DNA of 64,000 nucleotides from assembly GCA_026399475.1 (NCBI GenBank), contig JAPLQY010000015.1, positions 62,001 through 126,000 of the forward strand, given 5' to 3'. The DNA is from Rhodocyclales bacterium. GTDB taxonomy: Bacteria; Pseudomonadota; Gammaproteobacteria; Burkholderiales; Rhodocyclaceae. The position numbers were made by a program, and so were the translations under genes. The notes beneath the pieces are model-generated. The model was not told the origin of the DNA and made no database searches. It saw only the letters and a program-made list of their open reading frames with translations. How positions within the stretch are numbered: the stretch's first letter is position 1; each line of letters begins with the position of its first letter. This document shows positions 1 through 64,000 of this stretch, one piece after another.

Positions 1-1011
1 ATGCCGGCGATGTCGTGGGATATGCTCGGCAGCCTGCTCTCGGCCGCCATCGTCATTTCGCTGGTCGGGTTCATGGAAGCCATTTCCATCGCCAAGGCCA
101 TCGCCGCCAAGACCAAGCAAAAGATCGACCCGAACCAGGAACTCATCGGTCAGGGTCTGGCCAACCTGGTCGGTTGCGCCACTCAGGCGTTTCCGGTTTC
201 CGGTTCCTTTTCGCGCTCGGCGGTGAACATCAATGCCGGCGCAATCACCGGCATGTCCTCGGTGTTCACCGGCCTGTTCGTGCTGCTGACGTTGCTGTTC
301 CTGACGCCGCTGCTCTACCATTTGCCGCAGGCGGTGCTGGCGGCGGTGATCATCATGGCGGTGATCGGCCTGATCAATTTCGAGGCCATCAAGCACGCCT
401 GGAAAGCCAGCAAGCATGACGGCACAGCGGCGGTAGTCACCTTCGTCGCTACCCTCGCCTTTGCGCCGCATCTCGATAGCGGCATCATGATCGGGGCCGG
501 GTTGGCCATCGGCCTCTACCTGTATCGCACCATGTCGCCGCGAGTCGCAATTCTTGGTCGTCATGCCGACGGCAGCCTGCACGACGCCGCCGTTTACAAC
601 CTGCCGGCCTCGGACCTGGTGACGGCGGTGCGCTTCGACGGACGCCTCTATTTCGCCAATGTGTCCTTCTTCGAAGATGCGATTCTCGACGCCGTGGCGG
701 CCAACCCGAAAGCGCGCTACCTGCTGGTGGTCGGCAACGGCATCAACGAGCTGGACGCTTCGGGCGAGGAAGTCATGCATCATCTGGTCGAGCGGCTGCG
801 CGGCAATGGTGTCACGGTCGTCTTCTCCGGTCTGAAGAAGCAGGTGATCGACGTCATGCGTGCCACGGGCCTGTTCGACACCATTTCGCAGCAGCACATT
901 TTCGCCACCGCCGACATGGCGCTCGAAGCGATCCATGCCTGGGCTGCCGAGCGCGGCGAGGACGATGCCGCCAGCCCCTTGCGCCCCCTGCCGGCGAGGC
1001 GTTTTGGCTGA
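1..1011 (+). CDS. SulP family anion permease, C-terminal part with STAS domain (5' end probably outside window)
   Basis: Protein has SulP core (GFMEAISIAKAIAAK...NLVGCATQAFPVSGSFSRSAVN) and a C-terminal STAS-like domain; ORF begins at base 1. Confidence 0.9.
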   Translation: MPAMSWDMLGSLLSAAIVISLVGFMEAISIAKAIAAKTKQKIDPNQELIGQGLANLVGCATQAFPVSGSFSRSAVNINAGAITGMSSVFTGLFVLLTLLFLTPLLYHLPQAVLAAVIIMAVIGLINFEAIKHAWKASKHDGTAAVVTFVATLAFAPHLDSGIMIGAGLAIGLYLYRTMSPRVAILGRHADGSLHDAAVYNLPASDLVTAVRFDGRLYFANVSFFEDAILDAVAANPKARYLLVVGNGINELDASGEEVMHHLVERLRGNGVTVVFSGLKKQVIDVMRATGLFDTISQQHIFATADMALEAIHAWAAERGEDDAASPLRPLPARRFG

Positions 1012-1096
1012 CGTTCTGGACAACCCGATGCCGCGTTTCGCGCGGCGGACGGGGCGCGCAGCCCGCTGGTAGAATTCGCGATAATTCCACCTCATC

Positions 1097-3106
1097 ATGA
1101 CCAGCCTCCTTCCCATCGACGCCCTGCTGACTGCCGCCTGCGCCTGGCTGTCCATCGGATTACTCGGGCTGGTGGCACCGCGCAACACGAGCTTCATCAG
1201 CAAGACCCTGTTCCCGCTCGGCGCACTCGTCGGCCTGGTGGTCGGCCTGGTGGCGCTGGATTCGCTTGGCGGCCCGGCGCAAACCGCAGTCCTCGTCATT
1301 GGCCTGCCGGATCTGCCCTTCCATCTGCGCCTGGACAATCTTTCGGCCGTGTTTGCGTTGCTGCTAGGCTTCGTCTCGGTCGGCATCTCCATCTTTGCCG
1401 CCGGCTATTTCCGCAAGGGCGAAGGCACCGCACCCGGGGTGCTCTGTCTCGAATACCATATCTTCCTCGCCAGCATGCTGATGGTGCTGCTGGCCGACGA
1501 CGCCTATGCCTTCATGGTGGCATGGGAGACCATGGCGCTGTCATCGTTTTTTCTCGTCACCACCGATCATCGCCACGAGGAAATCCGCCGCGCCGGCTTT
1601 CTGTATCTCCTGATCGCCCACGTCGGCGCCATCGCCATCCTGTTGTCCTTCGGTGTCATGACCGGCGGGGCAGGCGACTACAGCTTCGCCGGCATGCGCG
1701 CCCAGCAACTGTCTCCGTTCTGGGCCTCGGCCGCCTACCTGCTCGCGCTGGCCGGCTTCGGCGCCAAGGCCGGCCTGGTGCCGCTCCACGTCTGGCTGCC
1801 CGAGGCGCATCCGGCCGCTCCCTCGCCGGTGTCGGCGATGATGAGCGGCGTGATGCTCAAGACGGCCATCTACGGCCTGCTGCGGGTGAGCTTTGACTTG
1901 CTGCACGCGACGATCTGGTGGTGGGGCGTGGTGGCGTTGGTGGTGGGACTGGTTACTGCCCTGTTCGGTGTGCTCTACAGCACGGTGCAAAATGACATGA
2001 AGCGGCTGCTGGCCTATTCTTCGATCGAGAACATCGGCCTCATCGCCGTCGGCATCGGCCTGACCCTGATTTTCCATGCTTATAGCATGGAAGCGCTGGC
2101 GGCACTGGCGATGACCGCGGTGCTGTACCACTGCCTGGCCCATGCCGGTTTCAAGAGCCTGTTGTTCCTGTGTACCGGTTCGGTGCTGCATGCGACGAAA
2201 GAACGCAATCTGGGCAAGCTCGGCGGACTGATCCACCGCATGCCCTGGGTGGCCTGGTTGGCTCTGGCGGGAGTGATTGCCAGCGCGGGTTTGCCTCCGC
2301 TCTCAGGATTCGTATCGGAGTGGCTGCTGCTGCAAAGCTTCCTGTTTTCTCCCGGCCTGCCGCATCCCTGGCTCAACATGGTGGTGCCGGTGGCGGCGGC
2401 GCTGGTGGTTCTCGTCGCCGCACTGGCCGGGTTCGCCATGGTCAAGTTCTATGGCATCGTCTTTCTCGGCCAGATGCGCGAGCCGGGGCTCAAGGACGCC
2501 CACGATGCCGGGGGGTGGGAGAAGGCCGGACTGGTATGGCTGGCGCTGATCACTTTGCTGCTCGGCGTCCTGCCGTCGACGGTGATATTGCGCATCGATG
2601 CCGCCACCCGCCAGTTGCTCGGCACCGGGCTCGCGGACAAGCTGCACGAGCAGGGCTGGTGGATGCTGGCGCCGATTTCGCCGGAGCGGGCCAGTTATGA
2701 ACCGCTGATCGTCCTGGTCACGATTGCCGCCACCCTGCTGCTGGGGCGCTGGCTGGTGCGCAGCCTCTATCATGGTCGCGTCCGCCGTACCACCGCCTGG
2801 GACTGCGGCTACTACTTCGAGGGGCCGCGGGCGCAGGACACGGCCGAGGGCTTCAGCCAGCCGATCCGCCGCATCTTCGACGCCATGTTCCGCCTGGAGA
2901 TACATTTTCCGACGGCGCGCGACACAAAGCCCTACTACAGCGTCAAGGTCGAGGATCATTTCTGGTATTGGCTCTACCTGCCGGTGGCCGGTCTGGTCGG
3001 TCGGGTGTCCACGCTCGTCACTGTCCTTCAGGGAGGACGAATCGCGGTCTATCTGATGTACAGCTTTATCACCCTGCTGGTGCTCCTGCTGGTGGCGCGG
3101 CCATGA
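1097..3106 (+). CDS. hyfB: Hydrogenase-4 subunit B-like / NuoL-type antiporter-like membrane subunit
   Basis: 669 aa, proton-conducting transporter family core (PLHVWLPEAHPAAPSPVSAMMSGVMLK). Confidence 0.9.
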   Translation: MTSLLPIDALLTAACAWLSIGLLGLVAPRNTSFISKTLFPLGALVGLVVGLVALDSLGGPAQTAVLVIGLPDLPFHLRLDNLSAVFALLLGFVSVGISIFAAGYFRKGEGTAPGVLCLEYHIFLASMLMVLLADDAYAFMVAWETMALSSFFLVTTDHRHEEIRRAGFLYLLIAHVGAIAILLSFGVMTGGAGDYSFAGMRAQQLSPFWASAAYLLALAGFGAKAGLVPLHVWLPEAHPAAPSPVSAMMSGVMLKTAIYGLLRVSFDLLHATIWWWGVVALVVGLVTALFGVLYSTVQNDMKRLLAYSSIENIGLIAVGIGLTLIFHAYSMEALAALAMTAVLYHCLAHAGFKSLLFLCTGSVLHATKERNLGKLGGLIHRMPWVAWLALAGVIASAGLPPLSGFVSEWLLLQSFLFSPGLPHPWLNMVVPVAAALVVLVAALAGFAMVKFYGIVFLGQMREPGLKDAHDAGGWEKAGLVWLALITLLLGVLPSTVILRIDAATRQLLGTGLADKLHEQGWWMLAPISPERASYEPLIVLVTIAATLLLGRWLVRSLYHGRVRRTTAWDCGYYFEGPRAQDTAEGFSQPIRRIFDAMFRLEIHFPTARDTKPYYSVKVEDHFWYWLYLPVAGLVGRVSTLVTVLQGGRIAVYLMYSFITLLVLLLVARP

Positions 3107-3274
3107 GAATGACCCGCCGACCCCAACCCTCCCTCGCGGGAGGGAGATTGCGTGCTCGCTACGCTCGTTTTTCACGGGGTGCTCCGTTGGGCCGCGTGTG
3201 CCGTTGTTCGCTTCGCGAACGCGTCGCTTCGCCTTGGGACGGCCCGGCGGCGAAGCTGGGCCGAGGGTCTTGCC

Positions 3275-4231
3275 ATGATTAGCATTTCCGGTTTCTTCGG
3301 CCAGGTATTTGCGATCCTGCTGGCGCTGGTGCTGGCGCCACTGCTGTCGGGCTGGGTGGGGCAATGCCGCGCCTGGCTGCAGAGCCGCAGCGCACCGCCT
3401 TTGTTGCTGCCCTATTACATGCTGCAAAAGCTCTTCCACAAGGACGTGGTACTGGCACATAACGCTTCATCGCTGTTCCGTGCCGCGCCTTTTGTCGTCT
3501 TTGGCTGCATGGTGCTGGCGTGCGCCATCGTGCCCACGCTGTCCACCGACCTGCCCTTTGCCCCGGCCGCCGATGCGCTGGCGCTGGTCGGCGTGTTCGG
3601 TCTGGCGCGCATCTTCATTTCGCTGGCGGGCATGGATGTCGGCACCGCCTTCGGCAGCCTCGGCGGACGGCGCGAAATGCTGATCGGCTTCCTCGCCGAG
3701 CCGGCGTTGCTGATGGTGATTTTCACGCTGGCCATGATCGCCCAGTCGACCTCGGTCGCCACCATCGTCGAGACGCTGGCGCATCGCGAGTTGGTCATCT
3801 ATCCGAGCCTCGCCTTCGCCGGCGTCGCCTTCACCTTCGTCTCGCTGGCCGAGAACGCCCGCGTCCCGGTCGACAACCCGGCCACGCACCTCGAACTGAC
3901 GATGATCCATGAAGCCATGATCCTGGAGTACACGGGCCGTCACCTGGCGCTGCTCGAATGGGCCGCCAGCCTCAAGCTGTATGCCTACTCCTGCCTCGGC
4001 CTGGCGCTGTTCTTTCCCTGGGGCATCGCCGCCGGCGACAGCTTTCCCGCCCTGCTGGCGGCCATTCCACTGCTGCTGCTGAAGCTCGCGATCGGCGGTT
4101 TTCTGCTCGCCGGCATCGAGACCGTGAACGCCAAAATGCGCATCTTCCGCGCGCCGGAATTTCTCGGCACCGCCTTCATGCTGGCCGTGCTCGGCCTGCT
4201 GGTGCGACTGCTGCTGGAGGCCAGGGTATGA
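3275..4231 (+). CDS. hyfC: Hydrogenase-4 subunit C-like / NuoH-type membrane subunit
   Basis: In-frame ATG at 3275 inside the longer ORF 3152..4231; NuoH/HyfC-like sequence (ENARVPVDNPATHLELTMIHEAMILEYTG). Confidence 0.9.
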   Translation: MISISGFFGQVFAILLALVLAPLLSGWVGQCRAWLQSRSAPPLLLPYYMLQKLFHKDVVLAHNASSLFRAAPFVVFGCMVLACAIVPTLSTDLPFAPAADALALVGVFGLARIFISLAGMDVGTAFGSLGGRREMLIGFLAEPALLMVIFTLAMIAQSTSVATIVETLAHRELVIYPSLAFAGVAFTFVSLAENARVPVDNPATHLELTMIHEAMILEYTGRHLALLEWAASLKLYAYSCLGLALFFPWGIAAGDSFPALLAAIPLLLLKLAIGGFLLAGIETVNAKMRIFRAPEFLGTAFMLAVLGLLVRLLLEARV

Positions 4232-4896
4232 ACGTCGCCATCCCGTTCTCCGCCCAGCTCATCAACCTTTTCGCCTCGGTGATCCTGCTGCTGGCCTTCG
4301 CCATGCTGGCGCAGCGCAGGGTACTGGCGCTGATCAACCTGTTCGCCCTGCAGGGACTGGCCCTGTGCCTGGCGACGCTGGTGGCGGCCGTGACCACCAG
4401 CCAGTCCCACCTGTATTACTCGGCCGGGCTGACGCTGACGCTCAAAGTGCTGCTGCTGCCCTGGATCCTGCATCGGCTGGTGCGCAAGCTCAACGTCAAG
4501 GGCGAAGTCGAGGCCCTGATCAACATCCCGACCACGATGCTGGCGGGCATTGTCCTGGTGATGGTCGCCTTCAATGTCGCGCTGCCGATCTCGGACCTCT
4601 CCCACACCATCACGCGCGGCACGCTCGGCATCGCCCTGGCGGTGGTGATGCTGGCTTTCCTCATGATGATCACTCGGCAGAAGGCCATCACCCAGGTGGT
4701 CGGCTTCCTTTCCATGGAAAACGGTCTCTTTCTCGCCGCCACCAGCGCCACCTACGGCATGCCGATGGTGGTCGAACTGGGCATTGCGCTCGACGTGCTG
4801 GTCGGGGTGATCATCCTCGGCGTGTTTTTCTTCCAGATTCGCGACCAGTTCGACAGTCTCGACATCCGGCACATGGAACGGCTCAAAGACAGCTGA
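4228..4896 (+). CDS. hyfE: Hydrogenase-4 subunit E-like membrane subunit
   Basis: ATG at 4228 overlaps the preceding stop (ATGA); HyfE/NuoK-like hydrophobic sequence. Confidence 0.85.
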   Translation: MNVAIPFSAQLINLFASVILLLAFAMLAQRRVLALINLFALQGLALCLATLVAAVTTSQSHLYYSAGLTLTLKVLLLPWILHRLVRKLNVKGEVEALINIPTTMLAGIVLVMVAFNVALPISDLSHTITRGTLGIALAVVMLAFLMMITRQKAITQVVGFLSMENGLFLAATSATYGMPMVVELGIALDVLVGVIILGVFFFQIRDQFDSLDIRHMERLKDS

Positions 4897-5051
4897 TGAC
4901 CATGCCGTATCGACTGCACCCCTGAAGATGAAACACGCAAAAGGCGAATTGAAGGCCCGCCCCCCCATCCCCCCTCGCGGGGGGCTACTGATCGGCTCGC
5001 TGCGCTCGATAGTCTCCGGGGACTCCGCAACTGGATTTTCACGTTAACCTC

Positions 5052-6503
5052 ATGGACTTCTTCATCCTCATGCTCGCCATTCCCATCGTCAGCGGTGCAC
5101 TGTTGACGGTGTTTGGCGAGCGCGACTGGGCGCCCAACCTCAACATCATCGCCAGCTTCGGAACTTTCCTTGCCGCTGTCGGGCTGACTGTCGAGATCGT
5201 CGCCAACGGACCGCGTTTCGCCTTTGGCGAGCAGTTCTTCATCGATTCGCTGAATGTGTTCTTCGTCACGCTGACCGCGTTTGTCGGCCTGACCACCAGC
5301 ATCTTTTCCGGTCCCTACATGAGGAACGAGCAGGAGCACGGCCGCCTCAGCAAGCCGCGCCTGCGCCTCTACAAGAGCATGTACCAGCTCTTCATGTTCA
5401 CCATGCTGGCGGCGCTGACCACCAACAACCTCGGTATCCTCTGGGTGGCCATGGAAGCGGCGACGCTGACCACCGTGCTGCTGGTGTCGCTCTATCGCAC
5501 TCCGGCCAGCCTCGAAGCCGCGTGGAAGTATTTCATCCTCTGCGGAGTCGGCATCGCCCAGGCGCTGTTCGGCACCATCCTGCTCTACTTCGCCGCCGAG
5601 CGCGTACTGGGCGAGGCCGGAAATGCATTGTTGTGGACGCATCTCGTCGACGTCAAGGGCCAGCTCGAACCCACGATCATGGCCCTGTCCTTCATCTTCC
5701 TGCTGGTCGGCTATGGCACCAAGGTGGGCCTGGCGCCGCTGCACAACTGGTTGCCGGATGCCCACGCCGAAGGTCCGACGCCGGTGTCTGCCGTGCTGTC
5801 CGGCCTGTTGCTCAATGTCGCGCTCTACGCCATCCTGCGCTGCAAGGTACTGGCCGATGGCGCCATTCCCGGTAATTTCGCCGGCAATCTGATGATGGGT
5901 TTCGGCCTGTTCACGCTTCTGGTCGCGGCCTTCTTTCTCTCGCGACAAAAGGATGTCAAGCGCATGTTCGCCTATTCGTCCATCGAGCACATGGGCCTCA
6001 TCACCTTTGCTTTCGGCATGGGCGGTCCGGTGGCCAGCTTCGCCGGCCTGCTGCACATGACCATGCACTCGCTGACCAAGTCCGCCATCTTCTTTGCGGT
6101 AGGCCACGCCACGCAGAAGACCGGCACCCAATTGATGGAAAACATTCGCGGCCTGATCAAGATCAACCCGCTGATCGGCTGGGGCCTGATGCTCGGCACG
6201 CTGGCCATCCTCGGCATGCCGCCCTTTGGCGTCTTCGCCAGCGAATTCATGATCCTCACCCACGCCATGAAACACTATCCGTGGGCGACGCCGGTGCTGC
6301 TGCTGGCACTGGGCGTGGCCTTCGCCGCCATTTTCGGCAAGGTGCAGCCCATGGTGTTCGGCGAGACCGAGGCCAAGCGCCTGCCGCATGCGCCCGCCAT
6401 CACGCCGGTGTTCCTGCACCTGGGCATCGTGCTGATGCTGGGCCTCTACATTCCGCCCTATCTCACGCGCTGGTTCCATGAAGCTGCGCGCATGCTGAGC
6501 TGA
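5052..6503 (+). CDS. hyfF: Hydrogenase-4 subunit F-like antiporter-like membrane subunit
   Basis: 483 aa, proton-conducting transporter family (APLHNWLPDAHAEGPTPVSAVLSG). Confidence 0.9.
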   Translation: MDFFILMLAIPIVSGALLTVFGERDWAPNLNIIASFGTFLAAVGLTVEIVANGPRFAFGEQFFIDSLNVFFVTLTAFVGLTTSIFSGPYMRNEQEHGRLSKPRLRLYKSMYQLFMFTMLAALTTNNLGILWVAMEAATLTTVLLVSLYRTPASLEAAWKYFILCGVGIAQALFGTILLYFAAERVLGEAGNALLWTHLVDVKGQLEPTIMALSFIFLLVGYGTKVGLAPLHNWLPDAHAEGPTPVSAVLSGLLLNVALYAILRCKVLADGAIPGNFAGNLMMGFGLFTLLVAAFFLSRQKDVKRMFAYSSIEHMGLITFAFGMGGPVASFAGLLHMTMHSLTKSAIFFAVGHATQKTGTQLMENIRGLIKINPLIGWGLMLGTLAILGMPPFGVFASEFMILTHAMKHYPWATPVLLLALGVAFAAIFGKVQPMVFGETEAKRLPHAPAITPVFLHLGIVLMLGLYIPPYLTRWFHEAARMLS

Positions 6504-6505
6504 TC

Positions 6506-8080
6506 ATGTTTCTCTGCGACGATTCCACCATTGAATTCACGCGGCAACCCGGGGTCGGCGCGCCGATCTGGCGCGGCCGCGCTCCGAGCGGCGAGGATCT
6601 CAGGAGCTTCGCCGCCGCCGCGCATCTGGCCGGCGGACGTTTGGCGGCGATCTGGGGCAGTGATGAGCGACGGCGCGCAGGCGGCTATCGCTTGCATTGC
6701 GTCTTCGGCCTCGACGGCGGCCATGCCTGGCTGAGCCTCGAACTACCGGTCGATGAGCCCGTCTATCTCGATCTGTCCGGCATATTTCCGGCAGCCAATC
6801 GCATGCAGCGCGCCACCCGCGACATGGTCGGAATTGCCACGGACGGAGGCGACCAGCGGCCCTGGCTGCGTCATGGGGCGTGGCCGGCGGACTGGTATCC
6901 ATTGCGGCACGATGCCGAACATGGTGTAGGGATGGGCCTCGGCTTTCCCAATTTTCCAAGCAACTATGACTTCGTCCAGGTCGGTGGCGAGGGAGCCCAC
7001 GAAATTCCGGTCGGTCCGATTCATGCCGGAATCATCGAGCCGGGCCATTTCAGGTTTTCGGTAGTCGGCGAGCGTGTGCTGCGCCTGGAGGAGCGTTTTG
7101 GCTACCAGCACAAGGGCGTCGAGAAACTGTTCATCGGCGCGGATGTCGGGCATGGCGCGCGGCTGGTCGGCCGCATTTCAGGCGATTCCACCTGCGCCTA
7201 CGCCTGGGCCTACGCTGACGCGATCGAGGCGGCGTGCCGGGTCGAGGTGCCGCCGCGGGCACTGCTGCTGCGAGCGCTGATGCTGGAACGCGAGCGCGTC
7301 GCCAACCATCTGGGCGATCTGGGCGCCTTGGGCAATGACGCCGCCTTCGCCTTCGGCCTCACCCAGTTCCTGCGCCTGAAGGAAGACTGGCTGCGCCTCA
7401 ACAGTCAGATGTTCGGCCACCGCTTCATGATGGATTGCGTCGTGCCCGGCGGTGTCGTCGCGGATGTCGGGTCGTCGGCGCTGACCGCGCTGGTCGAGCA
7501 ATGTGCTGTCATCGGCACGGAGGTGAAGAAACTGCGCGCACTCTACGACGAGCACTCCGGCTTGCAGGATCGTTTTGTGACCACCGGAATCGTTGGCGCC
7601 GCCCTGGCGCGCGAACTGTCGCTGACCGGCATGGCCGCCCGCGCCAGCGGCATTCTCCTCGACGGCCGGGCCTATCGACAGGGCTACACGCCGCCGCCGC
7701 CCTATGCGGCGCTGGGCGTGCGCCCGGTCACCGACGAGCGCGGCGACGTGGCCGCGCGCGTGGCCGTGCGCTTCGACGAAATCTCGGAATCGCTGCGCTT
7801 GTTGCGCGAGATTGCTGTCGGCATGCCGTCGGGTGCTACGCGGGCAGACGTCAATCCCGTTGGTGATGCCAGCGGGCTAGGCGTGATCGAAGGCTGGCGC
7901 GGCGAGGTGCTGGTCGGCGTCCAGTTCGACCACGACGGCAGGCTGGCCCGCGTCCATCCGCACGACCCCTCGTGGCAGGCCTGGCCGGCGATCGAACACG
8001 CGGTGATGAAGGATATCGTCCCCGACTTCCCGCTGATCAACAAGTCCTTCAACCTTTCCTATTCCGGAGCCGACCTGTGA
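6506..8080 (+). CDS. Hydrogenase-4 large subunit-like (HyfG/NuoCD-like) lacking NiFe cysteine pairs; Ehr-type
   Basis: NuoD/HyfG-like core (GPIHAGIIEPGHFRF...EERFGYQHKGVEKL); L1 region reads GRISGDSTCAYAWAYA and C-terminal L2 region reads HDPSWQAWPAIE. Confidence 0.88.
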   Translation: MFLCDDSTIEFTRQPGVGAPIWRGRAPSGEDLRSFAAAAHLAGGRLAAIWGSDERRRAGGYRLHCVFGLDGGHAWLSLELPVDEPVYLDLSGIFPAANRMQRATRDMVGIATDGGDQRPWLRHGAWPADWYPLRHDAEHGVGMGLGFPNFPSNYDFVQVGGEGAHEIPVGPIHAGIIEPGHFRFSVVGERVLRLEERFGYQHKGVEKLFIGADVGHGARLVGRISGDSTCAYAWAYADAIEAACRVEVPPRALLLRALMLERERVANHLGDLGALGNDAAFAFGLTQFLRLKEDWLRLNSQMFGHRFMMDCVVPGGVVADVGSSALTALVEQCAVIGTEVKKLRALYDEHSGLQDRFVTTGIVGAALARELSLTGMAARASGILLDGRAYRQGYTPPPPYAALGVRPVTDERGDVAARVAVRFDEISESLRLLREIAVGMPSGATRADVNPVGDASGLGVIEGWRGEVLVGVQFDHDGRLARVHPHDPSWQAWPAIEHAVMKDIVPDFPLINKSFNLSYSGADL

Positions 8081-8589
8081 TTCCGCTGCTGCGCCATATC
8101 TTCCGCACCGGCATTCTTACCGAGCCCACGCCGATACCGGACGGCGGGCCGCAGCGCGAGATCGACCGGCTGCACGATGAAATCCTGCATGTCCTCGGTC
8201 GGGCGCTGACCATCCGCGAGGTCGATGCCGGCTCCTGCAATGGCTGCGAGCTGGAGATCCATGCCCTCAACAACCCCTACTACAACCTCGAGGGTCGCGG
8301 CATCAAGTTTGTCGCCAGCCCGCGCCATGCCGACATGCTGCTGGTGACCGGGCCGGTGACCAAGAATATGGAGAATGCGCTGCGCATCGCCTATGACTGC
8401 ACGCCCGATCCCAAGCTGGTAGTGGCGGTGGGTGACTGCGGCTGCAATGGCGGCGTGTTCGGCGAGAGCTATGCCAGTTGCGGCCCAATCGAGAACGTGG
8501 TTGGCGTCGATCTGCGCATTCCCGGCTGCCCGCCAACGCCGCTGGCCCTGATGCAGGGCATTCTGGCGGCGGTGCGCACGTCCAGGTAG
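8077..8589 (+). CDS. hyfI: Hydrogenase-4 small subunit-like / NuoB-like Fe-S subunit
   Basis: GTG start overlapping upstream stop; conserved cluster ligands CNGCE, GDCGCNGG and PGCPPTP. Confidence 0.9.
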   Translation: MIPLLRHIFRTGILTEPTPIPDGGPQREIDRLHDEILHVLGRALTIREVDAGSCNGCELEIHALNNPYYNLEGRGIKFVASPRHADMLLVTGPVTKNMENALRIAYDCTPDPKLVVAVGDCGCNGGVFGESYASCGPIENVVGVDLRIPGCPPTPLALMQGILAAVRTSR

Positions 8590-8609
8590 TTTCCCCGTAA
8601 GGCTTCGCC

Positions 8610-8635
8610 AGAGTCGGGGCTGGTGGCACGGCGGC
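8610..8635 (+). repeat. Dispersed ~28-bp repeat, diverged copy
   Basis: AGAGTCGGGGCTGGTGGCACGGCGGC; 20 nt after the hyfI stop. Confidence 0.6.
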
Positions 8636-8852
8636 GCCGCGTCCGGCATGCGCTCCTCAACTTGCGTATGGCATGGAATCGGGCTAGGCTTGCGCCGTCA
8701 ATTCCCGCAGGGCCGTCCCGGAAAGCTGGAGGGTGAGCGATGCCTGGATATGAATACGTGACGATTGCCAGGGGTGGAAACAGATTGTCGGATGCGAATG
8801 CATATATCTGGAAATTTGGTACGACGTCTGCTCCGGCGAAGGAGGGGCTCCC

Positions 8853-9092
8853 ATGCCAAGATGGCTGCGCATATTGATTTCAGGTCTCATCGCCTTGCTC
8901 GTATTCGCTGCCGCGTATCCGAATGTGATCCTTCCAGGTGGGGGCATTGAGATCATTGCGTTCGTTTTCATCTTGGCGCTATCGTTCATTCCATTTTTTT
9001 TGATTTTCGTGTTCGCCGGTCGCGACAAGACGCTTGAAGGCATTGGGTGGGCAGGACATTTCATCATCCTTGCTGCTACATTATTCGGATGA
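8853..9092 (+). CDS. Small membrane protein, hypothetical
   Basis: 79 aa, two predicted hydrophobic spans, good upstream GGAGG. Confidence 0.5.
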   Translation: MPRWLRILISGLIALLVFAAAYPNVILPGGGIEIIAFVFILALSFIPFFLIFVFAGRDKTLEGIGWAGHFIILAATLFG

Positions 9093-9210
9093 GCTACTGC
9101 CATTGGCGTCAGAAACATTTGACTTTCCGAGTGGCGCGAACATCGATGCAAACGAAGCGCGAAATGACTCCGACTCCTGAAAGCTGACGCGCAAAGGATT
9201 TGCAAGGGCG

Positions 9211-9238
9211 TGCCGCCGTCCTGCCAGCGCCGACTGTT
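9211..9238 (-). repeat. Dispersed ~28-bp repeat
   Basis: TGCCGCCGTCCTGCCAGCGCCGACTGTT on plus. Confidence 0.7.
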
Positions 9239-9285
9239 GGTGACGACGGTGGGCGACGGGTGGGTGACGGCGCCGCGCGGTGGCG

Positions 9286-10362
9286 TCAGGCCTCGCCGTC
9301 CACGGTCTCCAGTTGCCGCGAGCGCCAGTCGAGTATGGCGGTGCGCACGGCCATTCTGCCGGCGAGCTCGGGGAACTCGGTACGGATCACCTCGGCGGCG
9401 AAGGCGGAGAGGAAGCGGCTCTTGAGTTCGGCCCGTGCCCGATCGACGCCGATTTCGTCGTAGGGCACTGAGGCCAGCAGCAGGAAGCCGTCGTCGGGCA
9501 CACGTCCGGCCCGCATGTTGGCCTCGATGATGCCGGCGGCGGTGCGGATCGGCACGTCGAGGTTCGGACTGTAGGGGCCGATGATCAGCGCGAGGTTGGG
9601 TGTATGCAGGAAGTCGAAGCCGCGGCCGAGGCAGATCATCCACTCGCGGTGCTCGATGTCGAGCGCGCGCTCGGCGCGGCGCATCTGTGCGCGCACCTGC
9701 TCGATATGCTCAAGGTTTCCGTGCAGCAGAGGCATCAGGTCGGCACGCATCTGCGCCGGCATGTCCGGCAGCAGGGCGGCGAGATTGAGTTCCAGCGTGG
9801 CGCGGTCGGTCGAGCTCAAGGTGGACAGGTCGAGTTTTCGGCCGTCAGTGCCGTGAATGATCAGCGCGTCCTCGTCGGTCTCGAAGCCGCAGACCAGCGG
9901 ATAGACGGTGCCATGGGCCGCGCCGAAGATGTGCTCGACCTGGCGGCGGATTTCGTAGGTGTGGGCGATGGCGGCCTCGGTGTCGTAGTTGAAGCCGGCG
10001 CAGCCACGCTGCGGGTCGCCCTTCGAGTAGTGGTAGGTGATGAAGAAGATCAGCCTGCGGCCGCCGCTGACCATGCGTTGCACGTGGTGCGCCAGCACCT
10101 CGCCCAGGTGCGGCCAGCCGAGGTCGAACATGCCACCGAGATTGCGGAATGGCATCAGGATGCCGACGGGCGTGTTGGTGGCGACGGGAATGTTGATGCG
10201 GCCGTCCATGCATTTCAGCACCGCGATGGCGGTCGGATGCTCGGACAGGTAGCGTTCGCGCGCCAGCCACGCCTCCGGACTGCGGTAGTTGGCGCCGTGG
10301 CGGTCGGCAAGGTCGAACAGCCAGTCGATGCGCTGCTGTATCGGCTTACTGTGGATGTCCAT
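9286..10362 (-). CDS. Carbonic-anhydrase-like protein (carboxysomal CsoSCA / beta-CA-type zinc motif)
   Basis: CMDGR (CxDxR) followed by THYxx-type TYHYSKGDPQRGCAGF (H...C); start at MDIHSK with GGAGG spaced upstream. Confidence 0.7.
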   Translation of the reverse strand: MDIHSKPIQQRIDWLFDLADRHGANYRSPEAWLARERYLSEHPTAIAVLKCMDGRINIPVATNTPVGILMPFRNLGGMFDLGWPHLGEVLAHHVQRMVSGGRRLIFFITYHYSKGDPQRGCAGFNYDTEAAIAHTYEIRRQVEHIFGAAHGTVYPLVCGFETDEDALIIHGTDGRKLDLSTLSSTDRATLELNLAALLPDMPAQMRADLMPLLHGNLEHIEQVRAQMRRAERALDIEHREWMICLGRGFDFLHTPNLALIIGPYSPNLDVPIRTAAGIIEANMRAGRVPDDGFLLLASVPYDEIGVDRARAELKSRFLSAFAAEVIRTEFPELAGRMAVRTAILDWRSRQLETVDGEA

Positions 10363-11563
10363 GCTGCCTCCTGGAATCGCACCCGGCGTCGAGCAGCGTG
10401 TCACGATCCAGTCGGCGTACATCGATTACGCCGCACAGCGCCATGGCCACCGACATTTCCTTGTGCATGACCGAAAGCATGTGGGCGACGCCGGCCTCGC
10501 CGCGGGCGGCGACGGCATAGCCCCAGGCCCGCCCGAGCATGCAGGCTTTGGCGCCGAGCGAGAGCGCCTTGACCACATCCAGTCCGCTCCTCACGCCGCC
10601 GTCCATGAGCACCTCGAGGCGGTCGCCGACGGCGTCGACAATCCGCGGTAGCGCCTCGACGCTGGCGGCCACGCCGTCCAACTGGCGGCCGCCGTGATTC
10701 GACACCACCAGCCCGTCGGCACCAACCGCTGCCGCCTGGCGCGCATCGTCCACGTCGAGAATCCCCTTGAGCAGGATCTTGCCCGGCCAGTTTTCCCGCA
10801 CCCAGGCCAGGTCGTCCCAGGTGACGCGCGGATCGAACTGGCTATCCACCCAGGCCTTGAATTCCGGCAGGCTGCGCGCATCGGGTACGGCCGTCGTCAG
10901 GTTGCCGAACATCAGGGGTTGGCCCTTGATCGCCACGTCCAGCAGCCAGTGCGGATGCGAGATCAGGTCCCAGGCCTTGGCCAGCCGGCCCGCCAGCGGC
11001 AGTGCGCTGGCCATGCCATTGCGGGTGTCGCGATAGCGCGCCCCCATTACGGCCAGATCGACGGTCAACACCAGCACCGGGCAGCCGGCGGCCTGCGCCC
11101 GCGCCATTAGTTCCTTGGTATAGCTGCGATCGCGCATGACATAGAGCTGATACCAGAAGGGTGCCTTCGTCGCAGCGCGAACTTCCTCGATCGAACAGAT
11201 GGAAACAGTCGATTCGCAAAAGGCCACACCGGCTTGCTCAGCGGCGCGTGCCGCCTGCACCTCGGCCCGCCGCGCCATCGCGCCGGCCAGCCCGACCGGT
11301 GCGAGTATCAGCGGCAGGGCAAGATCCTGGCCCAGCACGCGGGTGTTCAAACTCAGCCGGGAGACATCGCGCATGACGCGCTGGCGCAGGCGCAGGCGAT
11401 TGAACGCCTGCTGATTCTCGCCTGCGGTCACTTCTTCATAAGCCGCGCCGTCGAGGTAATCGAACAAGTGTCGCGGCAGGCGCTTGCGCGCCAGTTCCCG
11501 GTAGTCGGCTGCCGTGGCGGGAGCAAGACCCAGTCCGCGAGTGCCATTGTCCATCACGCTCAT
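10346..11563 (-). CDS. lldD: FMN-dependent alpha-hydroxy acid dehydrogenase (LldD-like)
   Basis: LldD family signature GADGLVVSNHGGRQLDG, PVLVLTVDLAVMGARYRD; overlaps start of downstream CA-like gene. Confidence 0.85.
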   Translation of the reverse strand: MSVMDNGTRGLGLAPATAADYRELARKRLPRHLFDYLDGAAYEEVTAGENQQAFNRLRLRQRVMRDVSRLSLNTRVLGQDLALPLILAPVGLAGAMARRAEVQAARAAEQAGVAFCESTVSICSIEEVRAATKAPFWYQLYVMRDRSYTKELMARAQAAGCPVLVLTVDLAVMGARYRDTRNGMASALPLAGRLAKAWDLISHPHWLLDVAIKGQPLMFGNLTTAVPDARSLPEFKAWVDSQFDPRVTWDDLAWVRENWPGKILLKGILDVDDARQAAAVGADGLVVSNHGGRQLDGVAASVEALPRIVDAVGDRLEVLMDGGVRSGLDVVKALSLGAKACMLGRAWGYAVAARGEAGVAHMLSVMHKEMSVAMALCGVIDVRRLDRDTLLDAGCDSRRQHGHPQ

Positions 11564-11738
11564 CCCCCAATTGATGCCTGCATCTTACCGCCCCGCGACG
11601 CAATGCGCGAGGCGGCGCAGGCCGGCGGCCCTGGCTTCGCAGAGGCGGAATCCGGCCTCGAGGCGAGGGACGATTCCGGCCGAAATATGTTCTAGGCGAC
11701 CATAAGAAATTGAAATCGCCGGAGGGCTTTGCTTCGCT

Positions 11739-13214
11739 ATGCTTGCAATCATGTCTCAGTGGCTGACCCTTTCCCGCGCCGCACATCTGCTCGGCATTTC
11801 GCGCGTCGCTTTGCAGAAGCGCATTCGCGAGGGTGAACTGCCGTCTTTTGATGGCATGGTGGCGGCGGACGATTTGCAGCGGACCTGGCCGGAGCTGGAT
11901 CTGAATGAGTCGGGCAGTTTTGAAAAGACCCGCGCGATTCGCGAGGATGCCTTCGCCAAACGCCTGCGCGAACGTGTCCTGCCGACTCAGGAGACGCTCG
12001 CCCAGCGCCTGTTTGTGCAGGGGCAGGAACTCGCGGAATTGCAGCGGACCCTGACGCGTTATCACACCTTGTTCGAGGCCTTGGAGGTGCGTCTTGCTGC
12101 CGAGCCGGCTCCGGCAGGCGGCGAACTGTTGCGGCTGCTCGACGAGGGCCTGGCGCAGGCGCTGGCGGCCCCCGCACCGGGAAACGACATGGCCGCACTC
12201 GATGCTATGCTGCGCGTCATGTCGGCGCACGTTACGGTCAAGCCATCGGGTCGGGAATTCTTTGTCGAGGGTTCGGAGACCCTGCTGAAGGCCGCGCTGC
12301 GCGCCGGGCTGGCGCCCAACTATGGCTGCGGCAACGGCAATTGCGGCTTGTGCAAGGCGCGCGTGGTATCCGGGGAGGCGCGCACGGTGGCACCTTCCGA
12401 CTACCGCTTCTCGGAAGCCGAGAAGGCCCAGAACCATGTGCTGATGTGTTCCTGCACCGCGCTGAGTTCCGACCTCGTGCTGGAGGTGCTGGAAGCCGGC
12501 GCGCCCGAGGACATTCCCGAGCAGCGCATCGTCGCCAAGGTTCGCCGCATCGATGCGCTGACCGCCGACGTGATACGCGTACACCTGCAGACGCCGCGCA
12601 GCAACCGCCTGCGCTTTCTCGCCGGGCAGCGGGTCACTCTGGGCATTCGCGCCGGCGTCCGTGATGGCAGCGATGTTCATGGCGAATTCCCGGTGGCGAG
12701 CTGTCCCTGTGACGACCGCAACCTGATTTTCCACATCAGCCGCGGCGATCACCGTGCCGCCAGCACCGACTTTTCCCGCCGTGTCTTCGAAGATCGCATC
12801 AAGGTTGCCGACGACGTCTCGGTGTGGGGTCCCTGGGGCCGCTTTGTGCTGGAGAAGGCTTCGGCACGTCCGCTGGTTTTCATTGCGCTCGACGACGGCT
12901 TCGCCCCGATCAACAGCCTGATCGAACACGCCATTGCGGTGGATGCGGCGGAGTCGATCACGCTCTACTGGGCCAGCGAGCAGGCCGGCGGCCAGTACCT
13001 GCCGAACCAGTGCCGGGCCTGGGCCGCCGCGCTCGACGAGTTCAGCTACCGGCCGCTGGCCGTCGATGAACTGGCGGCGGCGCTTGCAGCGGATAGCGCA
13101 TTGCCGCTGAGCGATGTCTATCTTGCCGGGGCGGCCGAGGTGGTTGAGCCGCTGGCCGCCGCGCTGCTGGCCGCCGGTGTGCCGCCGGCGCAACTGCATG
13201 TCGAGGGCCTGTGA
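11739..13214 (+). CDS. HTH-domain / 2Fe-2S ferredoxin / FNR-like fusion protein
   Basis: N-terminal LSRAAHLLGISRVALQKRIREGELP helix-turn-helix; CGNGNCGLC...MCSC plant-type 2Fe-2S motif; C-terminal ferredoxin-reductase-like region. Confidence 0.8.
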   Translation: MLAIMSQWLTLSRAAHLLGISRVALQKRIREGELPSFDGMVAADDLQRTWPELDLNESGSFEKTRAIREDAFAKRLRERVLPTQETLAQRLFVQGQELAELQRTLTRYHTLFEALEVRLAAEPAPAGGELLRLLDEGLAQALAAPAPGNDMAALDAMLRVMSAHVTVKPSGREFFVEGSETLLKAALRAGLAPNYGCGNGNCGLCKARVVSGEARTVAPSDYRFSEAEKAQNHVLMCSCTALSSDLVLEVLEAGAPEDIPEQRIVAKVRRIDALTADVIRVHLQTPRSNRLRFLAGQRVTLGIRAGVRDGSDVHGEFPVASCPCDDRNLIFHISRGDHRAASTDFSRRVFEDRIKVADDVSVWGPWGRFVLEKASARPLVFIALDDGFAPINSLIEHAIAVDAAESITLYWASEQAGGQYLPNQCRAWAAALDEFSYRPLAVDELAAALAADSALPLSDVYLAGAAEVVEPLAAALLAAGVPPAQLHVEGL

Positions 13215-13218
13215 AGCC

Positions 13219-13587
13219 ATGATCCAGCCAAGTCGTGTCATTCCCATCCAGCCGCAGGCCGTCGATACCGAACTGGACGCCTGTTCCTCGGCCGAGCCCT
13301 TCGCCCTGATGGTGCTGGGCGACAGCATGGAGCCCGAGTTCCTCGAAGGTGAAGTGATCCTGATCGAGCCGGAAGGCTTGGCGACCGACGGTTCCTTCGT
13401 CCTTGCCCGGCTCGACGGCGAGTGGATTTTCCGCCAACTGGCGAAGCACGGTACAGGCTGGCGGCTGCAGGCACTAAACCCCGCCTATCCCGCAGCGGAT
13501 ATTCCCGACCTGGGCGAGGTCAAAGGGGTCATCATCCAGAAATCGAAACCCGGCCGTCGCAAGGCCACCAAACGTTACGTGGACTAA
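13219..13587 (+). CDS. S24/LexA-like peptidase-fold protein without HTH
   Basis: ATG at 13219; FALMVLGDSMEPEFLEGEVILIEPEG...DGEWIFRQL...NPAYP. Confidence 0.8.
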   Translation: MIQPSRVIPIQPQAVDTELDACSSAEPFALMVLGDSMEPEFLEGEVILIEPEGLATDGSFVLARLDGEWIFRQLAKHGTGWRLQALNPAYPAADIPDLGEVKGVIIQKSKPGRRKATKRYVD

Positions 13588-13591
13588 ACCC

Positions 13592-13825
13592 ATGCCCTAT
13601 TACATCTATCGCGTAACTCCAATCGGGCCGATCCGCCAGTTGGCGAAGATCACCGAGCTCGAGGCATTCAAGGACGCTTCGAACGAAGCCAAGCGCCTGC
13701 GCCGCGAATCCGAACTCGCTGCCGGCGAGTTGATCAAGACCATCTTCGCTTCGAACGAGTTGCAGGCAGAAGAGTTGCTCAACGAGCCGAGAGGCGAAGA
13801 GCCGATGACAGGGGAAGACTACTAG
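13592..13825 (+). CDS. Conserved hypothetical protein
   Basis: 77 aa ORF, tightly spaced within operon. Confidence 0.6.
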   Translation: MPYYIYRVTPIGPIRQLAKITELEAFKDASNEAKRLRRESELAAGELIKTIFASNELQAEELLNEPRGEEPMTGEDY

Positions 13826-13829
13826 CGTC

Positions 13830-14282
13830 GTGGTCGACGAAACCGCTTTCCGTCATGCCAGGGGCGAGATCAATCGCCTGCCCTGCGTTTTCGAGCGAGC
13901 GCTGCTGGCGCGCCACGCGGCCTGCGAACTGGCGGTGCGGCACCAGATCGCCGAGCGCGAGACGGTGGCCTGCGCTCAGCCGGTGGCGCGGGCGGTCTGC
14001 GCACAGATGTCGGGCCTGCTGCGCGAGAAGTCGGCATTTGCGCTGGGACTTTCCGATACTCAGCGCATTCTGCCGCACGCCATGGTGATGAAGATCCAGT
14101 GCGGCGGCCTCGATGGTCTCAAGGCCTTGCTGGATGCCGATGCGGTGGCGCCGGATGTGCGGCGCCTGATACGCCTGGCGCAGGAGCGCTACGGCGACCT
14201 CGGCGAGTTGCCCTTTTCCGAGATCGTGCAAGGCGTTGCCGCGTGGAAGGCCCGCCGCCGCCATTCCGGAGAGCCGCGATGA
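13830..14282 (+). CDS. Hypothetical protein
   Basis: 150 aa ORF, GTG start, overlaps start of next gene. Confidence 0.6.
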   Translation: MVDETAFRHARGEINRLPCVFERALLARHAACELAVRHQIAERETVACAQPVARAVCAQMSGLLREKSAFALGLSDTQRILPHAMVMKIQCGGLDGLKALLDADAVAPDVRRLIRLAQERYGDLGELPFSEIVQGVAAWKARRRHSGEPR

Positions 14283-15334
14283 TAGTCGGCATGGCCGCGC
14301 TGGTGGATGCCGTGCAGACCAACTGCGACATCGCCGACGCTCGTCATGCGCGCGACGTCAGCTTGTGCACCTACCTGCTAGGCATGCGCGAGTTCTATCG
14401 CTGGGAACACGAGCTTCCCTGGGGCATCTCACCACCGCGCGACGAGGTGGGACGATGGATTGCCGAGCGCGAGGCGCGCTGGGAGCGGATAGCGGACGAG
14501 GATTTCGTCGCAGTACCGATCGCCGGTCACACCTTCGATCCCTTCGCCGCCCAGAAGGTCAATGCCGCGCTGGCAGGCAGCGGACTGGTGTATGGCGCAG
14601 GCGTGGGGCGCTTCCACAAGCCGCACTTCTTCCTCGGCCAGCTGGCGCGCGAAGAGCAGCGCGGCGATGCGCGACTGCTGGTCTGTGGCTGCGAATATGC
14701 GCGCGATGTTTCGGCCATTCCGGCCGCGTCCCAGGGCGGTACCGTGATTGTCCGCCGCGAGGCGCTGCGGCAGTGGCTTTGGGAGAAAGCCGAGGGCTGG
14801 AACGTCAAGCAACAGGATGGCGCGCTCAAGTCGGCCTTGCTCGCGTATGGCTTTGACGTCGATCCGCAGGCCGCCATCGAGCGCATGGCCGATGGTGAGA
14901 TCGAAACCCTGGTCCTCCACGAGGAAGGCGAAATTGCCGCCGGCCGGGTGCTGGGCAAGGGCTGGTCGGCAAAACTTGATGGCTTCTGCGGCAAGCGCGC
15001 CGAACTGCTGGCGCGAGCGGTGCGCGACAACTTGGCGGATTGCCTGGTGACACTGCCAGGTTTATTGCAGCGAGGCAGCAACGACTCGCTGCATTTCTGG
15101 TTCTCGACCTTCGATGGCATGCGCCGCGAACTGTTTCCGCGACTGGTCGAGTCCTATGCCGCGAGAGTTGTGCGAACCGGTATTCCGCCGGACGGCGGTG
15201 GCGGCATGGACATGCTTGCGAGCGCCGCCGAGGCCGGCCGCGTCCATTTCACCGCACTCGGCTTGCGTTTGCTCGACATGGACGAGCCCGGCATCGAAGC
15301 GCTCTCACACACTCCGGCCGCGATAGCCCTGTAG
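14279..15334 (+). CDS. Conserved hypothetical protein (possibly Sfum_1244-like)
   Basis: ATG at 14279 overlaps upstream stop (ATGA); 351 aa; family name from memory only. Confidence 0.65.
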   Translation: MIVGMAALVDAVQTNCDIADARHARDVSLCTYLLGMREFYRWEHELPWGISPPRDEVGRWIAEREARWERIADEDFVAVPIAGHTFDPFAAQKVNAALAGSGLVYGAGVGRFHKPHFFLGQLAREEQRGDARLLVCGCEYARDVSAIPAASQGGTVIVRREALRQWLWEKAEGWNVKQQDGALKSALLAYGFDVDPQAAIERMADGEIETLVLHEEGEIAAGRVLGKGWSAKLDGFCGKRAELLARAVRDNLADCLVTLPGLLQRGSNDSLHFWFSTFDGMRRELFPRLVESYAARVVRTGIPPDGGGGMDMLASAAEAGRVHFTALGLRLLDMDEPGIEALSHTPAAIAL

Positions 15335-15359
15335 GCTGTTCGCGGCCGGTTGTCGATAT

Positions 15360-15926
15360 CTACTCCTTGATGGCTTCGATGGCGATGGTCAGCGTTACCT
15401 CGTCGCTGACGTAGGGCACGTTCTTGCCCATGTTGAACTCCGAACGCTTGACCTTGGTCACCGCGTTGGCGCCAATCGCGTCTTTCTTCAGCATCGGATG
15501 CGGCATGGAATGGAAGGACGTCACGGTCAGCGTCACCGGCCTGGTCACGCCCTTGATGGTCAGATCGCCCTCGACGGCCACCGGCTTGTCGCCATCGAAC
15601 TTGACCTTGCTCGACTTGAAGGTGATGGTCGGGTACTTCGCGGTATCGAAAAAGTCCTCGCCCTGAATGTGCTGGTTGAAAAGCGCGTAGCCGGTGTTGA
15701 CCGACTTGGCGTCGATGATTACATCCACCGCCCCGGTATGGGCGGCGCGATCTATGACGACCTTGCCGCTGGTCTTGTCGAAGCGCTGTTGCTGGTTGGA
15801 ATAGCCGAAGTGGCTGTATTCGAAGCGCGGGTAGGTGTGGGTCGGTTCAACGTTGAAGGTTTCGGGCGCCGCGAAGCTGGCGGCGGAGAAGGCTGAAAGG
15901 GCAAGGACGAGGGCGAGATTCTTCAT
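15360..15926 (-). CDS. YceI family protein
   Basis: Signal peptide plus YceI pattern (FEYSHFGYSNQQQRFDKTSGKVVID...FDTAKYPTITFKSS). Confidence 0.9.
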   Translation of the reverse strand: MKNLALVLALSAFSAASFAAPETFNVEPTHTYPRFEYSHFGYSNQQQRFDKTSGKVVIDRAAHTGAVDVIIDAKSVNTGYALFNQHIQGEDFFDTAKYPTITFKSSKVKFDGDKPVAVEGDLTIKGVTRPVTLTVTSFHSMPHPMLKKDAIGANAVTKVKRSEFNMGKNVPYVSDEVTLTIAIEAIKE

Positions 15927-15957
15927 GGGTGTTCTCCTGAGGGTTGGGGGCTTGCTG

Positions 15958-16530
15958 TTATTTGGCGACCGGGCTTGCGCTGGCCACCAGGCGGAACTTG
16001 ATCTGTACTTCGTTGGCGACGGTGCCGAAGTCGGCCCAGATGCCTTCGCCGATCGCGTAGTCGGCGCGCTTGATGACCAGACTGCCTTCGAAGCTCGCGC
16101 TGTTGCCTTCCTGGCGCAGCGTGACAGGGGCGGTCAGATCGAGTGTTTTGCCCTTGATCGTCATCTTGCCGGCGACTTCGAAGCGGTTGCTGCCCAGCGG
16201 CTTGACGGTGGTGGCGACGAACTTCGCGACCGGGAAGGCCTTGGTGTTGAACCAGGCCTTGCCGGCGACTTCGTCGTTCGCATCCTGCGATCCCGCATCG
16301 ATGCTGGCCAGGTCGATTTCCAGCTCGGCCCTGGCGGCAGCCGGCTTTGTCGGGTCGAAGGCGACCTTGCTGCGGAAGCTCTTGAACTGGCCTTCGACCG
16401 GCACATTCATCTGCTTCGATACAAACGAGAGCGCACTCTTGCTGGCCTGGAACTGATTGAACTCGATGGCGCAGGCCGGCAGAGCGGTGGCCAGTGCGCA
16501 AAGGGCAAGGCCGTGTCGCCAGTGCTTCAT
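15958..16530 (-). CDS. YceI family protein
   Basis: Signal peptide and YceI-like beta-barrel sequence. Confidence 0.88.
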   Translation of the reverse strand: MKHWRHGLALCALATALPACAIEFNQFQASKSALSFVSKQMNVPVEGQFKSFRSKVAFDPTKPAAARAELEIDLASIDAGSQDANDEVAGKAWFNTKAFPVAKFVATTVKPLGSNRFEVAGKMTIKGKTLDLTAPVTLRQEGNSASFEGSLVIKRADYAIGEGIWADFGTVANEVQIKFRLVASASPVAK

Positions 16531-17114
16531 TTCATTTCTCCAGGTGTGGTGTTGCCAAGAAAAGGGATCATGCGGGCAAGCACGTCGTCACGGTCGATGA
16601 AATGGTGTTTGAGCGCCGCACCGAGGTGGGCAATTACCAAGGCTGCCATGCCGAAGTTGAGCACTTCATGAACCTCCTGCAACAGGCTGCCCAGTTCCTT
16701 GTTCTTGTCCAGCAGGTCGGGTAGCGGCAGGACACCGAACCAGACGGTCTGGAAACCCTTGGCCGAACTCATCAGCCAGCCGCTGAGCGGCACGGCGAAC
16801 ATCAGCAGGTAGAGCAGGACATGCGTCGCTTCGGCGGCCTTGTGCTGCCAGGCCGGCATGCCGACGGGGAACTCGGGCGGGCGATGCCGCAGGCGCCAGC
16901 CAAGGCGCAGGATCACGCACAGAAAGATCGTCACGCCGGCCCATTTGTGCCAAGAGTAGATCCTGAGCTTCTGCGGCGACAGCGGCAAGTCATGCATGTA
17001 CAGGCCGACTGCAAAGGTGCCGATGATGGCGAGGGCGATCAGCCAGTGCAGGCCGATGGCAAGGCCGGTATAGCGCGTGCTGGAATCCGGGCTGGTGCTG
17101 GATCTGGACATCAT
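16527..17114 (-). CDS. Cytochrome b561
   Basis: Four hydrophobic helices with conserved His (GLHWLIAL, YSWHKWAGV); overlaps downstream YceI gene. Confidence 0.9.
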   Translation of the reverse strand: MMSRSSTSPDSSTRYTGLAIGLHWLIALAIIGTFAVGLYMHDLPLSPQKLRIYSWHKWAGVTIFLCVILRLGWRLRHRPPEFPVGMPAWQHKAAEATHVLLYLLMFAVPLSGWLMSSAKGFQTVWFGVLPLPDLLDKNKELGSLLQEVHEVLNFGMAALVIAHLGAALKHHFIDRDDVLARMIPFLGNTTPGEMK

Positions 17115-17356
17115 GGAGCTGGCGGCTGAGGCACGACCATTGAGGAATAAAGCAAATACTTTACGCGTCCTGTCGAGGATAACAAAGACCGGAAGCTACA
17201 AATGATTGGTGCGACGAAGGCAACAATTCGTCTACGCTCTCATTCAGGCCCCGTCATGCAAAGCGGGAGCACCGTCCCCGGCGCACGCGCACGGAGACAT
17301 ATCCCGCAAGGGGATACCGTCGCCGGCCTTGCGGCACAGCGACATATAATCGCCGC

Positions 17357-18133
17357 ATGCCACGCTTTGCCGCAAACCTTTCCTATCTGTTTACCGAGCG
17401 TCCCTTTCTGGAGCGCTTTGCGGCGGCGCGCGCGGCAGGTTTCGCAGCCGTCGAGTTTCACTTCCCATACGAGTTTGACCGCGCCGCACTGGCCGAGGTG
17501 GTACTGACCTCGGGCCTGGAAGTCGTCCTGTTCAATCTGCCGCCGGGCGATTGGGCAGCGGGAGAGCGCGGCATTGCCTGCCACCCGCGGCGTATTGCGG
17601 AGTTCCAGGATGGTGTCGGGCAGGCCATTGACTACGCCCGCCTGCTGGGTTGCGGCCGACTCAATTGCCTGGCCGGAATAGCACCTGGCGGCATTACCCA
17701 CGACAAGGCGCGTGAAACCCTGATCGAAAACCTGCGCTTTGCCGCAGCCGTGACCGCGCGCGCGGGTATCGAACTGGTGCTGGAGCCGCTCAACACGCGT
17801 GACACGCCGGGCTTCCTCGTTGCCACCACGCGAACCGCGCTGGCGCTGATCAAGGCGGTTGGCAGTGAGAATCTGCGCCTGCAATACGACATTTACCACG
17901 CCCAGGTGATGGAGGGCGATCTGGCCCGTACGTTGCAGGAGCATCTGCCGCAGATCTCCCATATCCAGCTTGCGGACAATCCGGGGCGGCACGAGCCGGG
18001 TAGCGGCGAGATCAATTTCCCCTTTCTGTTTCAGCACCTCGACAGAATAGGCTACGCCGGCTGGGTCGGCTGCGAATACAAGCCAGGCGGGCGTACTGAA
18101 GACAGTTTCGGCTGGCTGGAGTCGTGGCGGTGA
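17357..18133 (+). CDS. hyi: Hydroxypyruvate isomerase
   Basis: MPRFAANLSYLFTERPFLERFAAA..., ELVLEPLNTRDTPGF, LQYDIYHAQ. Confidence 0.92.
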   Translation: MPRFAANLSYLFTERPFLERFAAARAAGFAAVEFHFPYEFDRAALAEVVLTSGLEVVLFNLPPGDWAAGERGIACHPRRIAEFQDGVGQAIDYARLLGCGRLNCLAGIAPGGITHDKARETLIENLRFAAAVTARAGIELVLEPLNTRDTPGFLVATTRTALALIKAVGSENLRLQYDIYHAQVMEGDLARTLQEHLPQISHIQLADNPGRHEPGSGEINFPFLFQHLDRIGYAGWVGCEYKPGGRTEDSFGWLESWR

Positions 18134-19440
18134 GCTATGGGCGGCAGCGGGCTTTGCTGCGAAGCCTGTTTGATGCGGCGGTTGCGGCTGCCGATCCGGC
18201 GCGCTGCCTGCCCGCATACTTGCCGGAGCCGCCCGCTTCACACGATTCATCAATGGGCCGCACGGTCGTTGTCGGCGCCGGCAAGGCCGCCGCTGCCATG
18301 GCCCGCGCTGTCGAGGATCACTGGCGCGGCGATCCGGAGCGACTCTCCGGCCTGGTCGTCACGCGCTACGGACACGGCGCTCCGACGCGGCGCATCGAAG
18401 TCGTCGAAGCCGCGCATCCGACACCCGATGCCGCGGGGCAAGCGGCGGCGGTGCGCATTCTCGACGCGGTAAAAGGGCTGACGCCGGACGACCTGGTGCT
18501 GGTGCTGCTCTCGGGGGGTGGTTCGGCCCTGCTTGCGGCCCCGATGGCAGGCGTCACGCTGGAACAGAAGCGCGCCGCGACCAAAGCCCTGCTGAGCTGC
18601 GGTGCCAGCATCGGCGAGATCAACTGCGTCAGGAAGCATCTCTCGGCCGTCAAGGGCGGCCGTCTGGCGCTCGCCGCCGCTCCCGCGCGAGTGCTGACGC
18701 TGGCGATTTCCGATGTACCCGGCGACGACCTGTCGACCATTGCCTCCGGCCCGACGGTGTCCGATCCGACAACTTGCGCTGACGCACTCGAAATCGTGAC
18801 TCGTTACGGTATTGAACTTTCCGCCTTCGCGCATCAGTCACTGCTGACGGGCGCCTGCGAAACGCCTAAGGCCGGCGACCCGCGTTTTTTGCGCTGCGAG
18901 TCGCACATCATCGCCACGGCGCAATCTGCGCTAGCGGCAGCGGCCGAGGTGGCGCGAGCGCAGGGCATCGCAGCGCTGGTCCTGGGTGACGCCATCGAAG
19001 GCGAGGCGCGCGAGGTGGCGCGCGTGCTGGGTGGCGTCGCGCTGTCCTGCGCCGCGCATGGAGTGCCGCTGGCGGCGCCCTGCGTGCTGCTCTCCGGCGG
19101 CGAAACTACCGTGACAGTAAGAGGCGGCGGGCGCGGCGGGCGCAATGCCGAATTCCTGCTCGGACTGGCGCTGGCACTCGGGGGGCATCGAAGCATCCAT
19201 GCCATCGCCTGTGATACCGATGGCATCGACGGTTCGGAAGACAATGCCGGTGCGCTGTTGCTGCCGGATACGACGGCGCGTGCCGCTGCCGCAGGAATTG
19301 ATTTGCGTGCGCGCCTGGCCGAGAATGACGCGTACAGCGTGTTCGCCGCGCTCGGCGACCTGGTCGTTACCGGGCCGACACGCACCAACGTCAACGACTT
19401 CAGGGCGATCCTGATCGAACCGACCCTCGAGGTGCCGTGA
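18124..19440 (+). CDS. ttuD: Glycerate 2-kinase / hydroxypyruvate reductase (MOFRL family)
   Basis: GAGKAAAAMA, LLSGGGSALL, GGETTVTVRGGGRGGRNAEFLLG. Confidence 0.9.
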   Translation: MAVSYGRQRALLRSLFDAAVAAADPARCLPAYLPEPPASHDSSMGRTVVVGAGKAAAAMARAVEDHWRGDPERLSGLVVTRYGHGAPTRRIEVVEAAHPTPDAAGQAAAVRILDAVKGLTPDDLVLVLLSGGGSALLAAPMAGVTLEQKRAATKALLSCGASIGEINCVRKHLSAVKGGRLALAAAPARVLTLAISDVPGDDLSTIASGPTVSDPTTCADALEIVTRYGIELSAFAHQSLLTGACETPKAGDPRFLRCESHIIATAQSALAAAAEVARAQGIAALVLGDAIEGEAREVARVLGGVALSCAAHGVPLAAPCVLLSGGETTVTVRGGGRGGRNAEFLLGLALALGGHRSIHAIACDTDGIDGSEDNAGALLLPDTTARAAAAGIDLRARLAENDAYSVFAALGDLVVTGPTRTNVNDFRAILIEPTLEVP

Positions 19441-19441
19441 A

Positions 19442-21121
19442 ATGAGCACTCGCGAGCAGAACGAACGGCTGTTGCAGGAACATCAGGCGATATTCGAGAA
19501 TGCCGCGATAGGCATCGTCTACAGTTGCGGCCACCGGATCGAGCGTTGCAACCGGCGCATCGCCGAACTCTTTGGCTACGAGGTGGTGGACCTGGTCGGC
19601 CGCGAAGCGGCAATTTTTTACGCGAACAATGACGACTACGTCCGGTTGAGTCAGGAGGCGCGGGTGGACTTGTTTGCAGGCCGCGCTTTTGTCGGCGATG
19701 TGGAAATGCGGCGCAAGGATGGAGCGGCGGTCCATGTCCATGTTTCAGGCCGGCTCATCGATGCAGCGGCTGCCGAACCGGCCGTGGTGTGGACGATTGA
19801 GGACGTCACCGATCAGCGGCGCATCGAACTCGCTCTTGATCTGGCCAAGCGCGAGACTGAGGCCATTTTTGACTCGGCGGTGATGGGCATCACGCTCGTC
19901 AGGCATCGCGTTATCGTGCGCTGCAATCGGCGCTTTGAAGAGCTGTTTGCCTGCGGACCCGGTGAGATGACCGGACTATCGACAAGGGCCTGGTACCTGA
20001 CCGACGAGGAGTACGCGAGTATCGGCGCGACAGCTTACGCGGCACTCAGTCAGAACAACTACCATTGTCGCCAGCAGCGCTTCCTGCGCAAGGACGGCAG
20101 CATCTTCTGGGGCGAGATAGCCGGACGCGCACTCGATCCGCAGCAGCCGCAGGAAGGCTCGGTGTGGCTGCTCGAGGACATCAGCGAACGACGGCAAATG
20201 CTGCAGCGCCTCGAGCTCGCCCAGCGCGTCCTGGACAGCAGTTCCGAGGCTGTTGTGGTGACCGACGCCGACAACCGCATCGTGTCGGTCAATCGGGCTT
20301 TTGAACGCATTACGGGGTTTTCTGCCGATGAAGTGCTGGGCCGCAATCCGGGGTACTTCAAGTCGGGGCGGCACGACGCAAGCTTCTTCCAGTCGATGTG
20401 GCAGAGCTTGCGCGACACGGGGCGCTGGCGGGGAGAAATCTGGGATCGGCGCAAGGATGGCAGCGTCTATCCGAAGCTTGCCAGCATCGATGTGGTACAG
20501 GATTCCAGCAGCGGCAAGGTGGCTAACTACGTTGCGGTTTTTTCCGACTTCAGCGAACGCAAGGCGACTGAGGAGCAGGTGAGCTACCTCGCGCACCATG
20601 ACCCCCTCACCGGCCTGTCCAACCGCCTGGCCCTTGGCCTGCATCTCGGACACCAGCTCGCCGTCGCCCGCCGTAACGGGACGCGGGTAGCGCTCCTGTT
20701 CATCGATCTCGACGGCTTCAAGCCGGTCAATGACCGCTATGGACATGCCGACGGCGACCGCTTGCTGGTCACCCTGGCCGCAAGGTTGCGGCAGCAGGCG
20801 CGGGAATCCGATCTGGTGGTGCGGCTCGGTGGCGATGAGTTCGTCATCGTGATGGAGGGAGGCTTCACCGACCAGAATCTGGCGACGATCGCGGCAGGCC
20901 TGGTAGCGACGGTTGCCGAGCCTTGCCCTCTTGCCGCCGGGGAAGTGCATGTGTCATGCAGCATAGGTATTGCCTGTGCGCCGCGGGATGGCGATACGCC
21001 GGACGCGCTGCTGAGCTGTGCCGATGCCGCCATGTACCGGGCAAAAGCGGCGGGTCGCGGTTGCCACGTGTTTTTCGAAGGTGGCACCGGCGATATGCAG
21101 CAAGGCGTGCCGTCAAATTAG
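19442..21121 (+). CDS. Multi-PAS diguanylate cyclase (GGDEF)
   Basis: Three PAS-like regions and intact RLGGDEF motif. Confidence 0.92.
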   Translation: MSTREQNERLLQEHQAIFENAAIGIVYSCGHRIERCNRRIAELFGYEVVDLVGREAAIFYANNDDYVRLSQEARVDLFAGRAFVGDVEMRRKDGAAVHVHVSGRLIDAAAAEPAVVWTIEDVTDQRRIELALDLAKRETEAIFDSAVMGITLVRHRVIVRCNRRFEELFACGPGEMTGLSTRAWYLTDEEYASIGATAYAALSQNNYHCRQQRFLRKDGSIFWGEIAGRALDPQQPQEGSVWLLEDISERRQMLQRLELAQRVLDSSSEAVVVTDADNRIVSVNRAFERITGFSADEVLGRNPGYFKSGRHDASFFQSMWQSLRDTGRWRGEIWDRRKDGSVYPKLASIDVVQDSSSGKVANYVAVFSDFSERKATEEQVSYLAHHDPLTGLSNRLALGLHLGHQLAVARRNGTRVALLFIDLDGFKPVNDRYGHADGDRLLVTLAARLRQQARESDLVVRLGGDEFVIVMEGGFTDQNLATIAAGLVATVAEPCPLAAGEVHVSCSIGIACAPRDGDTPDALLSCADAAMYRAKAAGRGCHVFFEGGTGDMQQGVPSN

Positions 21122-21270
21122 CCACCCATCATGCGAGCCCGAGGTCAAACTGACATGCGATGCCTGTCCCGATCCTCAGCCACAAGAGATGCGGCGGGGG
21201 TTTCCGGGTGTGACCCGCTCAATGGACGACTGGCCGCGCTTTCCCGAGGCGGCTCTGTGAAGGAGGAATA

Positions 21271-22773
21271 ATGGTTCAGCGCGAACATTCTGCCGATAAG
21301 GCGCAGGATTTTGCCGGCACGGATCGCGAGGCGCTGCTGGCCGAACTCGCGCGCCTGCTGCCACCCGACTCGCTGCTGTTTGCGGCCGAGGATTTGAAGC
21401 CCTACGAGTGCGACGGCCTTTCTGCCTATCACCAGTTGCCGATCGCGGTCGCCTTGCCGGAATCCGAGGCGCAGGTGGTGGCAGTGGTCAAGGCCTGTCG
21501 CGCGGCCGGTGCGCCGGTTGTCGCCCGAGGCGCAGGCACCGGGCTTTCGGCCGGTGCGTTGCCACATCCGCAGGGCGTGGTGCTGTCCCTGGCAAAACTG
21601 AAGAAAATTCTCCATGTTGACCCGGTGGCGCGCGTTGCCGTGGTGCAAACCGGAGTGCGCAACCTGGCCATTTCGGAGGCCGCCGCACTGCTGGGACTCT
21701 ATTACGCACCCGATCCGAGTTCGCAGATCGCCTGTACCATCGGTGGCAACGTGGCCGAAAATTCCGGTGGCGTGCATTGCCTGAAATACGGACTGACGCT
21801 GCACAACGTGCTGCGCGTGCGCGCGGTGATGATCACCGGCGATATTGTCGAATTTGGCAATCATGCACTCGATGCTCCCGGCTACGGCTTGCTGGCGCTG
21901 GCGATCGGTTCCGAGGGCATGCTGGCGGTCGTCACCGAAGTGACGGTCAAGCTGGTGCCGAAGCCGGAGCATGCCCAGGTGATCATGGCCAGTTTCGATG
22001 ATGTGATGAAGGCAGGCGAGGCCGTGGCGGAAGTCATTGCTGCCGGCATCATACCGGCCGGGCTGGAGATGATGGACAAGCCGGCTACTGCCGCCGTCGA
22101 GCCTTACGTGAAAGCCGGCTACGACCTGAATGCCGAGGCCATTCTGCTTTGCGAATCCGACGGTACGGCCGAGGAGGTCGCGGAAGAAATTGCGCGCATG
22201 AAAGCCGTGCTTGAAACCAGCGGCGCGACCGAGATCCGCGTCTCGCAATCGGAGCCTGAGCGCTTGCGTTTCTGGGCCGGGCGCAAGGCCGCTTTCCCGG
22301 CCGCAGGACGAATTTCGCCAGACTACTATTGCATGGATGGCACCATTCCGAGAAAGCGCCTGGGCGAAATGTTGACGGCGATCTATGCCATGGAGAAGAA
22401 ATACCGCTTGCGCTGCATCAACGTGTTTCATGCCGGCGACGGCAATCTGCATCCTCTGATCCTCTACGACGCCAACGTGGCCGGAGAGCTGGAACGGACC
22501 GAAGCCTTTGGTGCCGAGATCCTCAAGCTTTCGGTGGCGCTGGGGGGCACCATTACCGGCGAACATGGCGTGGGTTACGAGAAGATCAACTCGATGTGCG
22601 ACCAGTTCGGTTCCGACGAGTTGCGTGCCTTTCATGCGGTCAAGCGCGCGTTCGACCCGGAGGGTTTGCTGAATCCCGAGAAGGGCATCCCGACGCTGCA
22701 TCGCTGCGCAGAGTTCGGACGCATGCATGTGCATGGCGGCAACATCAAGTTTCCTGAACTGGAGCGCCTGTGA
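21271..22773 (+). CDS. glcD: Glycolate oxidase subunit GlcD
   Basis: FAD-linked oxidase fold, VVARGAGTGLSAGALP, GGTITGEHGVG. Confidence 0.93.
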   Translation: MVQREHSADKAQDFAGTDREALLAELARLLPPDSLLFAAEDLKPYECDGLSAYHQLPIAVALPESEAQVVAVVKACRAAGAPVVARGAGTGLSAGALPHPQGVVLSLAKLKKILHVDPVARVAVVQTGVRNLAISEAAALLGLYYAPDPSSQIACTIGGNVAENSGGVHCLKYGLTLHNVLRVRAVMITGDIVEFGNHALDAPGYGLLALAIGSEGMLAVVTEVTVKLVPKPEHAQVIMASFDDVMKAGEAVAEVIAAGIIPAGLEMMDKPATAAVEPYVKAGYDLNAEAILLCESDGTAEEVAEEIARMKAVLETSGATEIRVSQSEPERLRFWAGRKAAFPAAGRISPDYYCMDGTIPRKRLGEMLTAIYAMEKKYRLRCINVFHAGDGNLHPLILYDANVAGELERTEAFGAEILKLSVALGGTITGEHGVGYEKINSMCDQFGSDELRAFHAVKRAFDPEGLLNPEKGIPTLHRCAEFGRMHVHGGNIKFPELERL

Positions 22774-22960
22774 GCGCCGCGCGCAGGGCCGCCCCAAGCC
22801 GGCGCCAGTCAACCAATTGGAGCCGCCGATGGCGGCGAACTGCAGTCACCCCCTTCCTTGGGGCGGAGACGGGGTTTCACGGAGCACTGCTCCGCGCCGT
22901 CGAAGCCGGCTGGCTGTGCAAAGCCAGCCGTGGGGCAGGGGATGGGGGGGAGGTAGTCCA

Positions 22961-24016
22961 ATGAGTGCGGACCGGCTTGAAGAGTTCCGCTCGCGCATCC
23001 TCGAACGCAAACCGTTGCGGCTCCGGGGAGGCGGCAGCAAGGATTTTTATGGTGGGCCGCTGTCCGGCGAAGTACTGGACACGGGCGGTCATCGCGGTGT
23101 CGTCAGCTACGAACCGACGGAGCTGGTGATCACCGCGCGCTGTGGCACGCCGTTGGCCGAGCTGGAGTCGACGCTGGCGGAACGCCGACAGTTTCTTGCC
23201 TGCGAAGCGCCGAACTTTGGTTGCGCCACCATGGGTGGCGCCGTGGCTGCCGGGCTTTCCGGTCCGCGCCGGGCAATGGTTGGGAGCCTGCGCGACTTCG
23301 TCCTCGGAGTAAAGATCATGGATGGCGAGGGGCGCGTGCTCAGGTTCGGCGGCGAGGTGATGAAGAATGTTGCCGGCTTCGATGTCTCGCGGCTGATGGC
23401 GGGCAGCCTCGGCACGCTGGGCCTGATTCTCGAAGTGTCGCTCAAGGTGCTACCGCTGCCAGTGGCCGACGCGACACTGCGTTTCGAGTTACCGCAGGAC
23501 AAGGCGCTGGATGCCGTGAACAGGTGGGCCGGGCAGCCTCTGCCGCTGGTGGCGACGTGCTGGCAGGCCGGGATTCTGACACTGCGACTGTCCGGTGCAC
23601 AAGCCGCAGTTGCCGCGGCCTGTCAGAAGCTGGGAGGCGAGTCGCTTGCCGATCCGGCAGCCGCGGCAGCGTTCTGGCTTGCCCTGCGCGAGCAGACCGC
23701 TGAGTTTTTTGCCGGAGATGCCCCGTTGTGGAGGTTTTCTGTGCCCTCTGTGACTCCGCCGCTGGAACTGCCCGGCGCCTCTTTGCTGGAGTGGGGCGGG
23801 GCGCAGCGCTGGATGCGTACCGACACCGATCCATCCCTGCTGCACCAGGCGGCAGCGAAGGCAGGCGGGCATGCAACCCTGTTTCGCGGCGGCGACAAGG
23901 CGAGCGGTGTTTTCGCACCCCTGTCCCCGGTGCTGATGGAAGTGCACCGCCGTCTCAAGCAAAGCTTCGATCCTTACGGCGTATTCAACCCCGGCCGCCT
24001 GTATCCGGAACTGTGA
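22961..24016 (+). CDS. glcE: Glycolate oxidase FAD-binding subunit GlcE
   Basis: ATG at 22961 within longer ORF; RLEEFRSRILERKPLRLRGGGSKDFYGGP. Confidence 0.9.
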   Translation: MSADRLEEFRSRILERKPLRLRGGGSKDFYGGPLSGEVLDTGGHRGVVSYEPTELVITARCGTPLAELESTLAERRQFLACEAPNFGCATMGGAVAAGLSGPRRAMVGSLRDFVLGVKIMDGEGRVLRFGGEVMKNVAGFDVSRLMAGSLGTLGLILEVSLKVLPLPVADATLRFELPQDKALDAVNRWAGQPLPLVATCWQAGILTLRLSGAQAAVAAACQKLGGESLADPAAAAAFWLALREQTAEFFAGDAPLWRFSVPSVTPPLELPGASLLEWGGAQRWMRTDTDPSLLHQAAAKAGGHATLFRGGDKASGVFAPLSPVLMEVHRRLKQSFDPYGVFNPGRLYPEL

Positions 24017-24027
24017 AATCCTGAACC

Positions 24028-25269
24028 ATGGAAACCCATCTCGCCGATTTCATTCGTCATACTTCCGCCGGCCGCGAGGCCGAGGAGATCCTGCGCCGCT
24101 GTGTGCATTGCGGGTTTTGTACCGCGACCTGTCCGACCTACCAATTGCTGGGTGACGAGCTTGACGGTCCGCGCGGACGCATTTATCTGATCAAGCAAGT
24201 GCTGGAAGGCGCCCAGCCGACGACAAAGACCCGCCTGCATCTCGACCGCTGCCTGAGCTGTCGTTCCTGCGAGAGCACCTGTCCTTCGGGCGTGCATTAC
24301 ACGCGCCTGCTCGACATCGGTCGCGAAGTGGTTGAAAGCAAGGTGCCGCGCACGGGCATCGATGCAGTGATGCGCGGCGCGCTGAAAAATCTTTTGCCGC
24401 GTTCGACGCTGTTCGGTGCGGCGATGAAGATGGGGCAGGCGGTGCGGCTCATGTTGCCAGGGGTGCTGCGCGCCAAGGTGCCGCCGCTTTCTTCGGCCGG
24501 CCCTGCGCCACACCGCAGCCACGCCAGAAAAATGATCGCGCTGGCCGGCTGTGTCCAGCCCTCGATGTATCCCAACGTCAACGGCGCAACCCGGCGCGTG
24601 CTGGATCGCCTTGGCATCCAGATGATCGAAGCGGCAGGGGCGGGTTGTTGCGGCGCGGTGCGGGCGCATCTCAACGCCGCGGAAGGCGCGCGCGACGACG
24701 CGCGGCGCAACATCGACGCCTGGTGGCCACTGCTCGAAGCCGGCGCGGAAGGACTGGTGATGACGGCTTCAGGCTGTGCCTCGCATGTGCTCGAATATGC
24801 CCATCTGCTGCAGGAAGATCCCGACTACGCGGTGAAGGCGGCGCGGGTGGTGCTGGCGACGCGCGATATCAGCGAAGTCATTACGGCGGAAGCGGTGGAA
24901 CTCGCGTCCCTTCTGCAGGCCTGTGGCCCCGTGCCGGAGAACGAACGCATGATGGCGTTTCACAGCCCGTGCAGCCTCCAGCATGGGCTCAAAATCCGCG
25001 GTACCGTCGAATCCCTGCTGATTGCTGCCGGATACACACTGACTGCCGTGGCCGACTCGCACCTGTGCTGTGGCTCGGCGGGCACCTACTCGGTTTTGCA
25101 GCCGGTGCTTTCACAGCAGCTGCTGGACAACAAGCTCACCGCGCTGACGGCCGGCCTGCCTGCCGCGATAGCCAGCGCAAACGTGGGCTGCATCGGGCAC
25201 CTGCAGGGCGCTACCACCTTGCCGGTGAAACACTGGATTGAAGTGCTCGACGAGCGCTTGTCATCATGA
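24028..25269 (+). CDS. glcF: Glycolate oxidase iron-sulfur subunit GlcF
   Basis: Two 4Fe-4S motifs (CVHCGFCTATCPTY, CLSCRSCESTCPSG) and CCG motifs. Confidence 0.93.
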   Translation: METHLADFIRHTSAGREAEEILRRCVHCGFCTATCPTYQLLGDELDGPRGRIYLIKQVLEGAQPTTKTRLHLDRCLSCRSCESTCPSGVHYTRLLDIGREVVESKVPRTGIDAVMRGALKNLLPRSTLFGAAMKMGQAVRLMLPGVLRAKVPPLSSAGPAPHRSHARKMIALAGCVQPSMYPNVNGATRRVLDRLGIQMIEAAGAGCCGAVRAHLNAAEGARDDARRNIDAWWPLLEAGAEGLVMTASGCASHVLEYAHLLQEDPDYAVKAARVVLATRDISEVITAEAVELASLLQACGPVPENERMMAFHSPCSLQHGLKIRGTVESLLIAAGYTLTAVADSHLCCGSAGTYSVLQPVLSQQLLDNKLTALTAGLPAAIASANVGCIGHLQGATTLPVKHWIEVLDERLSS

Positions 25270-25299
25270 CCGGCGGCGGAATGAACGGGGTGGCGTGAC

Positions 25300-27015
25300 A
25301 TGAGCGGGGTCGGGCTCGACGCGACGGCGCGCGACTGGCAGACCCTGCGCTCGTCCTTCCGCTGGCAGGTGCCGGCGCGCTACAACATTGCCCAGGCTTG
25401 CTGTGCCCGCTGGGCCGACGATCGATCGCGCTTCGCCCTTTACTACGAGGATGAATCAGGTCATACGGAAGCCTGGACTTTCTGGGATGTGCAGCAGGCC
25501 GCCAACCGCCTGTCCAATGTACTCGGCGCCATGGGTGTCATGGCCGGCGACCGCGTCGCCATCATGCTGCCGCAGCGACCCGAAACTGGCATCGCGCACA
25601 TGGCCTGTTACCAGATGGGCGCGATCGCGGTGCCTGTCTCGCATCTGTTTGGCGCCGATGCGCTGGAATTCCGCCTGACCCATGCCGGGGTGCGGGTGGC
25701 CATCATCGATGAGGGCGGTTTGGAGAAGCTCGGCGCCGTGCGCGACAAACTGCCGGACCTCAAGCACGTGATCGGCGTTGGCGGCGCGCGAGAATCATGG
25801 GTGCGCGAGTGGAACACCTTGCTGCCGCTCGCGTCATCGCGCTATACGCCGAGGGACACCGCGGCCGACGATGCGGCCATGATCATCTACACCAGCGGCA
25901 CCACCGGCAACCCCAAAGGTGCGCTGATCGCACAGCGCGGCCTGCTCGGCAACCTGCCGGGCTTCGTCAGTTCGCACGACTTCTATCCGCAGCGCGGCGA
26001 CATGTTCTGGTCGCCGGCCGACTGGGCCTGGACCGGCGGCCTGTTCGACGCGCTGCTGCCAAGCTGGAACTTCGGCCAGCCCCTGCTCGGCTATCGCGGC
26101 CGCTTCGACCCGGAGAAAGCTTTCTGGCTGCTGGAGAAGTACGGCATACGCAATGCCTTCCTCTTCCCCACGGCGCTGAAAATGATGATGAAGGCGGTGC
26201 CCCAGCCGAGAGAGAAGTACGACCTCGGCTTGCGCAGCGTCATGAGCGCCGGGGAAACCGTCGGCGAGGCGGTGTGCCACTGGGCCCAGGAAGCGCTGGG
26301 CGTCACGGTGAACGAGATGTACGGCCAGACCGAAATCAACTACATCGTCGGCAACTGCGCCACGGTGGCGCCGCCCAAACCCGGCGCCATGGGCCGCGGC
26401 TATCCGGGGCATCGGGTGGCCGTGCTCGATGACGCCGGTCAGCCGGTGGCGCCCGGCGAGCTCGGCGAAGTCTGCGTACAACGCAGTTGCGACGGCGCAA
26501 TGGATCCAGTGTTCATGCTCGGCTACTGGAAGAACCCGCAGGCCACCGCGGAAAAGTTTCTTGGCGGTAGCGTCGATGATCCAGAGGCCTGGGGCCGCAC
26601 CGGCGATCTGGCGAAGCTCGATGAAGATGGCGTGCTCTGGTACCAGGGGCGCAGCGACGACATGTTCAAGAGTGCCGGCTATCGCATCGGGCCGGGCGAG
26701 ATCGAGAATTGCCTGCTCAAGCATCCCGCGGTAACCAATGCCGCCGTGATCGGCGAACCGGACTCCGTGCGCGGCACCGTGGTCAAGGCCTTCATCGTGC
26801 TACAGGCCGGCGAGTGCCCGTCGCCCAACCTCGAGGCTTCGCTGCAGCAGCATGTGCGGCAGTATCTCGCGCCCTACGAATATCCCAAAATCATCGAGTT
26901 CATCGATGCCCTGCCGATGACCACCACCGGCAAGGTGCAACGCCGCCTGCTGCGTCGACAGAGCGAGCCAGGGCTTATGTCCGCGGCCGAACCAGGGACG
27001 GTATCCCGGGATTAG
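25300..27015 (+). CDS. AMP-dependent acyl/acetyl-CoA synthetase
   Basis: MIIYTSGTTGNPKGALI, MYGQTEINY, TTTGKVQRRLLR. Confidence 0.92.
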   Translation: MSGVGLDATARDWQTLRSSFRWQVPARYNIAQACCARWADDRSRFALYYEDESGHTEAWTFWDVQQAANRLSNVLGAMGVMAGDRVAIMLPQRPETGIAHMACYQMGAIAVPVSHLFGADALEFRLTHAGVRVAIIDEGGLEKLGAVRDKLPDLKHVIGVGGARESWVREWNTLLPLASSRYTPRDTAADDAAMIIYTSGTTGNPKGALIAQRGLLGNLPGFVSSHDFYPQRGDMFWSPADWAWTGGLFDALLPSWNFGQPLLGYRGRFDPEKAFWLLEKYGIRNAFLFPTALKMMMKAVPQPREKYDLGLRSVMSAGETVGEAVCHWAQEALGVTVNEMYGQTEINYIVGNCATVAPPKPGAMGRGYPGHRVAVLDDAGQPVAPGELGEVCVQRSCDGAMDPVFMLGYWKNPQATAEKFLGGSVDDPEAWGRTGDLAKLDEDGVLWYQGRSDDMFKSAGYRIGPGEIENCLLKHPAVTNAAVIGEPDSVRGTVVKAFIVLQAGECPSPNLEASLQQHVRQYLAPYEYPKIIEFIDALPMTTTGKVQRRLLRRQSEPGLMSAAEPGTVSRD

Positions 27016-27048
27016 AATGCTCGCTGCGAATACTCAGGAAGGCAGAAC

Positions 27049-27297
27049 ATGACTGACCCTGTAACCGGCCAGGACCGCCGTGCCAATCCGCAGCTGCGGG
27101 CGATCTTTATCGAAGCCTATGAAGTGCTCAAGCCGTTCTTTGACCCCGCCAATAGCTGGGGCGGCCAGAGCCATGAGCATCTGGCCTATCGCTCGCTGCA
27201 CGAGCAGTTTCCCAGCCTGTCGACTCAGGAAGTATTCGTTCTGGTGTCTGCCGCCAGGCGCGTCTTCAGCACCAACGGCAAACCTGTAGCACCGTAG
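27049..27297 (+). CDS. Conserved hypothetical protein
   Basis: 82 aa ORF after the CoA synthetase. Confidence 0.55.
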   Translation: MTDPVTGQDRRANPQLRAIFIEAYEVLKPFFDPANSWGGQSHEHLAYRSLHEQFPSLSTQEVFVLVSAARRVFSTNGKPVAP

Positions 27298-27324
27298 GCG
27301 CGCCGTGGCGCAGCGCGGCACGCC

Positions 27325-28425
27325 TTATTCCAGCCAGCGGCGCCGCCAGAAGACGATGCTTAGCGTGGTGGCCACCGTCGCCATCATGCCGATCGCGATC
27401 AGGAAGCCATTGGGCAGATCGAGCAGAGGCATGATCTTGAAGTTCATGCCGAAGATGCCCGAGATCAGCGTCGCCGGCATGAAGATGATGGCGACCACGG
27501 TCAGCGCGCGGACCTCCTGATTGACCCGGTTGCTGACGGCCGACAGGTAGATGTCGAGCATGCCGGCGATCACGTCGCGGTTGGCTTCCAGCGATTCGAT
27601 GGCATGCACCGTGTGGTCGTAGATGTCGCGCAGATAGGGGCGGGTTTCCGGACGGAAGAAGCGATCGTCGGCGCGCGTCAGGCTGTTGATCACTTCGCGC
27701 AGGGGCCAGATCGAGCGGCGCAGCGTCAGGGTTTCGCGCTTCAGCTGGTGCACTGTTTGCAGCGAGCCCGGCTTGGGTTTTTCGAGCATCAGGTTCTCGA
27801 GTTCTTCGGTACGCTCGCCGATGTTTTCCAGTATCGTGAAGTAGCGGTCGACGATGGCGTCGAGCAGTGAATAGGCGAGGTAGTCGGCGCCCAGCTTGCG
27901 GATCTGGCCGCGATCCTGGCGCAGACGCTCGCGCACCGGGTCGAAGCGGCCGCTGGGCCGTTCCTGGAAGGTCAGGACGAAGTTGGGGCCGAGAATCAGG
28001 CTGACCTGGTCGGAGCTGATCTGGTCGTTATCGCTGTCGATCTCGAAGAAGCGGGCGACCATGAACAGGTAGTCGCCGTAGTCGTCAATTTTGGGTCGCT
28101 GGTTGGTGTTGAGGATGTCTTCCAGCACCAGCGGGTGAAGCTTGAAGCGGCGCCCGATTTCCGCCATCACCTCGGGTTCGTGCAGGCCATGCACGTTGAG
28201 CCAGAGCACCGGCAGCCTGGTCTGGTAGGCCCTGGCCTCCTCCGTCGACGTGAAGCAGTACTCGACCAGTTCAGTATCGCCGTACTCGATCAGGGTAATC
28301 GTCGGCTGCTCGGTCTTGCGTTCGCCCACATGGATCAGGGCACCGGGCGCCAGCCCGACCTTGGCAGCTTGCGACAGGCGCTTGCCGGCGCGTGTACGGG
28401 AGCGGTTTGGCTTCGGACTCGTCAT
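27325..28425 (-). CDS. corA: CorA family magnesium/cobalt transporter
   Basis: C-terminal GMNFKIMP signature and two TM helices. Confidence 0.92.
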   Translation of the reverse strand: MTSPKPNRSRTRAGKRLSQAAKVGLAPGALIHVGERKTEQPTITLIEYGDTELVEYCFTSTEEARAYQTRLPVLWLNVHGLHEPEVMAEIGRRFKLHPLVLEDILNTNQRPKIDDYGDYLFMVARFFEIDSDNDQISSDQVSLILGPNFVLTFQERPSGRFDPVRERLRQDRGQIRKLGADYLAYSLLDAIVDRYFTILENIGERTEELENLMLEKPKPGSLQTVHQLKRETLTLRRSIWPLREVINSLTRADDRFFRPETRPYLRDIYDHTVHAIESLEANRDVIAGMLDIYLSAVSNRVNQEVRALTVVAIIFMPATLISGIFGMNFKIMPLLDLPNGFLIAIGMMATVATTLSIVFWRRRWLE

Positions 28426-28445
28426 GATGGGCGATCGAAAGAAGG

Positions 28446-28459
28446 TTGATCTCGATCAA
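28446..28459. promoter_or_regulatory. FNR/ANR-type box
   Basis: Exact TTGAT-CTCG-ATCAA in the corA/pntA divergent intergenic region. Confidence 0.75.
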
Positions 28460-28594
28460 ATTGATTGATGTGGAAGGCGTATCATACCGGCGGCGCGACA
28501 TCTGCGTTGGCAGAAGCGTATCAGGTGCGGACGAGAAGACCACTGTACGTCCGTGTATCAGGGCAGCATCGATGGACATGTGAATGGGAGAATC

Positions 28595-30157
28595 ATGGCA
28601 CTGACAATTGGAGTTCCCCGGGAAATCCTGGCAGGCGAAAAACGCGTTGCTACCGTACCAGAAGTCGTTGAGAAACTGATCAAGCTGGGCTTCTCGGTGG
28701 CCGTCGAATCCGGCGCCGGCGATGCGGCGAATTGCAGTGACGACACCTATCGCGCCGTTGGCGCCCAGATCATCGAAGGCGCCGCCAAGCTCTGGGCGGC
28801 GTCCGACATCGTTTTCAAGGTAGGCGTGCCGACGACGGAGGAGGTCGGACTCCTGCGCGACGGCGGCACCCTGATCGGCTTCATCTGGCCGGCGCAAAAC
28901 CCGGAATTGATGCAGCAACTGGCTGGCAAGCGCGCCACCGTGCTGGCCATCGACGCGTTGCCGCGTCAGCTCTCCCGCGCCCAGAAGATGGACGCACTGA
29001 CCTCCCAGGCCGGCGTCGCCGGCTATCGCGCCGTCATCGAGGCCGCCAACGCCTTCGGCCGCTTCTTCAACGGCCAGATCACCGCCGCGGGCAAGGTTCC
29101 GCCGGCCAAGGTGTTCATCGCCGGCGCCGGCGTGGCGGGCCTCGCGGCCATCGGCACCGCGGCTGGCCTGGGCGCCATCGTGCGCGCCAACGACACCCGT
29201 GCCGAAGTGGCCGACCAGGTCGTGTCGCTCGGCGGCGAATTCGTCAAGGTCGATTACGAGGAAGAAGGTTCCGGCGGCGGCGGCTATGCCAAGGTCATGA
29301 GCGAGGGTTTCCAGCAGGCCCAGCGCGAGATGTACGCCAAGCAGGCCAGGGAGGTGGACATCATCATCACCACAGCGCTGATCCCCGGCAAGCCCGCGCC
29401 CAGGCTGATCACCGCCGAGATGGTGATGAGCATGAAGCCGGGCAGCGTGATCGTCGACATGGCGGCCGAGCGGGGCGGCAACTGCGAGCTGACCGAGCCC
29501 GGCCATGCGGTGGTGAAGCATGGCGTGACCATCGTTGGTTACACGGACCTGACCTCGCGCCTGGCCAAGCAGTCGTCGACGCTCTACGCCACCAATCTGT
29601 TCCGCCTCGCCGAGGAGTTGTGCAAAACCAAGGACGGCATCGTCGACGTCAACATGGAAGACGAAGCCATCCGCGGCCTGACGGTAATCAAGGAAGGCAA
29701 CATCACTTGGCCGCCTCCGGCGCCCAAGCCATCGGCAGCGCCACCCGCCGCCGCAAAGTCGGCTGCCGCGGCGCCGGCTGCCAAGAAAGGAGGCCATGGC
29801 AAGAGTTCCGCCCCGGCATCCGCCACCAGTACGGCGGTGACTTTCCTGGTCGCAGCCCTCATGTTCTGGTTCGTCGGCGCCAATGCTCCGGCTGCCTTCC
29901 TCGCGCACTTTACGGTGTTCGTGCTGGCCTGCTTCGTCGGCTACATGGTGGTGTGGAACGTCACACCGGCCCTGCATACGCCATTGATGAGCGTGACCAA
30001 TGCGATCAGCAGCATCATCGCCATCGGTGCGCTGGTGCAGATTGGGCCCGAAGGCTGGATACGCTGGCTGGCGGTGGCGGGCATTGCGCTCACCGCGGTC
30101 AATATGTTCGGCGGCTTTGCCGTGACCCAGCGCATGCTGGCCATGTTCCGCAAATAA
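28595..30157 (+). CDS. pntA: NAD(P) transhydrogenase alpha subunit
   Basis: ATG at 28595; [26 protein letters not shown]-terminal TM domain after Ala/Pro/Lys-rich linker. Confidence 0.95.
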
Positions 30158-30172
30158 CCCAGGAGACACGAC

Positions 30173-31585
30173 ATGTCTGGAAATCTGGCAACCGTCTCCT
30201 ATATCGGAGCAACGATTCTTTTCATCCTCAGCCTCGGCGGACTTTCAAACCCGGAGAGCTCGCGTCGCGGCAATCTCTACGGCATGATCGGCATGACCGT
30301 CGCCGTGCTGGCCACCGTCTTCGGGCCGCGCGTGACCATGGCCGGCCTGCCGTGGATCATTGGCGCCATGGTGGTCGGCGCCAGCGTCGGTCTGTATGCG
30401 GCTCGCACCGTGCAAATGACCCAGATGCCGGAACTGGTCGCGCTGATGCATAGTCTGGTCGGTCTTGCCGCCATGCTGGTTGGATTTGCGAACTACATCG
30501 ACCCGGCGGCGTCTGTCGGCCTGACCGATGCCGAAAAACATATCCACGAAATCGAGATATACATCGGCATCCTGATCGGCGCCATCACCTTCTCCGGCTC
30601 GATCATTGCCTTTGGCAAGCTCTCGGGCAAGATCGGCGGCAACCCGATGCTGCTGCCCGGGCGGCACTGGCTCAACCTTGCCGGCCTGCTGGTAGTCATT
30701 TACTTCGGGCGCGAGTTCCTGCATGCCGGTTCGGTGGCTGACGGCATGACTCCCCTCATCGTGATGACCGTGATTGCGCTGCTGTTCGGCATCCACATGG
30801 TGATGGCGATCGGCGGTGCGGACATGCCGGTGGTGGTCTCGATGCTCAACAGTTATTCCGGCTGGGCGGCTGCTGCCACAGGCTTCATGCTGTCCAACGA
30901 CCTGTTGATCGTCACCGGCGCTCTGGTCGGTTCCTCCGGCGCGATTCTCTCGTACATCATGTGCGCGGCCATGAATCGGCACTTCATCAGCGTGATTGCG
31001 GGTGGCTTCGGCACGACCAGCGGCGCGACGCCGGTGGCGGGTGCGCAGCCTGCCGGCGAAGTGGTGCCGATCAGCGCCACCGAGACGGCAGAACTGCTGG
31101 GCGAGTCCAAGAGCGTCATCATCGTGCCGGGGTACGGCATGGCGGTGGCACAGGCCCAGCACACGGTGTACGAAATCACCAAGTATCTGCGCGGGAAAGG
31201 CGTCAATGTGCGTTTCGGCATTCACCCGGTGGCGGGGCGCATGCCCGGACACATGAACGTGCTGCTGGCCGAGGCCAAGGTGCCCTACGACATCGTGTTC
31301 GAGATGGACGAGCTCAACGATGACTTCCCGCAGACCGATGTGGCGATCGTCATCGGCGCCAATGACATCGTGAATCCCGGTGCGCAGGACGATCCGAACA
31401 GCCCGATTGCCGGCATGCCAGTGCTGGAGGTCTGGAAGGCCAAGACCTCGATCGTCATGAAGCGCAGCATGGCTTCCGGCTATGCCGGCGTCGATAATCC
31501 GCTCTTCTACAAGGAAAACAATCGCATGCTGTTCGGCGACGCCAAGAAGATGCTGGACGAAGTGCTGGTGGCGCTGAAGAGTTGA
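30173..31585 (+). CDS. pntB: NAD(P) transhydrogenase beta subunit
   Basis: PntB signature ...[19 protein letters not shown]...[18 protein letters not shown]. Confidence 0.96.
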
Positions 31586-31604
31586 TCCCTCGCTTGGCGC
31601 AGGT

Positions 31605-31637
31605 AAAACGCCACGGCATGCCGTGGCGTTTTTTTTT
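31605..31637 (+). terminator. Rho-independent terminator after pntB
   Basis: Perfect stem AAAACGCCACGGCATGCCGTGGCGTTTT followed by T run. Confidence 0.9.
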
Positions 31638-31688
31638 GCGTGAGCTCGCGGCGTGTTCGGCAGCGTTTGAACAAACGGGTCGATCCGA

Positions 31689-32390
31689 TCAGGTCGGATT
31701 CGTCATCTCGTCGAGCAACTCCATGCTCTCGATCCGGATGCGCCGGTTTTCGAGTCGCATCAGGCCCTGGCGCTGCAACTGGCTGAGCACGCTGGTCACC
31801 GTCTGGCGCGTGGTCCCCACCATGTCGGCTATTTCCTGATGGGTGAGTTGAACATTGAGATGGATGTCCTGATCTACCCTGACGCCATAGCGGGTGGCAA
31901 GCCGCAGGATAAGTTTGATGATGCGCGTCTGCGCGTCGTCATTGATCAGGTTGACGACGACATCGCCGAGCGCGCGCAAGCGATCGGCCAGAATTTGCAT
32001 GATCAGCAGGGCGGCGGCCGAGTGCGTCTTCAGGTACTCGGTCAACTCGGTCTGGGAAAGGAAAAGCACCTCGGACGCTTCGCAGGCCTGGGCATGGACG
32101 ACACGTCCGCCGCCGCGGGCGACCTCCGCCATGCCGAACATGTCTCCGGCAAAGCAGAACCAGAGAATCACGTCCTTGCCCTCCTGCGCCGGCTGGCAAA
32201 TCTTGACCCGGCCCTGCTGCAGGAAATAGACGTGCCGGCCGGGGTCGCCAGCCTTGAAGATAAACTCGTTTTTGGCGAACAGCTTGCGCTGGCTGGCGTG
32301 GACCAGATCTCGCGCGTCGGCACTGCTCAAGCGGGCCAGAAAATCCGTCGGCCCCGATTGGCGGTTAAGGTGCCCCTGGTTCGCTTCCAC
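31689..32390 (-). CDS. Crp/Fnr family transcriptional regulator
   Basis: cNMP-binding fold plus Crp HTH (LTHQEIADMVGTTRQTVTSVLSQLQRQG); no FNR-type N-terminal Cys cluster. Confidence 0.9.
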   Translation of the reverse strand: MEANQGHLNRQSGPTDFLARLSSADARDLVHASQRKLFAKNEFIFKAGDPGRHVYFLQQGRVKICQPAQEGKDVILWFCFAGDMFGMAEVARGGGRVVHAQACEASEVLFLSQTELTEYLKTHSAAALLIMQILADRLRALGDVVVNLINDDAQTRIIKLILRLATRYGVRVDQDIHLNVQLTHQEIADMVGTTRQTVTSVLSQLQRQGLMRLENRRIRIESMELLDEMTNPT

Positions 32391-32585
32391 ACCGCCTCCT
32401 TCAGGTATCCAGCAAACGCGCCGCTCGCTTCCGAATGTCGGCTGGCCGACAGACAGCGGGTGCGCAAGGGCGAATACTAGTCACGTGGTTCAAGGTGCGC
32501 AAGCTAGAGTACCTGATGATAGGGCGGCGGGGCCGGGGAAATCCTTCCTGCCGGACAATGGAATCGGACATACGGAGGAGATGCC

Positions 32586-33170
32586 ATGACATACGGTGCA
32601 TTGGTTCAGTGGATTCGGCGGTCTGCAATCCAGGCAATGGCTTGCTGTTTCGCGCTGGCGGGAGCCGGTGCAGTCCTGGCGGCCGATGTGACGGCAAAGA
32701 TGCAGCCCCGGATCGACGCCTACAAGAAACAGGCGGTGGCCTGGGCGGCCGATCCATTGATCGTGAAGGCAGTCAAGGATTCCAATGCCGCCGGACCGGT
32801 TCCCATGATGGGCAATGCCAAGTGGCGCGACCTGAAGGAGAGCGATCCGATCGTCAAGGGCCTGGTCGACAATGCGCCAGGGCAATTGATGACCAAGTGG
32901 ATGAATGCCGACGCGAAGGGCATCAACAAGATCGTGCTCTCCGGCGACAAGAGCCATCGGGTGGGCTTCACCTCGATGCCGGCGATATACATCGGCAAGG
33001 GCAAACCGAACTTCGACGAGGCTTTCGGCGGCAAGGTCTGGCAGCAGGGCGAATCGAAGCCCGATCCCAGCACCAACATCGACACCGTGCAGATTGCGGC
33101 GCCGGTGAAGGACGGCAATACGGTGATCGGCGTACTGCTGGTTTCTCTCACCGCGGCCAATCTCCCGTAG
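32586..33170 (+). CDS. Exported Cache/PDC-like sensor-domain protein
   Basis: Signal peptide; C-terminal DTVQIAAPVKDGNTVIGVLLVSL resembles Cache core; no output domain. Confidence 0.6.
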   Translation: MTYGALVQWIRRSAIQAMACCFALAGAGAVLAADVTAKMQPRIDAYKKQAVAWAADPLIVKAVKDSNAAGPVPMMGNAKWRDLKESDPIVKGLVDNAPGQLMTKWMNADAKGINKIVLSGDKSHRVGFTSMPAIYIGKGKPNFDEAFGGKVWQQGESKPDPSTNIDTVQIAAPVKDGNTVIGVLLVSLTAANLP

Positions 33171-33180
33171 GGGGTCATTC

Positions 33181-34695
33181 ATGAGTCAATCGATGTCAAG
33201 CACTGGTGGCGGATTTCTCGCGAACTGGGCGGTCAATATCCGCGCATCCGGCCGTACGCCGGGCAAGTGCGCCTGCGGATTCGTCGTGGGATGGGCCGCC
33301 TTCTTCGCCATTCTCTGGCTGATGCCGATTCCCGCCGGCCTCACCCTGGCCGGGAAGGCGACGCTGGCGGTGGTGGTATGGGCCTGCATCATGTGGATTA
33401 CGGAGGCGATCCCCGTCGGTATCTCCGGCATGCTGATTCCGATGCTGCTGGTCATGAGCGGTGCGATCCAGGGCTTTCCCAAGGCGGCGAGCGGCTTCAC
33501 GACCCCCGTGGTGTTTCTCTGCCTGGCCGCATTCATTTTTGCTGCGGTGATGCAGGCGGCGGGTCTGGACCGGCGGATCGCCCTGAGCATGCTGCACAAG
33601 ATGAAGGTGAAAACCGTCAACGGCGTGATCTGGGCCATGTTCGCCGCAAACATGGTGCTGTCACTCATCATTCCGGCCGCCAATGCCCGTGCGGCGACTT
33701 TGTTGCCGGTGGTGAATGGCATCACCGAGATGTTTGGCGACACGCCGGAAGAACGCGCGGGAAAGAAGGCCATCGTCATCCAGACGCTGGTCTACGGCTC
33801 CATGATCAGCGGCATGTGCATCATGACGGCCCACCTGCCCAACCTGGTGCTGGTGGGATTGTTCGAGACCGAACTGGCCCTGAATCTGTCCTATATCGAC
33901 TGGTTCAAGCTGCAGTGGCCGTATCTCGGCATGTTCGTCCTTACGCAGTGGTGGGTGCAGCGCTACTTCAAGACGCGCAGCGTCGGCATACACGGCGGAT
34001 TTGCCGCCGTGGAAAGGCAGCATGCGGAACTGCCGAAAACCGGTCAGGCGGAATGGCTGATCCTCGCGGTGTTCGGCCTGATTGCCGCGCTCTGGGTGAC
34101 CGAGACCTGGCACGGCGTGAAGTCGCACAATGCGGCCCTGATCGGCCTGGCGATCCTGTTTGCGCCGGGTCTGTTCGGCTTCAAGTGGAAGGATCTGCAG
34201 GATCGCACCATCTGGGGCACCTTCCTGCTGCTCGCCGGGGCCTTGTCCATGTCGGCGGCCATGGGCAGCAGCGGCCTCGCGCAATGGCTGTCCGACATCA
34301 TTCATCCGCTGGCGCACGGCCATGCCTGGTGGATGATCCTGCTGATCCTGATGCTGGGCACCCACGTCATTCGCCTGGGCATGCTCTCCAACGTGGCGGC
34401 GATCACCATGCTGGCGCCGATCCTGGTGGCGCTGGCGCCCAAGCTTGGTCTCCATCCGGTGGCCTTCACCATGCTGGTGTCCGACACCGATACCTTCGCC
34501 TACATCCTGCCCACCCAGATCACCGCCGCGGTGATCGCCTACAGCAGCGGAACCTTCACCATGGCCGACTACGCCAAGGTGGGCTGGGTATCGGTGTTGA
34601 TCGCCATTGCCTATGGCATCTGCATCATGGCGCCGTGGTATGCGTTCATGGGCATTCCGGTATGGGATCCGGCGGCACCCTGGCCGTTCAAATAG
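33181..34695 (+). CDS. DASS/SLC13-type anion symporter
   Basis: 504 aa, MWITEAIPVGISGMLIPMLLV and multiple TM segments. Confidence 0.85.
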   Translation: MSQSMSSTGGGFLANWAVNIRASGRTPGKCACGFVVGWAAFFAILWLMPIPAGLTLAGKATLAVVVWACIMWITEAIPVGISGMLIPMLLVMSGAIQGFPKAASGFTTPVVFLCLAAFIFAAVMQAAGLDRRIALSMLHKMKVKTVNGVIWAMFAANMVLSLIIPAANARAATLLPVVNGITEMFGDTPEERAGKKAIVIQTLVYGSMISGMCIMTAHLPNLVLVGLFETELALNLSYIDWFKLQWPYLGMFVLTQWWVQRYFKTRSVGIHGGFAAVERQHAELPKTGQAEWLILAVFGLIAALWVTETWHGVKSHNAALIGLAILFAPGLFGFKWKDLQDRTIWGTFLLLAGALSMSAAMGSSGLAQWLSDIIHPLAHGHAWWMILLILMLGTHVIRLGMLSNVAAITMLAPILVALAPKLGLHPVAFTMLVSDTDTFAYILPTQITAAVIAYSSGTFTMADYAKVGWVSVLIAIAYGICIMAPWYAFMGIPVWDPAAPWPFK

Positions 34696-34704
34696 AAGAT
34701 CAAC

Positions 34705-35874
34705 ATGCCCGTGTCGAATTGGAAAGAGATCGCGTCGAGCTTTCTCAAGATTGGTTGCATGGCCTATGGCGGTCCCGCGATCATGGGCATCATGCAGAAT
34801 GAATTCCAGGAAAAGCGCCGCTGGCTCGACAAGGAGCGCTTTCTGGAGGGACTGTCGCTGGTGAATATGCTGCCCGGCGCCGGCGCCACCCAGCTCGGCA
34901 TTTTTCTGGGCTACGCGCGCGGCGGCTGGTGGGGCGGGTTGCTGGCCGGGCTTTGCTTTGTCCTGCCCGCCTTGTGCATCATGCTGGCGCTGACCGCGGC
35001 CTACGCCGCGCTCGGCGCTACGCCATTGATGCAAGGGGCGCTCTATGGCCTGGGTCCGGTAGTGCTGGCGATCTTCGTGGTCGCCGTCTATCGTCTCGGC
35101 CGGAACGCGGTCACGGGGCCCGTGCAGATCGCGATTGCGGTGGCGGCCGGGTTGGCAATGGCACTGAGTCCGCTGGGCGTAGCGATGGTGCTGGCGCTGG
35201 CGGGCGGCGTTGGTATTCTGCTGTTTGCCTCGCGCCGGCAGGGCTTGGCCGTGCTTGCGGCGCTGGTGTTTGCAGCGGCGTTGTTGCATTGGGCGAGTGG
35301 AGCGCCACCGCTGACGCCGGAGTCAAGAGTCGGCGCTGGCGAGACGCCGGCCGGGCTCCTCGACATCGGCGCGTTCTTCCTAAAAGTGGGCGCGCTTACC
35401 TTCGGTGGCGGCCTGACCATGATTGCCTTCGTGCAGGAGCAGGTAGTCAATCAGCTGCACTGGCTCACGCCGCGCGAATTCGTCGATGGTCTGGCGTTGG
35501 GCCAATTCACCCCCGGTCCGATTCTGATGGTGGCAGCCTATGTCGGCTTCAAGCTTGCCGGCGTCGCCGGTGCGCTGGTCGGTGCTGTCGCGATTTTTCT
35601 GCCTTCCTTCATTCTGATGCTGTCGCTACTGCCGGTGTTTGACCGCGTGCGCAAGATCGGCTGGATGAGGGCGGCGATACGTGGCGTCAGCCCGGCGGTG
35701 ATCGGCGTGCTGAGCGTTTCGCTGATACAGATGGCGCCGCACGCCGTGCCGGACATGTTTGCTGCGAGCGTCTTTGTCATGACGGCGCTGATGTTGCTGA
35801 TCTGGCGCGTCGGCGCCATCAAACTCATGCTGGGCGGTGCGCTGCTGGGAACGCTGCGCGACCGCCTCGCCTGA
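34705..35874 (+). CDS. chrA: Chromate transporter ChrA-like
   Basis: Two homologous CHR halves (KIGCMAYGGPAIMGIMQNEF... and KVGALTFGGGLTMIAFVQEQVV). Confidence 0.9.
   Translation: MPVSNWKEIASSFLKIGCMAYGGPAIMGIMQNEFQEKRRWLDKERFLEGLSLVNMLPGAGATQLGIFLGYARGGWWGGLLAGLCFVLPALCIMLALTAAYAALGATPLMQGALYGLGPVVLAIFVVAVYRLGRNAVTGPVQIAIAVAAGLAMALSPLGVAMVLALAGGVGILLFASRRQGLAVLAALVFAAALLHWASGAPPLTPESRVGAGETPAGLLDIGAFFLKVGALTFGGGLTMIAFVQEQVVNQLHWLTPREFVDGLALGQFTPGPILMVAAYVGFKLAGVAGALVGAVAIFLPSFILMLSLLPVFDRVRKIGWMRAAIRGVSPAVIGVLSVSLIQMAPHAVPDMFAASVFVMTALMLLIWRVGAIKLMLGGALLGTLRDRLA
35325..35345 (+). repeat. Dispersed repeat, copy inside chrA
   Basis: AAGAGTCGGCGCTGGCGAGAC. Confidence 0.65.
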
Positions 35875-35910
35875 CCATTTCGTTCCATCTTTTCGGAGAC
35901 TGTTCGCAAC

Positions 35911-38295
35911 ATGAAAAAGAAGACCGCTGCCGAGTTGAAACAAATACTCGGGGATTACACCGCTCCCCCGGGCCTTTATCAGATCACCAAGGACATGCCT
36001 TTCCTCGGCAAGGTTTCCTGCAACATCGAGCAGATGGAGGCCGGCTCATGGCAGGAGATCGTCATCGATTACGAGTTGGGCGCTTCAGGCATGGCCGACG
36101 GCTCCTGGTTCAAGGCAACGTTTCGTTTCTATTCGGACTGGGCGCTGTTCCAGAACACCGATCCGGCGGGTGCGAACTACATCTCGGCCGAGTATCACGC
36201 GGCGCCGACCATTCCCGGCCAGAGCCCGGCCACCGTGCAGAAGCTCAGCGTACGCTTCGACCAAAAAGGTCATGAGCGGCCGTTTCAGAAGGCGGTGATC
36301 GTCGATACCTACGACGGCTATCTGAAGGCCGGCGACCACATCATCATTCGTCTGGGCGACCGCCGTTTCGGCGGTGCCGGCACGCGGGTGCAGACGTTTG
36401 TCGAAGAGTTCTTCCGCATCCGCTGCTATGTCGATCCGCTCGGCACCTCGCGCTTCGCCTCGATCGGCGAGGATCTGGTGATCGACATCAAGGCGGGTGC
36501 TCCTGCGCAGCTGATGTGGGCCGGTTCGCGCATTGTCCGCGCCGGGGAAAAAGTTCCGCTGCGGCTGCGCTCCGAGGATCAGTGGGGCAACACCTGCTGG
36601 AACCGCGGCGACAAGGTGATCGTCAAGGCCGCGCTGAATGGTCGGTCGGTCTACAGCAAGGAGTTGCACCTCGCCAAGAAGGGCTGGGCGGTGCTCCTGC
36701 TCGAAGACCTGCCGACCGGGGATGCCGGCGAACTGGTCATCACGGCCAGCCTGCCCGAGCATCCGTGGGTCAAGCCGCAGAACTTCTACGTGACGGTGGA
36801 TCCGGCGCTGGCCATGCCGCGCATTTATTACTGCGATCTGCACGTGCATTCCGAAGACACCATCGGCACCAACTCGACGTCCTACAACCTGACCTACGGT
36901 CGCGACGTGACGGGCCTGGATATTCTCGCCTTCGCCCACAACGACTTCAACATCACCACCGAAAAGTGGAAAAAGACTGTCGAGCTGATACGCGAGATTA
37001 CCAAGGACGGCAGCTTCGTCGCCTACCCGGGTACCGAGTGGTGCGGATCGAGTTGCGCCGGCGGCGACCACAACGTGGTGTTCCTCCACGACGATGAACC
37101 GGAGTTCCCGTATCTCAAGACCGGCGAGCACGTGCGTTCGGTGGAATGGAACGAAGAAATGAAGGGCGGCGGCGTCGAGCCCGGCGCATGGCCGCTCGAA
37201 GAACTGTGGGCCGCCTACGCCCATGATCCGGAGGGGCATTTGCTCATTCCGCATGTCGGCGGGCGGCGCTGCATTCTCGATTGGCACTATCCCAAGCTTG
37301 AGCGACTGATCGAGATTGGTTCAAGCTGGGGACACTTTGGCTGGCTCTATCAGGAAGCGATGGTCCGCGGCTACAAGATCGGCGCCTCGATGGCCGGCGA
37401 CGAGCATCGCGGCCGTTGCGGTGGCGGCGTGCCGGGAACGGCCGTGTTCGGCACCAAGGGCGGCATGTCCGGTGTGATCGCGCCGGAACTTTCGCGCAAG
37501 GCGATTGCCAAGGCCCTGCGCGCGCGGCACACCTTTGCTTCCACCGGCGAACGCAGCTACGGCCTGATCCGTTGCGGCGAGCACATCATGGGCGATGAAT
37601 TCACCCACAAGGGGCCGGCCACCATCGACTATCGCTTTCTGGGCGATGCCGGCTGGGACGAGATCGTCGCCTTCGATCATACCGGGGAGATCTGGCGTCG
37701 CGATCTGCAGCAGGAGCTCGGCCACTCCGATCGCAAGATCCGTTTCCGCTGGGGCGGCGCCCGCGTCAAGGATCGCTACCGCTGGGCGGCGTGGAAGGGC
37801 AAGATCACCATCACCAACGCCGTGATCAACGACTTCACGGGACGCGGCTTCGAACACATCGAGGAAACCTGCTGGCGCGATTCGGCCACCACGGTGGGCT
37901 TCAAGAGCGATACCTACGGCGACGTCGATGCCATAGAGCTGGACGTCTCCCATCTCGCCACAGCCAGAATCCGCGTCGAAGGCACCATCGACGGCTACGT
38001 CAAGGTCGGCGATCCGCTCAAGGGTAATCCCTTCGTACACTGCCCGACGTTCAGCTGGGAAATCACCGGAGCCGAGCTGATCGAAGCGGCTCGAATGAAG
38101 CGCGACCTCCCCGGCGTGGAAATGTTCCTCGCCTTCGAGCGCATGAGCGATGCTCCGGCGCCGCGCGAAGTCAGCGGCACGCTGAACATCGATCCGCACA
38201 ACGGCCCGCATGGCCACCGGCCGGTTTACTTCTTCGGCCGGCAGATCGATGATGCGAAGGTATGGACCTCGGCCCTGTTTCCCACATTTACCTGA
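35911..38295 (+). CDS. PHP-domain / DUF3604-like putative metallohydrolase
   Basis: YYCDLHVHSEDTIG...AFAHNDFNITTEKW...YPGTEWCGSSCAGGDHNVVF. Confidence 0.75.
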   Translation: MKKKTAAELKQILGDYTAPPGLYQITKDMPFLGKVSCNIEQMEAGSWQEIVIDYELGASGMADGSWFKATFRFYSDWALFQNTDPAGANYISAEYHAAPTIPGQSPATVQKLSVRFDQKGHERPFQKAVIVDTYDGYLKAGDHIIIRLGDRRFGGAGTRVQTFVEEFFRIRCYVDPLGTSRFASIGEDLVIDIKAGAPAQLMWAGSRIVRAGEKVPLRLRSEDQWGNTCWNRGDKVIVKAALNGRSVYSKELHLAKKGWAVLLLEDLPTGDAGELVITASLPEHPWVKPQNFYVTVDPALAMPRIYYCDLHVHSEDTIGTNSTSYNLTYGRDVTGLDILAFAHNDFNITTEKWKKTVELIREITKDGSFVAYPGTEWCGSSCAGGDHNVVFLHDDEPEFPYLKTGEHVRSVEWNEEMKGGGVEPGAWPLEELWAAYAHDPEGHLLIPHVGGRRCILDWHYPKLERLIEIGSSWGHFGWLYQEAMVRGYKIGASMAGDEHRGRCGGGVPGTAVFGTKGGMSGVIAPELSRKAIAKALRARHTFASTGERSYGLIRCGEHIMGDEFTHKGPATIDYRFLGDAGWDEIVAFDHTGEIWRRDLQQELGHSDRKIRFRWGGARVKDRYRWAAWKGKITITNAVINDFTGRGFEHIEETCWRDSATTVGFKSDTYGDVDAIELDVSHLATARIRVEGTIDGYVKVGDPLKGNPFVHCPTFSWEITGAELIEAARMKRDLPGVEMFLAFERMSDAPAPREVSGTLNIDPHNGPHGHRPVYFFGRQIDDAKVWTSALFPTFT

Positions 38296-38316
38296 CCGCG
38301 CGGGCGGTCGGCGGCC

Positions 38317-39219
38317 TTGGCTAGCCTGAACTGGCCGGAGGAGGCTGCCGGCCCGGCCGGTTCAGGCAGTTCGAGCTTCGTCCATGCGAGGTCCAACATA
38401 TGCCTGGATTTTCATGGCGATCCGCTCCGAGCGCGACTGGTGGTGCTGTCCGATGGCAACCACCACATGGCACTGCGCGAAGCGCTGGCCGCGTTTCTCG
38501 CGCAGCATCCTGCCGTCGATGACATCTTCTATTCGACCACGCCACCGCGTGTGGCGCTGCAGTGGCTGTCCGCCGGGCATATGGACATCGGCAATCTTCG
38601 TCTTTCCGCCAAGCCGCATGTCATGATCGGACCGCCGCCGGTGCTCGATCAGGCGGTGGCGGATGGATACATGGCGGCTTACCGGCCGTTCATGCGCAGT
38701 CGGGGCGTTGCGCTGCTGGTGCGGAAGGGAAACCCGAAGCGCATCGTCGGTGCAGCGGACCTGCTGCGCGATGGCGTGAAGCTGTTTTTATCCAACCCGC
38801 TGACCGAAAAGCAGAGTTACGGGATCTATCGCGAGGCCTTGCAGCAGCTCGCCGTTGCGGAAGGCTTGTCGCTTGGGTTTCTGGACCATGCGCCCGGGGC
38901 ACCCGACCACGCGAAACTGCTCTATGGCGAGGCGATCCATCATCGCGAGGCACCGCAGGCGCTGGCGGATGACAGGGCCGATGTCGCCGTGGTTTTCTAC
39001 CACCTCGCGCTGCGCTACCAGCGCCTTTTTCCCGAACTGTTCGACCTGGTGCAGCCGGCGGCGTGGGCTCGGGATGATCAGGGTGAGATTGGCCGCGCGG
39101 ATTGCGGGCTGGTTGGCGATGGCGGCGCCTGGGGCGGCGAACTCCTGGAGTTTTTCGAGACCGAGGTCGTCACGCGGATCTATCGGGCCCATGGCCTGGA
39201 GCGAGCGGGGCAAACGTAG
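38317..39219 (+). CDS. Periplasmic-binding-protein-like domain protein without signal peptide
   Basis: GNHHMALREALAAFLAQHP...VRKGNPKRIVGAADLLRDGVKLFLSNP; TTG start. Confidence 0.6.
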   Translation: MASLNWPEEAAGPAGSGSSSFVHARSNICLDFHGDPLRARLVVLSDGNHHMALREALAAFLAQHPAVDDIFYSTTPPRVALQWLSAGHMDIGNLRLSAKPHVMIGPPPVLDQAVADGYMAAYRPFMRSRGVALLVRKGNPKRIVGAADLLRDGVKLFLSNPLTEKQSYGIYREALQQLAVAEGLSLGFLDHAPGAPDHAKLLYGEAIHHREAPQALADDRADVAVVFYHLALRYQRLFPELFDLVQPAAWARDDQGEIGRADCGLVGDGGAWGGELLEFFETEVVTRIYRAHGLERAGQT

Positions 39220-39220
39220 C

Positions 39221-39242
39221 CGAAAGTCGGCGCTGGCGACCC
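39221..39242 (+). repeat. Dispersed repeat
   Basis: CGAAAGTCGGCGCTGGCGACCC, immediately after stop at 39219. Confidence 0.7.
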
Positions 39243-39284
39243 GGCGGCCGGCCAATTTGTCGCGGTTCGCGTAGCATTCCGCCA

Positions 39285-39920
39285 ATGAAACTCGAACCGG
39301 AAGCGCTGCGCCAAGTCGTCGACCGCACACTCGATCATTACCACACACGTGCCGAGGCCTTCTGGGAAGGCACGCGCCACCACGACGTCGAGCAGAACAT
39401 CGATGCCTTGCTGCGCCATGTTCAGGCAGCGCCACCATTCACCGTCCTCGACTTCGGCTGTGGCCCCGGGCGCGACCTGTCGGCGTTCGTCCGCCGCGGG
39501 CATCGCGCCATCGGGCTCGAGGGTGCGCCGGCCCTGGCGCAGATGGCGCGTGCCAATAGCGGCTGCGAAGTCTGGCAGCAGGATTTCCTGCGGCTGGACC
39601 TGCCCGATTCCTGTTTCGATGGCATCTTCGCCAACGCCTCCCTGTTCCATGTGCCAAGACAGGAGCTGCCGCGCGTCTTGCGCCAGCTGCACGCGACGCT
39701 GAAACCTCATGGCGTCTTGTTCAGTTCGAATCCGCGCGGCGACAATCAGGAGAGCATCAACGGCGAGCGCTATGGCGCCTATTACGACCTGGCCGCGTGG
39801 CGCGGCTATCTGACGGCGGCCGGTTTCGTCGAAATCGAACACTACTACCGGCCGGCCGGTCTGCCCTTTGAACAGCAACCGTGGCTGGCCAGCGTCTGGC
39901 GCCGGGAGGAGTCGGCATGA
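39285..39920 (+). CDS. Class I SAM-dependent methyltransferase
   Basis: VLDFGCGPGRDL motif I; FDGIFANASLFHV. Confidence 0.9.
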   Translation: MKLEPEALRQVVDRTLDHYHTRAEAFWEGTRHHDVEQNIDALLRHVQAAPPFTVLDFGCGPGRDLSAFVRRGHRAIGLEGAPALAQMARANSGCEVWQQDFLRLDLPDSCFDGIFANASLFHVPRQELPRVLRQLHATLKPHGVLFSSNPRGDNQESINGERYGAYYDLAAWRGYLTAAGFVEIEHYYRPAGLPFEQQPWLASVWRREESA

Positions 39921-40324
39921 CCGTGGCCGTGCGTCTGCTGCTGGTCGGCGCTACCGGTGCCGTCGGCCGGGCCGTGCTCACCCTGGCGCTCGCCGATCCG
40001 CGAGTGGCGCAAGTCATGGCCGTGACATGCCGCCCCCTGGCCGCGGCGACCAAGCTCACCAATGTCGTGGTCGACTTCGACAGCTTGCCGGCGGACGCGC
40101 CCTGGTGGAAGGTCGATGCCGTGGTTTGCACTTTGGGCACGACACGGCGCGCGGCCAGGTCGAACGAGAAATTTGCTGCCGTGGATCGGGACCTGCCGTT
40201 ACGCATCGCGCGACTCGCCCGGGCCGCCGGCGCCCTGCTCGAGGGCGTGCTTGCCTCGGCGCCGGCCAGTCGGCTGATCGAGTCCGAGGGGCTGCACGAG
40301 CCATCGTCTTCCGGGAACAGGTGA
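39917..40324 (+). pseudogene. NAD(P)-binding Rossmann (HTATIP2-like) protein with apparent internal deletion
   Basis: LLLVGATGAVGRAVL Rossmann N-terminus; only ~135 aa and jumps from RIARLARAAGA to ALLEGVLASAPASRLIESEGLH (C-terminal-type sequence). Confidence 0.55.
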
Positions 40325-40962
40325 TGCGACACCGCGCGATTCAGGCCGGCTTGTGGTGGCTCGCGGCGACGGGCACGCTCATGGGGACGGCGGCCTGGAT
40401 TGGTGCCAGCGAGTTCGGCCTTCCCGCATTCGATCGCGAAGGACTGATCCTCGCCAACGCCTGGCGCGGCCCCTGGCTGGACCTGGTATTCCTGACCCTG
40501 ACCTGGCTTGGATCACTGATGGTGTTGCTGCCCCTGGCCTTGGCGACCGGCATCCTGCTATGGCGTCGGGGGAATCATATCGAGGCAGGTTTCGTCATCC
40601 TGGCCCTGGCCGGGGCTTCCGCGCTGGCTCGCCTGGCAAAGCATTTCTCGCAGCGCCCGCGGCCGGATTTGTTTGCAGCGCTGACTCCGGCGGGGTCGTC
40701 GTTGTCGTTTCCCAGCGCGCACGCGGTGCAGGTGACGGCGTTTGCGGCGGCGTCCCTGCTGGTCGGTTCACGCCTCACGCTGAATCGCGGGCGCCGGATC
40801 ATGCCGGCAGTTTTCCTGATCGTGGCGTTGGTGGACTTTTCGCGCGTCTATCTGCAGGTTCATTACCCCAGCGATGTTTTGGCGGGTACGCTTGCCGCAG
40901 CCTGTTGGGTAGCGGGTCTGCGCGCAGCCATGTTCACACTCGAGGGGCAGGGGCAGACTTGA
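40324..40962 (+). CDS. PAP2-family phosphatase
   Basis: KHFSQRPRPDLF...SFPSAHAVQVTAFAAA...VYLQVHYPSDVLAG. Confidence 0.9.
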   Translation: MRHRAIQAGLWWLAATGTLMGTAAWIGASEFGLPAFDREGLILANAWRGPWLDLVFLTLTWLGSLMVLLPLALATGILLWRRGNHIEAGFVILALAGASALARLAKHFSQRPRPDLFAALTPAGSSLSFPSAHAVQVTAFAAASLLVGSRLTLNRGRRIMPAVFLIVALVDFSRVYLQVHYPSDVLAGTLAAACWVAGLRAAMFTLEGQGQT

Positions 40963-41011
40963 CGGAGGCATTGCCACCAACGGATACCGTCCCCGCTTCC
41001 AGCGGAGACAT

Positions 41012-41036
41012 AAAAAAACGGGCCGTAGCCCGCTTT
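41012..41036 (-). terminator. Rho-independent terminator (minus strand)
   Basis: Minus-strand AAAGCGGGCTACGGCCCGTTTTTTT. Confidence 0.75.
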
Positions 41037-41130
41037 GAATCGCCCCGGATTCGCTGCCTCCCGTTGTTTCTGGTGATATCCCGGGCTGCACCGGCCGTAT
41101 TTGCCGCGCCGCGCATACCGCTGGCCGACG

Positions 41131-41487
41131 CTATTTAAGCTTCGTGCATGGCCGCGCATAAATCATGTCGCTGAGTGCCGATCCGGTCAGCGTATTGCGC
41201 TTGTTCTCAATCGAACAGGTGTCGTCCTTGATCGTGATTCCCGTCACCATGAAGCTGTCTGCGACCGAATTTCCGGAACCTTCGTATTGAATCGAGATAA
41301 TCTCCCCCGTCCTGACCGTGCCGGGAAGGCGGATTGAAATGTTCTGTCTGGTCGGAGCAATCATGACCTCGGATGCTCGCTTGAGTTCAGCAGATCCGCT
41401 GGTTTGTACCTGTTCGGCGGCTTCCTGCGCGCTTGCCGATGCCATCAGCGCAACATACATTGCAAAGGCAGGCAGTGATTTTTTCAT
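41131..41487 (-). CDS. Exported hypothetical protein
   Basis: MKKSLPAFAMYVALMASASAQ signal peptide; longer ORF to 41535. Confidence 0.6.
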   Translation of the reverse strand: MKKSLPAFAMYVALMASASAQEAAEQVQTSGSAELKRASEVMIAPTRQNISIRLPGTVRTGEIISIQYEGSGNSVADSFMVTGITIKDDTCSIENKRNTLTGSALSDMIYARPCTKLK

Positions 41488-41664
41488 GGTTATGCTCGCT
41501 TTCCAGAGGGAAAATTCAGTTACCAAGAACTCCATGGCGCTGCTTGGCCAACCGACCCGTTGGCTGCCAATGAGGTCTGGCCAAGCGCGACTCCAGAGCT
41601 ATTTGAGCACAGCGTGCTTTCAGACTGCAAGTCCGTTCATACCCGACGACCGGCGCCTGGTGGA

Positions 41665-41987
41665 TCAGGGCTTTCGAAGATCGTGCTCGGCCCACAGGGC
41701 GCGGGCGAACGTCTTCCATACCGTGCCACCATGGGTATGGAAATCCTGCTCGGCGCTTTCCTTCATCACCTTGAGCATCAACTGAGCGAGGCCGAAGAGT
41801 TCCAGGCGCGCCCGATCCAGGGGTTCGTCGGGTTCGCAATCGAGCGCACCGAGCTTGCAATCGAAAGCCTGTCGCGCCAGTTCGCGAACCTGAACCTCAT
41901 CGTGCCAGTCGATGCCCAGAATCACGCCCTTGGTTTCGATCTCGTGTTCGATCTGCAGGGCTTCACGAGAGTAGTTCTCGAAACCGC

Positions 41988-41991
<4 letters not shown>
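41665..41991 (-). CDS. Conserved hypothetical protein
   Basis: 108 aa ORF overlapping uvrA stop (ATGA). Confidence 0.6.
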
Positions 41992-44870
<2,879 letters not shown>

Positions 44871-44955
44871 GATGCGGGATTGAGGTTGGGGAACCGGAAA
44901 CTATACCCCGCTGCGGATTCGATAGCCACCGTGCGCAAGTCCCTGCCTAGGCAGG

Positions 44956-44983
44956 GGTCGCCGCGTCGCCAGCGCCGACTCTT
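44956..44983 (-). repeat. Dispersed ~28-bp repeat
   Basis: GGTCGCCGCGTCGCCAGCGCCGACTCTT on plus. Confidence 0.8.
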
Positions 44984-44992
44984 CGATCAGGC

Positions 44993-45454
44993 CTATTCGT
45001 CCGCTTGAAAGCTGCGAGCAAGGTTTTGCATCTGCAATCCCCGGCTTTCCCACGTTTCGACTTGTCGTGCCAAGCCGCCGCCTTTGCTGGCATAGGCAAT
45101 CACAATGCAGTCTGCAAGTTGTGCCGTCAGTTCGTTGCGTTGGAGTGCGTGCTCGCTGGTCAGCCGTTTGGCTTCGGCACTGCCGCTCACCACCGCCATG
45201 CGCCCTTCGGCGATGGCTGTTTTCCAGTCGAGTTGCAGGTGTGCGCCAGCCACGGGTCGCGCCAGAACTGCGACCACCGGGCTGCGCGCTTCTAGCAGCA
45301 GGTGCAGCACCGACTGCTCGAGTGGCGAATGAAATCCGCTGATCACAAGTTGATGTGTCTTGGCTTGCTCAACGGCCCAGCTCATTGCCGCACGGATGGC
45401 CGCGCCCGGGCACTGCCGTGAGGCGAAGAACGCGGTCATTGGCGCCGCGAGCAA
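44993..45454 (-). pseudogene. DprA/Smf-like Rossmann protein, 5' region degraded
   Basis: TAFFASRQCPGAAIRAAMSWAVEQAKTHQLVISGFHSPLEQSVLHLLLEARSPVVAVLARPV; conserved-looking reading frame continues upstream of the ATG (VIFQAGKPWEIEHADLLLSGVGEPG) to a TAA without a usable ATG. Confidence 0.6.
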
Positions 45455-45641
45455 GCCGGGCTCGCCTACGCCGCTAAGGAGTAGGTCGGCGTGCTCGATT
45501 TCCCATGGTTTGCCAGCCTGGAAAATAACGCTTCTCCTATCGCCATGTTTTAACTTAACTTTTTACGGCTTCCGAAGTTGTTTTCTGGTGCCTATGGAAA
45601 ACAACCCACGCCAATCCCACGCCCGGCTACCCCGATGAAAG

Positions 45642-45667
45642 TGATTTGGTACGCGTACCAGATCACA
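45642..45667. promoter_or_regulatory. 26-bp inverted repeat, operator-like
   Basis: GTGATTTGGTACGCGTACCAGATCAC; inner TGGTACGCGTACCA is a perfect 14-nt palindrome. Confidence 0.5.
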
Positions 45668-45745
45668 TAGCCAAGGGCGCATCCGTCATTGCTCAAAACC
45701 CATGGAAAACAACCTATGAGCCAACCCATTGCTGCAAAAGCCTTT

Positions 45746-47242
45746 TCAGCGTTCGCTGCCGTTGTTTTCCGCCAGGTCGGATAACAAACTCTGCTGTTCC
45801 CCGCCTTGTGCCGGCTTGGTATAGGCCATGTTGCGCTTGCCGCGACCCGCCAAGGGTGCGAGTACGCCCTGATCCACCCAGCCGCCCAGCATCTTCGATG
45901 CTTTCAGCGTTTCCACCTTGGCAATCCTGCACAGGTCTGCGTTGGCTATCGATCCGTGCCGGTCGATCCAGTCGCTCACCTCGTTCCACACGCTGGGGCG
46001 CTCAAGATTCAGCAGCGTTACCGTCACGCTCTCTACCGCTGTCTCAAGGCTCTGGCTGTACTGCGGCGGGTAGAGCTGGGCGGCATCCATCTCGGCGAAC
46101 ATCATCCGCACACCCTCGCCGGCATCGATGTTCGGCGCCACCGGGAACTCGCGCAGGTTTTGCGCCACCAAAAGGTTGCGCGCCTTGGAGCCAGCGCGGC
46201 CGATGTTGGCGGGCGTGATGTTGCCGGGGAACACACCGGGGCTTTCCACTTCGATCCGGTCGTCGAAAATGCGGATGAAGATGTCGCGATTCAAGCGGTA
46301 GTCGCGGTGGATCACCGCATTGACGATGGCCTCTTTCACGACCCGCTCCGGGTACACATGGCGCGTCTTGAAGCCGCTGCCCGAGAGCGTCAGCCCTTGC
46401 GCCAGTTCGTCCAGCACCGTCTTGACCGCCGCATCGATCTGGTCGATCAGGGGGCCGCGCAGGGTCTTGGCCGCTTTGCGCAGGTTGGGTGTGGCGCCGG
46501 GTAGCGCCGCCTTGCCGTCATAGACCATGAGCCGGATGTCGGCGCGCGTGTCGTGGGCAGCCAACAGGCTGCCGGGCTCGTCGGCAAACAGCAACACCGC
46601 TGCGCGCGTTGGCTGCAATTCGCTCCCTACCTTGAGGGCCAGGCCGATGCGCTGCAACTGCTCGGCGAACGTGCCCGACTTGAGCCCGCGAGCGCCGACA
46701 AAGCGGCGCCAGGCATCCGTCTCCAGCAACTCCAGCGCCACCGGCACCGGTTCGCTGACCGCACTGCGCACACCGCGCCGGTAGTGCAGATCGGCAATCT
46801 CGGCCGCAGTCATCTCGCGGTTGGATGCCGACATGCGCGTCCAGGTGCCGTCATCGACGATGGAATGGACCTTGTCGCTCTTCTCCACGCGCAATAGCAC
46901 CACGTGGCCGGGCTCGCCGGTGTTCAGCGTGCAAGGCAGGCGCAGCCAGTGTAGGCGTTCGAAGGCCGGGTTCAATTGCGTGAGCGTCTTGCGCCGCAGC
47001 TCGTCCACCGCTTCGGGGTTTTCCTGTACGCCATGCAGCCGTGCAACCCCACTGCTGCTGGCCGGATCGCCGACACCGAGCACGAGGACACCGCCTTCGG
47101 TGTTGGCGAAAGCGCAAATAGTCTCCAAGGCTTTGCCGACCATCTTGCCCGACACCCGCTTGAATTCGAGGGTTTGGCTCTCGGGCGTTTTGAGCAGCGT
47201 GGTGATGCGGGAAGCCGCTTGGGCGGGGCTGAGGTCAATCAT
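45746..47242 (-). CDS. AlbA_2 (Schlafen-like) / RecG-like C-terminal ATP-binding protein
   Basis: QTLEFKRVSGKMVGKALETICAFANTEGGVLVLGVGD; PERVVKEAIVNAVIHRDYRLNRDIFIRIFDDRIEVESPG. Confidence 0.85.
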   Translation of the reverse strand: MIDLSPAQAASRITTLLKTPESQTLEFKRVSGKMVGKALETICAFANTEGGVLVLGVGDPASSSGVARLHGVQENPEAVDELRRKTLTQLNPAFERLHWLRLPCTLNTGEPGHVVLLRVEKSDKVHSIVDDGTWTRMSASNREMTAAEIADLHYRRGVRSAVSEPVPVALELLETDAWRRFVGARGLKSGTFAEQLQRIGLALKVGSELQPTRAAVLLFADEPGSLLAAHDTRADIRLMVYDGKAALPGATPNLRKAAKTLRGPLIDQIDAAVKTVLDELAQGLTLSGSGFKTRHVYPERVVKEAIVNAVIHRDYRLNRDIFIRIFDDRIEVESPGVFPGNITPANIGRAGSKARNLLVAQNLREFPVAPNIDAGEGVRMMFAEMDAAQLYPPQYSQSLETAVESVTVTLLNLERPSVWNEVSDWIDRHGSIANADLCRIAKVETLKASKMLGGWVDQGVLAPLAGRGKRNMAYTKPAQGGEQQSLLSDLAENNGSER

Positions 47243-47459
47243 CGGCCAGCTCTTCAGTTGTTCCCACTCGAATCTTTATGTCATAGCTGACAAGAAAGTC
47301 CAACTGTTCAGGCGTAAGCGCAAAGCACTGGGCTAGAAACGCATCAATCGCGTCAACCGCCGGCTTGGCTCGTGCCCAGTCAAACTCTTGATACCGTGAC
47401 TCGGCACGATGTTTGATAGTCGAATGTTCTTGGTAACTGTTCATGAGCGTCTGGTACAA
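47235..47459 (-). pseudogene. C-terminal remnant of an Eco57I-like restriction/methylase gene
   Basis: RYQEFDWARAKPAVDAIDAFLAQCFALTPEQLDFLVSYDIKIRVG is typical of the extreme C-terminus of Eco57I-like enzymes; the remainder is absent. Confidence 0.65.
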
Positions 47460-49269
47460 ACGAATAGAGGTAGATCTGGTTGCGCAGGATGTGCCGGTCT
47501 ATCGACTGCAGGAAAGAAAACCCGGTGGACTCCAAGCGCTTGAAGAGATTGGTGCGGCAGAAGCCCATGAGGCGCTTGCCGGCACGGCCGAGGTTGTCGA
47601 TGAATTTTCGTTCGGCTGCAGACGCATTCTTTTCTGCGATCGGATCGATATAGTTGCCGAGGCCGTAGCGCGGGACGTGCAAGGCGTTGATCTGGTCGAC
47701 CACGGTGGCCGAATACAGTCGCGCGTAGCGGTCGGCTGGGTCGGCATCGTTGACCGGGAAGGTGAGCGATGAAGGCTTTCGGATCGGGAAGTAGCGTTTT
47801 TCACCATCATTGACTGCGATGTAGCGACGACCATGCTTGTCCGCCTCAGTGTAGTGCTGGATGATGAGGCTGCGCGTGCGCCGCACCATGTAAAGGCGAA
47901 TCAGCTCACGCCAATCGTCGAACTCCTCGCTCTTTTCAATGGCGAGGATGGAGTTGACTTTGCATTGGTACTTGCGCTCAAACTCCGCCTCGCTGATTGC
48001 ATGCTTGCGCATGTGGCGTTCCGGGCGAATGCCGATATTGACCTTCTCGTCGATGAACAGACGCAACTGACTCGACAGGTCTGTCTTGGTCTTGTTGTAG
48101 GGCGTGGCGGTAAGCAGGATGACTTTGGCGTCACAACTGCGTATGTAATCTGCAATGGCCTTGTAGCGTCGGCCTTCGCGATTACGCAGGTTGTGGCTTT
48201 CGTCGATGAGAACCAGACGATAGCGCTTGAGGTCGGGCAGCTTTTTGATGACTTGCGATATCGGCAGGACCATGCCGCGCAATCCGTATTCGGTGCGGTA
48301 GCGCTCCCACATCGGTTCCAGGTTCTTGGGGCAGATGATCAGGGTTTCGTAGCCGAGGTCGTCCTCGAACATGCGCGCCAGCGCCGTGGCCATCATGGTC
48401 TTGCCGAGGCCGACCACGTCGCCGATCATCACGCCGCCGCGCCGGTGCAAATGCCGCGCGGCAATCTTCACGGCGCTTTTCTGAAACTCGAACAACTCGT
48501 TTTCAAACCGGCCTGGCAGGCGGAACTGGCTCAGGCCGGCGCGGGCTTCGGTGCTCAGGTGATAGGCAATGTTGAGGTAGATATGGTGTGGCGGAATGGG
48601 TTCTTCACGTGCCCAGCTCGTTCCGATAATCTGCGCCAGATCGGCTGATACATCAAGAGCCCAGCGCTCGCCCCAGCGCTCGCCCCACCGGTCGTCGAAC
48701 CATTTAGCGAGGCGCTCGGTGGCGTGGTGTTCCAGAACGTCGACGTTCAACTCGCCCTGCCTCGACAAACCCTGCAAGGTCAGATTGCTGCTGCCGACAA
48801 AACCGGTGATCGGATTGTTAACGTCGTCGCGAAACAGCAGGTAAAGCTTGGCGTGAAGGGGATAGGGCAGGAACAACTTGACGACGACTTGCCCGGCGCG
48901 AAGCTGCTTCGCCAGACGGCGGAGCCCGGCTTCGTCCTTTCCGCTCGGGATGCCCATGGTGATCTGCTCGCGCAGGTGAGCGGCAAATTGTGTTTTGAGA
49001 CGGATCGCGGCGGCGTTGTCGATCAGGCCGTCATTGGCAACCGCTTTGTATAACTCGCGGATTTCTTCATGTGGGGGGCGTTGCATTCCCACCAGAACGC
49101 GGCAGATTTGTCCTGCGGCCGGGTCCCAGGCCTGGACCAGATCATCGACGGATTGCCAGCCGCGCAAGTTCAAGTAGCCGACACAGAAGTCTGACCGATG
49201 GGATACCTGCATCGTTGCGCGCAGCGCCGAAAGCAGGTCTTGGTCTATGTTGTCGAAGATGCGCGCCAT
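47380..49269 (-). pseudogene. PLD-like/SNF2 helicase, truncated before the C-terminal helicase lobe
   Basis: PLD-like HAKLYLLF...GSSNLT; Walker A GDVVGLGKT; DESH box; LLTATPYN; ORF ends at ~629 aa without HELICc motifs. Confidence 0.7.
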
Positions 49270-49455
49270 GGATTTTCCTGTCCGATTATTGATTATTGTC
49301 GGGCGCTTTCCCTCCCTATATGACGCTGGATTCTAGCATCTGCTGGATTGTGGTTTCAGTCCGCAAGGGACGGGAAAAGACCAAATTCGGCCTCCATGCT
49401 CGTCGGGGTATCTGCAATCCGGACAGGCCGGCAATTTCCTTTAGTTCGTTGCTCA

Positions 49456-49483
49456 GGTCGCCGTGCCGCCAGCGCCGACTCTT
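49456..49483 (-). repeat. Dispersed ~28-bp repeat
   Basis: GGTCGCCGTGCCGCCAGCGCCGACTCTT on plus; 26/28 identical to 44956..44983. Confidence 0.8.
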
Positions 49484-49501
49484 GGCCGCCGCGCCCGGGG
49501 T

Positions 49502-50245
49502 TTAGAGGGCGCGAATGCCGTGGTACAGGATGCTGAGGCCGCCGACTGCGATCAGGGTTTCGATGATGACGATGTGCAATTTGTGGCCCAGGCGGCTTAC
49601 CAGCAGGGAGGCGACCCAGGAACCGGGCAGCGAAGCCAGGCCGATGACGCCGCCGAGTACCACGCCCGGCACGGTCAGCAGGTCGAGCTTGCCGAATAGC
49701 GCCGAGCGCGTGATATCGACCGCGATAGTGACCAGCGCATCGGTCGCCAGTACCGCTGTTCCGGTGAGGCCCGCACCCAGCAGCAGTGAAATCAGGACCA
49801 CGCCCATGCCCGATGCAATGCCGTTGAGGAAGCCGAAGATTCCGCCGCCTAACGCAAGCCCGCGTGCGCCCAGGTGCAGGTTACGTGCCTTCAGGGTGCG
49901 GCGTGCCGGCAGCGCGGCAAGCACCACCAGTCCGATGACAATGGCAAGACGGGCGGCATCGAGATGTTGATAAATCAGCGTGCCGCCGAGCAGGCAAATC
50001 AGCGCGGGTGGCAGGACCAGTTTGACGGCGCGCGCATCGAAGTCGCGGCGGTAAAACCAGAACCTGCCAACGTTGATGATGATGCCGGCGAACGCCAGCA
50101 CGGGCACCACGGCCTTGATGCCGAGGATGGGCGTCAGCGTTGCGGTAAGGATGATGCCGGTGCCGAAGCCGCCCATGCCGCCAATGATGGCGGAGCCGAA
50201 AGAAACGGCGATGACCAGCGCGAGGAGGTTCGGCGAGAGGTCCAT
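49502..50245 (-). CDS. TSUP family (TauE/SafE) permease
   Basis: Start MDLSPNLLALVIAVSFGSAIIGGMGGFGTGI; multiple TM helices. Confidence 0.85.
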   Translation of the reverse strand: MDLSPNLLALVIAVSFGSAIIGGMGGFGTGIILTATLTPILGIKAVVPVLAFAGIIINVGRFWFYRRDFDARAVKLVLPPALICLLGGTLIYQHLDAARLAIVIGLVVLAALPARRTLKARNLHLGARGLALGGGIFGFLNGIASGMGVVLISLLLGAGLTGTAVLATDALVTIAVDITRSALFGKLDLLTVPGVVLGGVIGLASLPGSWVASLLVSRLGHKLHIVIIETLIAVGGLSILYHGIRAL

Positions 50246-50452
50246 GTCGGCATGATAGCCGGTGGTGCGCGAGTTTCGATTGCCTGAGCCCGACCTTGTG
50301 CCGGGTTCGTCGAGGACGATGGTGCGGCGGGCCTGCCCGCGCCTTGCGCCCAAGGCGCATCGTCGCAGTGCATCGGCCCGTTCAATTTATCTATTTGCCG
50401 GCGCTGCGGCACATGACTAAGCTGGCCGGCTTGTTTGAACAAAGGGAATCGC

Positions 50453-51616
50453 ATGCAATCCGGACCGCGTGAAATCCTTACTCCGTTCCGCCCGATTCCG
50501 CTCGATGTTCCCGAGGGGATGAAGCCGAACGAGTTCTTCAACAGCACCGAGAACCTCAACGACCTGGTGCACAACAACGGCCTGCTGGTGAATCCCGAAG
50601 GCCTGCTGCTCTACCGCAAGGCGCTCGGCCACAGCAACGAGTTCGACGCCTCGATCATTTACAACACATCGCAAAGCATCCTCGATCCGCTTGGCCGCCC
50701 GGTGCGGCGCACGCAGGTGCCCGACGCCGTGAAGAACGTCTGGAACCGCATGAACCAGGTCATCATCGAGTTCATGCTGGAGTGCTACCCCGACCCGCAG
50801 CGCAAGCTGGTGCTGGCCGGCGAAGCCAGTCTCGATGCCACCTGGCCGCTGACCTCGCCGGGCGTGCCGAGCATCCGCATGCTGCACAATCATTTCATTG
50901 TCTTCGACAAGGAAGAATTGCTCGCGTCACCGCTGGCCGACGCGAGCAACCCCAACCTGACCGACGGCGGCCAGCACTCGCTGTTCCAGGCCCACATGCG
51001 CGACGTGTACCGCGGATTTTTCGCCGGGCTCGACTTGCAGATTCTTCGACCCTGCACCGACGAGTCGTGCCGCCTCGCCCTGACCGGCTACCCGCAGGGT
51101 TTGCCGAGCTGGGAGATCCAGGGCGGCGTTTCCGCGCTGAAGGACGTTCGTTTCTGGAAGGAATACGACACCCTGCTCAAGGGCTTCATCGATTTCTACC
51201 GCACATTTTTCACGCAGGTCTCGACGCGCAACGCCCCGCTGCCGCGCGACATCCACTTTCCTGAACTGGTCGAGGCCAGGCTCCAGTTCGACAACGACTT
51301 CCTCAAGACGGCGAAAATGGTACGCGACCGCTGCATCAGGGACGCCAAGTACGCCAACGCCATCCGCTGGCAGCCCGCCTTCAAGCAACTGATCTACCGC
51401 AACGACGAAGGCAGGCTGATTGTCACCATCAGCCAGAACTCAATCGGCAACGCCATCACCGAACTGCTCGGCGTCGTGGTCAAGCGCACACCGGACGCAG
51501 TGGCCTACGGGCGCGCCGAGCCGGCGCTGATCGCCAGGTTGCTGGAAGTACGGCGGCGCCTGGTGGAAGCCGATCTGGGCGAGGCGATCGCCACTTCATA
51601 TTGGGGCGCGGCATAG
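50453..51616 (+). CDS. Conserved hypothetical protein
   Basis: 387 aa ORF with coherent codon usage; no family recognised. Confidence 0.65.
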   Translation: MQSGPREILTPFRPIPLDVPEGMKPNEFFNSTENLNDLVHNNGLLVNPEGLLLYRKALGHSNEFDASIIYNTSQSILDPLGRPVRRTQVPDAVKNVWNRMNQVIIEFMLECYPDPQRKLVLAGEASLDATWPLTSPGVPSIRMLHNHFIVFDKEELLASPLADASNPNLTDGGQHSLFQAHMRDVYRGFFAGLDLQILRPCTDESCRLALTGYPQGLPSWEIQGGVSALKDVRFWKEYDTLLKGFIDFYRTFFTQVSTRNAPLPRDIHFPELVEARLQFDNDFLKTAKMVRDRCIRDAKYANAIRWQPAFKQLIYRNDEGRLIVTISQNSIGNAITELLGVVVKRTPDAVAYGRAEPALIARLLEVRRRLVEADLGEAIATSYWGAA

Positions 51617-51796
51617 TTGCCGTATTGCCTGCGCCGTCCTGGAATACCGCTTCGCATAATTTTCCGGCCATTGTCATCCGCTGTGGTGCCCCCGGGCGAG
51701 GCGATCGGATTTGCATGTTTGTGCCTTAAAATGCGCTCATGCGCCGCACCACCGGGTCTCCGGTGATTTGACCTGCCGGAACAACTCCTGAACCCG

Positions 51797-53032
51797 ATGC
51801 TATCCCCCACTCCAGACGCCATGAGCCGCGATGAAAAGCGTGCGGGCGTCGCACTGGCTTCCATCTTTGCGCTGCGCATGCTCGGGCTGTTCCTGATCCT
51901 GCCGGTGTTTGCGATCCATGCGCAGAGCATTCCCGGCGGCGACGATCTGACCCTGGTCGGCATCGCGCTCGGGGCTTACGGTCTGACTCAGGCCATGTTC
52001 CAGATTCCTTTTGGCATGGCGTCTGACGCTTTCGGCCGCAAGCGGGTGATCGTTTTCGGCTTGCTGCTGTTTGCCGCCGGATCGGGAGTGGCCGCCCTGG
52101 CGCCGGATGTCTGGTGGACCATTTTCGGCCGCGTGCTGCAGGGCGCCGGGGCGATTTCGGCCGCCGTCACTGCGCTGGCTTCGGACCTGACGCGGGAGCA
52201 GCATCGCACCAAGGTCATGGCGATGATCGGTTCCTCGATCGGCCTGGTGTTCGCCCTGTCGCTGGTCGCCGCGCCCGCGCTTTATGCCGCGATCGGCATG
52301 AGCGGGCTGTTCTGGATGACGGCGGTCCTGGCTGTTGCCGCCATCGGTCTCGTGACCCACGTCGTACCGCCGGCACCGCCACTGCCGCCGGGCCCCAAGC
52401 CGCCGTTTCGTGATGTGTTGCTCGATACCCAGTTGCTGCGTCTAAATTTCGGCATCTTCACCCTGCACATGGTGCAGATGGCGATGTTCGTCGTTGTCCC
52501 CGGCTTGCTGGTACGTTATGGCGGCCTGCCGCTGGCCTCGCACTGGAAGATCTATCTCCCGGTGGTGCTGGCGTCTTTCGTCCTGATGGTGCCGGCGATC
52601 ATCCTTGCCGAAAAACGCAACAAGGTGCGGCCGGTGTTCATTCTTGCCATCAGCCTGCTGCTGGCTACCTTGCTGGTGATGTGGTCAGGCAGTGCGAATT
52701 TCACAGTGGTGGCGGGCGGCCTGCTGAGTTTCTTCGTCGCCTTCAACATTCTCGAAGCCATGCTGCCCTCAATGATTTCGCGCATCGCTCCGCCGCGCGC
52801 CAAAGGGGCTGCGCTGGGCATATACAACACCACGCAGGCCCTCGGCCTGTTCATCGGCGGGGCGATGGGGGGCTGGCTGGTAAAGAATTTCGACGCCGGT
52901 GCCGTGTTCCTTTGCGGCGCGGTGATGGCCGCACTTTGGCTGGTCACAGCCGCCACCATGCCGCCGGTGCCTGTGCGTCGGGCGGTTGCAACGCCGCCGT
53001 CCGCGCATGGCATACTTGAAACAAAATCCTGA
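51797..53032 (+). CDS. MFS transporter
   Basis: 12-TM pattern; QIPFGMASDAFGRKRVIVFGL motif A. Confidence 0.9.
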   Translation: MLSPTPDAMSRDEKRAGVALASIFALRMLGLFLILPVFAIHAQSIPGGDDLTLVGIALGAYGLTQAMFQIPFGMASDAFGRKRVIVFGLLLFAAGSGVAALAPDVWWTIFGRVLQGAGAISAAVTALASDLTREQHRTKVMAMIGSSIGLVFALSLVAAPALYAAIGMSGLFWMTAVLAVAAIGLVTHVVPPAPPLPPGPKPPFRDVLLDTQLLRLNFGIFTLHMVQMAMFVVVPGLLVRYGGLPLASHWKIYLPVVLASFVLMVPAIILAEKRNKVRPVFILAISLLLATLLVMWSGSANFTVVAGGLLSFFVAFNILEAMLPSMISRIAPPRAKGAALGIYNTTQALGLFIGGAMGGWLVKNFDAGAVFLCGAVMAALWLVTAATMPPVPVRRAVATPPSAHGILETKS

Positions 53033-53044
53033 GGAGAAACTCAC

Positions 53045-53503
53045 ATGGCGTCAGTCAACAAGGTCATCATCGTCGGTAATCTGGGCCGCGATCCGGAAGT
53101 GCGTTACACCCCTGATGGTGCGTCGATAGCCAACGTCACCATCGCTACTACCGATACCTGGAAGGACAAGGCGACCGGTGAAAAAAAGGAAGCCACGGAA
53201 TGGCATCGCGTGGTGTTCTTCGGCAAGTTGGCCGAAATCGTCGGCCAGTACCTGAAGAAGGGGCGCCAAGTTTATGTCGAGGGCGCCTTGCGCACCCGCA
53301 AGTGGCAGGACAAGGAAGGCCAGGAGCGCTACACGACAGAGATTGTGGCCAATGAAATGAAAATGCTTGGCTCCCGCGAGGGCATGAGTGACGCACCGCC
53401 GCGTGACAGCAGTGGCGGCAGTGGCGCCGCGAATCGCCCGGCAGCAGCGCCGCAAGCGGCCGCCGGCAACTTCAATGACTTCGAGGACGACATTCCGTTC
53501 TGA
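53045..53503 (+). CDS. ssb: Single-stranded DNA-binding protein
   Basis: [25 protein letters not shown]...; acidic tail FEDDIPF. Confidence 0.98.
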
Positions 53504-53515
53504 GAGGTCACCTGT

Positions 53516-54925
53516 TCAGCATGCCGCGCCGCTCGCTTCCGGCGGCTCGATCGGCAGCGAAATGCGGAACGTGGTGCCGACCCCGACTTCGCTCGTGACC
53601 TCGATGCGCCCGCCGTGTTTTTGCACAATGCCGTAGGACAGCGACAAGCCCAGTCCGGTGCCCTTGCCGATCGGCTTGGTAGTGAAGAAAGGATCGAAAA
53701 TCTTCTTCTGGTGTTCTTCCGTGATGCCCGCTCCGGTATCGGCGATTTCGACCCAGACGCCATCGGCCTGCGCGCCGCAGGCAATCGTGATGCTGCCGCG
53801 CCGGCCCTCCGGCATCGCTTGCGCGGCATTTACCAGTAGATTCATGAACACCTGGTTGAGCTGCGACGGCAGGCATTTGATCTGCGGCAGATCGCCATAG
53901 GCCTTTTCCACGTCGGCGCGGTACTTGATCTCGTTGCGAATGATGTTGAGTGTCGAATCGAGGCCGGCTCTCAGGTCGACCCATTCCCATTGGTGCGCAC
54001 TGTCGACGCGCGAGAAGTCTTTCAGGTCGGCCACGATCTGTTTGACCCGGCCGATGCCATCCTTTGACTCCTGCAGCAGGGCCGGTATGTCTTCCTTCAG
54101 GTAATCGAGTTCGGCGTCTTCCTTGATTGCGGCCATTCGCGCCAGCCAGGCCGCGCATTCCGGGTGACTATCCGCCATCGACTGGAGCAGGGTTTCGCCC
54201 TCGCGATAGCATTCCAGCACATCGCCGATTTGATCGAAGTACTCCACCAGCGAGCCCAGATTGGAGTGCACAAAACCGATCGGGTTGTTGATTTCGTGCG
54301 CCACTCCCGCCGCCAGTTGACCGATGGACGCCAGCTTTTCAGATTGCACCAGTTGCTGCTGGGTCTGCTTCAGCTCGGCATTCAGCACCGACAATTCGTT
54401 GAAGCGCCGTTTCAGCTCGGCTTCCGCAATTTGCCGCTGCATGATGTCGTCTTCCAGTTCGCGTTTCGCCTGCACGAGCAGGGAGTTCTGCCGTTTCATC
54501 CGGCGCTGGGCCTCGGCCAGTTCGGTGTTGAGTTGCAGAACCTCGGTCGATATGCGTTCCAGATCATGGATGTCATGCTCGCCGATCAGTAGCAGGTGCC
54601 GGCCCTCGCGATGGATGGCGACACTGATGGACTGACACGGTGTCCCCGGCTTGCCCAGGGTCAGCAAGCCAGCGAACAGCGGCGCATCCGGCGTCGGCGG
54701 ACTGGCCATCCGCAGCAGATCGGCCAGCGGCGGATTGACGAAGCAGCCCTCGACATCGAGCAGACACCCGGCCGGCAGCGGTTCGCGCCCGATCATTCGC
54801 CAGAAGCCGAGATTCGCATCGAGCAGACGGCCTTCATCATTCAGCCGGGCGATCACCACTGCCGTCAGGTGGCGCAGCGATGGCGGAATCCCTGTCGCCG
54901 CGGATGACGCGAAATAGCGTTCCAT
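53516..54925 (-). CDS. Sensor histidine kinase
   Basis: GQLAAGVAHEINNPIGFV H-box; DTGAGI; GTGLGLSLSYGIV. Confidence 0.92.
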   Translation of the reverse strand: MERYFASSAATGIPPSLRHLTAVVIARLNDEGRLLDANLGFWRMIGREPLPAGCLLDVEGCFVNPPLADLLRMASPPTPDAPLFAGLLTLGKPGTPCQSISVAIHREGRHLLLIGEHDIHDLERISTEVLQLNTELAEAQRRMKRQNSLLVQAKRELEDDIMQRQIAEAELKRRFNELSVLNAELKQTQQQLVQSEKLASIGQLAAGVAHEINNPIGFVHSNLGSLVEYFDQIGDVLECYREGETLLQSMADSHPECAAWLARMAAIKEDAELDYLKEDIPALLQESKDGIGRVKQIVADLKDFSRVDSAHQWEWVDLRAGLDSTLNIIRNEIKYRADVEKAYGDLPQIKCLPSQLNQVFMNLLVNAAQAMPEGRRGSITIACGAQADGVWVEIADTGAGITEEHQKKIFDPFFTTKPIGKGTGLGLSLSYGIVQKHGGRIEVTSEVGVGTTFRISLPIEPPEASGAAC

Positions 54926-54929
54926 CGAA

Positions 54930-55997
54930 TCAGCGCGCCCTGCCATTCGCGTCGGCGCCGAAGTTCTTCGCCAGCAGTTCGGCCTGTTCGGCATCGGCTA
55001 CCCACAGGTCGGCGCCAAGATCGCGCCAGACTTCGTCCAGCGCGTTGATGGTTCGCCCGCCGAGCAAGATCGGGGGGCAGGCCTGACCCATTTCGGCGCG
55101 CAGACTCCCGATAAATTCGCGCGTGGTTTTCAGTTGCTGCGGCATCGAAACCGACAGGCCCAGCAGATCGGGACGCAGCGCATCGACCTGACCGATCAGC
55201 GACGGGTCCGGTACATTGGCGCCGAGAAATTGCGCCGTCCAGCCCGCCGTTTCAAAGGCGTCCGAAATCATGCGCAGCCCCAACGCATGATGGTTGTTTT
55301 CGACGTTGGCGAAAATCGCCGTGCGCGCCATCGGCTCGGCAAATTCCGCGAGCGAGAAGGCATTGGCCATCACATATTGCGAAATGGCCGTGGCCAGATG
55401 CTCCTGCGCCACGCTTATGCGATTGGCCTGCCACATGCGGCCAACGTCGTACATGGCGGCCTGGATGATGCGCACATTCACCGTCGCCAGTGACGCGCCC
55501 GCCGTCATGCACTCGCTCACCAGCTGGTGCGCGGCGACGCGCTGGCTGGCCAGCAGCAGGTCGAGATAGGCGTCCTTTTGCGGCAGGGCCGGCGGCAGAT
55601 GGCGGAACTCGGCCGGCAGCGTGGCCGGTTTTACCAGCGCCTGACGGCCGGTAGCGAGTAGGCCGAGAACCCGGGCCTGATCCGCGCCGGTCAGACGTTC
55701 GCGATAAAACCCGGCCAGATCATCCAGCGAGTGGTTGAGGTGCTGCGCGTCCACACCGCGCGATTTCAGCACCTCGGCCACCCAGCACAAGTAGTCGGCA
55801 AAAGGCTGGTCGCGGCCGCTGTCGACAGCCGCGCACAGATAATCGATGTGGTGCCGGATATCGGTGCGCCAGGCCTTGAGCCCCCGCTCACCGAAGCGTT
55901 CCAACACTTCGGGGTGCAGGCGGCATTGCTTTTCGACGGTCATCGCGATGGCATCGTCGGCGCTGTTGCGCAACTGCTCGCTGAGGGAATTCGTCAT
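54930..55997 (-). CDS. Cobalamin (B12)-binding domain protein without HTH, CarH-like module
   Basis: ATG at 55997; WQANRISVAQEH (Wx9EH); NHHALGLRM; LLGLSVSMPQQL. Confidence 0.82.
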   Translation of the reverse strand: MTNSLSEQLRNSADDAIAMTVEKQCRLHPEVLERFGERGLKAWRTDIRHHIDYLCAAVDSGRDQPFADYLCWVAEVLKSRGVDAQHLNHSLDDLAGFYRERLTGADQARVLGLLATGRQALVKPATLPAEFRHLPPALPQKDAYLDLLLASQRVAAHQLVSECMTAGASLATVNVRIIQAAMYDVGRMWQANRISVAQEHLATAISQYVMANAFSLAEFAEPMARTAIFANVENNHHALGLRMISDAFETAGWTAQFLGANVPDPSLIGQVDALRPDLLGLSVSMPQQLKTTREFIGSLRAEMGQACPPILLGGRTINALDEVWRDLGADLWVADAEQAELLAKNFGADANGRAR

Positions 55998-56014
55998 GTT
56001 CGCCTCCTCCGTTC

Positions 56015-56314
56015 TCAGTCCGTCACCAGGGTCAGCCGTCGCACCTCGGCGCTGCCGGGCACGATCCGCAGGCCTTTCGGGATGCCGATATGGGACGCCC
56101 GGTGCGCCGGCGACTTGAACCAGGTCTCGAAGCTCTCGGCATCCCGCCACCAGGTCAGCAGCCAGAATTCGTCGGGCTGTTCGCTGTCGCGGACGACCTC
56201 CATGCGCACGAAGCCGGGTGCATCGTCCACCAGATGCGGTCGCTGGAGAAATGCCTCGGCAACGTCCTCGCCCATCTCGTTGGCAACGGTAAACCTGCTG
56301 AAACCAAGAAACAT
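56015..56314 (-). CDS. Antibiotic biosynthesis monooxygenase (ABM) domain protein
   Basis: MFLGFSRFTVANEMGEDVAEAF...GFVRMEVVRDSEQPDEFWLLTWWRDAESFETW. Confidence 0.85.
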   Translation of the reverse strand: MFLGFSRFTVANEMGEDVAEAFLQRPHLVDDAPGFVRMEVVRDSEQPDEFWLLTWWRDAESFETWFKSPAHRASHIGIPKGLRIVPGSAEVRRLTLVTD

Positions 56315-56356
56315 GTCGATCCTTTGATTCGCGCGGCAGGGCCGGGCTGTTCTGCT

Positions 56357-58246
56357 TCAAAAAGTCGGCGCTGGCGGGACGGCGTTGGCGCCGCTGTCTG
56401 CCGCGTCGCTCGCCTCCGGCGGCTCGATCGGCAGTGAAATACGGAAGGTTGTGCCGACCCCGACCTCGCTCCTGACCTCGATCTTGCCGCCGTGTTTCTG
56501 GACGATGCCGTAGGAAAGGGATAAACCCAGTCCGGTGCCCTTGCCGATCGGCTTGGTGGTGAAGAAGGGGTCAAAGATGCGCTTGAGGTTTTCTTCCGTG
56601 ATGCCGGCCCCGGTGTCGGCTACTTCGACCCAGACGCCCGCAGCCTCCGTGCCGCAGCGTATCGTGATGGTGCCGTGCGTGCCTTCCGGCGTGGCTTGCG
56701 CCGCATTCACCAGCAGGTTCATGAACACCTGGTTGAGTTGCGATGGCAGGCACTTGATCGCCGGCAGCTCGCCGTATTCCTTGACCACGTCGGCGCGGTA
56801 CTTGATCTCGTTGTTCACGATATTGAGCGTGGAGCTGAGCCCCGTCCGCAGGTCGACCCACTCCCATTGCTGCGTACTGTCGACCCGGGAAAAATCCTTG
56901 AGGTCGGCGACGATCTGCTTGACGCGGACAATGCCGTCCCTTGATTCCTTCAGCAGGTCCGGGATGTCTTCCTTCAGGTAGTCCAGTTCGGCATCCTTCT
57001 TGAGCTGCTTCATCTTCTCCAGCAAGGCCGCGCCACCCTCGTGGTCCTTTATCAGTCCGCCCAGCATGACTTCCCCTTCCTGGTAGCCCGCCAGCAAGGC
57101 CATGATCTGCTCGAAGTAGCGCTCCAGCGAACCCAGATTGGATTGCACGAAACCGATCGGGTTGTTGATTTCGTGCGCCACGCCGGCTGCCAACTGGCCG
57201 ATCGAGGCCAGTTTTTCCGATTGCACCAGTTGCTGCTGGGCCTGCTGCAGCTCGGTGTTCAGCGCCGACAGTTCGTTGAAGCGCTCCAACAGTTCCGCCT
57301 CAGCCTCCTGGCGGCGAGTGATGTCCTGCTCCAGTTCGTGCGTCGCCTCGCGCAACTGCTCGCCACGGGCGGCCACAAGATGTTCCAGTTCGCTCTTGGA
57401 CTCCATCAGCGCGTATTCCGTCATTCGCTGCTCGGTGACATCCTGCAGCGTCTCGACTGCGCCGACTATCTCGCCGTCGGGATCGGTCAGCGGTGCCGCG
57501 ACGAAATACAGCCAGGTTCCGGTCGCGCTAAGGTTCGGGAAGAAATCCTCAGCCTGGTAGGCGCCGGCGATCAGTTGCGAACGGCTCAGGCGCTTGTTGC
57601 CGTAAAGTTCCTTGATGGAGGTTTCGATGCTACCGTCGACAATCAGGTCGGCCATGGTGGACCGCTCGGTGTCGTAAAAACCCTTTTGGTGTCCTCGGGT
57701 ACCCACCACGTCGACGGCCTTGATGCCGAGAACCTGCTCACAGGCCTTGTTCCAGTGCGTAACGATATGATTCTGGTCAATGACGAAAGTTGGCACCGGG
57801 TTGCTGTCGATAATCTGCCGCAGTGCCTGCCGTGTCTGTTTCTGGTGTACCTCGGCAAGCTTGCGTTCAGTGGTGTTGAGGTAGCGCCCGAGGCTGATGA
57901 TTCGGCCATCCACTTTCAGCAGAGTGACGAACAGATCGACAAAGCGTTCTTCCCCCTGCGCGGTTATCAACTCTGCTTCGTAGCGCGCGGGCAGGTCCGC
58001 GCCGGCAAGGCGCGCCCGGTTGCGCTCCTGCAACATGTCCCGCATCTGCGGCGCAAACAGTTCCCAGAAGTTCATGCCCAGCAACTGTTGCCGCGAATAG
58101 CCGGATAACTCGCACATCGCCTCATTGACCAGCACCAAGCGTTCGCCGTCATGGGCGGCAAAGCCGACCGGCAGCAACTCGATCATCGCGGCCAGCTGGG
58201 CCATGGAGAAGATGGCATTCGGTAAAGGCTCGGGAAGATCAGCCAT
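56357..58246 (-). CDS. PAS-domain sensor histidine kinase
   Basis: Two PAS-like regions; GQLAAGVAHEINNPIGFV; C-terminus encoded by a dispersed repeat. Confidence 0.92.
   Translation of the reverse strand: MADLPEPLPNAIFSMAQLAAMIELLPVGFAAHDGERLVLVNEAMCELSGYSRQQLLGMNFWELFAPQMRDMLQERNRARLAGADLPARYEAELITAQGEERFVDLFVTLLKVDGRIISLGRYLNTTERKLAEVHQKQTRQALRQIIDSNPVPTFVIDQNHIVTHWNKACEQVLGIKAVDVVGTRGHQKGFYDTERSTMADLIVDGSIETSIKELYGNKRLSRSQLIAGAYQAEDFFPNLSATGTWLYFVAAPLTDPDGEIVGAVETLQDVTEQRMTEYALMESKSELEHLVAARGEQLREATHELEQDITRRQEAEAELLERFNELSALNTELQQAQQQLVQSEKLASIGQLAAGVAHEINNPIGFVQSNLGSLERYFEQIMALLAGYQEGEVMLGGLIKDHEGGAALLEKMKQLKKDAELDYLKEDIPDLLKESRDGIVRVKQIVADLKDFSRVDSTQQWEWVDLRTGLSSTLNIVNNEIKYRADVVKEYGELPAIKCLPSQLNQVFMNLLVNAAQATPEGTHGTITIRCGTEAAGVWVEVADTGAGITEENLKRIFDPFFTTKPIGKGTGLGLSLSYGIVQKHGGKIEVRSEVGVGTTFRISLPIEPPEASDAADSGANAVPPAPTF
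56359..56380 (+). repeat. Dispersed repeat overlapping a gene's 3' end
   Basis: AAAAGTCGGCGCTGGCGGGAC; encodes terminal residues of the kinase on the minus strand. Confidence 0.7.
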
Positions 58247-58248
58247 GG

Positions 58249-59097
58249 TTATCCCAGCAAGTTGGCAAAGCCGTTGAAATGCTTGTCGGCCTGTTCCAGC
58301 ACCGCCCGCAGTTGTTTTTCGCCGAGACCGAGGCGTTGCCACGCAGCGGCATTCGGCGGTGGCACCAGGGCATCCGGATCGCCCGCCAGATCGAGCGCAT
58401 GGGCCAGCACATCGGCGACATGAACCACATCGGCCATATCGGCCGGTACCTTGGGCGCGTCCGGATTCATCTGATGGTGTCGCTCCACCGCAGCGGCAAT
58501 CGGCGCTGGAATACGCCAGTGGCGGCACAACTCGCTGCCGATTTGCGCGTGGTCGCAACCCAGCACCGCACGTTCTGCGTCGAGCAGCAGGCAATCCGCC
58601 TGTTTGCGCCGCAACAGGATGTCGGCATACACCGTCGGGTACGTGACCACCAGTACCAGGCGGCCAATGTCGTGCAGCAATCCGGCCAGAAACAGGGTTT
58701 CCGGACTCAGTTTGGCGAAGGGCGCCAGCTTTGCGGCGCAGGACGCCGCGCCGAGCGAATGGCGCCAGAAAATTCGAGGGTCGAAGCCCTCACCGCCTCT
58801 GCCCAGCCATGCCGCGGCAATCCCAGCCGTGGTCACCAGTGAGCGGACATTGACAAAACCCAGCACCGTGATCGCCTCGGCAATCGTGTCTATCCTGCCC
58901 TGCATGCCGTAAAACGGCGAATTGGCCACGCGCAGGGTACGTGCCGCCAGCGCCTGGTCATGGCCGATGCCGCGCGCCAGGCGGTCGATATCGACATCCT
59001 CCTCACCCATGGTTTGCAGCAGTTCCATCACCACCGTCGGCAGCGAGGGCAGGGCGTGCAAGCTGCCGACGATCTCAGCCAGGCTCGGCGTTGTCAT
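58249..59097 (-). CDS. HDOD domain signalling protein
   Basis: LHALPSLPTVVMELLQTM...SFYGM-like ANSPFYGMQG; HDIGRLVL. Confidence 0.9.
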   Translation of the reverse strand: MTTPSLAEIVGSLHALPSLPTVVMELLQTMGEEDVDIDRLARGIGHDQALAARTLRVANSPFYGMQGRIDTIAEAITVLGFVNVRSLVTTAGIAAAWLGRGGEGFDPRIFWRHSLGAASCAAKLAPFAKLSPETLFLAGLLHDIGRLVLVVTYPTVYADILLRRKQADCLLLDAERAVLGCDHAQIGSELCRHWRIPAPIAAAVERHHQMNPDAPKVPADMADVVHVADVLAHALDLAGDPDALVPPPNAAAWQRLGLGEKQLRAVLEQADKHFNGFANLLG

Positions 59098-59420
59098 TGC
59101 AAGGCCTCCAGGCGATACGCCAGCACTGCCTCGAACAGTGTTTGTGCGCCGCTGTCGCCTTCCAGGTCGCAGCGGCGGAACAGGTCATCGAGGCGTCGGT
59201 GCAGCGCTTCGCTGGCCTCGGTCAGTTCGGCCTCGTCGCGTTGCTGCTCAATCGTTACGGCGACAATGCCGCGCTGGGCCAGTTTTTCCAGCGCCGCCTC
59301 GGTAAGGATGCTGCCTGCCGTCATCAGCACCTGCCCGTCGGCGCCGAGCACCGCCGCCGTCAGCCGTGCGCCGGCATGAACCTCGCTCAGGGAAATTGTC
59401 GAAGAGTCTTTCGTATTCAT
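59094..59420 (-). CDS. Hypothetical signalling-associated protein
   Basis: 108 aa, overlaps both neighbours; VLMTAGSILTEAALEKLAQRGI. Confidence 0.65.
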   Translation of the reverse strand: MNTKDSSTISLSEVHAGARLTAAVLGADGQVLMTAGSILTEAALEKLAQRGIVAVTIEQQRDEAELTEASEALHRRLDDLFRRCDLEGDSGAQTLFEAVLAYRLEALQ

Positions 59421-60250
59421 GATGTCCCGTCCGGCATGAATATCAATACGTAGCCGCGCTGCTGCATGATCGAATCGACGGTGTGGCAGCTTACTTGATA
59501 AGCACAGTCGTCAATTTTCATCGTGGCCGCGCCGCTCCCCCGCGCCACCAGCTCCGTCGCCGCGGCCGGCAGCGCCTCGGCAATCAAAGTACCCAGCAGC
59601 GGGTGCCGCGCGAAGCATCGGGTTGCGGCGGCGTTGGCGAATACCAGCAAGCCGTCGGGGTCGACGCCTAGCAGCGGCACCGGCAGGCAGTTAACGATTT
59701 CCTGCACCGCCGTTAGCGCCGTCTCGCCAAGTTCAGTGCGCCGTCGCTGCGCCTCCAGCGCCTCCTGCAACCGGGCGTTCACCCGAACAAGCTCGGCGTT
59801 GGCCGACTTTACCTGCTGGTTGAGGCCTTTATTTTCGTCGTGCATTGCCTTGCGCCGAAAGGCCTCTTCGATCTCGGCCTTGAGCATGTCATCGTCCCAA
59901 GGCTTGGAGAGGAACTTGTAGATCGCGCCCGTGTTGATGGCATCGGTGATGCTTTGCAGGTCGGCATAGCCCGAGAGCACCATGCGCACGGTGTCGGGAT
60001 ACAGCTCCTTGGCCCGGCGTAGAAACTCAACGCCGCTCATGCCCGGCATGCGCTGGTCGGAAACGATGACGTCGACCCGGCTGCGCGCCAGTTCATCCAG
60101 CCCGGCCTGGCCACCATTGGCGGTCAATACCTGATAGGCCTCGCGTCGCAACAGGCGTCTGAGTGCCGACAGGATGCTGTCTTCATCGTCCACCAGCAAT
60201 ACCGTCGGCCTCGCCGATGCGTCTGAGTCCGTCAGGGAAATATCGCTCAT
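59417..60250 (-). CDS. Response regulator (REC plus PAS-like C-terminus)
   Basis: VLLVDDEDSILSALRRLLRRE; VIVSDQRMPGMSG. Confidence 0.92.
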   Translation of the reverse strand: MSDISLTDSDASARPTVLLVDDEDSILSALRRLLRREAYQVLTANGGQAGLDELARSRVDVIVSDQRMPGMSGVEFLRRAKELYPDTVRMVLSGYADLQSITDAINTGAIYKFLSKPWDDDMLKAEIEEAFRRKAMHDENKGLNQQVKSANAELVRVNARLQEALEAQRRRTELGETALTAVQEIVNCLPVPLLGVDPDGLLVFANAAATRCFARHPLLGTLIAEALPAAATELVARGSGAATMKIDDCAYQVSCHTVDSIMQQRGYVLIFMPDGTS

Positions 60251-60280
60251 TGCTCGCGGTCTTTTGATGGAGGCGGAATA

Positions 60281-63200
60281 CTAGCTTTTCCGGTACCGCA
60301 ACTCGTGCTCGCGGAAGGCTTCGCGTACCAGTTTACGCAGGGCTTCGTCCTCCCACGGCTTGGTCAGGAAGCGCCAGATGGCGCCTTTGTTGATGGCATC
60401 GGTGATGCTCTGCAAATCGGTGTAACCGGACAGCACCATGCGAATGGTGTCGGGATGCATTTCCTTGACCCGGTTGAGAAACTCGGTGCCGCTCATTTGC
60501 GGCATGCGCTGGTCGGAGATGATGACCTGCACGTCGTTGGTCGCCAGCATCTGGAGGCCCTCGTTCGGGTCGGTGGTGGTCAGGATGCGGTAACCCTCGC
60601 GGCGCAACAGACGCTTCAGCGAATTCAGAATCCCCGCTTCGTCATCCACCAGCAGCAGGGTTTCGCTCGGCGTTTCATCGGCTACCGCGATGGCCTTGCC
60701 TGCCATCAGCATCGCCTCGAACTGCTCCGCCGGCAAGGGCCTGCTGAACAGGAAACCCTGCATTTCGTCGCAGCCGAGCTTGCGCAGGAAGCTTAGCTGG
60801 GCCTCGGTTTCAACGCCTTCGGCGATCACCGTCATGTGCAGATTGTGCGCCAGTCCGATAATGGCCCGGGCCACGGTGGCGCTGTTCGGATCGGTGCACA
60901 CGTCATTGACGAAGGAACGGTCGATCTTCAGATACTGCACCGGCAATTGCGTCAGATAGGCCAGGCTGGAATAGCCGGTGCCGAAATCGTCGATGGCCAG
61001 TTTGGTGCCGGCGACATGCAACTTGTGCAACAGCGCGATGGTTTGTTCGGGCGATTCCATCAGCAGGCTCTCGGTCAGCTCCAGTTCCAGCCACTGGGTT
61101 TCCAGACTCGTCGCGTCGAGATACCGCCTGCACAGGGCGGGCAAGGCCTGCTCCGCGTTGCGCACCTGCAGTTGCTGCTGCGAGACATTCACGCCGATGG
61201 TGACGATCGGTATGCCGCGGTCGAGCCAGTCGCGCTGCTGGCGGCAGGCTTCGGCCAGCACCCAGTCGCCGATTGGCTGGATCAGCCCGGTCTCCTCGGC
61301 CAGCGGAATGAAATCGTTCGGCGCTACCAGTTTTCCGTTGCGCTGCCAGCGCAGCAATGCTTCGGCCGCGACAATCTGACCGCTGCGCAGATCCACCCGC
61401 GGCTGATAGTGCAGCAGCAGCTCCTTGTGCTCGACCGCGCGGCGCAAGTCTGTTTCCATTTGCAGCCGATCATGTACGCCCTGGTTCATGGCTTCGACGT
61501 AGAACTGGAAACGGTCGCGGCCCTCCTTCTTGGCGCGCGCCAGGGCATTCGCTGCGTTGGCCAGCAGGCTGTCGGCGGTGTCACCGTCCTTGGGAAACAG
61601 GGCAATGCCGATGCAGGCGGTGATGTGCACTTCCCGCCCCAGCACATCGATCGGCACTGCAGCGGCATCCAGCATCTTGCGCACCGCAACGGCGACATCG
61701 AGGCTTTCTGTCACTTCCGGCATGACGATGACAAAATTGTCGCCGCTGCGCCGGGCCACGGTATCCGCCTGACGCAGGCAGGTCGTCAGGCGCTGGGCCA
61801 GTTCAAACAGCAGTTGGTCGGCGCCGCGATGGCCGAGTGTCTGGTTCAGTCGGCTGAAGCCATCGAGATCGAGCTCCAGTACCGCCACCGAACTGCCGCT
61901 GCGCCGCGCCAGCGCCAGCGCCTGGGCGATCCGGTCGTTGAGCAGAAGCTCGTTGGGCAGGCCGGTCAGCAAGTCATGATTGCCCAGGAAGACAATCGCT
62001 TCTTCCTTTTCCTTGCGCGCTGTGACGTCGACACGGTAGCCGATGATCTCCTCCGGGTCGCCGGCGGTATCGCGCACCAGGCGGCACTCGCCGCCGATCC
62101 AGCGCCATGAGCCGTCGCCACGGAGAAAGCGGTATTCAACGTCCGAACGCCCCGTGGTGAGCAGCTCCGAAAACTTGTCCATCGCCCCTTCGCGGTCATC
62201 CGGATGGATGTTGTCCGTCCACAGGGACGGCTTGTCAAAAAAGCTCTTCGGCGTATGGCCCAGCAATTCCAGGACATTGGGGCTGATGTAGGTCATGCCG
62301 AAATCCGGCTTTGCCTGCATGGTGTAGATGATTGCCGGACTCTCGTGCAGCAGGAAGGTCAGCCGCGCCTCGTTGTTTGCCAGTTTTCCATGCACCTCGT
62401 CGATGGCCGCTTCGCGTTCCTGCAGTGAGGCGGCCATGGCATCGAAGCCGCGTGCCAGTTCACCCAGTTCGCCGGTCGCCGCGGACTGTCCCGAGCGGGT
62501 CGCGAAATCGCCTGTGCCGATGCGGCGGCCGGCCGCCACCAGTGCCCGCAGGGTGCGCATGACGCCGATCTCGGCACCGGCCAGGGCCAGCGCCAGGGCC
62601 GCCAGCAGGGCGCCGAGCGCGATCGCCATGCTTTCCAGGTATTTCTTCAGCAGCACTGCACGGAAGGCTTCCAGCGGCACCCCGATGGACAGATGCAGGG
62701 CACCCTTGGCCACGCCTTCGGAGGCGGCAAAGGCGTAGCTGCGCTCGGCGCCGTCCAGCCCCTGCGTTGCTATCGTGCCGCGCGGTGTTGCCAGCACGGC
62801 TTGCACCATCGGTTGCGAGGCGAACAGTACTCCTGTCAGCTCGGGCTTTTCGGGAATGCGGAAAATCAAGCGGCCGCTGTGGTCGAACAAATGGATTGCC
62901 GCACCTTCCGGCAGCGAGCCAGCGCTGAGCGGGCGCACCAGATCGCTGATTTTCAGCGCGACGAAGACCACCCCCAGGAGAGACTTCCCGGCACCTTCCA
63001 CGGCCAGGGCAAACACGACTTGCGGCGTGCCGCTGGTGCGGCCGGTGATAAGGCCGCTGACGACCAGCTTCCGGGTTCTCAGTGTCTCGCGAAAGTAGTC
63101 GCGGTCGGAAATATTGATGCCGAGGCTGGCGGGCGTCGAGGCGCAGGTGACGATGCCCTGCGGATTGGCAAAAGCACTGATGGAATATTGCGGAACGCTG

Positions 63201-63502
63201 CGGTGCAGGGTCTCCACATATCTCTGGCAGTGGGCTGTATTGCCGTCGTGTACCGACATGTCCGTGGCGATGGCCACCAGCAGATCGTTTGCCGACTGGG
63301 TGACTGCATCAAGGCGTACCAGCGATCGATCGAGTTGCATCTGCAGGCTCTCGGCCTGCTCGAGCTTCATCCGCTGGTAGCCATGATAGTGCGTCACGCT
63401 CAGCCCGATCAGCGAGGGCACAGCGCCCGCCAGCACCAGCAGGACAATGCGGGTGCGCAGGGATTGCCAGAAAGGCACTGTCAGCGACTTCGTCATGCTC
63501 AT
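60281..63502 (-). CDS. Cache-HAMP-PAS-GGDEF(degenerate)-EAL-REC signalling protein
   Basis: [13 protein letters not shown] at GGDEF position; [10 protein letters not shown] and [13 protein letters not shown] of EAL; C-terminal [21 protein letters not shown]. Confidence 0.92.
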
Positions 63503-63904
63503 CTGGGTGGGCTCAGCTTGATTGGGACTTTTTGCTCATGGCGCTTTTCTGAAAAAATGTTACAAACCCTGGCGTTCCATCTGGCAAGACCAGCCGCTGG
63601 GAGCTTAAGGTTTTACGGAGAAGCATGATCTCAAGGCAGCGGCGTTTTGGTCATCCGTGAATTACGCGACAAACTGCGGTATCTACGTAGTGGCTCGACG
63701 TCGAACCGGGTTTCCGGCGTTCACAGATGGAGCCGCAACACCACTCCCCGACAGGCTTTGCGCTGCATACTTGAATCCGCCAACCGTTCGGACCGGCCGG
63801 CACCGCGCCGCTGCACCCGGGATGAAACGTGGCCGGGAAACCGGGTTTCGGGTTAATCTGACGACCTGTCCGGGATAAGAAAATTCCACTTGTGACCATG
63901 TCTC

Positions 63905-64000
63905 ATGAACGACATTGCTGAAACGCCCGCTACGCTGTTGCTGGTCGATGACGAGGCGAACATTCTTTCATCGCTGCGGCGTTTGCTGCGGCCGGCAGGC
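63905..64000 (+). CDS. Response regulator receiver protein, truncated by window end
   Basis: [32 protein letters not shown]. Confidence 0.8.
   Translation, partial: MNDIAETPATLLLVDDEANILSSLRRLLRPAG

Follow-up and report, generated by a model that had tools for sequence, protein, structure and literature searches.

A compact CsoSCA-type beta-carbonic anhydrase gene outside a carboxysome context and its recurring neighbourhood with Ehr and DAB genes

The window analysed here is a 64,000-nucleotide stretch of a Rhodocyclales contig (JAPLQY010000015.1, positions 62,001 to 126,000). On its reverse strand, at 9286..10362, lies a gene for a compact CsoSCA-type beta-carbonic anhydrase of 358 aa (csoSCA2), identified by Pfam CsoSCA_cat, Foldseek and invariant residues. 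The ORF (10362..9286) opens with an ATG preceded by AGGAGG, a good ribosome-binding site, and its start is overlapped by 17 nt by the end of the upstream gene, which encodes an FMN-dependent alpha-hydroxyacid (L-lactate-type) dehydrogenase (10346..11563, reverse strand; Pfam FMN_dh, 437 bits; NCBIfam PRK11197, above cut-off). This LldD was rejected as a functional partner, because it overlaps csoSCA2 here yet adjoins it at no other locus.

Tail-to-tail with csoSCA2, on the forward strand, is a cluster that reads SulP, then EhrB, C, E, F, G and I. The window opens within the gene for a SulP-family anion transporter, of which it holds the 3' part (1..1011; Pfam Sulfate_transp and STAS); the full protein has 718 aa and starts 1146 bases ahead of the window (ORF at L090:10855-13011). 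The genes that follow encode a putative EhrB/HyfB-like antiporter-type membrane subunit of 669 aa, called from its ORF and its homology to members of other Ehr loci (1097..3106); an EhrC/HyfC-like (NuoH-type) subunit (3152..4231; Pfam NADHdh, 114.8 bits); an EhrE/HyfE-like subunit (4228..4896), its start placed by inspection within a longer ORF (3958-4896) and its homologous cluster (c42) found at the same place in L092, L110, L097 and L105; an EhrF/HyfF-like antiporter-type subunit (5052..6503; Pfam Proton_antipo_M, 182.8 bits); EhrG, a fused 30-kDa/49-kDa (NuoCD/HyfG-like) subunit (6506..8080; Pfam Complex1_49kDa and Complex1_30kDa); and EhrI, a NuoB/HyfI-like Fe-S subunit (8077..8589; Pfam Oxidored_q6, 105.6 bits). 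EhrI retains a CxxC and further Cys (Fe-S cysteines), and its likely start is a GTG at 8077 within a mechanical ORF running from 7972. The nickel-binding motifs RxCGxC and DPCxxC were both missing from this EhrG and from 10 related EhrG sequences, which rules out EhrG as a Group 4 NiFe hydrogenase and means that the cluster does not encode one.

The nearest solved relatives of the SulP protein are the sulfate transporters SULTR4;1 and SLC26-type, nearer than BicA, and it scores under the BicA equivalog cut-off; bicarbonate transport by this SulP was therefore not accepted as proven. An insertion of ~150 residues, at roughly 215-365 and including a coiled-coil-like stretch, separates the two profile matches of the 718-aa protein. 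About 4 kb upstream is a second putative SulP gene, read from its sequence (L090:3673-6795, reverse strand), to which C-terminal universal-stress-protein-like domains are apparently fused.

Further along the window, 7-15 kb from csoSCA2, a glycolate/glycerate salvage cluster occupies 17357-25269 on the forward strand and includes a PAS-type sensor. It comprises hydroxypyruvate isomerase (hyi, 17357..18133; NCBIfam TIGR03234, 381 bits, above cut-off), a glycerate 2-kinase-like protein (18124..19440; NF041176, 246.8 bits, below the equivalog cut-off) and the glycolate oxidase genes glcD, glcE and glcF (21271..25269, at 21271-22773, about 22961-24016 and 24028-25269). GlcF scored above its cut-off (638.8 bits), GlcD reached 753.7 bits (under a strict cut-off of 897) and GlcE was read from the frame. 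Glycolate genes were rejected as a general csoSCA2 partner: none lay near other csoSCA2 loci within the available flanks.

A first-pass annotation, made from the letters alone, had likened the csoSCA2 protein to CsoSCA on the strength of a motif. Residues 51-55 read CMDGR and residues 110-121 read YHYSKGDPQRGC, so the pattern it described was right, although its distance of about 65 residues was a little high (Cys51 to His111 is 60). The His111-to-Cys121 spacing is 10; in Halothiobacillus CsoSCA the corresponding residues C173, H242 and C253 are spaced by 69 and 11 (PMC12646314). Searched against Pfam at E values up to 10, the protein matched CsoSCA_cat (PF20686) alone, at 29.8 bits against a cut-off of 21.5, and no match to Pro_CA (PF00484) was found. 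CsoSCA entries also came first in a sequence search of the PDB (2fgy, E=3e-5). Across 52 aligned homologues the zinc ligands C51, H111 and C121 and the Asp-Arg dyad D53 and R55 were invariant, and these five residues align with those of three longer, RuBisCO-linked CsoSCA sequences from other genomes, which are probably carboxysomal. Because the Pfam score, the 2fgy match and the five invariant catalytic residues agree, the CsoSCA pattern is more than chance, and the resemblance to CsoSCA held up.

The predicted structure agreed with the sequence searches. An AlphaFold2 model of the protein was confident (pLDDT 93.5, pTM 0.90), and Foldseek placed CsoSCA structures at ranks 1 to 5 (E about 1e-16 to 1e-17; 2fgy, E=7.5e-18), with query-normalised TM-scores of 0.71-0.76 compared to about 0.2-0.4 for classical beta-carbonic anhydrases. 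The classical enzymes (PF00484, for example CcaA and E. coli Can) share the Cys-His-Cys zinc site and Asp-Arg dyad, but the long His-to-Cys spacing of the window protein differs from their HxxC, as the first-pass annotation had judged, and its structural similarity to them is much lower. With carboxysomal CsoSCA (PDB 2FGY, 8THM, 9G4T) the protein has the catalytic-domain fold and active-site residues in common; it differs in its low identity (about 20-27%), its shorter loops, its lack of the N-terminal RuBisCO-binding/hook region and the absence of accompanying shell or carboxysome genes. The N-terminus is short (about 40 residues), without the hook insertion, and consists of two helices (8-26 and 29-41) ahead of the catalytic Cys at residue 51.

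These features make the product a member of the already described CsoSCA2 family, an assignment based on a score far under the cut-off of the carboxysomal equivalog TIGR02701 in NCBIfam (40.7 bits versus 241.05), the missing hook domain and the lack of a shell-protein match in the genome. The family was described in 2022 (PMC9164163) and reappeared in 2024 as a "non-cso" orphan cluster (PMC11086599); both papers report it as shorter than CsoSCA with the catalytic residues retained and term it unstudied or uncharacterised, and the former names Accumulibacter among its hosts. The window protein itself does not differ from the family, sharing its compact length, CsoSCA fold, zinc ligands, Asp-Arg dyad, lack of a hook and location outside cso operons. 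Neighbours described as hydrogenases or permeases are already on record for the family (PMC9164163, PMC11086599). New here is that the hydrogenase-like neighbours at these loci are NiFe-less Ehr or DAB, and that the association is quantified; a literature search on Ehr/Hyf-like complexes, SulP and carbonic anhydrase in combination returned nothing.

The first-pass annotation had seen no shell or RuBisCO genes in the window and placed the gene outside a carboxysome context. Both statements stand, and the second extends to the genome, in which a family search gave no match to BMC shell proteins. Elsewhere the genome encodes one RuBisCO, of form II (NF010002, 906 bits versus 489), in a cluster that reads cbbR-cbbY-cbbM-cbbQ-cbbO, of which the profile-based call covers cbbM only. 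It also contains one classical beta-carbonic anhydrase match (PF00484), and DabA was not found. Since the assembly is a draft whose contamination is estimated at about 9%, these genome-level statements carry the proviso that a contig might be foreign; RuBisCO was present in each of the 16 genus members sampled.

To place this neighbourhood in context, we compared 80 plus about 40 csoSCA2 loci, with DabA identity confirmed by Pfam (749 bits). After near-duplicates and carboxysomal-type copies had been dropped, 73 loci were scored: 13 had DAB, 11 Ehr and 3 SulP only, these positives being lower bounds, and 46 had none within flanks of at least 4.5 kb on each side. Among 40 carrier genomes, Ehr lay within 10 kb of csoSCA2 in 8 of 14 Ehr-bearing genomes (0.095 expected at random), DabA within 10 kb in 5 of 18 DabA-bearing genomes (0.112 expected) and RuBisCO within 50 kb in 6 (1.2 expected), although these Poisson figures treat related genomes as independent and the tree is the better guide. 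On that tree, a quick one with some long branches, the Ehr pairing required 9 changes, 6 of them forced by well-supported branches (two further Ehr loci, L097 and L120, were left out), and the DAB pairing required 6 with carboxysomal copies excluded. The Ehr label was not significantly clustered (58 of 500 shuffles gave a value as low), a result compatible with repeated gain and loss. The pairings of csoSCA2 with Ehr and with DAB are far more frequent than chance would give, and they recur across the tree. A single conserved neighbourhood was not found across the whole family, and contexts are lineage-specific.

Individual loci illustrate the range of arrangements. In L080 and L097, ehrBCEFGI precedes csoSCA2 on one strand (ehrE was not resolved in L080, in which 34 nt separate ehrI from csoSCA2), and in L117 and L118 the order is dabA, dabB, csoSCA2, again on one strand. 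Within 20 kb, L092 and L110 combine SulP-Ehr, csoSCA2, a putative regulator, cbbR and cbbLSQO, and in L027 csoSCA2 lies between DAB and cbbM, the latter 2 kb away.

Several other features were seen at these loci. In L044:11669-21060, and also in L022, L027, L076 and L081, the genes encode DabA, DabB and three more NuoL/M/N-type antiporter subunits, a larger system than the two-gene DAB2. Downstream of ehrBCEFGI-csoSCA2 in L097 (4388-10365), genes on the same strand read as purE, purK and purC; PurK is a bicarbonate-using enzyme. In a Rhodocyclaceae-type group (L010, L022, L044, L051, L067, L068 and L105), the gene immediately upstream of csoSCA2, read from the same strand, encodes an iron-containing alcohol dehydrogenase. 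In Accumulibacter loci (L009, L013, L030, L041 and others) csoSCA2 directly follows cysN in a sulfate-assimilation gene run, and at Dechloromonas-type loci csoSCA2 and a sulfate-binding-protein gene are divergently oriented.

RuBisCO tracked csoSCA2 in part of the sample. Within the same order, outside the family of the window, it was present in 16 of 16 carriers compared to 4 of 16 sampled non-carriers (one of these four matched weakly). With all 80 genomes counted, 30 of 40 carriers and 22 of 40 non-carriers had RuBisCO, a non-significant difference (p=0.10), since RuBisCO also occurs in non-carriers that belong to the window's genus. RuBisCO is missing from the other 10 of 40 carriers, which points to a broader role, presumably inorganic-carbon supply with CO2 fixation as a common but not the sole client.

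We consider it likely that CsoSCA2 is a soluble, non-encapsulated and catalytically competent carbonic anhydrase, predicted to be cytosolic, which balances CO2 and HCO3- for non-carboxysomal carboxylation as part of an inorganic-carbon supply set. Zinc held by Cys51, His111 and Cys121, together with the type I beta-carbonic anhydrase dyad Asp53-Arg55, would catalyse the exchange between CO2 and HCO3- there. Inorganic carbon would be imported or energised by SulP and the NiFe-less, complex-I-like Ehr, or by DAB in other species; for Ehr itself, this involvement with inorganic carbon is hypothesised from the neighbourhood. Equilibration of this pool by CsoSCA2 would give RuBisCO (form II here) and other carboxylases the form that each needs, imported HCO3- being equilibrated with CO2 to feed the form II enzyme and HCO3- staying available to the others. 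Form II RuBisCO requires high CO2, and the nearby glycolate-salvage genes are consistent with a cell exposed to CO2 limitation and to oxygenation by RuBisCO. A free cytosolic carbonic anhydrase would short-circuit the HCO3- accumulation of a classical carboxysome-type CO2-concentrating mechanism, and the role must therefore differ from that one. Against this reading stand the 46 scored loci without any of the neighbours sought, including the Accumulibacter group beside sulfate-assimilation genes, the greater similarity of SulP to sulfate transporters than to BicA, and the carriers without RuBisCO, which show that CO2 fixation is not a universal role. Nor are Ehr and csoSCA2 obligate partners, since many genomes carry the former and lack the latter.

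That independence of Ehr also counts against a more specific proposal, in which CsoSCA2 would be a subunit or docked partner of Ehr, forming a redox- or ion-gradient-driven vectorial CO2-hydrating machine like CupA on NDH-1MS or DabA in DAB. The repeated adjacency, the same-strand placement of csoSCA2 right behind ehrI in L080 and L097, the SulP gene that heads several Ehr clusters and the missing NiFe site of EhrG, which implies a reaction other than H2 conversion, all speak for such a partnership. Ehr loci also resemble those of DAB and the cyanobacterial NDH-1MS CO2-uptake complexes in encoding antiporter-type membrane subunits with a carbonic anhydrase-like protein, but the Ehr clusters showed no homologue of DabA or CupA. 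As csoSCA2 is also found beside DAB, a system with its own DabA, and at loci that have neither Ehr nor DAB, we regard the docked-partner proposal as unlikely. It is similarly doubtful that NiFe-less Ehr, SulP and CsoSCA2 constitute a third type of energy-coupled CO2/HCO3- uptake besides NDH-1MS and DAB, with CsoSCA2 as the CO2-hydrating component.

The lack of Ehr, DAB or SulP at most loci, and of RuBisCO in some carriers, could alternatively mean that CsoSCA2 is a general housekeeping carbonic anhydrase whose neighbours mirror the organisation of autotroph genomes and not a shared pathway. Such an enzyme would be redundant with the classical beta-carbonic anhydrase match in this genome, and the neighbour enrichment is far above chance and recurrent, which leaves this explanation improbable. 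Hydrolysis of COS or CS2, known for some enzymes of the beta-carbonic anhydrase fold, would suit the copies behind cysN or divergent from the sulfate-binding-protein gene and the sulfate-transporter-like SulP, but it is very unlikely here, since the window protein has the active site of CsoSCA, an enzyme active in CO2 hydration, and the link to Ehr, DAB and RuBisCO points to carbon, not sulfur.

The location of csoSCA2 beside membrane complexes and transporters associated with uptake of inorganic carbon, here and in many other bacteria, suggests a role in supplying CO2 or bicarbonate, and the repeated proximity to Ehr and DAB is what merits further study. Why CsoSCA2 is so widespread and what it does were questions raised by the 2022 review that gave the family its name (PMC9164163), and they become testable through the link measured here with DAB, Ehr and RuBisCO. 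The link predicts co-expression at low CO2 and a high-CO2-requiring phenotype in non-carboxysomal autotrophs, and it gives the Ehr complex a functional lead.
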